DNA of 32,732 bases from Verrucomicrobiota bacterium. GTDB lineage: Bacteria; Verrucomicrobiota; Verrucomicrobiia; Opitutales; Opitutaceae. The notes beneath the pieces are model-generated. The model did not search any database, was not told the DNA's origin, and was given only the letters and a program-made list of their open reading frames with translations. Made by a program: the position numbers and the translations under genes. The stretch covers positions 1 through 32,732 of the forward strand of contig JAQGON010000102.1 of assembly GCA_028293565.1 (NCBI GenBank). The letters are read 5' to 3'. Positions within the stretch are counted from its first letter, which is position 1, and every line of letters begins with the position of its first letter. Positions 1 through 32,732 of the stretch are shown in pieces.

Positions 1-369
1 GCCGGCGCCGGCGCGCTGATCGGCGCCGCGGCCGGCGCGATGGCGGGCGGCGCGCTCGGCAACAGCGTCGACCACGAGAACGGCACCGCCTACGGGTATC
101 CCGGCGAGCCGGCGCGCACCTATCGCACGACCGGATATCGGCAGGCTCCGCCCTCCATGCCGGCGCCGCCGGAATCCGCGGAGTTCGTCGGCCCCGCACC
201 GGCGCCCGATGCGCTCTGGATCCCGGGCTATTGGGATTACGACGGCAGCGGTTACAACTGGATGCGCGGCCACTGGGAAATTCCCCCGCAGAACAGCCGC
301 AGCTACGTCGCCGCGCATTGGGAAAACCGGAACGACGGCTACGTCTTCGTCCGCGGCTACTGGAATTGA
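1..369 (+). CDS. Glycine-zipper / YXWGXW-repeat protein, 5'-truncated by window edge
   Basis: The frame is open from base 1, so the true start lies upstream. The visible N-terminal part is a Gly/Ala-rich stretch (AGAGALIGAAAGAMAGG) typical of glycine-zipper segments found in envelope proteins. After a Pro-rich linker come aromatic repeats of the YXWGXW type (IPGYWDY, MRGHWEI, AAHWENR, VRGYWN) ending at the TGA at 367-369. Such proteins are usually exported small envelope proteins or lipoproteins of unknown function. The repeat part resembles that of the lipoprotein at 15703-16068 (both contain an HWENR-DG motif), so the two are likely distant paralogues. No enzymatic motif is visible. The family call is fairly safe; function is unknown. 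Confidence 0.72.
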   Translation, partial: AGAGALIGAAAGAMAGGALGNSVDHENGTAYGYPGEPARTYRTTGYRQAPPSMPAPPESAEFVGPAPAPDALWIPGYWDYDGSGYNWMRGHWEIPPQNSRSYVAAHWENRNDGYVFVRGYWN

Positions 370-447
370 GGCGTTTTCCGCCGGACCGCCCGGTCTTTCA
401 CCGGCAAAAATCCGACCCGGCGGCACGCCTGACTCCACTCACCGCTG

Positions 448-480
448 CGGCGGAACGCACGAGGCCGTGCGTTCCCGCCG
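448..480. terminator. Hairpin between convergent genes, possible bidirectional terminator
   Basis: Arms 448-461 and 466-480 are complementary over 14 bp with a single bulged C, around a 4-base loop. The hairpin lies between the end of the plus-strand gene (369) and the end of the minus-strand phosphorylase (498). No strong T-run follows on either strand, so it is either a weak terminator or a palindromic repeat. Confidence 0.45.
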
Positions 481-497
481 GTTGAGGAGGCGGGGCG

Positions 498-1841
498 TCA
501 GGCGACGCGTTCGACGATCAGCGGCGGGGGCGTCGGACGCTTCGGGGCCAGCCGGTAGGCGTTCTTGAAATGATCGAGCGCCTGCTCGAGCTTCGCCTCG
601 TCGTTGTAGTGAATCATCATCAGCGGCTCGCCCTGCTTCACCTGCGTGCCGACCTTCTTGATCTCGGAAACGCCGACGGCGTAATCGAGCTTGTCGTGCG
701 GGGTCTCGCGGCCGGCACCGAGCAGGTGCACGCCGCGCGCGATCATCGCCGCGTTGATCGTATGGACGTAGCCGCGCTTCGGCGCCGGCAGCTTCCGGAT
801 ATGTTTCGCCGCGGGGAATTTCTCGGGATGATCGATGAAGGTCGTGTCGCCGCCCTGGGCCTTCACGAGGTCCTTGAACTTCGCGAGGGCCGAGCCATCC
901 GTCAGGTGACGCTGCACGGTCTGCTTCGCCGAAAGCGTGGAGCCCGCGACGCCCGCGAGGCGGACGATTTCCATGCCGAGCTTGAGCACGAGTTCCTTCA
1001 TGTCCTCGGGACCCTCGCCCTTGAGCAGCGCGATGGCTTCCTTGACCTCGAGCGAGGTGCCGACGGTGTCGCCGAGCGGCTGGTTCATGTCGGTCACGAG
1101 CGCGACGCAGCGCCGTTTCATGGAACGGCCGACGCGGGTCATCGAGCGCGCCAGCTGCTTGGCCTGCTCGAGATCCTTGATGAAGGAACCGTTGCCCCAC
1201 TTCACGTCGATCACGAGGCCCTCGGAGCCCTCGGCAAGTTTCTTCGAGAGCACGCTGCCCGTGATGAGCGGAAGGCTCGGGATCGTGCCGGTCTCCTTGC
1301 GGAGCGCATAGAATTTCGCGTCCGCCGGCGCCAGCGCCTCGCTCTGGGCGACAATCGCGCCGCCGATGCGGGCCAGCTGTGACGTGAACTGCTCGATCGA
1401 CTGGTGGCTCTTGAAACCGTGAAAGCAGCCCAGTTTGTCCAGCGTGTTGATCACGTAATCGTGTTCGACGCCGCACATCATCGGCACCACGACGCCACTC
1501 GCCATCGCCAGCGGCACGAGAACGAGCGCCGTCTTGTCACCCACGCCACCCGTGGAGTATTTGTCGATCTTTGGCTTCGCGATGCTTGAAAGATCGATTA
1601 CCTCGCCGGAAAGCATCATTTCCTCCGTCAGGTCAGCCGTCTCCTGCGCCGACATGTTGGAGAAGTAAATCGCCATCATCAGCGCTGACAGCTGGTGCTG
1701 CGGCATTTCACCATCCAGCGTGCTATCAATGATGTAGCGAATTTCCTCCTGCGTGAACTCCCCGCCGTCACGCTTCTTCTCGATCAGAAACTCGAAAGTC
1801 GGCTTGATGAATCGGCGGGTGGGAATGTTGCGTTTGCTCAT
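498..1841 (-). CDS. Thymidine / pyrimidine-nucleoside phosphorylase family protein with altered active-site loop
   Basis: 447 aa, the usual length for the family, which cleaves thymidine or uridine with phosphate to base plus (deoxy)ribose-1-phosphate in the cytosol. Visible are the N-terminal helical domain (KKRDGGEFTQEEI, residues 21-33), DKYSTGGVGDKT (93-104), APADAKFYALR and ITGSVLSKKLAEG (the Arg/Ser/Lys substrate contacts are kept), TDMNQPLG and a C-terminal PYNP domain ending near DYAVGV. The family signature SGRGLGHTGGT is missing: residues 123-133 read CGVEHDYVINT, and His85 of the E. coli enzyme is Tyr. Activity or substrate may therefore differ. Start: Met at 1841 was chosen because similarity begins soon after it. 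An in-frame ATG at 1892 with GGGGAG 8 bases upstream is a real alternative and adds 17 residues. Confidence 0.82.
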   Translation of the reverse strand: MSKRNIPTRRFIKPTFEFLIEKKRDGGEFTQEEIRYIIDSTLDGEMPQHQLSALMMAIYFSNMSAQETADLTEEMMLSGEVIDLSSIAKPKIDKYSTGGVGDKTALVLVPLAMASGVVVPMMCGVEHDYVINTLDKLGCFHGFKSHQSIEQFTSQLARIGGAIVAQSEALAPADAKFYALRKETGTIPSLPLITGSVLSKKLAEGSEGLVIDVKWGNGSFIKDLEQAKQLARSMTRVGRSMKRRCVALVTDMNQPLGDTVGTSLEVKEAIALLKGEGPEDMKELVLKLGMEIVRLAGVAGSTLSAKQTVQRHLTDGSALAKFKDLVKAQGGDTTFIDHPEKFPAAKHIRKLPAPKRGYVHTINAAMIARGVHLLGAGRETPHDKLDYAVGVSEIKKVGTQVKQGEPLMMIHYNDEAKLEQALDHFKNAYRLAPKRPTPPPLIVERVA

Positions 1842-2135
1842 GTGGATAAGATGGTTGCCGAGGCGGTGCCGCGGCGCGGAAAAGTTTGCCATCACACCCG
1901 CTCCCCGGAATTTGTCGAGCCGAAACCACCCCCGTCAGTGTCTTCTGACGGTCATTTTGTCGCGTTGGCGGTTCCGAAAAACGTCCACCCGATGGCATCG
2001 AGAACGCAAACGGGCTCGCCGTCATTCCGTATCCCGATGGCGATTGCCGTTTTGAACAACCGTTGCAGGTCAAAACACGGGCCCGCGCCAACTCCACGCT
2101 TGCGCGTGCCAGCGCCGCCGCTGTGAAGTGAGCGG
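1842..2135. promoter_or_regulatory. Divergent intergenic region, phosphorylase / argS
   Basis: This must hold promoters for both divergent genes, but I cannot fix -10/-35 boxes with confidence. It contains a 7-bp stem hairpin (1932-1938 with 1945-1951) and a second inverted pair, GTTTTGA at 2049-2055 with TCAAAAC at 2070-2076, about 60 bases before the argS start. Short open frames here overlap each other on both strands and show no family resemblance. Confidence 0.4.
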
Positions 2136-3896
2136 ATGCCTGTTTCCTTCAATCTCGCCGACGCGCTCAACGCGGCGCTCACCTCCGCGGCGGGCGCCGC
2201 CGGATTGGACGTGACGGACTTCGCCGCCGAGGTGCGGACCGCCGATCCGCGACATGGCGATTTTCAGGCCAACGGCGTGCTCGGCTACGCCAAGGCCCGG
2301 AAGCTAAACCCGCGAGCTGTCGCCGAAAAACTGGTCGCGGCCCTTCCGGCGGAGGTTGCCGCGTCCCACGACGTGACGATCGCCGGCCCGGGTTTCATCA
2401 ATTTCACGCTGAAACCTTCTGCGCTGCTCGCCTGGCTGCGCGCGCATGACTCGATCGAGCACCTGCGGGCCAACGCCGCCACCGCCCGCCATGGCCAAAC
2501 CTGGGTCGTCGACTACTCGTCCCCCAACACGGCGAAGCAAATGCACGTCGGCCACCTGCGGTCCGCGGTGATCGGCGAGGCGATCTGCCGGCTGCTGGAA
2601 TTCAGCGGCGCAAAAGTGATTCGCGACAACCATATCGGCGACTGGGGCACGCAGTTTGGGAAATTGATCTGGGCCTACCAGCGCCACCTCGACCCCGCCG
2701 CCCTCGCCGCGGATCCCCTCGAGGAATTTGAACGTCTCTACAAGGTGGGCCACGCCGCCGCCGAGGCGGACCCCGCCGTCCTCGAGCAGGCGCGCCAGGA
2801 ACTCGTGAAGCTGCAGGCCGGCGATCCGGAAAACCTCGCGATCTGGAAAAAAATCAACGACGTCAGCCTCGGCGCGTTCCAGCAGATCTACGACCAGCTC
2901 GGGATCAGGTTCGATGCCGTGCACGGCGAGAGTTTCTACAACGACAAGGTCGACCGCGTTTACCGCGAGCTCACCGAGGCCGGCATCGCGGAGGAAAGCC
3001 AGGGCGCGCTCGTGGTGTTTCATCCCGGGCATCCGCGCTTCAAGACCCAGCCGTTCCTGATGCGCAAGGGCGACGGCGCGAGCAATTACGCCTCGACCGA
3101 CCTGGCGACCGCGCTCTGGCGGGCCGAGCACTTCCACGCCGACGGCATCGTGGTCGTCACGGATTTCCGGCAGGCCGACCATTTCGAGCAGCTGTTCCTG
3201 ACCGTGAGAAAATGGTTCGCGGCGCGACACTATCGCCTGCCCGAGCTGCACCACGTGACGTTCGGCGCCGTGACGGGCGAGGACGGCAAGGCGCTTCGCA
3301 CGCGCGACGGCGGCACGATCAAGCTGAAGGAGCTGCTCGCCGAGGCCGAGGCGCGCGCCTATGCGCTCGTCAGCGCGCGCAGCGCGGAACTGCCCGAGGC
3401 CGAGCGCCGCGCGATCGCGTCGGTCGTCGGCATCGCCTCGGTCCAGTACGCGGACCTCTCCCAGAACCGTTCCAGCGATTACGTGTTCGCCTGGGACAAG
3501 ATGATCTCCCTCGAGGGCAACACGGCGGCGTACCTGCTCTATGCCGGCGCGCGGATCCATTCGATCTTCCGCCGCCTCGGTCTCGATCCGGCGACGGCGG
3601 ATCTGACTGGCGACGCGGTCCGCGAACTCTCGACGCCGGCCGAACTCGCGCTCGCGCGGAAAATCGTGAAGTTCGCCGACGCCATCCGGCTCGCGGCCGA
3701 CTCGCTGCGCCCGCATTATCTCTGCCTCTACCTTTACGAGCTGGCGGGGGAATTCAGCGCCTTCTACGCCGCCGACAAGGTGGCGGTCGAGGATCCCGCG
3801 ATCCGCGCCCGCCGCGTGCTCCTCTGCGCGCGGACGCTGCTGATCCTGGAGACGGGCCTTCATCTGCTCGGCCTCCGCACGCTGACGAAGATGTAG
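2136..3896 (+). CDS. argS: Arginine--tRNA ligase (ArgRS)
   Basis: 586 aa, typical for bacterial ArgRS, a class I synthetase that charges tRNA-Arg using ATP. In order: an N-terminal tRNA-contacting Arg_tRNA_synt_N-like domain (1-100, ending GPGFINFTL), the Rossmann catalytic core with VDYSSPNTAKQMHVGHLRS (HIGH-type HVGH at 137-140), DNHIGDWGTQFG, YASTDLATALWR, a GEDGKALRTRDGGTIKL segment around residue 384 that replaces the KMSK loop as usual in ArgRS, then a DALR anticodon-binding domain (LSQNRSSDYVFAWDKM, GNTAAYLLYAGARIHSI) ending in the usual LLGLRTLTKM. ATG at 2136 fits the family N-terminus. It is the first gene of a plus-strand run, followed 87 bases later by the GYF protein. Confidence 0.97.
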   Translation: MPVSFNLADALNAALTSAAGAAGLDVTDFAAEVRTADPRHGDFQANGVLGYAKARKLNPRAVAEKLVAALPAEVAASHDVTIAGPGFINFTLKPSALLAWLRAHDSIEHLRANAATARHGQTWVVDYSSPNTAKQMHVGHLRSAVIGEAICRLLEFSGAKVIRDNHIGDWGTQFGKLIWAYQRHLDPAALAADPLEEFERLYKVGHAAAEADPAVLEQARQELVKLQAGDPENLAIWKKINDVSLGAFQQIYDQLGIRFDAVHGESFYNDKVDRVYRELTEAGIAEESQGALVVFHPGHPRFKTQPFLMRKGDGASNYASTDLATALWRAEHFHADGIVVVTDFRQADHFEQLFLTVRKWFAARHYRLPELHHVTFGAVTGEDGKALRTRDGGTIKLKELLAEAEARAYALVSARSAELPEAERRAIASVVGIASVQYADLSQNRSSDYVFAWDKMISLEGNTAAYLLYAGARIHSIFRRLGLDPATADLTGDAVRELSTPAELALARKIVKFADAIRLAADSLRPHYLCLYLYELAGEFSAFYAADKVAVEDPAIRARRVLLCARTLLILETGLHLLGLRTLTKM

Positions 3897-3983
3897 AAAG
3901 CGGCGCGAGCCCCGGCGACACTCCGAACCCCGCGCCCAATAAACTCTTGCTGCGTTCGCGGCCTGCGGCCAGATTCCCCGCCT

Positions 3984-4733
3984 ATGGCCACGGAGGAAAT
4001 CTACATCCGCAGCGAAGCCGAGACCGCGGCGCGCGGGCCCTTCAATCTCGAGCAGCTTGTCTCGCTGGCCGACACCGGCCAGCTCAACGCCGAGACGCTT
4101 TTTTACGACGCCACCACCGAGCAGTGGGCCGCGGTCGGATCCAATCCCGACCTGATGGCGCAGATTTTTCCCCAGCGGAAAAAGCTGAAGATCAAGAACA
4201 CGGTGAAGATGGACAAGCTCAACAAGGACACCGACAGCGCGGCTCCCATCACCGTTGACGAGATGCTCGCCGCCGCCGAGGGCCGCACCGCGGAAACCGC
4301 GGGGAAGCAGGATCCGATGATCGCGATGGCGCGCGCCGCGGCGATCGGGCGCTGGTCCGTGGTCCTCATGCTGCTGGTCGCCGCCGCCGGCGAAATTCTT
4401 CCGTCGGTCGAGGCGCTGATGGCGATGGATGTCCCGAAGCTCATGACGCATCCGCTGGTCGCGCTCGGCGCCTTCGACATTTTCCTGATCACGATGCTGG
4501 CGCTGGGAGTGGTGGCGCTTTACCCGCTCGTGCGTTTCCGCGCCGCGCTGGGCTTTGGCTTCCTGGCTTTCCTGTTCTGGGTCGACGGGCATGCGATGCC
4601 GCTGCTCGCCGCCGCCGCCGGCTCGACGGGGCTTTATCTGTGCACGGTCTTCGTCAGCTACCTGCCGGTGACCGTTTGCGCGCTGCTCGGGCTGTGCGGT
4701 CTGGGTGCGGTTTCCTGGTTCCTGATTTCCTGA
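3984..4733 (+). CDS. GYF-domain-containing multi-pass membrane protein
   Basis: 249 aa. Residues about 5-50 (IYIRSEAETAARGPF, LEQLVSLADTGQL, ETLFYD, WAAVG) match the GYF_2-type domain seen in many bacterial membrane proteins and thought to mediate protein contacts. A charged Lys-rich linker (RKKLKIKNTVKMDKL) follows. The C-terminal half is strongly hydrophobic, with about four membrane helices starting near residues 120, 155, 184 and 206. The N-terminal domain probably stays cytosolic since there is no signal peptide. The next gene starts 14 bases downstream, so the two are probably co-transcribed. Specific function unknown. Confidence 0.8.
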   Translation: MATEEIYIRSEAETAARGPFNLEQLVSLADTGQLNAETLFYDATTEQWAAVGSNPDLMAQIFPQRKKLKIKNTVKMDKLNKDTDSAAPITVDEMLAAAEGRTAETAGKQDPMIAMARAAAIGRWSVVLMLLVAAAGEILPSVEALMAMDVPKLMTHPLVALGAFDIFLITMLALGVVALYPLVRFRAALGFGFLAFLFWVDGHAMPLLAAAAGSTGLYLCTVFVSYLPVTVCALLGLCGLGAVSWFLIS

Positions 4734-4747
4734 GGCCGGGGGGCGCC

Positions 4748-6223
4748 ATGGCCAGAACCGTCAAGCGCGGCCACCGGCTCCGGCATCTGTTCCGGACGGA
4801 GATCTGGGATCCGGCGTACATCAAGCAGCGGTCGCTGCGCGGCTACTCGTACGCCGTGCTGCGCGTGATCTCGATCACGTTCACCGTCTTCAACGAAACC
4901 CGCGCCGCCAGCCGCGCCGCCGCGTTGAGCTTCAGCTCGCTGCTCGGCATCGGGCCGCTGATCGGCGTGGCCGTGCTCGTGGGGGGATTCATGCTCGGCC
5001 AGAACAGCGACCCGACCGTCCTCGCGAACCGCGTTGCGATCCTCATCAAGCGGGTCGCGCCGCAGCTGCAGCAGCTCGAGAGCATGAACCCGGTGAACCC
5101 CGGCGGGCCCAACGCCGAGCTGGCCGACCTGATCAAGGGGATGATCGCCGGCTCGCGTTCGAGCACCGGCGGCGCGCTCGGCGCCTTCACCCTCATCATC
5201 ATCGTGCTGCTGCTCTTCAAGACGATCGAGGACACCTTCAATGAAATCTGGGGCGTGCGGGCGGGCCGGTCGGTCGCGATGCGGATCGTGCTCTACTGGA
5301 CGGTGCTGACGCTCGGCGCCGTGCTCTTCTTCGCGTCGCTCACCCTGCTGGGCGCGGGCGCGTTCGTGAACGTTTTCCTCGAGCGCCTGCCCTTCGGCAA
5401 GGAGCTGCTCGGGGGCCTGCGCTGGCTGCTGCCGCTGTTCTCCGCCACGGTGGTCGTCTGCCTCCTCACCCTCTTCTACCGTTTCACCCCGAACACCCGC
5501 GTCTACTGGCGGGCCGCCCTGACCGGCGCGATCGTCGTGGCCGCGCTGCTCCTGCTGAACAACTTTCTCGCGTTTCTCTACCTCAAGCGCGTTTACCTCG
5601 AAAAAAGCCTCTATGGGTCGCTCGGCATCCTGCCGATCCTGATGCTCGGCCTGTATGTCTTCTGGCTGTTCGTGCTGATCGGCGGGCAAATCAGCTACGC
5701 CGTCCAGAACGCCCATTTCCGCAACAGCCAGGCCGCGTGGGGGCACCTCAGCGAATCGATGCGGGAGCGCCTCTCGCTCATCGTCCTCCTCACCATCTGC
5801 CGGCGCTTCCGCAGCTGCCTGCCGGCCGTCACCGCCTCGCATCTCGGCGACCTGCTCCGCGTCCCCACGCAGATCCTGAACGAGTGCCTGAACCGGCTCG
5901 TCGACATGAAGCTGCTGACGCCGATTCCTCCCCCCGCCGGACAGGCCCCGACCGATTATTTCTACCAGCCCGCCCGCCCGCTGAGCCACATCACGCTGCA
6001 GCAGTTCAAGCGTCTCGACGACAATCTCGGCGACGACCCCGTCGGGCAGACCCTCGAGCAGATCGACCCGGTCCTCCAGCATTACACCTCGGCGCTCAAC
6101 CAGCTCCTCGAGCAGGATTTCCTCAAGAAAAGCTTCGAAGAACTGCTCGCGGAATTCGAGTTCGACGGCTCGCGTCCGCCCTTCGCGATGGGTCATTCGC
6201 AACCCGGCCCCGCCGCCACCTGA
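4748..6223 (+). CDS. YihY/BrkB (UPF0761) family inner-membrane protein with C-terminal extension
   Basis: 491 aa from ATG 4748, which is preceded by a G-rich GGGGGG Shine-Dalgarno-like run. The same frame is open further upstream inside the previous gene, but that part has no family similarity. The region from about 40 to 310 has the YihY pattern: TFNETRAASRAAALSFSSLLGIGPL (split here at TFNETRAASRA / AALSFSSLLGIGPL), FKTIEDTFNEIWGVR, and six membrane helices ending KSLYGSLGILPILMLGLYVFW. The family was once called RNase BN by mistake; its true role (perhaps export or transport) is unknown. Residues about 340-490 form a soluble tail with a winged-helix look (LTICRRF, TASHLGDLLRVPTQILNECLNRLVDMKLL) and acidic helices, an extension seen in some homologues. 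Confidence 0.85.
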   Translation: MARTVKRGHRLRHLFRTEIWDPAYIKQRSLRGYSYAVLRVISITFTVFNETRAASRAAALSFSSLLGIGPLIGVAVLVGGFMLGQNSDPTVLANRVAILIKRVAPQLQQLESMNPVNPGGPNAELADLIKGMIAGSRSSTGGALGAFTLIIIVLLLFKTIEDTFNEIWGVRAGRSVAMRIVLYWTVLTLGAVLFFASLTLLGAGAFVNVFLERLPFGKELLGGLRWLLPLFSATVVVCLLTLFYRFTPNTRVYWRAALTGAIVVAALLLLNNFLAFLYLKRVYLEKSLYGSLGILPILMLGLYVFWLFVLIGGQISYAVQNAHFRNSQAAWGHLSESMRERLSLIVLLTICRRFRSCLPAVTASHLGDLLRVPTQILNECLNRLVDMKLLTPIPPPAGQAPTDYFYQPARPLSHITLQQFKRLDDNLGDDPVGQTLEQIDPVLQHYTSALNQLLEQDFLKKSFEELLAEFEFDGSRPPFAMGHSQPGPAAT

Positions 6224-6327
6224 TCGAGTCCCCCGCGAATGATACGGATCGGTCCGGATCCCGCTAAAATATCGGCCTCGATCCGTGCCCATTGCGGGAA
6301 AAAATCCGGCCTTGCCTCGCCACCCCT

Positions 6328-6349
6328 GCGACCTAGCGTCGCGGGTTTT
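6328..6349 (+). terminator. Small hairpin plus T-rich tail just before the next start codon
   Basis: GCGAC (6328-6332) pairs with GTCGC (6338-6342), followed by GGGTTTT. It lies 105 bases after the YihY stop and 6 bases before the ATG of the next gene. It could be a weak terminator or a leader structure covering the start. A TAAAAT at 6265-6270 could be a -10 box, but no good -35 is seen. Confidence 0.2.
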
Positions 6350-6354
6350 CTCCC

Positions 6355-8016
6355 ATGATTTCCTGGATCCAGCGGTACTTTCAGCATCACTTCCGCATTA
6401 TCTTCGCGCTGATTCTGATCAGCACGATCATCTCGTTCATCATCGCCTTCGGACCGGGCTCGAACCTGGGACGCTCCGAGCGCCGGTCGGCGGCGCGGCC
6501 GTTTTTCGGCTACAACCTGGGATCGCAGGCCGATCAGTCGCGGCTCATCGGCGACGCCAGCCTGAGCGTCTACCTGCAGTCCGGCACGAACTCCCTCGAG
6601 AGCGCCGACCTGCAGAATTACGCCTTCCAGCGCGTTGCCGCCCTCTCGCTCGCCGACCAGCTTCACGTTCCCGCCCCAAGCAAGCAGGAGGTCGCCGACT
6701 ACATCAAGGGCCTCCGGATCTTCCTCGGCGAAGACGGCCAGTTCGACGCCAAGCGCTACGGCGCCTTCCGCGACACGCTGAAGGGAAATCCCCGGTTGTC
6801 GGAAGCCGACGTCAGCCGCATCCTCTCGGACGACATCCGCGCCGACAAGGTCCAGAAGATCATCGCCGGCCCGGGATATGTCCTGCCGAGCGACGTCAAA
6901 TCCCAGCTCGAGCGGGCCGACTCGGTCTGGACGCTCGCCACGGCGACGGCCGATTACGCCAGTTTCAATCCGTCGATTCCGGCGACCGACGCGGTCCTGA
7001 CGAAGTTTTTCGCGGAAAATTCGTTCCGCTACACCCTCGCGCCGCGCGTGGTCGTTTCCGCCGCCTATTTTCCCGCCTCGGCGTACACCGGAGCGGTGGT
7101 GGTCGCCGAACCCGAGGTGCGGGCCTTCTACGACAGCAATCCCGGCCGTTTCCCGAATCCCTCGCCGAAGCTCCCGGGCGCCACGGCCGAGCCCGCCCTC
7201 GACTATGCCGCGGTCCGCCCACAGGTGGAGGCGGCCTTGAAGCTCGAGCGCGCCCAGCGCTTCGCGGCGAAGGCCGCGTCGGACCTTTCGTTCGCGCTCT
7301 ACGACGGCAAGATTTCTCCCGGCACGCCGGCCTTTGACCAGCTCCTCGCCGCGCAGCATGTCGCCTTGAAGACGATCGCGCCGTTCGGCCGCGAGGAAGG
7401 CCCCGCGGAATTCGGCGGCTCCCCCGAGATCGCCAACGAGGCCTTCAAGCTCGGCGCGACCCGCGCCTATTCCGACGCGGTTGCCGCCCCGGGCGGGGCC
7501 ATCGTTCTCTTCTGGAAGGAAACGCAGCCGTCGCGCCAGCCGGCCTTCGCCGAAGTCCGCCAAAGGGTCGCCGCCGACTACGTCGCCAACGAGAAGAGCA
7601 AGCGCTTCGTCGAGTTCGGCAAGACCCTCCGAAGCCTGATCGAGAACCGGCTCAAGGCGGGCGACTCCTTCGAAAAAGCCGTCGCCTCTGCCGGCAGCGC
7701 GAGCTCGGTCAAGCTCGAGAGCAAGACCCTACCGCCGTTCTCCCGCCGCAACCCGCCGCGCGACCTCGACTACTCCGTCGCCGGCGCGCTCGAGCGCCTC
7801 GAAAAGGGCCAGGTCTCGGACATGATCATCTCAAAGGAGCACGGTCTGTTCGTCTACGCCGTCGACAAGAAGCTTCCCAACCTGAGCGAGACCGGCCCCG
7901 CCTTCGCGACGATGCGCGCGCAGATCGCCAGCGCGAACGCCCGCATCGGGGCCAGCGCCCAGCTCACCGCGCTCGTCGAGCAGGAACTCAAGAAAACCGA
8001 GCCCGCCGTCCGCTGA
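6355..8016 (+). CDS. PpiD/SurA_N-like membrane-anchored periplasmic chaperone without a visible parvulin domain
   Basis: 553 aa. The N-terminus carries one membrane anchor (residues about 13-33, FRIIFALILISTIISFIIAF), followed by a periplasmic SurA_N/PpiD-like region (LQNYAFQRVAALSLADQLHV, the YIKGLRIFLGEDGQFDAKRY type of segment, VSRILSDDIR) and a PpiD-like APRVVVSAAYFPAS...EVRAFYDSNPGRF segment. In PpiD a parvulin prolyl-isomerase domain with an SHIL-type motif would follow; here the region instead continues with Ala-rich helices and I see no such motif. A SurA-C-like tail (LEKGQVSDMIISKEHGLFVYAVDKK) is present. Likely role: folding or handover of outer-membrane proteins in the periplasm. 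The TolC-family gene 354 bases downstream could be one client, which is inference. Confidence 0.75.
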   Translation: MISWIQRYFQHHFRIIFALILISTIISFIIAFGPGSNLGRSERRSAARPFFGYNLGSQADQSRLIGDASLSVYLQSGTNSLESADLQNYAFQRVAALSLADQLHVPAPSKQEVADYIKGLRIFLGEDGQFDAKRYGAFRDTLKGNPRLSEADVSRILSDDIRADKVQKIIAGPGYVLPSDVKSQLERADSVWTLATATADYASFNPSIPATDAVLTKFFAENSFRYTLAPRVVVSAAYFPASAYTGAVVVAEPEVRAFYDSNPGRFPNPSPKLPGATAEPALDYAAVRPQVEAALKLERAQRFAAKAASDLSFALYDGKISPGTPAFDQLLAAQHVALKTIAPFGREEGPAEFGGSPEIANEAFKLGATRAYSDAVAAPGGAIVLFWKETQPSRQPAFAEVRQRVAADYVANEKSKRFVEFGKTLRSLIENRLKAGDSFEKAVASAGSASSVKLESKTLPPFSRRNPPRDLDYSVAGALERLEKGQVSDMIISKEHGLFVYAVDKKLPNLSETGPAFATMRAQIASANARIGASAQLTALVEQELKKTEPAVR

Positions 8017-8370
8017 CGGCGTGGACCGGCCCGAGGGCACGAGGGATCGTCCACCGCGAAGAACGCAAGGGCCGCGACGATCAGGAAAAAAGGGGCGGCG
8101 CCCCCGGCCTTTTCCCTTCGGGCTTCACGACCTTTGCGGTTAAAAAACCGCTTATCCACCGGGCGGACCGCTTGACTTCATTCGCCTCGAACTGGCGCAG
8201 GGAGCTGCCGATGGTCGCACCATGCCGCACCGTCGCCGCAGCGGGCCTGACTTCGAACCTTGATGAAACTTCCGCGGGTTGCTCTCGTCATACCGCCAGC
8301 AGCGGCCGTCAGTAACTTTTCGACAGCTTCCGTGTTCTCCTTTTCACTTTCGCCTCACGCCTACTCCATC
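8017..8370. other. Gene-free stretch before the TolC-family gene
   Basis: No convincing gene. Near the upstream stop there is a short GC hairpin (8092-8096 with 8100-8104) preceded by an A-run and followed by CTTTTCCC, possibly a weak terminator. A second small hairpin follows, GCGGTT/AACCGC around AAAA (8136-8151). The TolC frame is open from 8260, but that part encodes no plausible signal peptide. The last 60 bases before 8371 are pyrimidine-rich with no Shine-Dalgarno. Confidence 0.4.
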
Positions 8371-9873
8371 ATGTCCCGCCCATCGTTCCGCGCCCTGCTG
8401 CTCAGCCTGAGTCTCCTTTCACTGGTCCCGCTCCGCGCGCAGCAGCCCACGCCCCCGGTCGTCGGACCCCCGCCGGCGGCCGACGCCGCGACTCCGCCGG
8501 CGCCCGTGCTGACCCTCGAGGAATGCATCGCCCGGGCCCTGGAGAAAAATTTCGCGCTCAAGATCCAGGGTTTCTCGACCGACATCGCCAAGGAGTCCGT
8601 CAACATCGCGAAGGCGGCGTTCGATCCCACGTTCACCGCCTCCACCCAGCGCGCGATGGTGCAGTTCTCGCCCAATGTCCGCACCGACACCACCGACACC
8701 CGCGTTGGGGTCGCGCAGACCCTTACGTCCGGCGCCCTGGTCGACGTCAGCGCCAGCCTCAACCGGACCGGCGACGTCCCGATCATCACGACGCCCAATC
8801 CGGCCTATAACAGCGACGTTTCGTTGTCCGTCGTGCAGCCGCTGCTCCGCGGCGGCGGCCGCGCCGTCAATCGCGCCGCGATCGAGCGCAGCAAGCTCGG
8901 CCTGAACATCGCGAACCTCAGCTACAAGGGCAGCGTCCTCCGCGTCGTGCGCGACACCGAGGCGGCCTACTTCAATCTCGTCTTCGCCCGCGGCCAGCTC
9001 GCCGTCAAACAGCACAGCCTCGAGCTCGCCCAAAGGCTCTACGACGAAAACAAGGCCCGCCGCATCACGGGAGTCGCCACCGACCTCGACGTGCTCACCG
9101 CGGAAGTCGGCATCGCCACCGCCCGCAACGGCGTCGTGACGGCCGACCAGCTCGTCCACAACAGCGAGGACGCGCTGCTGGCGCTGATCGGGCAGACCCA
9201 GTTCAACATCGCCGTCGGCACGGTCGTTCTTCCCCCCAACCAGGATTCCGCGCCGTCCTTCGATGTTTCCTACCGGCTCGCCCGCGAAAACCAGCCCGAC
9301 CTGATGACGTCCCAAACGACGATCAAGCAATTCGAGCTCGACGCCAGCACGTCCAAGAACGCCGCCCTGCCCACGCTGAATCTCGGCGGCGCCGTCGGCT
9401 ACAACGGCACGGACACCTCCTACCGTTCCGCGATCAATCGCCTCCCCGACGGGGATGGGCGGAACTGGCAGCTCGACCTCGCGCTGTCCGTGCCATGGGG
9501 CCTGCATGCCGATCGCGCCCGTTATCGCAGCGCGCTCGCCGGCCTTCGCCAGGAACAGGCGCACCTCCAGCAGATCGACCAGAATCTCATCGTCCAGGTC
9601 CGAGCGGCCGTGCGCGCCGTCGAAACCAACCAGCTCAGCGTCGAGATTTTCGGCAAGTCCACGGAGCTCGCCGTGAAGCAATACGAGCTTCAGCTCGCGC
9701 GCTTCAAGGCGGGGCTCTCGACGAGCCGCCAGGTGCTCGAGACCCAGGACGACCTCGAGTCCGCCCGCGTCAACGAACTGCTCGCCCAGGTCAATCTCCG
9801 CATCGCGCTGGCGAATCTCCACCAGCTGGAAAGCAGCTCGCTCGAGCATTACCACATCGCGCTCGCGGAGTAG
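8371..9873 (+). CDS. TolC-family outer membrane efflux channel protein
   Basis: 500 aa. From Met 8371 a clear Sec signal peptide is read (MSRPSFRALLLSLSLLSLV, probable cleavage after PLRA before QQP). A longer reading from 8260 would bury this signal, so 8371 is chosen. After a Pro-rich linker comes LTLEECIARALEKNFALKI, the classical start of the first outer-membrane efflux (OEP) repeat. Two OEP halves with long Ala/Gln/Leu-rich helices follow (for example LELAQRLYDENKARRITGVATDLDVLTAEV in pieces and QLARFKAGLSTSRQVLETQDDLESARV). Such proteins trimerise into an outer-membrane beta-barrel with a periplasmic tunnel for type I secretion or RND/MFS export. No periplasmic adaptor or pump is encoded nearby, so the partner is unknown. 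Confidence 0.88.
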   Translation: MSRPSFRALLLSLSLLSLVPLRAQQPTPPVVGPPPAADAATPPAPVLTLEECIARALEKNFALKIQGFSTDIAKESVNIAKAAFDPTFTASTQRAMVQFSPNVRTDTTDTRVGVAQTLTSGALVDVSASLNRTGDVPIITTPNPAYNSDVSLSVVQPLLRGGGRAVNRAAIERSKLGLNIANLSYKGSVLRVVRDTEAAYFNLVFARGQLAVKQHSLELAQRLYDENKARRITGVATDLDVLTAEVGIATARNGVVTADQLVHNSEDALLALIGQTQFNIAVGTVVLPPNQDSAPSFDVSYRLARENQPDLMTSQTTIKQFELDASTSKNAALPTLNLGGAVGYNGTDTSYRSAINRLPDGDGRNWQLDLALSVPWGLHADRARYRSALAGLRQEQAHLQQIDQNLIVQVRAAVRAVETNQLSVEIFGKSTELAVKQYELQLARFKAGLSTSRQVLETQDDLESARVNELLAQVNLRIALANLHQLESSSLEHYHIALAE

Positions 9874-9991
9874 CGCCGCGCCTCCGTCCGCTCGACGCGA
9901 GACGGGGATTGTGCGCGCTGCGGATCACGGATTCATTTCGCTTCACCTCGGTGTCATCCCGGGGAAGAAGTCCGTCAAAACTCATCGCCCC

Positions 9992-10576
9992 ATGCGTTCC
10001 ACCCTCGTGATCCGAGCTGTCCTGTGGGGTTGGTTGTTTGCCGCGCTGCTCGTCGGCCGGTTTCTCCTCCTGCAGCGCCTGCCGATGCCTGCGGTGCAGG
10101 GGATCCTGGCGGCCCTCACCGTGGCGCTGCTCGCGGCGTACCGGCTCTCGCGGAACTTCCACTCCTGGCTGGTGGCCATCGACCTCCGCTGGATCGTGCT
10201 GCTGCACGTCAGCCGGTTCGTCGGATTTTATTTCATCGTCCTTTACCGGCGCGGAGAACTCCCCTTCGCGTTTGCCGTTCCCGGCGGGCTCGGCGACATC
10301 GTGGTCGCCACGCTCGCCCTCGGGCTGGTCGCGATTCCCATGCCGGCGCCGATGCGCCTGCGCGCGATCTCCATCTGGAATGTCGTGGGCCTGCTCGACA
10401 TTCTCATGGTGGTGTTCACCGCCGGACGCCTCGGGTTCGCGGATTCCGGTTCGATGCGCGCCCTCACCTACCTGCCGCTCAGCCTGCTCCCGACCTTTCT
10501 CGTGCCGCTCATCATTGCGAGCCACGTGCTGATCTTCGCGCGAGTCCGAGCGTCGGACGGCGCCCAGCTCAACTAG
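9992..10576 (+). CDS. Small multi-pass membrane protein of unknown function
   Basis: 194 aa from ATG 9992; a GTG at 9911 would add 27 polar residues that look non-coding. Nearly all hydrophobic, with about six membrane helices: residues about 5-25 (VLWGWLFAALLVGRFLLL), 30-48, 60-85 (IVLLHVSRFVGFYFIVLY), 95-115 (GGLGDIVVATLALGLVAIPM), 120-145 (IWNVVGLLDILMVVFTAGRL) and 160-185. Gly-Asp (GLGD) and Asn-Val-Val-Gly motifs sit at helix starts. I do not recognise a characterised family. It ends facing miaA, with an inverted repeat between them. Confidence 0.6.
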   Translation: MRSTLVIRAVLWGWLFAALLVGRFLLLQRLPMPAVQGILAALTVALLAAYRLSRNFHSWLVAIDLRWIVLLHVSRFVGFYFIVLYRRGELPFAFAVPGGLGDIVVATLALGLVAIPMPAPMRLRAISIWNVVGLLDILMVVFTAGRLGFADSGSMRALTYLPLSLLPTFLVPLIIASHVLIFARVRASDGAQLN

Positions 10577-10602
10577 GGCGTTTGAAATTCCGGGGCGGGG
10601 TT

Positions 10603-10714
10603 GGCCGCAAAAATGCGCAAGGGCTCCGCGGTTGCGAAGGAGCTGCCATCGCGCCCATCGGCGCACGGGAGGTTCGAGCCGAAGCCGCCGAGCCCTTGTG
10701 CATTTTTTGCGGTC
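10603..10714. repeat. 112-bp imperfect inverted repeat between convergent genes
   Basis: The left arm 10603-10626 (GGCCGCAAAAATGCGCAAGG...) and the reverse complement of 10690-10714 (GACCGCAAAAAATGCACAAG...) match over about 24 bases with few differences, and weaker pairing continues inward. The right arm ends CATTTTTTGC. The element fills the gap between the ends of the membrane protein (10576) and miaA (10791), so it may terminate transcription both ways. Its size and form also suit a small dispersed palindromic or MITE-like element. Confidence 0.6.
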
Positions 10715-10790
10715 AATCCTTCCGGACCGAATTTGGCCGTTCTCGGTTTTCTAGCGGACACACACTTTTATTCAAAATGCTCCGACGATC

Positions 10791-11714
10791 TCAGGGACCC
10801 TCGCGGGCGGAAAATAGCCCCTCCGCCCCTGCCTCCGCTGCCATCACGACGCGATGTGCCGGCAGCTGGGTCCGGAACCAGGTCCGCTGCTTTTTCACCA
10901 GCGCGCGGGTGTTTTTCGCGATCTCCGCAGCCAGCTTTTGCCCCGGCAGCGTTCCTTCGAGGAACGAAATCACCTCCCGGTATCCGATCGCCCGCGCCGC
11001 GCTGGGATTGTCCTTCAATCCCGCCGCGAGGAGGCCTCGCACTTCGTCGATCAGGCCGGCGGAGAGCATCGCGGACACCCGGCTTTCGATCCGTTCGTTC
11101 AGCACGGCCGGCGGCTGATCGATTCGGACCAATTGAATTTCCCATTCGGAAAACGGCCCGCGCCGCCGCGCGAAATCCGCCGCCAGTTCCGCGACCGGCC
11201 GCCCGGATGAAAGACAGCGCTCCAGGGCCCGCGCCACTCGCCGCGGGTTCGCGAGGTCGAGCGAACCGAGTCCTCCGGGGTTCAGCGAATGCAGCCGCCG
11301 CAGCGCATCGGCCGGGGACAGGGCTGTGACTTCCGTGCGCACTTCCGGAGAAACCGTCACGTCGTCCGCCACCGGCGCAAAAAAACTCTTCAGATAAAAA
11401 CCGCTTCCGCCGACCACCAGCACGCGCCGCCCCCTCGCCTGGATGTCGGCCACTGCCTTCAGGGCCTCCGCGATGTAACGCGTCACATCCATGCGTTCGT
11501 TGAATCCGCAGATGTCGACGAGATGGTGCCGGACCCGCATCCGCTCGGCCGGCGTCGGCTTGGCGGTGCCAAGGTCCATGCCGCGGTAAAAAAGCAGCGA
11601 GTCGCACGAAACGATCTCCGCCTCATTCGTCGCGGCCCATCGCAGCGCCCATTCCGTTTTTCCCACCGCCGTGCAACCGGTGAGGACGTGAAGCGCGGGT
11701 TTCATGACGGTCAT
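10791..11714 (-). CDS. miaA: tRNA dimethylallyltransferase (IPP transferase)
   Basis: 307 aa from ATG 11714. MiaA transfers a dimethylallyl group to N6 of A37 in tRNAs reading UNN codons, the first step of ms2i6A. Visible: P-loop LTGCTAVGKTEWAL (G13-T20), the family motif DSLLFYRGMDLGTAKP with the catalytic Asp, the RHHLVDI segment, VVGGSGFYLKSF, the swivel/insert region, and LANPRRVARALE, ARAIGYREV, NTRALVKKQRTWFR in the C-terminal half. Start: ATG 11714 has a GGTGG 8 bases upstream; ATG 11705 (MKPALHV) is nearly as good, and an upstream extension to 11744 is unlikely. It is divergent from the lipid kinase at 11876. Confidence 0.93.
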   Translation of the reverse strand: MTVMKPALHVLTGCTAVGKTEWALRWAATNEAEIVSCDSLLFYRGMDLGTAKPTPAERMRVRHHLVDICGFNERMDVTRYIAEALKAVADIQARGRRVLVVGGSGFYLKSFFAPVADDVTVSPEVRTEVTALSPADALRRLHSLNPGGLGSLDLANPRRVARALERCLSSGRPVAELAADFARRRGPFSEWEIQLVRIDQPPAVLNERIESRVSAMLSAGLIDEVRGLLAAGLKDNPSAARAIGYREVISFLEGTLPGQKLAAEIAKNTRALVKKQRTWFRTQLPAHRVVMAAEAGAEGLFSAREGP

Positions 11715-11767
11715 CAAACAGACCACCCGCCCGCGGAGCCGCAATCAAACTCTCCGGATCCATGAGT

Positions 11768-11796
11768 GGAACGCGTGGGCGCGGCCAACGCGTTCC
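11768..11796. repeat. 9-bp perfect inverted repeat in the miaA / lipid-kinase divergent region
   Basis: GGAACGCGT (11768-11776) and ACGCGTTCC (11788-11796) flank an 11-base GC-rich loop. It lies about 54 bases upstream of miaA and 80 bases upstream of the kinase start, so it could be an operator or a leader hairpin. The core GGAACGC also appears in hairpins at 448-480 and 16166-16187. Confidence 0.4.
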
Positions 11797-11875
11797 GCCC
11801 GCTCGTTCCCCGGCCGCCTCGGCCCGGGCGCAGGGGCGCGGGAAAAAGAGTTTGTTTCGGCGCCCGAGGTCCGCC

Positions 11876-12766
11876 GTGCTTCGACGGTTGAAGACGCGCT
11901 TCATCGTCAATCCCTTCTCGGGCCACGCCTCCCGCGCGCTGGCGCGGGTGCGCGCCCACGCGGCGGCGAGCGGCGCAGAGGTGCACCTCACCGCCCGTCC
12001 GCGGCACGCCACCGAACTCGCGCTCATGGCGCTGGCCGATGACTGCGAGCTCGTCGTTGCGGTCGGTGGCGACGGCACGCTCAACGAAGTCGCCACGGCT
12101 CTCGTCGGCACGGATGCCGTCTTCGGACTGGTCCCGTGCGGTTCCGGCGACGGCCTCGGGCGCCACTTGGGAATCCACGGCACGATTTCGCACGCGTTGG
12201 AGATTCTGCGCTCCGGCCATTCGCGCCGGATCGATACCGGGCTGGCCGACGGCCACCCCTTTTTCACCGCGGCGGGCGTCGGTTTTGAAGCCGAGGTCTC
12301 GGCGCGCTTCAACCGTCTCTCCAGCCGCGGCTTTCTTCGCTATCTGACGACCAGCGCGGCGCTGTGGCGGACGTTCGAGCCGGAGGACTACCAGATTGAA
12401 CAGGACGGCCGGGTGACGACCGTGCGGGCATTCACCGTGGCCATCGCGAACGCCGACCAGTACGGCAACAACGCGCGGATCGCGCCGGGCGGGCGGATCG
12501 ACGACGGCCTGCTCAACCTGACGGCCGTGCCGCCGGTGTCGTTCGTCAACGGCCTGCCCCTGCTGCTGCGCCTGTTCAACGGCACGATCGGCGGCGCCCA
12601 CGGAGTCTGCCGGCTGACCGGCCCTCGTTTTGCCGTCACGCGCTCAAATGCCGGACTGATCCACACCGATGGCGAGGTTCACGCGGCCGGCCCGCGCGTC
12701 GAGTTCGTCATCCGTCCGCTGAGCCTCAGGGTGATGGCACCCGACGGCCGTCACAAGTCATCGTAG
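11876..12766 (+). CDS. Diacylglycerol/lipid kinase family protein (DagK/YegS-LCB5 type), copy 1
   Basis: 296 aa from GTG 11876, chosen because GAGGT lies 5 bases upstream and the family N-terminus (RFIVNPFSG) follows at once; the frame is open to 11762, but that part is Arg/Pro-rich and unlike the family. Family motifs: NPFSG (12-16), nucleotide-binding VAVGGDGTLNEV (62-72), PCGSGDGLGRHLG (88-99), GVGFEAEVSARF, and the C-terminal NADQYGNNARIAPGG and GLIHTDGEVH. These kinases phosphorylate diacylglycerol or related lipids with ATP at the inner face of the membrane. The usual Asn in GSGNG is Asp here. It is a clear paralogue of the kinase at 20006-20998. Its 3' end overlaps the convergent GGDEF gene by 16 bases. 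Confidence 0.87.
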   Translation: MLRRLKTRFIVNPFSGHASRALARVRAHAAASGAEVHLTARPRHATELALMALADDCELVVAVGGDGTLNEVATALVGTDAVFGLVPCGSGDGLGRHLGIHGTISHALEILRSGHSRRIDTGLADGHPFFTAAGVGFEAEVSARFNRLSSRGFLRYLTTSAALWRTFEPEDYQIEQDGRVTTVRAFTVAIANADQYGNNARIAPGGRIDDGLLNLTAVPPVSFVNGLPLLLRLFNGTIGGAHGVCRLTGPRFAVTRSNAGLIHTDGEVHAAGPRVEFVIRPLSLRVMAPDGRHKSS

Positions 12767-13653
12767 CCCACGGCGCGGTTGCGGCCGCCCGCCTTCGCGC
12801 CGTACAGCGCCTTGTCGGCGGCGGCGACGAGATCGGCGCAGTTCTTCGCGTCGAACGGCATCGCCGCCGCGCCGGCGCTGACCGTGATCCGCAGCTCCGG
12901 CCCGTTCTCGATCTTCACCGTCTCTGCTTCCACCGCCGCGCAGACCCGCCGCGCCGTCTCCATCGCGACCTTCCGGTCCGCCTGCATGATGATCAGCGCG
13001 AACTCCTCGCCGCCAAAACGCGCCGCGCGGTCGACGTCGCGCAGGCCGCCCACCAGGCGCCCCGCCACTTTCTGGAGCACCGCATCGCCGACCGGATGGC
13101 CGTGCGTGTCGTTCACCGCCTTGAAATGGTCGATGTCGATCAGCACGAGCGAAAGCGGATGGCCGAAGCGCAGCGACCGCTCCCGCTCCTCGGCGAGAAT
13201 GCGGTCGAATTCCCGGCGGTTCAGCAGCCCGGTCAGCGGGTCGCGCGTCGCGAGGCGGCGCAGCGCCTCGAGCGTTTCGCCGAGCTTGAGCGCGTACCGC
13301 AGCGAGCGCTCCAGCGTCTGCGAACTGATCTCGCCCTTGACCAGGTAATCGAGCGCGCCGGCGTTCATCGCCTCGATGTCGACGCTCTCCGACGACTCCG
13401 CCGTGAGAAACACGATCGGCATCCGCGATCCCGCCTCCACCGCCGCCCGGATCAGCTCGAGGCCGTTGTGTTCGCCGAGCTGGTAGTCGAGCAGGCAGGC
13501 CGCGTGTTTTCCCTCGAGGAGCTTCGCCAGCCCGTCCTCGTAAGTCGGCGACCACTCGAGGTCAAAGGTTTCGCCGCGGAAATTCTTGAAGTGCTCCTGC
13601 GTGAGCCGGTACTGCATCCGGTCATCGTCGATCATGAGGATTTTGCGGCTCAT
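12751..13653 (-). CDS. Response regulator with receiver and GGDEF (diguanylate cyclase) domains
   Basis: 300 aa. Residues 1-125 are a CheY-like receiver: acidic pocket D9/D10/D11, phospho-acceptor D56 (CLLDYQLG), T84 and K107 (LDYLVKG). Residues 130-297 form a GGDEF domain: RDPLTGLLNRREFD, LIDIDHFKAVNDTHGHPVGD and the active-site motif RFGGEEFAL (214-218). An RxxD inhibitory site (RDVD, 205-208) sits exactly five residues before GGEEF, so both cyclase activity and product feedback by c-di-GMP are expected. The start codon overlaps the stop of the epimerase gene (ATGA), suggesting coupled translation. No cognate histidine kinase is adjacent. Confidence 0.93.
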   Translation of the reverse strand: MSRKILMIDDDRMQYRLTQEHFKNFRGETFDLEWSPTYEDGLAKLLEGKHAACLLDYQLGEHNGLELIRAAVEAGSRMPIVFLTAESSESVDIEAMNAGALDYLVKGEISSQTLERSLRYALKLGETLEALRRLATRDPLTGLLNRREFDRILAEERERSLRFGHPLSLVLIDIDHFKAVNDTHGHPVGDAVLQKVAGRLVGGLRDVDRAARFGGEEFALIIMQADRKVAMETARRVCAAVEAETVKIENGPELRITVSAGAAAMPFDAKNCADLVAAADKALYGAKAGGRNRAVGYDDL

Positions 13654-14603
13654 GGGGAAACGGCCGCCGGCACTTCGGAAAAAAGTCCGGCCAGCCCCTC
13701 GGCCACCGTCGTGCGCGCCGCAAAGCCGAGCTGGGTCGCGGCGGCGGCGGGGTCGCCGAGGGAATGAATGACGTCTCCCGTCCTCGCCGGCGCGTGACGC
13801 GGCGCCGGCACGCTCCCGTAATGCCGGGCAAAATGCCCCGCGAGCTCGAGCAGCGAGGTCGCGCGGCCGGTGCAGATGTTGACCGCTCCGGACGCCAGAC
13901 CCGGACGCGTCGCGGCGAGGGCGTTCGACCGCGCGACATCGGCCACCGCGATGAAGTCGCGCGTCTGCCGGCCGTCGCCGTAGATCGTCACGGGCAGCCC
14001 TTCGCGATAACGGCGGGCAAAGATCGAGACCACGCCCGAATAAGGCGACGCCGGATCCTGCCGCGGGCCGAACACGTTGAAAAAGCGCTGGCAGCGTACG
14101 GTGAATCCGTAGGCCGCCGCGTGGCCGAGCAGGAGATTTTCCGACGCGAGCTTGGCGGCGCCATAGGGGCTGACGGGGCGCATGGCCGAGTTCTCCCGGA
14201 TCGGGAGCGCGGCGGCGTCGCCGTAGACCGCGGCCGAGGAAGCGAACACCACGCGCCGCACCCCATGGCGCCGCGCCGCCTCGGCCACCAGGTGGGTCGC
14301 ATGCAGGTTAAGGGAATAATTCAGCTCCGGGTTCGCCACGCTCTCCTGCACGCTCACGAGAGCCGCGAGATGGAGGATCGCGTCGGGCCGCTCCCGCCCG
14401 ACGAGTTCCGCCACCGTTCCGGGCTGGGCGACATCCATCTCGTGGAGGGAAAATGAGGACGACCGCAGCGCTCCCACGAGATTCTCCCGATGTCCCGAGC
14501 GGAAATTGTCGACTCCGACCACGACGTGTCCCTCCGCCAGAAGATGGTCCGTCGTGTGACTGCCGATAAATCCGGCGGCGCCGGTCACAAGAATCTTGGC
14601 CAT
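13650..14603 (-). CDS. NAD-dependent epimerase/dehydratase (UDP-glucose 4-epimerase-like)
   Basis: 317 aa from ATG 14603, giving the standard Rossmann start MAKILVTGAAGFIGSH (GxxGxxG, residues 8-14). An upstream extension to 14648 is unlikely. Short-chain dehydrogenase features: VDNFRSG after strand 2, HLAALVSVQESV, ASSAAVYGD with the catalytic Ser (122/123), and Y147xxxK151 in SPYGAAKLASE. The later FNVFGPRQDPASPYSGVVS and DFIAVADVA motifs place it with extended SDRs acting on nucleotide sugars, closest to WbpP/GalE-type 4-epimerases. The exact sugar cannot be told. Its stop overlaps the GGDEF gene start, so sugar-nucleotide supply for surface polysaccharide and c-di-GMP signalling may be linked. 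Confidence 0.88.
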   Translation of the reverse strand: MAKILVTGAAGFIGSHTTDHLLAEGHVVVGVDNFRSGHRENLVGALRSSSFSLHEMDVAQPGTVAELVGRERPDAILHLAALVSVQESVANPELNYSLNLHATHLVAEAARRHGVRRVVFASSAAVYGDAAALPIRENSAMRPVSPYGAAKLASENLLLGHAAAYGFTVRCQRFFNVFGPRQDPASPYSGVVSIFARRYREGLPVTIYGDGRQTRDFIAVADVARSNALAATRPGLASGAVNICTGRATSLLELAGHFARHYGSVPAPRHAPARTGDVIHSLGDPAAAATQLGFAARTTVAEGLAGLFSEVPAAVSP

Positions 14604-14705
14604 GCTCGAAACTGTAGGCGTCGCGCGTTGGGCGGAGCAAGCAAGCATCGCATCACCGCCCGCCGAGGGCGAACGGCACTCGTGACCGGGCCGCCACGCG
14701 TACTC

Positions 14706-15512
14706 TCAGCTCCGGCTCGCGCCGGCCGAAAGATCCAGCGCCACGGCTCCGATGCGTGCGACGATCTTGCGCGGATCTCCGAGGTGATCCCGGATGCAGT
14801 TCACCAAGGCGCTGCCGACCACCACGCCGTCGGCGTGCCGGGCAACCTCGCGAACCTGCGCGCGCGTCGAAATGCCGAATCCCACCGCCACCGGCAGCCG
14901 CGTGCGGGCGCGAATTCTCGCCACCGCTTCCGGAATGTTCGCCGCCGAATCGCCGCGCACTCCGGTGACTCCCTCGCGCGAAACGTAATAAATGAATCCC
15001 GTCGTGACCCCCGCAATGCGGGCAATGCGCGCGTCCGGGGTCGTCGGGGCGACAATGAACACCGTGTCGACGCGATGCTTCGCGCACGCCGCCGTCACCT
15101 CGCCGGCTTCCTCCGGCGGCAGGTCGAGCGTCAGCAGTCCATCCAATCCGGCAGACGCCGCCGCGCGGACGTACGGCTCCACGCCATTGGCGAACACGAG
15201 GTTGTAGTAGGTGTAAAAAACGAACGGCGCCTGGGGAAATTCCGCGCGCAGGCGGCGCACGAGCTCGAGCACCTTGGTGCCGGTCATGCCGCTTTCCAGC
15301 GCCCGCTGCGCGGCCAGCTGATTGGTGGGACCATCGGCCAGGGGATCGGAAAAGGGGACACCGAGTTCGAGGATGTCGACGCCGCTTTTCAGCAGGGTTC
15401 GGCAGACATCCACCGAGGTTTCAAACTCCGGATCGCCGGCGCAGACGTAGCCAATGAAGGCGGCACGGTTTTCGGCCCGGGCGCGGGCAAAGGCATCGGC
15501 GAGGCGTGACAT
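14706..15512 (-). CDS. trpA: Tryptophan synthase alpha subunit
   Basis: 268 aa, normal length. TrpA converts indole-3-glycerol phosphate to indole and glyceraldehyde-3-phosphate and passes indole to TrpB. The catalytic acids are conserved: E49 in ILELGVPFSDP and D60 in LADGPTNQ, matching E. coli numbering. Also visible are GYVCAGDP, GLLTLDLPPEEA, FIYYVSREGVTGVR (loop 6) and the phosphate-binding VAVGFGIST and DGVVVGSALV. Start: ATG 15512 has GAGG 10 bases upstream; GTG 15521 is too close to that site. No trpB or other trp gene lies in the window on either side, so trpA is separated from them here. Confidence 0.96.
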   Translation of the reverse strand: MSRLADAFARARAENRAAFIGYVCAGDPEFETSVDVCRTLLKSGVDILELGVPFSDPLADGPTNQLAAQRALESGMTGTKVLELVRRLRAEFPQAPFVFYTYYNLVFANGVEPYVRAAASAGLDGLLTLDLPPEEAGEVTAACAKHRVDTVFIVAPTTPDARIARIAGVTTGFIYYVSREGVTGVRGDSAANIPEAVARIRARTRLPVAVGFGISTRAQVREVARHADGVVVGSALVNCIRDHLGDPRKIVARIGAVALDLSAGASRS

Positions 15513-15592
15513 GGAAATCACACCTCAAAGCGAAATCGCCGCCGGTGCAACGGCAGTTTCGTTTCGCGAAATTATTCCCGCGCTTACGCCCT

Positions 15593-15613
15593 CCCGGGTT
15601 TCGTGAACCCGGG
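15593..15613. other. 8-bp perfect hairpin upstream of trpA
   Basis: CCCGGGTT (15593-15600) and AACCCGGG (15606-15613) enclose a 5-base loop, about 80 bases before the trpA start. No Trp-rich leader peptide or T-run follows on the minus strand, so there is no support for an attenuator. It could be an operator or a simple palindrome. Confidence 0.35.
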
Positions 15614-15639
15614 TTTATCGCGGAAATGCGGAGCGACAG

Positions 15640-15685
15640 AAAAAAGCGAGGTCACAGAGCCCGGGATCGGGAACTCTGTGGCCTC
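15640..15685 (-). terminator. Rho-independent terminator of the lipoprotein gene
   Basis: Read on the minus strand, GAGGCCACAGAG (15685-15674) pairs with CTCTGTGACCTC (15659-15648), a 12-bp stem with one G-U pair. After a short GC, six T residues follow (complement of 15645-15640). It lies 18 bases past the stop of the gene at 15703-16068. This is the best intrinsic terminator in the window. Confidence 0.8.
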
Positions 15686-15702
15686 GGCCAAACTGCGTCC
15701 GG

Positions 15703-16068
15703 TTATCTCCAGGTCCCGGCCACGTACACCCAGCCGTCGGAGCGGTTCTCCCAATGCGGGGGAACGTATTCAGCGGTGGGCTGCGGCTTGTCGATCCAGT
15801 GGCCGGAGACCCACGTATAGCTGCTGTCCCGGTATTCCCAGTGGCCCGGCTCCCAAGCCTTGTCGGACGGCGGCGGCTCGGGCGGCATCAGGGTGTTGTC
15901 CCGCGGCGGCGGCGGAGCTTCGCGCACGACGATCGTGTTCGTGCTCGGCGCGCTCTGAGCCGCGGGCGGCGAAACGACGATGACTTTGTCATGACGGCAG
16001 CCGGCGAACAGCGCAGCCCCGGCGATGGCCAGGGCGATTTTTCCATTTGAAAGCGACAGATGATTCAT
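15703..16068 (-). CDS. Small YXWGXW-repeat lipoprotein
   Basis: 121 aa. The N-terminus is a lipoprotein signal: KIALAIAGAALFAGC with a LFAGC lipobox, so Cys24 is probably lipidated and the protein anchored in the envelope. A Pro-rich linker (REAPPPPRDN, PPEPPPSDK) leads to aromatic repeats WEPGHWEYR, WVSGHWIDK, VPPHWENRSDG and WVYVAGTWR of the YXWGXW type. The repeats resemble those of the truncated gene at 1-369, but that one has a glycine zipper instead of the linker. Function unknown. There is no Shine-Dalgarno upstream of the ATG. A strong terminator follows, so it is probably a single transcription unit. Confidence 0.8.
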   Translation of the reverse strand: MNHLSLSNGKIALAIAGAALFAGCRHDKVIVVSPPAAQSAPSTNTIVVREAPPPPRDNTLMPPEPPPSDKAWEPGHWEYRDSSYTWVSGHWIDKPQPTAEYVPPHWENRSDGWVYVAGTWR

Positions 16069-16165
16069 GGTTGGAGGAAGGTGAAGGCGTCATGGACCCC
16101 CGCCGTTCGGACCCGTTCCCAACCCCACCCGCTTGATCCTCCGGTGCTTCTGAGATCGGCGATGC

Positions 16166-16187
16166 GGGTGGAACGCGTTTTCCACCC
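16166..16187 (-). terminator. 8-bp perfect hairpin just after the EEP gene stop
   Basis: GGGTGGAA (16166-16173) and TTCCACCC (16180-16187) enclose a 6-base loop, CGCGTT. It begins 6 bases past the minus-strand stop at 16194. No T-run follows on that strand, so it is a possible rather than a standard terminator. Confidence 0.45.
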
Positions 16188-16193
16188 GACAAT

Positions 16194-16967
16194 TCAAACG
16201 AGGTCGAAATCGACCAGCACCGGGCGGTGATCCGAAAGGTAGGCCTTCACCACCTCGCTTTTCGGCTGATGACACATCGGCGGGAGGAAGACAAAATCCA
16301 GCATCCACCGCGGGAGCGGGGACGGGAACGTGCATCCGTCCACCGGATGCAGCGCATAATCCCAATAATCCGAGAGATGGCTCAGCAGCGCTGCCGTGGC
16401 ATCGGGGCTCGTGCCGGGATTGTTGAAGTCGCCGCAGATGAGCGGCGGCACATGCCAGTAGTTGCGGCGCGCGAGCTGTTTCTCGCGCAGCCATGCGAGC
16501 AGCCGGCCCAGCTGACGAATCCGGTGCTCGCGCGAGCTGAAATGAAGGTGGAGATTGACCACGGGCAGGAGGCGTCCGCCGATGTCGAACTCCGCGAAGA
16601 CAAATCCCTTCTCCCCCACGCTCGCCTTGCCGAACGCGATGGTCTCCGTCGCCGCGATCGGATGCCGGGAGAGGAACGCGTTTCCGTAGCTGAGGTTGAG
16701 CAGGCCCTTGCGGCGGTTGTTGATCCCGAACACCGCATGGGGAAAACCGGAATGAAGCCGAAGGTATTCGAGGTGATCGAAATTGCCCGCCCACCGCGAA
16801 CGTTCGTCGATCTCCTGCAGGGCGACGATATCGGGCTTCAGTTGGTCGAGGAGCTTGGCGATCGCGCGGAGGTTCAGCCGCATCCGTCGCTGCGAGGTCA
16901 GTCCCTGGATCGGATTGAGTCCCCGGGCGTGGGCGATATTGAACGTAAGAAGTCGGACCCGCTGCAC
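16194..16967 (-). CDS. Endonuclease/exonuclease/phosphatase (EEP) family protein
   Basis: 257 aa, one EEP domain, with no signal peptide or membrane segment. Motifs in order: LLTFNIAHARG (Asn10), IVALQEIDE (metal-binding Glu52), YGNAFLSRHPI, VVNLHLHF (139-143), LICGDFNNPG (Asp180, Asn182), WMLDFVFLP (Asp224) and YLSDHRPVLVDF (Asp246, His247). All metal and catalytic residues of the DNase I / sphingomyelinase fold are present, so it should be an active Mg-dependent phosphodiesterase or phosphatase. The substrate (nucleic acid, lipid or inositol phosphate) cannot be told. It is divergent from the NTF2-like gene at 17046, 78 bases away. Confidence 0.87.
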   Translation of the reverse strand: MQRVRLLTFNIAHARGLNPIQGLTSQRRMRLNLRAIAKLLDQLKPDIVALQEIDERSRWAGNFDHLEYLRLHSGFPHAVFGINNRRKGLLNLSYGNAFLSRHPIAATETIAFGKASVGEKGFVFAEFDIGGRLLPVVNLHLHFSSREHRIRQLGRLLAWLREKQLARRNYWHVPPLICGDFNNPGTSPDATAALLSHLSDYWDYALHPVDGCTFPSPLPRWMLDFVFLPPMCHQPKSEVVKAYLSDHRPVLVDFDLV

Positions 16968-17045
16968 ACCCGGAGCGTGAAACGCGGTTCGGGAGGGGCA
17001 ACGGCAAAGGCACGAACGCCGCGGCAGCCGGTCTTCAACCCACCC

Positions 17046-17432
17046 ATGAATTCATCCTTGGAAAAAAGAAAAATCCGCACCGTCGTCGCCCGCTGGCTCC
17101 GCGCGTCGTCCGCCGGGCGCGTCGAACAGATCCTGCCCCTGATGGCCGAGGACGTCGTTTTCCTGCGGCCCGGTCACCCGCCGATGCGCGGCCGGGACGC
17201 CTTTGCGAAGAATTTCAGGACCGCGATGCGCTCCGCGCGGTTTTCGGCAAAGTCGACAGTCGAGGAGATCGAGATCCTGGGAGGGTACGCCTACTGCTGG
17301 ATCAATCTGGCAATCTCGATGACGCCCGCAAACGGCGGCGCCACCCACCGCCGGCGAGGCGACATCCTCTCGATCTACCGCAAGGAGCGCGACGGCAGCT
17401 GGGTCCTCTTCCGCGACGCGAACATGTTGTAA
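17046..17432 (+). CDS. SgcJ/EcaC-like NTF2-fold (DUF4440/SnoaL-like) protein
   Basis: 128 aa from ATG 17046; the frame is open much further upstream, but that part lies antisense to the EEP gene. The pattern is that of small NTF2-like proteins: an N-terminal helix (RTVVARWLRASSAGRVEQIL), LMAEDVVFLRPGHPPMRGRDAF, a strand region VEEIEILGGYAYCWINL, and the C-terminal RRGDILSIYRKERDGSW followed by RDANML, which is characteristic of the SgcJ/EcaC group. Members are cytosolic and mostly uncharacterised; some act as isomerases or hydrolases on small molecules. No substrate can be inferred. Confidence 0.82.
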   Translation: MNSSLEKRKIRTVVARWLRASSAGRVEQILPLMAEDVVFLRPGHPPMRGRDAFAKNFRTAMRSARFSAKSTVEEIEILGGYAYCWINLAISMTPANGGATHRRRGDILSIYRKERDGSWVLFRDANML

Positions 17433-17896
17433 TCAGCGGATGGTGCGCGTCTCCGCACTGCGAGCCCCTCCGATTTTCGCAGAAGCAGCGCCGGGAACAA
17501 CGAATCAGATCTCGGATTGTCCTGGGTATTTCTCCTGTAAAAACTACCGCCGAGTTTGGTCGAATTCGGCAAAACGAGAAACTCGCGGGTTGCGGTAAGC
17601 CCGGAGGTGGAGCGCATTGTCGCAGACCCCGAGCTTGTCGACGGGCCCTCGATGCGCTGGCGGCGATTCCGGAGGTGGAGCGCATTGCCCTCAATGCGCT
17701 GGCGGTGCGAGCGGACCTTGGTGGTCGACGGAGCGTCCAACGCGTTGAGACCCGTTCGACAAGCTCAGGGTCTGCGACAACGCATTCCAACCGCGGAAGC
17801 CGTATCATTACCGAACAACACAATCGCGTGCGTTCGCTTTTCATCACGGAACTGTGGCCCCGGGCGGCCCACTATAACCGGGAACTTTCTATCCTC
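17433..17896. other. 464-bp gene-free stretch with repeats
   Basis: No convincing gene: frames on both strands overlap, lack family similarity and give low-complexity Arg/Ser-rich products. The middle (17601-17777) is a mosaic of direct and inverted repeats, listed separately. The last 100 bases precede the coiled-coil gene and are less GC-rich, so they probably hold its promoter, though I cannot place one. Confidence 0.5.
17601..17777. repeat. REP-like repeat mosaic
   Basis: A 19-base direct repeat CCGGAGGTGGAGCGCATTG occurs at 17601-17619 and 17669-17687. ATGCGCTGGCGG occurs at 17652-17663 and 17694-17705. A 9-bp stem AGCGCATTG/CAATGCGCT (17679-17687 with 17692-17700) has a 4-base loop. 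A 25-base inverted pair joins 17621-17645 to 17752-17777 and contains GAGCTTGTCGA / TTCGACAAGCTCAGG, a motif recalled as a common dispersed palindromic repeat in many bacterial genomes. Confidence 0.65.
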
Positions 17897-18505
17897 ATGA
17901 ATGCAAATACTTCACCACTTATGAAAGAAACCGACGTGGTGGTCCGGACTCGTCGCAGTCCGGTCCTTTCCATTGTCGTCGCCCTGTTAGCCGTCGCCCT
18001 GGTCGCAATCGTCATTTCCGGTCGCGGACGCATGCGCGTCCGGGATCGCGCCGCCTCCGAAAGCGCGGCGCAGCTGGCGCAGAGCCGTTCGGAAGCGACC
18101 CAGCTCCAGGCGCAGCTCGGAGCCGCCAAGACCAGCGCCGATTCGCTGCAAAAGGAACTCGATGCCGCGCGCACGAACGCCAAGAACCTCCAGGCGGAGA
18201 TCGACCAGTCGAAGACGTCCTCCGCCGACCTGCAGAAACAGCTCGACGCCGCGAAGTCTGAAAACTCGACGCTGAACGACCGCGCCACCGAGGCGACCCG
18301 CCGCTACGGCGAGCTGCAGAGCCAGGTTCAGGCGAACGAAGGCGCGTCCACCGCGCTGCAGACCCAGCTCGACCAGGCGAAGGCCGATGCGACGCAGCTG
18401 CAGAGCCAGTTGACCGAAGCCAACAACAAGGCGTCGGACATGGAAGCCCGCGCGAAAAAAGCCGAGAGCGACCTGGCCGCAGCGACGTCGAAGCGCCGGA
18501 GATAA
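17897..18505 (+). CDS. Single-pass membrane protein with long coiled coil
   Basis: 202 aa. A short N-terminal tail is followed by one membrane helix (residues about 22-42, VLSIVVALLAVALVAIVI) and a short basic segment (GRGRMRVRDR). The rest is an uninterrupted coiled coil of Ala/Gln/Leu/Lys/Asp heptads (ATQLQAQLGAAKTSADSLQK, NLQAEIDQ, LQKQLDAAK, LQTQLDQAKADATQLQSQL), ending with a basic KRRR. Heptads repeat at about 21-28 residues, suggesting internal duplication. Start: ATG 17897; Met at 17921 is an alternative and neither has a clear Shine-Dalgarno. The helix with a basic C-terminal flank leaves orientation uncertain. No known family; a structural or envelope role is a guess. Confidence 0.65.
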   Translation: MNANTSPLMKETDVVVRTRRSPVLSIVVALLAVALVAIVISGRGRMRVRDRAASESAAQLAQSRSEATQLQAQLGAAKTSADSLQKELDAARTNAKNLQAEIDQSKTSSADLQKQLDAAKSENSTLNDRATEATRRYGELQSQVQANEGASTALQTQLDQAKADATQLQSQLTEANNKASDMEARAKKAESDLAAATSKRRR

Positions 18506-18572
18506 TCCTGTCGGCACTGGAACCGCGAGACTCCGGCGACGGGAATCGTCGGCGGAGTTGATTCGCGCGAGC

Positions 18573-18586
18573 GTGACGTGCGTCAC
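18573..18586. promoter_or_regulatory. GTGA-N6-TCAC palindrome (CRP/FNR-family-like site)
   Basis: GTGACGTGCGTCAC is a perfect inverted repeat with a 2-base centre and matches the core GTGA-N6-TCAC of CRP-type binding sites. No gene start lies close downstream, so a role in activation is doubtful. It may equally be a hairpin after the coiled-coil gene. Confidence 0.25.
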
Positions 18587-18643
18587 AGACGAGGAAGTGG
18601 TCGCACAGGACTCAGCATGGAATCGTGGGAGGAAGCATTCGGA

Positions 18644-18780
18644 TTTTGAACAGAAGGCAGCAAAGGGAACGAAGTGCCTCCAGCCTGCTCGAAACAAACA
18701 CTCTGACTGTGGTCCGAAAGAAACGAAGGCTTCGATCAAACCGGAACCGCTTCGTTGCCTTCATTGCCTTCTGTTCAAAA
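18644..18780. repeat. 137-bp inverted-repeat element with 31-bp arms (MITE-like)
   Basis: The left arm 18644-18674 starts TTTTGAACAGAAGGCAGC. The reverse complement of the right arm (18750-18780) starts TTTTGAACAGAAGGCAAT. The arms agree at about 27 of 31 positions, and similarity extends a few bases outward (CGGA / CGAATT). The interior has no open frame for a transposase, and no clear target-site duplication was seen. Confidence 0.65.
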
Positions 18781-18950
18781 AATTCGGGGCCATCTGCCAG
18801 TGGGCCGTTCCGCAGCGCGTTGAGGCAGCGCACTCACCCGACGAGCCGGAAGCGTCCGTCAGGGGAGGGGCACATTTTTCGCCGCGTCCTCCCAAGGAGG
18901 AAGGGATTGACAGCGCCAGACCGGCTCGCGACCTTCGCCGGCTCTTTACG

Positions 18951-19027
18951 GCGGTCATAGCTCAGTTGGTTAGAGCACAAGATTGTGAATCTTGGGGTCG
19001 CGGGTTCGAGTCCCGTTGGCCGCCCCA
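18951..19027 (+). tRNA. tRNA-His (anticodon GTG)
   Basis: A full cloverleaf of 77 nt including an encoded CCA. The acceptor stem GCGGTCA pairs with TGGCCGC (one G-U pair). The D-arm is GCTCAGTTGGTTAGAGC. The anticodon stem CAAGA/TCTTG encloses loop TTGTGAA with anticodon GTG at 18985-18987. The T-arm is CGGGTTCGAGTCCCG. The base before G1 (18950) is G and the discriminator (19024) is C, giving the G-1:C73 pair that identifies histidine tRNAs. This supports the anticodon call independently. Confidence 0.97.
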
Positions 19028-19121
19028 TCTTAGGTGTCGATCACCAACACGTGGAATTCCGGGCGGCCCGCGCTGAGCGGGGCTTGGCTTGGTCAGACCG
19101 GTTTATGGGAGACCTAAGGTC

Positions 19122-20009
19122 TCAGCGACGGGTCACAGCAACCCGGGGCGTCGTCCGGCGCGCGGCCATCACAAGCGCCTGCGGGCTGAGCGCAGGCGAA
19201 GCGTCGGCTCCTCGTTCCGGCCCGCCGTCCTCGACGCCGGCGTCTTCCGGATCATACGGGAAATCGCGGAGGAAACTTCCGAACTCCACCAGCTCGAACC
19301 GGCCGTCCCAGTGTTCCACCAGGGCCGTCAACGACTCCACCCAGTCGCCGGAATTCAGGTAGTGCACCTCCCCCAGCATCTTGTCCGCAGGCGTGTGGAT
19401 GTGCCCGCACATCACGCCGGTGCAGCCGCGGTCGCGCGCCAGCTGCGCCAGCTGGACCTCGAACTTTGAAATGTGGCTCACCGCCGACTTCACCCGCGCC
19501 TTGATCGCCCGGCTCAACGACCAGTACTCCTGCCCGCGCCAGGCGCGCCAGGAATTGTACAGCCGGTTCAGCCGGCGCAGCGCCCGGTAACCCCAGTCGC
19601 CCAGATGCGCCAAAAACACGAAATTCCGCGTGATCGTGTCGAACACGTCGCCGTGGAGCACGAGATACCGGCCGCGCAGTCCTTCGTGCACGTGGTCCTC
19701 GACGATCCGCAGGTTTTCAAAGTCCAGCGGGAGAAACGAACTCATGATGTCGTCGTGATTCCCGCGCAGATAGATGATCTGCGTCCCCTGCTTCTCCATT
19801 TTCTTGAGGACAATCCTGACAAAGCGCGTCTCGTTCGTCGTCCAGCTGCCGCCGCGGCGCAGCTGCCAGGCGTCGATGATGTCCCCGTTCAGGATCAGGG
19901 TCTCGCAACGCACCGCCCGCAGGAAATGATTCACCTCGCGCACCTTCGCGTCGGGCGTGCCGAGGTGGACGTCCGAGATGATGACCGTGCGGACGCGCAG
20001 TTTTTTCAT
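19122..20009 (-). CDS. Calcineurin-like phosphoesterase, PlcP / LpxH-like
   Basis: 295 aa. All metallophosphoesterase motifs are present: SDVHLG (D13, H15), NGDIID (D43), RGNHDD (N84, H85), VLHGDVFD (H119) and CGHIHTP (H203, H205). The pattern YWSLSRAIKARVKSAV, SKFEVQL, and NSGDWVESLTALVEH with DGRFELVEF is that of proteins annotated UDP-2,3-diacylglucosamine diphosphatase, which includes the rhizobial and marine PlcP phospholipase C that splits phospholipids to diacylglycerol under phosphate stress. This is remembered family resemblance, not an alignment. Its start overlaps the stop of the diacylglycerol kinase gene (ATGA) and it is last in a four-gene operon with two glycosyltransferases, which favours a lipid role. 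Residues beyond about 245 form an acidic, then basic, tail. Confidence 0.8.
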   Translation of the reverse strand: MKKLRVRTVIISDVHLGTPDAKVREVNHFLRAVRCETLILNGDIIDAWQLRRGGSWTTNETRFVRIVLKKMEKQGTQIIYLRGNHDDIMSSFLPLDFENLRIVEDHVHEGLRGRYLVLHGDVFDTITRNFVFLAHLGDWGYRALRRLNRLYNSWRAWRGQEYWSLSRAIKARVKSAVSHISKFEVQLAQLARDRGCTGVMCGHIHTPADKMLGEVHYLNSGDWVESLTALVEHWDGRFELVEFGSFLRDFPYDPEDAGVEDGGPERGADASPALSPQALVMAARRTTPRVAVTRR

Positions 20010-20998
20010 GGCCGGGAAAATCGCAGCGCCTCGGCGCCGACGGGCGGAAGTCCGCGCAGTCCACCCACGTCCGCCGCCGCTTCCGCCAGATTCTCCGGCT
20101 CCCGCGCGGGTACGCGACAGCCCGACGGCACCGTGATGCGGAGGCTGCGCGGCCGCACGACCACCTCGATGCTGGCGGAGGTCTCGTGGGTTTCCCCGTC
20201 CGTGTGGATCAGTCCGGGCCCCGCGCGCTCGATGAGAAAGCGATCCCCGCGCATGCGCGTCACCCGGCGACTCCGGTCAATCGTCCCCAGAAACAGTCGC
20301 ACCGCGAGCGGCAACGCCGACAGGAGCCCGACCGAGTGCACGACGATCAGGTCAAACACGCCGTCGTCGACCGTCGCTCCCGGCGCAATGTAGGCCCGAT
20401 TGCCATATTGGTCGGAATTCGCCACCGCGATGAGCGACATTTCGAAACACTTCCGGCGGATCCCGTGAACGACGCACCGCTCCATCCGGTGTTTCATCAG
20501 CGCGCGCGATCCCGTGACCGCGTAAGCCAGGAGTCCGCGGCGCACCAGCCGGTTGAAGGAACGGCTGATCTCGGCGTCGAAGCCGAGCCCCATCACGTTG
20601 AAAAAGGGATGCCCGTTGGCCACGCCCGTGTCGATCGTCACGTCCCGGTGCCCCGGACCCGCGAGCAGCATCAGCGCGGCGCGCGGCGAGGTGGGGATGC
20701 CCAAATGAAGCGCCAGCCCGTTTCCCGAGCCGCACGGGACCAGGGCCAGCGCGGCCGCCGTCCCGGTGACCGCCTGCGCGACTTCGTTCATGGTGCCGTC
20801 GCCCCCGACCGCGACGATTCGCTCGCAGCCGCGGGAAATCGCCGCGCGCGCCAGCAGCGTGGCGTGGCCCGGCGCCTCGGTGGAGACCAGTTCCGCGTCC
20901 AGCTGGTGGGCGGCGATGAAGCTCCGGATCGCCGGGACCAGCCAGGGCCGGCGCCGGTTTTTTCCGGAACACGGGTTGAAGACAAAACAGGTTTTCAT
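20006..20998 (-). CDS. Diacylglycerol/lipid kinase family protein, copy 2
   Basis: 330 aa from ATG 20998, which overlaps the stop of the upstream glycosyltransferase (ATGA). Motifs: FVFNPCSGKNRR (5-16), VAVGGDGTMNEV (62-73, GGDGT at 65-69), VPCGSGNGLALHLG (87-100), GLGFDAEISRSFNRL, NSDQYGNRAYIAPGA and GLIHTDGETHE, all typical of the DagK/YegS family, which makes phosphatidic acid from diacylglycerol and ATP. Unlike copy 1 (11876-12766) it keeps the usual GSGNG. Within this operon it could return diacylglycerol to phospholipid synthesis, opposing the glycosyltransferases. The frame continues upstream of 20998 only as a shadow of the glycosyltransferase. Confidence 0.9.
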   Translation of the reverse strand: MKTCFVFNPCSGKNRRRPWLVPAIRSFIAAHQLDAELVSTEAPGHATLLARAAISRGCERIVAVGGDGTMNEVAQAVTGTAAALALVPCGSGNGLALHLGIPTSPRAALMLLAGPGHRDVTIDTGVANGHPFFNVMGLGFDAEISRSFNRLVRRGLLAYAVTGSRALMKHRMERCVVHGIRRKCFEMSLIAVANSDQYGNRAYIAPGATVDDGVFDLIVVHSVGLLSALPLAVRLFLGTIDRSRRVTRMRGDRFLIERAGPGLIHTDGETHETSASIEVVVRPRSLRITVPSGCRVPAREPENLAEAAADVGGLRGLPPVGAEALRFSRP

Positions 20999-22206
20999 CG
21001 GACCGCCGCGGGTTTGAGGGAAAGCGGCACCCGGTTCGCAGCCGGATCGAGCGCCCCCGCTCCGATCCCGGCTCCAACTCGAACGCGCTCGAGGACCTGT
21101 TCGACAATCGCCTCGGCGGCGTTCGGCCGCGCCAGCCGATCGAGCGCGCCGCGCCATTTGCTCCAGACGCGACCCTGGTCGGCAAACGCGCTCCGGCACG
21201 CCTCCAGCACGGCAGTGGGCGTTTCCGCCAGGGCTCCGACTCCATGCCGGCGGAGCAGCTCGTAATTGCCCTCCTCCTGCCCGGGAACGATTTGGTTCAC
21301 GATCATCGGACAGCGCGCCGCGATCGCCTCCTGGGTCGTCGCGCCGCCGGCCTTGCTGATCACGACGTGGTGCGTGAGCAGGAGCCGCGGGATCAGGTCG
21401 GTCCAGCCGAGGATCGAGGTCGGCCGCGTGCGGGAGGTCGCCAGCTTCTGCAGACGGCGGCGGAGCGCGACGTCCTTTCCGACCGCGCAGGTGATGTCCC
21501 AGCCGGATTCCTCGAGCAGCAGGCGGGCCGTGAGTTCCGCGCCGCGCGTGCCCGAGTTGATGATATAAAGCACCCGCGGCGCCCCGGGCGCCCGCGCCGG
21601 ATGCGGCGGCCGCGACAGCGGCGGAGGCGTGAGGTTCGGATTGTCGCGGAAGAAAGCCGGCGTCGGAAAACCGCACGCATGGAGCCGCGACGCCTCGACC
21701 CCGACGCTGCGCATGATCTCCGCGGACGCGTCGTTCGGCACGAACCACGCGTCGCACTGCGCCCGCCACCACAGCGAATTGATGCTGATCGAATCCGTCA
21801 CGATGTTGAAATGCGGCACCGGCGCGATCCGACCTTGGTGAGCCAAACGCTCCATCATGAAGGCATACACCGGATAGGTGCTGCACACCGCCACCGGACG
21901 CTCGCGCCGGATCACTTGCGCCAGGAGCTCCATTTCCCGCCACATGGACCACAGCGCGGACGGCAGGATCTCCGAACGGTCGACCCATTGATAGAAACGG
22001 CTCCACAGGTGCGGCGTGCGGTTGATCATCCCGATGTAGCCCTTCCGCAGCACCCGGTTCAGCCGCGGCGAGGCCATGGAAAAAATGTCCGCGGTCATCG
22101 CCGCGCCGGGGGAAATCACCTGGTTGAACGCCTCCTCCAGGTTTCGCGCGGCGGCGTTGTGCCCTTCGCCAAAGCCGGCGGTCAGGATCAGGATTCGGGA
22201 TTTCAT
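20995..22206 (-). CDS. MGDG-synthase-like glycosyltransferase (GT28 type)
   Basis: 403 aa from ATG 22206, overlapping the stop of the GT4 gene. The N-terminus ILILTAGFGEGHNAAARNL is the MGDG_synth-type start (a GxGH motif that binds the acceptor lipid side). The C-terminal half has VLYIINSGTRGAE and the nucleotide-sugar site VVISKAGGATTQEAIA, then CPMIVNQIVPGQEEGN, a motif characteristic of diacylglycerol galactosyl/glucosyltransferases and their MurG relatives. It should transfer a hexose from a UDP-sugar to diacylglycerol at the membrane surface, giving a phosphate-free glycolipid. The sugar is not predictable. Second gene of the operon 23360 to 19122. Confidence 0.85.
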   Translation of the reverse strand: MKSRILILTAGFGEGHNAAARNLEEAFNQVISPGAAMTADIFSMASPRLNRVLRKGYIGMINRTPHLWSRFYQWVDRSEILPSALWSMWREMELLAQVIRRERPVAVCSTYPVYAFMMERLAHQGRIAPVPHFNIVTDSISINSLWWRAQCDAWFVPNDASAEIMRSVGVEASRLHACGFPTPAFFRDNPNLTPPPLSRPPHPARAPGAPRVLYIINSGTRGAELTARLLLEESGWDITCAVGKDVALRRRLQKLATSRTRPTSILGWTDLIPRLLLTHHVVISKAGGATTQEAIAARCPMIVNQIVPGQEEGNYELLRRHGVGALAETPTAVLEACRSAFADQGRVWSKWRGALDRLARPNAAEAIVEQVLERVRVGAGIGAGALDPAANRVPLSLKPAAVR

Positions 22207-23360
22207 GCGAAGGCGGGTTTCGGGGTGGAGGTGATCTGGGTGAGCTCGGAGAGGTCCTGCTCGAAGCGGACCACCACCCGCTCCCACGACTGCGTTTCGA
22301 CAGTGGCGCGCGCAGCCGCCCCGAGGCGGGCGCGAAGAACAGGCTCGGTTGCAAGGCGCACGGCGGCGGCGGTCAGGCCGTCCGCATCGTGGCTTGGTAC
22401 GGACAATCCGTTTTCTCCCGAGCGCACGAACTGCCGCGCGGCCGCGTAGTCGAAGCCTGCCACGGCGAGGCCGCTCGCCATCGCCTCGGTCAGCACATTG
22501 CCGAACGTCTCGGTCAAGCTGGCGTGGACATAGATGTCCGCCGACGCGTAATAGCGGCCGATCTCCGGCCGCAAAAAGAATCCCGCAAAAACGCAGCCGG
22601 GATTTTCCGCCATCAGCCGCGCCTTCAGCGGGCCGTCGCCCGCGAGCACAAACCGCGTCCGCGGATTCGCCGTCCGCATCGCCGCATAGATCCGGCACAG
22701 GAGACCGTAATTTTTCTCGGGCGCCATGCGTCCGACGTGCAGCACCACGGGATCGCCGGGCCCGGCCCCCCAGCTCCGGCGCAACTCCGCGCTGCGCAGC
22801 CCGGGATCGAAATGCCGCAGGTCAACCCCGCGCGAAAGCACCGCCAGGTCGCGAAAGCCCTGGCGCTCGAGTTCGCCGGCGAGTTCGCGCGTGGGCACGA
22901 AGGTCCGCCGCGTCCGGTTGTGGACGCGCCGCAGCCACGCCAGGACGAGAGGGTGAAGCAGGCCGAAGCCATAGTCTCCGGCGTAGGCGTGGAAATTCGT
23001 GTGGAAGCTCGAGGTCACGGGAATGCCCAGCGAACGCGCCGCCGTGATTGCCGACGCGCCGAGCGGGCCCTCGGTCACGACGTGCACCAGATCCGGGCGG
23101 TTTTCCGTCCATCGCTTCCGCAGCGTTCCCCTGGCCGGAAAACCCAGCCGGAGGAGCGGATAACCCGGGATCGGCCATCCCGGCAGAAAAACTTCCGCGA
23201 ACCCGCCGCGGATGGAATCGCGCGGCAGATCGTCGCGCCTTGGCCGATAGACCGTGACGTCATGCCCGCGGCGGGCCAGCTCGCCGGCGATCACGCCGAA
23301 CGTCATCGCCACGCCGTTCACCTCGGGAGGAAAGGTTTCGGTGACGATGGCCAGTTTCAC
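22203..23360 (-). CDS. GT4 (GT-B fold) glycosyltransferase, probably lipid or mannosyl acting
   Basis: 385 aa from GTG 23360; no Shine-Dalgarno is visible. The start KLAIVTETFPPEVNGVAMTF is that of family 4 enzymes of the MgtA/PimB/SQD2 kind. It is followed by HVVTEGPLG, SSFHTNFHAY, LSRGVDLRHFDP, VVLHVGRMAPEKN (start of the donor-binding domain), LAGDGPLK and the GT4 signature SLTETFGNVLTEAMASGLAV, where the two Glu contact the nucleotide sugar. It acts in the cytosol or at the membrane. As first gene of an operon with an MGDG-synthase-like enzyme, a lipid kinase and a PlcP-like esterase, a glycolipid product is likely (inference). A general alpha-mannosyltransferase is the main alternative. 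Confidence 0.85.
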   Translation of the reverse strand: MKLAIVTETFPPEVNGVAMTFGVIAGELARRGHDVTVYRPRRDDLPRDSIRGGFAEVFLPGWPIPGYPLLRLGFPARGTLRKRWTENRPDLVHVVTEGPLGASAITAARSLGIPVTSSFHTNFHAYAGDYGFGLLHPLVLAWLRRVHNRTRRTFVPTRELAGELERQGFRDLAVLSRGVDLRHFDPGLRSAELRRSWGAGPGDPVVLHVGRMAPEKNYGLLCRIYAAMRTANPRTRFVLAGDGPLKARLMAENPGCVFAGFFLRPEIGRYYASADIYVHASLTETFGNVLTEAMASGLAVAGFDYAAARQFVRSGENGLSVPSHDADGLTAAAVRLATEPVLRARLGAAARATVETQSWERVVVRFEQDLSELTQITSTPKPAFA

Positions 23361-23670
23361 GTCAGGCGGCGGATTGGCGGGAAGGGTTCGAAGTTATTCA
23401 CAAAATCTACCCGGCACGCGTGCCGCTTGCGTGGCGTCCCGGTGACAATCCGGCAAACTCATGCGCGCCGAAGCCTGGGCAATGCCCTGGATTTCGAGCT
23501 CATGACTCAGCCCGCCCCAAAGAGTTGATCGAGCGCATGCGGCGCCCGCCGCGACGCGGTGGGGCCCGGCCCCTTCAGGCGTCGGGGGTAAAATGTAACA
23601 TTCCGAACATTGCGACCCGGCCGGTTCTCTCGTAACACTACCGCGCCGTCAGTCCACCCTCTCCCCCGCC
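23361..23670. promoter_or_regulatory. Divergent intergenic region upstream of the glycolipid operon
   Basis: 310 bases between the GTG of the GT4 gene and the ATG at 23671. It carries a perfect 14-bp palindrome CGGCACGCGTGCCG at 23412-23425, about 52 bases before the operon start. Close to the plus-strand gene lies a 9-base direct repeat, AACATTCCG AACATTGCG. TTGCGA and TAACAC 17 bases apart could be a poor promoter for the plus-strand gene. No two-unit Pho box of the E. coli type is visible on the operon side. Confidence 0.4.
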
Positions 23671-24033
23671 ATGCCCTCCAGCCTCTCCTCCTCCACGGCC
23701 GTCCGGTCCCGGCAGATTTCCCGCATCGCCCTCGCGCAAAAGCAGGCGGATGCCGCAAAGAAAGCAGCGAAACTCGCGAAGGCCGGATTCAAGGCGGCGA
23801 AGGAAAAATTCAAGGACGCCAGGCGGACCGCCCGGAAGCTTCGCAAGACGGTCGGCAAATTGAAGGAGGAGCTTGCCGCGCTGGCCGTTAAGCGAGTCCG
23901 GAGAAAACGCGCTTCGCCGCCGCCGGCCGTGCCAAAACTCCGGCGCTCCGCTCTCCCGCCGTCTCCGGCCGCGCCCGATACAGGCCCACTTCCGTCGGCA
24001 GATCCGCTTCCGCCGGTTTCACCCTTGGAATAG
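23671..24033 (+). CDS. Small Lys/Ala-rich coiled-coil protein with Pro-rich tail
   Basis: 120 aa. Residues 20-75 form a highly charged helix (ALAQKQADAAKKAAKLAKAGF, EKFKDARRTARKLRKTVGKL in pieces) rich in Lys, Arg and Ala, ending EELAAL; then a short basic patch VKRVRRKR and a Pro-rich tail (SPPPAVPK, LPPVSPLE). There is no signal peptide or membrane segment. The composition resembles histone-H1-like or nucleoid proteins and other AlaLys-rich small proteins, but no family is recognised. An overlapping frame at 23610-23891 gives only a His/Arg-rich shadow. It converges on ppk2, 42 bases away. Confidence 0.55.
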   Translation: MPSSLSSSTAVRSRQISRIALAQKQADAAKKAAKLAKAGFKAAKEKFKDARRTARKLRKTVGKLKEELAALAVKRVRRKRASPPPAVPKLRRSALPPSPAAPDTGPLPSADPLPPVSPLE

Positions 24034-24070
24034 GGAACCGCCCAGGAAGACGGCTGGCTCGGTTCCGTCT
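24034..24070. terminator. Hairpin between convergent genes, possible terminator
   Basis: GGAACCG (24034-24040) pairs with CGGTTCC (24060-24066). A competing stem AGACGG/CCGTCT joins 24048-24053 to 24065-24070. There is no T-run. Position between the small coiled-coil gene and ppk2 suggests a weak bidirectional terminator. Confidence 0.3.
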
Positions 24071-24075
24071 GCGGT

Positions 24076-25005
24076 TCAGTAGATTTCCGGCACGATCATT
24101 TCCGGCCGCACGGGCTCCCGGCGATAATCCGGATGGTGCACCCGCGGCGGCAGCTCGATCGGCAGGTGGCCGACCTCGGCGTAGCGCACCTGGGAGAGCA
24201 GATGATGGATGCAGTTCAGCCGGCCTTTTTTCTTGTCGGCGCCCTGCACCACCCACCATGGCGCCTCGGGGATGTGCGTGCGGTCGAACATCACCTCCTT
24301 GGCCTTCGTGTAGAGCTCCCAGCGCTTGCGCGACTCCAGGTCCATCGGGCTGAGTTTCCACTGCTTGAGCGGGTCGTTGATCCGGCAGCGAAACCGGAAT
24401 TCCTGCTCCTCGTCGGGAATGGAGAACCAATATTTGATCACCTGGATTCCGGAGCGCACGAGCATCTTCTCGAACTCCGGCACCGAGCGGAAAAATTCCT
24501 CGTACTCCGCATCGGTGCAGAACCCCATCACGCGCTCCACGCCCGCCCGGTTGTACCAGCTGCGGTCGAACAGCACCATCTCGCCTGCGGCGGGGAGATG
24601 GGCGATGTACCGCTGGAAATACCACTGGGTTTTTTCCCGGCTCGACGGCGCCGGCAGCGCCGCCACCCGGGCCACGCGCGGATTCAGGCGCTGCGTGATG
24701 CGCTTGATCGCCCCGCCCTTCCCGGCGGCGTCGCGGCCTTCGAAGACAATCACCAGCCGGTGGCCGCTGCTCACGATCCAGTCGTGCATCTTCACCAGCT
24801 CCCCCTGCAGCCGGAAAAGCTCCCGGAAGTAATGGTTGCGCGCCGCGTGCGACGCATCCTCCTCCACCGGGCGCGCCGGCTGATGCGGATCGACCCGCTC
24901 CCAATCCTCGCGCTCCATCTCGAGCTCCTCGTCGTAGTCGTCGATCAGCTCGCGGTGCACGCGGCGGATGAGCTGATTCTCGTGATTCGGGGATTCGTGG
25001 GCCAT
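24076..25005 (-). CDS. ppk2: Polyphosphate kinase 2 family protein (one-domain)
   Basis: 309 aa from ATG 25005; the frame reaches 25113, but the added part is Arg/Gly-rich and unlike the family. PPK2 enzymes transfer phosphate between polyphosphate and nucleoside di- or monophosphates. Walker A IVFEGRDAAGKGGAIKR (G90-G97), the lid/Walker B motif VLFDRSWYNRAGVERVMGF (D147, R148), then IKYWFSIPDEEQEFRFRCR, LSPMDLESRKRWE and APWWVVQGADKKKGRLN are all present. Length and the NRAGVE/RRIDDP-like (CRINDPLKQWKLSP) motifs fit class I, which mainly makes NTP from NDP, or the reverse. It is divergent from a two-domain PPK2 at 25170, with a shared 164-base control region. Confidence 0.93.
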   Translation of the reverse strand: MAHESPNHENQLIRRVHRELIDDYDEELEMEREDWERVDPHQPARPVEEDASHAARNHYFRELFRLQGELVKMHDWIVSSGHRLVIVFEGRDAAGKGGAIKRITQRLNPRVARVAALPAPSSREKTQWYFQRYIAHLPAAGEMVLFDRSWYNRAGVERVMGFCTDAEYEEFFRSVPEFEKMLVRSGIQVIKYWFSIPDEEQEFRFRCRINDPLKQWKLSPMDLESRKRWELYTKAKEVMFDRTHIPEAPWWVVQGADKKKGRLNCIHHLLSQVRYAEVGHLPIELPPRVHHPDYRREPVRPEMIVPEIY

Positions 25006-25082
25006 GAGGGACAAACCATAGAAGTCCGCCCGCCCGCCGCCGCAAGCCGCCACCGGGCGCCCGCCCGTCCGGAGCCGGAATT

Positions 25083-25104
25083 TAACCTGACCGTAACCTT
25101 GGCG
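25083..25104. promoter_or_regulatory. 11-bp direct repeat, candidate Pho box
   Basis: TAACCTGACCG (25083-25093) is followed at once by TAACCTTGGCG (25094-25104); 8 of 11 positions agree. Pho boxes are direct repeats with an 11-base period, and this one lies between two divergent polyphosphate kinase genes, 66 bases before the plus-strand start. The sequence itself differs from the E. coli consensus, so the assignment rests on spacing and context. Confidence 0.4.
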
Positions 25105-25169
25105 GAAAATCATCCTCCCGGCCCAGCTCCGGCTCGACTTCCCTTCCGCTCCCGGCAGCCTCGCGGCGC

Positions 25170-26645
25170 ATGGCGAAAGCGAGGCACGGATTGACGAAGC
25201 GCGCCTACCAGGCCCGCGCCCGGGTCCTGCGCGAGCAGCTGGTGCAGCTGCAGCTTACGCTCAAGCGCGCGCCCTTCAAGGTGCTGCTGATCCTCGCCGG
25301 GCCCGAGGGCGCCGGTCGCGGGAACCTGCTCAACACGCTCGCCGAGTGGCTCGATCCGCGCGGCGTCGAGACGTTTTCCTATCATCCGCCGACCGACAGC
25401 GAACGGGCCCATCCGCACCTCTGGCGATTCTGGCGGAGCCTGCCGGGCATCGGCCGCATCGGACTCTACGCCGGCTCCTGGTACACCGAGACGCTGCGCG
25501 AGGAGGCACGGAGCAAGCGCGCCCTGAGCCACATCACCGCCGACGCCGGTCGGATCTGCCGTTTTGAAAAACTGCTGGCCGACGGCGGCACCCTGATTGT
25601 GAAGGTCTGGCTCGACCTTTCCAAGGAGTCGCAGGGGCGCCGTCTCCGCAGCCTTCGCGCCGACCCGGCGACGGCATGGCGGGTGACCGACGAGGACTGG
25701 CACCACCATCGCATCTACGACCGCCTCGCCGCCACCGCCGCCCATATTCGCCGGAAGACGAACCAGCCCGGGGCGCGCTGGCACCTCATCGACGCGCAGG
25801 ACGAGCGCGCCCGCGACCTCTCCGTCGGGCAGCTCCTGCTCGCGGAGGTCCGGCGGCAACAGGAACGCCTCAGGCGCCGCGCGCGCTCCCAGGCGCCGCA
25901 GCGCCTGAAATCGCTCCGCCCCTCGGGACTGCGCCGGCTGCGCGCGCTCCGGCTCGACCAGCATCTTTCCGAAAAGGACTACGACGTCCTGCGGGAAAAA
26001 TGGCTCGGCCGCCTCAACCAGGCGGTGCGCGCGGCCTTCGCCGCCCGCCGCGCGATCGTCTTTGCCTTCGAGGGCTGGGACGCGGCTGGCAAGGGCGGCG
26101 CGATCCGGCGGCTGACAAGCGCCGTCGACCCGCGCGATTACCGCGTGGTCCCCGTGGCCAAACCCACCGACGAGGAGAAGCACGCGCATTACCTCTGGCG
26201 CTTCTGGCGCGACATCCCGGCGAACGGCCGGATGGTCGTCTTCGACCGCTCCTGGTACGGGCGCGTGCTCGTCGAGCGCATCGAGGGATTCTGCCGCGAC
26301 GATGAATGGAAGCGCGCCTTCGGGGAGATCGACGATTTCGAGCGCGAGCTGACGCAGCACGGGACCATCGTCCTGAAATACTGGCTGCACATTTCGCATG
26401 CCGAGCAGCTGGCGCGTTTCCGCGAGCGCGAAGCCGCGGCCCACAAGCGTCACAAGATGAACGCGGAGGACTGGCGCAACCGCCGGAAACGCACCGCGTA
26501 CGAAATTGCCGTCGGCGACATGCTGGCGCTCACCGACCGCGACCACGCCCCGTGGCATGTCATTCCGGCGGACAACAAACGGTTCGCGCGCCTCGAGGTG
26601 CTCCGGTCCGCGAGCCGGCAGATCGAAGCGGCGCTGGAGTCCTGA
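25170..26645 (+). CDS. pap: Two-domain PPK2, polyphosphate:AMP phosphotransferase-like
   Basis: 491 aa: two tandem PPK2 domains, the arrangement of class II Pap enzymes that phosphorylate AMP to ADP with polyphosphate. The C-terminal domain is intact: Walker A AFEGWDAAGKGGAIRR (G302-G310), VVFDRSWYGRVLVERIEGF (D359, R360), LKYWLHISHAEQLARF and MNAEDWRNR. The N-terminal domain is degenerate: the P-loop reads LAGPEGAGRGNLL (44-54), with Arg for the catalytic Lys, and DRSWY is replaced by AGSWY (101-105), so it is probably structural, as known for Pap. An Arg-rich linker joins them. The ydcF-like gene follows 3 bases after the stop, so they are co-transcribed. Confidence 0.92.
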   Translation: MAKARHGLTKRAYQARARVLREQLVQLQLTLKRAPFKVLLILAGPEGAGRGNLLNTLAEWLDPRGVETFSYHPPTDSERAHPHLWRFWRSLPGIGRIGLYAGSWYTETLREEARSKRALSHITADAGRICRFEKLLADGGTLIVKVWLDLSKESQGRRLRSLRADPATAWRVTDEDWHHHRIYDRLAATAAHIRRKTNQPGARWHLIDAQDERARDLSVGQLLLAEVRRQQERLRRRARSQAPQRLKSLRPSGLRRLRALRLDQHLSEKDYDVLREKWLGRLNQAVRAAFAARRAIVFAFEGWDAAGKGGAIRRLTSAVDPRDYRVVPVAKPTDEEKHAHYLWRFWRDIPANGRMVVFDRSWYGRVLVERIEGFCRDDEWKRAFGEIDDFERELTQHGTIVLKYWLHISHAEQLARFREREAAAHKRHKMNAEDWRNRRKRTAYEIAVGDMLALTDRDHAPWHVIPADNKRFARLEVLRSASRQIEAALES

Positions 26646-26648
26646 GAA

Positions 26649-27452
26649 ATGCTCTTCTGGCTGAAGAAGGCGGTTTCCTACTGGCTCATGCCCTTGCCGT
26701 TTTGCCTCGCGCTGATGCTTCTCGGCCTCGCGTGGCTGCGCTGGGGACGCCGTCCGCGCACCGGCAAAATCCTGGCCGCGACCGGGGCGCTGCTGCTGGT
26801 CATCCTGAGCAGCAAGCAGGTCGGCGGCGCGCTGCTCCGCCCGCTGGAAGACCAGTATCCCGCCATTCCCGAACTCCCCGCGCGCGCGCCGGTTCCCCCG
26901 CAGCTCCTGGCCTGCCGGGTGATCGTCGTGCTCGGCGGCGGCCATGTCGACGCCGCCGGGCTGTCGGCGATCGCGAAGCTCAGCTCCTCCGCGTCCGCGC
27001 GGATCACCGAGGCGGTCCGGCTGGCGCGCGTCCTTCCCGGGGCGACGCTGATCGTCTCGGGCCCGTCCGCCGGCGGCGGCAAAACGCATGCCTCGGTCCT
27101 CGCCGCGGCCGCCGTTTCCCTTGGGGTCGACGCCGGCCGCATCGTCCAGGTCGACACCGCCCGCGACACCGACGACGAGGTGCAGGAAATCAGGCGCCGG
27201 ATCGGATCCGGCATTCCGTTCGCGCTCGTGACGTCCGCATGGCACATGCCCCGCGCCATGGGATTGATGCGTCGGGCGGGACTCCATCCCGTTCCCTGCC
27301 CGGCGGATTTCCTCGCCCGCGCCAATGCCGACTTCCGCGCGGGCGACTGGTCATGCGACCTCTCCGGCCTCGAGCAAAGCACCTGGGCAATCTATGAGGG
27401 CCTCGGGATCACCTGGGCGCGAATGCAGGGAAAATGGGAGGCGGGGCGCTGA
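26649..27452 (+). CDS. YdcF/ElyC/SanA (DUF218) family membrane protein
   Basis: 267 aa. Two N-terminal membrane helices (about 13-31, LMPLPFCLALMLLGLAWL, and 40-56, ILAATGALLLVILSS) precede a DUF218 domain: VIVVLGGGHVD (91-101), RITEAVRLAR, GATLIVSGPSAGG, TDDEVQEI, and FALVTSAWHMPRAMGLMRRAG, the core motif of the ElyC family. ElyC acts in envelope and lipid-carrier homeostasis in E. coli; SanA affects vancomycin sensitivity. The domain should face the periplasm. The start is 3 bases after the Pap stop. Whether it shares a function with Pap is unknown. Confidence 0.87.
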   Translation: MLFWLKKAVSYWLMPLPFCLALMLLGLAWLRWGRRPRTGKILAATGALLLVILSSKQVGGALLRPLEDQYPAIPELPARAPVPPQLLACRVIVVLGGGHVDAAGLSAIAKLSSSASARITEAVRLARVLPGATLIVSGPSAGGGKTHASVLAAAAVSLGVDAGRIVQVDTARDTDDEVQEIRRRIGSGIPFALVTSAWHMPRAMGLMRRAGLHPVPCPADFLARANADFRAGDWSCDLSGLEQSTWAIYEGLGITWARMQGKWEAGR

Positions 27453-27509
27453 CACGCCTCCCGTTTCTCCTTTCTCCCTGCTCTTTTCTCCCCTCTACTC
27501 CAATCTACC
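27453..27509 (+). other. Pyrimidine-rich leader before the DUF47 gene
   Basis: The 57 bases between the ydcF-like stop and ATG 27510 are almost all C and T, with no Shine-Dalgarno. The pattern resembles leaders that rely on ribosomal protein S1 or on an unstructured start. Similar pyrimidine-rich stretches precede other starts in the window (for example 8371). Confidence 0.35.
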
Positions 27510-28148
27510 ATGCTCTGGCTCAAGAAACTATTCGGGAAAGAGGACAAGTTCTTCGACCTGCTCGAGGCGGGGGCCGGCGAGGCCAAGACGAGCGTCAACC
27601 TGCTCGCCAGCTACCTCCAGACCCTCAGCGCCGGCGGGCCGCCGGCGAACCTTGACGACTTTGTGCAGTCGCGGCGGAAGGAAAAGCGCATCCGGCACGA
27701 GATGACCGAGCAGCTGAGCCGCACATTCGTGACGCCGCTCGAGCGCGAGGACATCGAGGCGCTGTCGTTCGCACTCTACCGGATCCCGAAGGCGGTCGAA
27801 AAAATCGTCGAGCGCCTCTCGATTTACCCGGGACGCGTCCCGCACGCGGCCTTCCAGCGGCAGGCGGAGCTGCTCAACCTCGCGGCGGACGCCGTGACCT
27901 TCATGGTCAAGGAGCTCCGCGGCGGCACGCACATGGAAAAGATCCGCGAGGCCAACGACCGCCTGCAGTACGCCGAGGGCGAGGCCGACAAGGTGATGCT
28001 GACGCTGCTCAAGGACCTTTACCATGGACCGTACGACGCCAAGGAGCTGGTGATTCTCCAGGAAATTTACGAGATGGTGGAGCAGGCTGTGGACCGCTGC
28101 CGCAACGCCGGCAACATCGTCGTCCAAATCGTGCTCAAGCATTCCTGA
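27510..28148 (+). CDS. DUF47 (PhoU-like) phosphate transport regulator
   Basis: 212 aa, all-helical, typical DUF47 length. Motifs: MLWLKKLFGKEDKFFDLLEAGA at the N-terminus (in parts LFGKEDKFFDLL, SVNLLASYL), KRIRHEMTEQLSRTFVTPLEREDIEALSFAL (core acidic/basic DUF47 motif, here split as KRIRHEMTEQL and TFVTPLEREDIEAL), EGEADKVMLTLLKDLY and a PhoU-like C-terminus EIYEMVEQAVDRCRNAGNIV. Proteins of this type bind metal through an E/DxxxD pattern, sit next to PiT transporters and are thought to control them. The pit gene starts 21 bases downstream, which supports this. Confidence 0.92.
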   Translation: MLWLKKLFGKEDKFFDLLEAGAGEAKTSVNLLASYLQTLSAGGPPANLDDFVQSRRKEKRIRHEMTEQLSRTFVTPLEREDIEALSFALYRIPKAVEKIVERLSIYPGRVPHAAFQRQAELLNLAADAVTFMVKELRGGTHMEKIREANDRLQYAEGEADKVMLTLLKDLYHGPYDAKELVILQEIYEMVEQAVDRCRNAGNIVVQIVLKHS

Positions 28149-28169
28149 GCCGAGCGCCGTCCCGCCGTC

Positions 28170-29237
28170 ATGACGCTGTTCCTGTTCGTTCTGCTGGCTG
28201 CGCTCGTTTTCGAGTATATCAACGGGTTTCACGACACCGCCAACGCGATTGCGACGGTCGTCTCGACCAAGGTGCTCACTCCCCGCTGGGCGATCGCCTG
28301 GGCGGCATTTTTCAACCTGCTCGGCGCGCTGATGGGCACGGCGGTCGCGACCACGATCGGCAAGGGGCTCGTCGACACGCAATTCGTCACGATGACGACG
28401 GTGATGGGCGCGCTGCTCAGCGCGATCATCTGGGGCTTGTTCACCTGGTGGCTCGGACTGCCGTCGAGCTCGAGCCATTCGCTCGTCGGCGGACTTTGCG
28501 GCGCCGCGCTCGGGACCTCGAACGGCGACTGGCACGTGCTGCACTGGGCGATCAAGGACAGCCATGGTGCGGCCACCGGGCTCTGGCCGAAGGTCGTGCT
28601 GCCGATGATCGCCTCGCCGCTCCTCGGTTTCTTCGGCGGTGCGTTCCTGATGGGCCTCCTCACGGTGATCCTGCACCGGCTCACGCCGCGGCTGGTCAAC
28701 CTGATCTTCGGCAAGGCCCAGCTCCTCAGCGCCGGTTTCATGGGTTTCAGCCACGGTTCGAACGACGCGCAGAAAACGATGGGCATCATCGCGCTCGCCC
28801 TGTTCACCGGCACCACCCAAGGCGCGTTCGCCCACCTGCCGGAATGGGCCGCGTTCCTGCGGACGCCGGAATTCACGGTCCCGTACTGGGTCATCATCAC
28901 CTGCGCGCTCACCATGGCGGCCGGCACCGCCGCCGGCGGCTGGCGGATCATCCGCACGATGGGACACAAGATGGTGAAGCTCCAGCCGGTCCACGGCTTC
29001 GCGGCGGAGACCACCGCGGCCCTGATCATCCACGGCGCCTCCACGCTCGGCGTTCCCGTGTCCACGACCCACGTCATCGCGACGTCGATCATGGGCGTCG
29101 GCGCGACGAAGCGTTTCAGCGCCGTCAAATGGGGCCTCGTCGGCCGCATCGTGTGGGCGTGGGTCCTCACCCTCCCCGTCACCGGCCTGTTCGGTTATCT
29201 GATCGTGAACCTCCTCCGCGCATTCGGGGTGGGATAA
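28170..29237 (+). CDS. pit: PiT family low-affinity inorganic phosphate transporter
   Basis: 355 aa integral membrane protein, about 8-10 helices. Both PiT signature repeats are present: FEYINGFHDTANAIATVV (residues 14-31) near the N-terminus, and FMGFSHGSNDAQKTMGIIAL in the second half, the duplicated phosphate/metal-binding GxxDxxN-type motifs. SSSSHSLVGGL and VPVSTTHVIATSIMG are the matching paired segments. It carries metal-phosphate with H+ or Na+ across the inner membrane. Paired with DUF47 upstream and convergent with the high-affinity pst/pho genes. Confidence 0.95.
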   Translation: MTLFLFVLLAALVFEYINGFHDTANAIATVVSTKVLTPRWAIAWAAFFNLLGALMGTAVATTIGKGLVDTQFVTMTTVMGALLSAIIWGLFTWWLGLPSSSSHSLVGGLCGAALGTSNGDWHVLHWAIKDSHGAATGLWPKVVLPMIASPLLGFFGGAFLMGLLTVILHRLTPRLVNLIFGKAQLLSAGFMGFSHGSNDAQKTMGIIALALFTGTTQGAFAHLPEWAAFLRTPEFTVPYWVIITCALTMAAGTAAGGWRIIRTMGHKMVKLQPVHGFAAETTAALIIHGASTLGVPVSTTHVIATSIMGVGATKRFSAVKWGLVGRIVWAWVLTLPVTGLFGYLIVNLLRAFGVG

Positions 29238-29327
29238 CCGCCGGCGTTCCTCCGGAATTCGGAATTCGGCGTTGAAGTTCGGAGAAGCAGTTGAAGCCAA
29301 TGTTTCCCTGTGCCAGCGAGTCAGACT

Positions 29328-29421
29328 CGATTGCGAGCTCCGAACTGCGAGCTCCGAACTGCGAGCTCCGAACTGCGAGCTCCGAACTGCGAATTCCGAA
29401 CTGCGAATTCCGAATTTCGAA

Positions 29422-29438
<17 letters not shown>
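29328..29438. repeat. 14-bp tandem repeat, about eight units, running into the phoR 3' end
   Basis: The unit CGAACTGCGAGCTC is exact at 29341-29354, 29355-29368 and 29369-29382. CGAACTGCGAATTC follows at 29383-29396 and 29397-29410, then diverged units at 29411-29424 and 29425-29438, and a partial unit at 29328-29340. An inverse-sense run (CGGAATTCGGAATTCGG, about 29253-29269) lies just upstream. The phoR stop codon (29422-29424) is inside the sixth full unit. Confidence 0.9.
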
Positions 29439-30609
<1,171 letters not shown>

Positions 30610-30634
30610 GCTCCCAAAAAAACGGCGCGCCGCC

Positions 30635-31318
30635 TCAGGAGCCAGCCTTGAAACGATAGCCCACGCCCCGGATCGTTTCGAGATAGTCCGCCGCCGGTCC
30701 GATCTTTTCGCGCAGCCGCCGCATGTGCGTGTCGACGGTGCGCGTGTCGATCGCGGTCTCATAGCCCCAGACATCCTGCAGCAGGCGCTCGCGGCTCTGC
30801 ACGCGACCGCGCCGCTTCGCGAGGGCCACCAGCAGGTTGAACTCCGTGGCCGTGAGCGTGACCGCCTTCCCCTCCACCTCCGCGACATGCCGCGGCACGT
30901 CGACCATCAGCGTGCCGATGCGGATCTGTTCCGTCGCGTCATCGGCCTTGGTGCGCTTCAGCAGCTTCCGGATTCGCAGGACCAGCTCGCGCGGGCTGTA
31001 GGGTTTCGTGACGTAGTCGTCCGCGCCCAGCTCGAGCCCGACCACGCGGTCCATTTCGGCCGCCTTCGCCGTCAGCATCAGCACGGGGATGCCGGCCGTC
31101 GCGGGGTCGCGCCGCATGAACTTGCAGACCTCCAGGCCGTCGAGCTCCGGCAGCATCAGGTCGAGCACCACGAGGTCCGGGCGCTCCGCCCGCACCGCCG
31201 CGAGGCCCTTCAACCCATCGGCGGCGAAGATCGGTGCGAACCCGGCCTCCCGCAGCTTGAAGCCCAGCACCTCGAGGGCGTCGGGCTCGTCGTCAACGAT
31301 CAGGATTTTGGGCTTCAT
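30635..31318 (-). CDS. phoB: Phosphate regulon response regulator PhoB (OmpR family)
   Basis: 227 aa, standard OmpR/PhoB length. The receiver domain (1-120) has D9/D10, phospho-acceptor D53 (VVLDLMLPELDG), T83 and K105 (DDYVTKPYSPREL). The C-terminal winged helix (130-225) has VTLTATEFNLLVALAKRRG, SRERLLQDVWGY, the recognition-helix region TRTVDTHMRRLREKIG and IRGVGYRFK. When phosphorylated by PhoR it should bind Pho boxes and activate uptake and phosphate-sparing genes. Its first 26 bases overlap the 3' end of phoU, indicating translational coupling. Confidence 0.95.
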   Translation of the reverse strand: MKPKILIVDDEPDALEVLGFKLREAGFAPIFAADGLKGLAAVRAERPDLVVLDLMLPELDGLEVCKFMRRDPATAGIPVLMLTAKAAEMDRVVGLELGADDYVTKPYSPRELVLRIRKLLKRTKADDATEQIRIGTLMVDVPRHVAEVEGKAVTLTATEFNLLVALAKRRGRVQSRERLLQDVWGYETAIDTRTVDTHMRRLREKIGPAADYLETIRGVGYRFKAGS

Positions 31319-31976
31319 TGGGATCCTTCAGACCGGCGTGGCGGATGTCCCGCGCTTCATAAAGATAAACCACCTCCTCGGCGACGTTGGTCGCATGGTC
31401 CGCGATGCGCTCGAGGCACTTCGAGATGACCATCAGCGCGAGGCACCGCGAAATCGTCGTCGGGCGCTCCACCATGTAGCTCGACAGCTCGCGGTGCAGC
31501 TGCCGGTTCAGGTCGTCCACTTCCTTGTCCCGCGGGATCACCGTCCGCGCCAGGTCGGGCTTGCGCTCGACAAACGCCGTGAGCGCATCCCGGAGCATTT
31601 CCAGCGCCATCGCGGCCATCCGCGGAAGATCGATGTAGGGCTTGAGCTGCGGCTCCTGGTTGAGGTCATGCGACCGGCGCGCGATCGAGCACGCCTCGTC
31701 CCCCACCCGCTCGAGGTTCTGCGAGATTTTCATCGCCACGGTGATGAAGCGCAGCTCCGTCGCGAGCGGCGCCTTCGTCAGCAGATGCAGCGCCAGGTCG
31801 TCCACCTCGATCTCGAACTGGTCGATGATGTTGTCGTCCTCCTCCACCTGCCGGGCCAGCGCGTCGTCGCGGTCGACGAGCGACCGCATCGCGCGCGCCA
31901 CCGCCGACTCGGAGTGGCTCGCCATCGCGAGGACCGTGTCCTTCAGCTTGTTCATCTCTTCGCTGTAGTGGGTCAT
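31293..31976 (-). CDS. phoU: Phosphate transport system regulator PhoU
   Basis: 227 aa, two three-helix PhoU repeats. Metal/partner motifs: IIDQFEIEVDDLALHLL in repeat 1 with ISQNLERVGDEACSIARR, and DKEVDDLNRQLHREL in repeat 2 with ISKCLERIADHATNVAEEVVYL (the E/DxxxD-containing NLERxGD and CLERIADHA signatures). PhoU links PstB activity to PhoR and keeps the system off when phosphate is plentiful. It starts 17 bases after the pstB stop and overlaps phoB by 26 bases, so the order pstB-phoU-phoB-phoR appears to be one transcript. Confidence 0.96.
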   Translation of the reverse strand: MTHYSEEMNKLKDTVLAMASHSESAVARAMRSLVDRDDALARQVEEDDNIIDQFEIEVDDLALHLLTKAPLATELRFITVAMKISQNLERVGDEACSIARRSHDLNQEPQLKPYIDLPRMAAMALEMLRDALTAFVERKPDLARTVIPRDKEVDDLNRQLHRELSSYMVERPTTISRCLALMVISKCLERIADHATNVAEEVVYLYEARDIRHAGLKDPNEAQNPDR

Positions 31977-31993
31977 GGGGAGCAGGAGTTCGT

Positions 31994-32732
31994 TCAGCCG
32001 AACCGGCCCGAAACGTACGCTTCGGTCTGGGGGTTGGCGGGATTGGTGAAGATGTTCCGGGTCTCGGCGTACTCGATCAGCCGGCCGAGGTAAAAGAACG
32101 CCGTCTTGTCCGAACAGCGCGCGGCCTGCTGCATGTTGTGGGTGACGATCACGATCGTGTACCTCGTCCGCAATTCCTGGATCAGCTCCTCGACCTTGGA
32201 CGTCGCCACGGGATCCAGCGCGGAGCAGGGCTCGTCCATCAGGATGACTTCCGGCTCGACCGCGATCGCGCGCGCGATGCAGAGGCGCTGCTGCTGTCCG
32301 CCGGAGAGCCCGAGGCCGCTGGTCTGGAGGCGGTCCTTCACCTCGTCCCAGAGCGCGGCGCCGCGCAGGGACCTCTCGACCACCTCGTCGAGGCGCGCGC
32401 GATTCGCGATGCCCTGTAGGCGCAGCCCGTAGGTGATGTTTTCGTAGATCGATTTGGGGAACGGATTCGATTTCTGGAAGACCATGCCGACGCGCTTGCG
32501 CAGCTCGATCACGTCGACGTCGTGCCGGTAGATGTCGACGCCGCGAATCTTGATCGAACCGCGCGCGATCCGCGTGCCGTCGATCAGGTCATTCATGCGA
32601 TTGAGACAGCGGAGCAGCGTGGACTTGCCGCAACCCGACGGGCCGATGAAGGCGGTGACTTTCTTGTTGTCGATTTTGAGGTTGATATCGGCGAGCGCCT
32701 GCGTGGCGCCATAGAAAAAATCCACCTGCTCG
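31994..32732 (-). CDS. pstB: Phosphate ABC transporter ATP-binding protein PstB, start beyond window
   Basis: 245 codons are visible; the frame stays open to the window edge (EQVDFFYGA), so the N-terminus lies outside. Walker [16 protein letters not shown]-loop [17 protein letters not shown] (typical PstB), signature [16 protein letters not shown], Walker [17 protein letters not shown] and H-loop [11 protein letters not shown] are all intact. The C-terminal [32 protein letters not shown] (split here at RNIFTNP) is the usual PstB ending. It powers high-affinity phosphate import with PstA/PstC, expected just outside the window. Confidence 0.97.

Follow-up and report, generated by a model that had tools for sequence, protein, structure and literature searches.

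INTRODUCTION

In Pseudomonas aeruginosa, phosphate limitation leads to MGDG and GADG synthesis through PA3219, PA3218, and PA0842, according to the sections of PMC8528852 available to us. The locus described here lies in a window of 32,732 nucleotides, the whole stretch of Opitutaceae DNA that was analyzed, and resembles this PlcP-Agt1/Agt2 system in its PlcP of the same family, its two putative diacylglycerol glycosyltransferases, its Pho boxes, and its Agt2-like GT4. However, P. aeruginosa encodes Agt2 at a separate site and uses another GT4, Agt1, as its second transferase (same sections of PMC8528852), whereas the window holds a single operon that pairs the GT4 with a GT28 and includes a lipid kinase gene. 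The plcP-agt operons of SAR11, Erythrobacter, and methanotrophs also place PlcP next to a GT4, but with plcP first and agt downstream (PMC4796936 and PMC9239053, in the parts accessible), whereas here the GT4 gene comes first and two more genes lie between. PlcP in Verrucomicrobia as such has been reported before (PMC4796936, accessible part).

Two other arrangements are alike in gene content. The HIMB59 phosphate islands, as presented in the available portion of PMC10734472, carry a glycosyltransferase, a diacylglycerol kinase, and an "LpxH" together with polyphosphate kinase, pst, and phoRB, but the authors take LpxH to serve lipid A synthesis and that portion names no GT28. Bacteroidota tandems combine PlcP with a glycosyltransferase and a YegS-type lipid kinase (L111 and L119; 2 of 39 Bacteroidota loci), but their glycosyltransferase is of a third kind (PF13528-like as judged by eye, PF13528 having been shown for the glycosyltransferase of the Parabacteroides neighbor) and there is no GT4. 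An earlier note on this DNA had suggested that the four-gene form may be an undescribed variant, and we found no earlier description in open papers, a coverage that leaves aside most subscription journals. The operon would extend phosphate-driven lipid remodeling, best characterized in Proteobacteria in the literature covered, to a Verrucomicrobiota family, and it provides Opitutaceae with a testable Pho box.

RESULTS

The four-gene operon is conserved within the family

All four genes are on the minus strand and follow one another in the order GT4, GT28, YegS-type lipid kinase, and metallophosphatase, with each adjacent pair overlapping by 4 bp (ATGA); the coordinates and three overlaps given in the earlier note were confirmed. 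This order is not due to chance, since 16 of the 29 family relatives with a fetched PlcP locus (relatives that are not independent, G001 to G011 being of one genus) share the identical four-gene arrangement. Within those 16, 37 of 48 junctions show the 4-bp overlap, with starts chosen by script. Among 57 genomes, PlcP and GT4 were each found in 41 and both in 40, and the two are jointly present or absent in 55; the exceptions are G003, truncated by the end of its contig, and G054, which has a PlcP-GT28 pair instead. Six of these 40 genomes (G019, G021, G023, G024, G029, and G039) have GT4 and PlcP at nonadjacent positions. The two are naturally fused into a single protein at five Verrucomicrobiota loci among the best 80 of 589, a sample that gives a nonexhaustive spread of locus forms, and such fusions make the coupling of both steps directly testable. 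The four-gene form builds on the known PlcP-Agt pathway in a way that is conserved in the family, with GT28 and the kinase as optional modules.

The operon lies next to phosphate genes. These encode a PPK2 polyphosphate kinase (24076..25113, minus strand; TIGR03707, 365.9 bits, cut-off 301.8), a polyphosphate:AMP phosphotransferase with two PPK2 domains (25170..26645, plus strand; TIGR03708, 578.5 bits, cut-off 547.65), a PhoU-like DUF47 protein (27510-28148, plus), a PiT phosphate transporter (28170-29237, plus), a PhoR-like kinase (29422-30888, minus), a PhoB-like regulator (30635-31318 in the frame as listed, minus; best family PhoB at 238 bits, below the cut-off of 296), PhoU (31293-31976, minus), and PstB (31994-32725, minus, at the contig end), and a DUF218 gene is also among them. 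The previously described neighborhood of two polyphosphate kinases, PiT, and pst/pho genes was confirmed, except that the second kinase is the polyphosphate:AMP phosphotransferase. In 11 of the 20 genomes that hold both, pstS lies at most 16 kb from PlcP, while it is distant from the operon in G012, G015, G016, G021, G024, and G039.

The phosphatase groups with PlcP and apart from LpxH

The metallophosphatase (19122..20009, minus strand; Pfam Metallophos, 49.0 bits, above the gathering score) is predicted to be an intracellular phospholipase C. Over about 80% of the protein it is 42.4% identical to the Sinorhizobium meliloti PlcP locus protein and 46.5% identical to that of P. aeruginosa. A quick tree was built from 122 proteins, comprising 112 PlcP-type and 10 LpxH or LpxH-like rows, with 15 near-copies or fragments among the 126 PlcP-type locus sequences excluded. 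In this tree, the phosphatase groups with both PlcP loci, separated from all LpxH or LpxH-like proteins with an SH-aLRT of 99. The sequence-level result that would have counted against the earlier note, a PlcP-like esterase grouping with LpxH, was thus looked for and not observed. By its sequence, then, it is PlcP, not LpxH. The motifs D-x-H, GD, GNHD, HGD, and GHIH are all present in invariant alignment columns; GHIH occurs in 126 of 126 PlcP-type sequences and GNHD in 125 (fragment L070 gave no match). GNHD versus GNRD failed as a diagnostic between PlcP and LpxH, since four Bacteroidota LpxH-like proteins carry GNHD.

With phmmer, the phosphatase matched no solved structure, while the PlcP family profile matched nine sequences of LpxH as well as two of a nuclease MPE, the latter at 0.009. 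Searching 11 PlcP genomes with the LpxH model, we found a second, separate LpxH-type gene in 9 (3 over the cut-off, 2 just below it at 188 bits, and 4 from Bacteroidota at 52-94 bits) and none in the other 2, both Verrucomicrobiota.

Two glycosyltransferases of different families accompany a lipid kinase

The first gene (22203..23360, minus strand, with a GTG start codon at 23360) encodes a GT4 (Pfam Glyco_transf_4, 109.1 bits, above the gathering score) that is the best match in its genome to the P. aeruginosa GT4 beside plcP. It shares 45-49% identity with the Pseudomonas GT4 that, from gene order, we take to be Agt2, the glucuronosyl-diacylglycerol synthase, and 34-41% with plcP-adjacent GT4s from five Proteobacteria. 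In a GT4 tree whose outgroup had one fragment dropped and two other partial sequences, it falls inside a 44-row clade (support 96) with the two rows taken as Agt2, while Agt1-type rows lie outside. By sequence it is therefore of Agt kinship and nearest to the presumed Agt2, and we propose that it transfers a sugar, predicted to be glucuronate, onto diacylglycerol. The genome has two copies of UDP-glucose dehydrogenase, the source of UDP-glucuronate. No Pho box of at least 12 bits precedes this gene at any of 22 loci, which counts against a co-regulated UDP-glucuronate supply.

The GT28 (20995..22206, minus strand) is a candidate second glycosyltransferase acting on diacylglycerol or on a glycolipid. 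It scores above gathering on MGDG_synth (PF06925, 66.9 bits) and below cut-off on NCBIfam PRK13609, the diglucosyl diacylglycerol synthase model (143.8 versus 500 bits), and its solved-structure matches are a processive diacylglycerol beta-glucosyltransferase (9wde) and chloroplast MGDG synthase 1 (4wyi). In G054, PlcP is paired with GT28 and no GT4 of the operon's family reaches the threshold used, so a GT28 can probably begin with diacylglycerol as acceptor.

The gene between GT28 and PlcP (20006..20998, minus strand) encodes a YegS/BmrU-type lipid kinase, proposed to convert diacylglycerol to phosphatidate. DAGK_cat (90.6 bits) and YegS_C (72.4 bits) both exceed their gathering scores, TIGR00147 reaches 112.7 bits against a cut-off of 118.65, the protein carries GGDGTMNE, and its solved relatives are DgkB, BmrU, and YegS. 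The earlier note had placed such a kinase in the operon, as we confirm, but missed a second one in the window at 11762-12766. In four relatives (G019, G023, G024, and G029), GT4-kinase pairs stand separate from PlcP with no Pho box just upstream, and the kinase may therefore take part in routine glycolipid production. Scanning upstream of kinase paralogues likewise revealed no Pho box, and in the available part of a study of Pseudomonas putida BIRD-1, DagK does not figure among the proteins listed as absent in the phoBR mutant.

A Pho-box-like motif precedes the operon

We trained a position weight matrix on 22 pst promoters of the order, with no GT4 sequences included; one of these promoters (L223) precedes an oxidoreductase gene and scores 0.3 bits but was kept in the set. 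The matrix detected a site, TGTCACCGGGACGCCACG (23430..23447, minus strand; 12.3 bits), that starts 87 bp before the GTG of the GT4 gene. The motif, derived here as a putative PhoB site, consists of two half-sites with a period of 11 before the first operon gene. The window's own site is only moderately strong, with 20 shuffled windows holding 0 to 2 such sites each. Since equally high scores occur in 7.7% of 287 control upstreams, the case for a Pho box is carried by the family, in which 21 of 24 GT4 upstreams reach at least 11 bits at period 11 versus 0 to 4 at six other periods. The mean for these upstreams was 13.7, compared to 2.83 ± 0.67 in 200 shuffled sets, and the motif was recovered de novo from the GT4 upstreams alone. 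The 22 UDP-glucose dehydrogenase upstreams doubled as a negative control for the scan.

Pho boxes were also found before lone PlcP genes (L056, L057, and L058), a PlcP-GT28 pair (L066), and the detached GT4-GT28 pair of G016. Outside the family, at least 11 bits was reached by 4 of 8 order-level GT4 upstreams and by 10 of 18 from named contigs (the 18 starts being approximate), and four of the five fused GT4-PlcP loci fell short of this score. The Escherichia coli Pho-box consensus gave nothing on the GT4 upstreams (all p 0.1 or more); sites there emerged only with the motif trained on pst promoters of the order itself.

DISCUSSION

Together, these findings suggest that the operon very probably directs PhoB-controlled remodeling of membrane lipids, from phospholipid to glycolipid, at low phosphate. 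PhoB would bind the Pho box upstream of GT4, and all four genes would be transcribed as a unit. PlcP would cleave phospholipids, yielding diacylglycerol together with a phospho-alcohol from which the phosphate would be recovered, and the Agt2-like GT4 would glycosylate the diacylglycerol, our best guess for the product being glucuronosyl-diacylglycerol, with a monoglucosyl lipid also possible. The other glycolipid, formed by GT28, would be a neutral hexosyl-diacylglycerol or would carry a longer sugar chain, while the kinase may return surplus diacylglycerol to phosphatidate and thereby set the share available for glycolipid. The reading with PlcP and two glycosyltransferases, as first proposed from the letters, is supported by the tree, the Pho box, pst linkage, co-occurrence, and the GT4-PlcP fusions.

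Public annotation labels such phosphatases UDP-2,3-diacylglucosamine diphosphatase, LpxH models match this one weakly, and GNHD does not part the two groups, all of which would fit a phosphatase that is the genome's LpxH for lipid A in an envelope or LPS cluster. However, the protein scores only 26.6 bits on the LpxH model against a cut-off of 190.35; the same genome has its own LpxI, and LpxI is present in 53 of 57 genomes and kept in 15 of 16 relatives without a PlcP match. With the tree split of 99 and a phosphatase that co-occurs and fuses with GT4, we consider this explanation extremely improbable, and caution that many proteins annotated as UDP-2,3-diacylglucosamine diphosphatase are PlcP. 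The operon might instead make ordinary membrane glycolipids constitutively, with PlcP as a turnover enzyme and no response to phosphate stress. UgtP and similar relatives of GT28 produce housekeeping glycolipids, and the GT4-kinase pairs of four relatives lack both PlcP and a Pho box; yet Pho boxes before the operon, the split pair of G016, and lone PlcP genes, as well as the pst linkage, make a constitutive role improbable.

In another form of remodeling, GT28 would lengthen what GT4 makes into a di- or oligoglycosyl lipid, while the kinase would act on a different lipid; we regard this as a real possibility, though one we lean against. UgtP-type GT28s are processive, and the matched structure 9wde is named as such. 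The accessible part of PMC4796936 cites a transferase neighboring plcP as making di- and tri-glycosyl lipids. On the other hand, in G054 PlcP stands with a GT28 and no GT4 of the operon's family passes the threshold. Enzymes acting in series would be a variant of the remodeling pathway that we favor, compatible with its core. A more elaborate version of that pathway, which we offer tentatively and think rather unlikely in full, is that Opitutaceae possess a closed, PhoB-switched diacylglycerol unit, in which two unrelated transferases would compete for the diacylglycerol freed by PlcP to form an acidic and a neutral glycolipid, a co-translated kinase would convert the surplus to phosphatidate, and phosphatidate would perhaps activate GT28, as it activates plant MGD1. 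If so, the fused GT4-PlcP of other Verrucomicrobiota would hand diacylglycerol directly from site to site.

Operon layout and identity of the phosphatase

Four minus-strand genes spanning 23360 to 19122 are joined by three ATGA overlaps, and Pfam assigned their products in turn to GT4, MGDG_synth (GT28), DAGK_cat plus YegS_C, and Metallophos, so that both coordinates and domains bear out the four-gene operon described in the earlier note. Beyond it lie, in order, genes for PPK2, a polyphosphate:AMP phosphotransferase, a DUF218 protein, a PhoU-like DUF47 protein and PiT, followed by a PhoR-like kinase, a PhoB-like regulator, PhoU and PstB, with pstB at the end of the window, which is an entire contig of 32732 bases. 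The pst/pho and PiT neighbours named in that note are therefore present; of its two polyphosphate kinases, one is PPK2 and the other is instead the polyphosphate:AMP phosphotransferase. Outside the operon, a second YegS-type lipid kinase (11762-12766, plus strand) shares 47% identity with the operon kinase, and no Pho box (putative PhoB site) was found nearby.

Sequence comparison identifies the operon phosphatase as a predicted PlcP, an intracellular phospholipase C. It shares 42.4% identity with an S. meliloti locus about 3 kb from AHL synthase and LuxR regulator genes, which we take to be SMc00171, and 46.5% with a P. aeruginosa PlcP-GT4-CyaB locus (plasmid record), which we equate with PA3219-PA3218. 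The S. meliloti and P. aeruginosa references share 47% identity with each other, in agreement with the 46% printed for PA3219 and S. meliloti PlcP in an excerpt of PMC8528852, and SMc00171 is described in part of PMC3596328 as a phospholipase C within the Pho regulon. The GNHD motif is not diagnostic for PlcP versus LpxH, the lipid A enzyme that the phosphatase might otherwise represent. A quick tree was built from 112 PlcP-type proteins together with 10 LpxH or LpxH-like ones (E. coli LpxH, named in its record; three above the LpxH model cut-off; two at 188 bits; and four from Bacteroidota at 52-94 bits). The LpxH and LpxH-like proteins formed one side of a branch with support 99, and the window phosphatase fell on the PlcP side, as the earlier note had supposed, among loci titled Opitutaceae and Geminisphaera, a placement from which we infer that the window's family is Opitutaceae. 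The LpxH model scored it at 26.6 bits against a cut-off of 190.35. LpxI, an alternative enzyme for the LpxH step of lipid A, is present in the window's own genome (and in 53 of 57 genomes in all), so LpxH is not needed there. Together, the tree split, the model score and the presence of LpxI make an LpxH identity very unlikely.

Putative Pho boxes and linkage to pstS

We trained a two-block model with equal half-sites and a fixed period on 22 pst-gene promoters, 15 upstream of the gene preceding pstS (one of which proved otherwise) and 7 directly before pstS. A period of 11 fitted best (log-likelihood 118.6 versus 56 to 74 for periods 9, 10, 12 and 13), with the half-site CGTCACA. Among GT4 upstreams of the family, window included, 21 of 24 carried a site of at least 11 bits at period 11, compared to 2, 1, 0, 0, 4 and 1 at periods 8, 9, 10, 12, 13 and 14, and the mean score was 13.7 versus 2.83 ± 0.67 in 200 shuffled sets. 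Fitting to the GT4 upstreams alone yielded TCGTCAC, again at period 11 (140 versus 47 to 68). Overall, 35 of 50 GT4 upstreams reached at least 11 bits (family 21/24, order 4/8, named contigs 10/18, including 1/5 fused) versus roughly one in ten of the 287 controls. The Mann-Whitney p of 5e-17 should not be taken literally, because further pho genes and promoters shared by divergent genes are among the controls and the genomes are relatives of one another. The window's own site scores 12.3 bits, which 7.7% of controls match. Sites were also found before three lone PlcP genes (L056, L057 and L058), the PlcP-GT28 genes of L066, a detached GT4-GT28 pair in G016 and second GT4 genes in G015 and G030. 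None preceded the lone PlcP gene of L055, and 22 UDP-glucose dehydrogenase loci had no site of 12 bits.

A search for pstS in 38 genomes gave 23 above the cut-off, 20 of them with PlcP. In 11 of these 20, a single contig carries both genes at a distance of 2 to 15 kb; ten of the 11 belong to the window's family and eight to its genus. The distance was 31 kb in G043; pstS lay about 7 kb from GT4 at a contig end in G010, on a different contig in the window's own genome, and not near PlcP in six (G012, G015, G016, G021, G024 and G039). In G037, from another family, pstS, GT4 and PlcP are consecutive on one strand. At L209-L222, a gene of ~380-480 codons ahead of pstS, perhaps a phosphate porin, also has Pho boxes, and at L219 a CLC channel gene precedes it. 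Two genomes without PlcP show an unusual expansion of the PstS-type binding protein family, with 46 matches in G020 (L208; 88 candidates, part scored) and 13 in G007.

Kinship and predicted product of the GT4

When the P. aeruginosa GT4 beside plcP was searched against the window's own genome, the window GT4 was the best match at 89 bits, followed by one at 46. Conversely, the window GT4 best matched another GT4 of P. pseudonitroreducens (49%), with the one beside plcP second (36%), and had a sole match in P. protegens (45%), where no GT4 was seen beside plcP. Both best Pseudomonas matches have what we presume to be a CysZ-like gene on one side and DegV-like or other genes on the opposite side, an order that we take to be similar around PA0842 (Agt2). 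In a GT4 tree, they share a 44-row clade with the window GT4 (support 96), outside which fall five Proteobacteria GT4s beside plcP. Given this Agt2-like kinship and two UDP-glucose dehydrogenases in the window's own genome, we predict that the operon GT4 would make glucuronosyl-diacylglycerol, the product reported for PA0842 in the excerpt of PMC8528852.

Variants of the module

GT4 and PlcP belong together: of 57 genomes, 41 had PlcP (E limit 1e-10) and 41 the window-type GT4 (E limit 1e-70); 40 genomes had the two together, and 15 lacked both. The exceptions were G003, where the operon reaches a contig end ahead of PlcP, and G054, which has GT28 directly after PlcP and no window-type GT4. 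The two genes were non-adjacent in 6 of the 40 (G019, G021, G023, G024, G029 and G039). Among the best 80 of 589 loci from a scan, five from non-Opitutaceae Verrucomicrobiota (L094, L095, L098, L099 and L104, from Rubritalea marina, Verrucomicrobiaceae E54 and three MAGs) carry GT4 then PlcP in a single open frame of ~650-690 codons. Pfam found both parts in the Rubritalea protein, and these fusions are candidate natural bifunctional enzymes.

Across 29 family PlcP loci (L031-L059; L070, on a broken contig, was left out), GT4-GT28-kinase-PlcP was found in 16, and L047 meets a contig end ahead of GT28. The others were GT4-GT28-PlcP (3), GT4-kinase-PlcP (3), kinase-PlcP (1), GT4-PlcP-GT28 (1) and PlcP alone (4). 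The four-gene form also appeared in seven of the best 80 of 589 loci. Each of these seven bears Opitutae, Opitutaceae or Opitutus in its title, and some may come from the same genomes as family loci. The form was absent from the examined flanks of the rest of those 80 and of the 10 loci that belong to the order but not to the family (L060-L069). These counts indicate that GT4-PlcP is the core, to which GT28 and the kinase are additions. Earlier work has already reported PlcP from Verrucomicrobia, as well as operons that pair plcP with a glycosyltransferase gene (PMC4796936), and islands that combine polyphosphate kinase, pst and phoRB with a glycosyltransferase, DGK and 'LpxH' are described in PMC10734472. 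Among open-licence papers, supplements excluded, we found none on the four-gene form, in keeping with the suggestion that it may be an undescribed variant, and none on the GT4-PlcP fusion or Opitutaceae lipid remodelling.

Four relatives have GT4-lipid kinase pairs away from PlcP (L235, L236, L237 and L241) with no Pho box directly before them; such pairs may form a glycolipid module that is expressed constitutively. PlcP, DagK, OlsA and OlsB of a P. species are named together in an excerpt of PMC5082522. In Bacteroidota, 2 of 39 loci among the best 80 of 589 (L111 and L119) hold a PlcP-glycosyltransferase-YegS-type kinase tandem with a transferase of another family, an independent recurrence of a kinase with PlcP. 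Together with the detached pairs, these tandems indicate that lipid kinases joined the pathway more than once.
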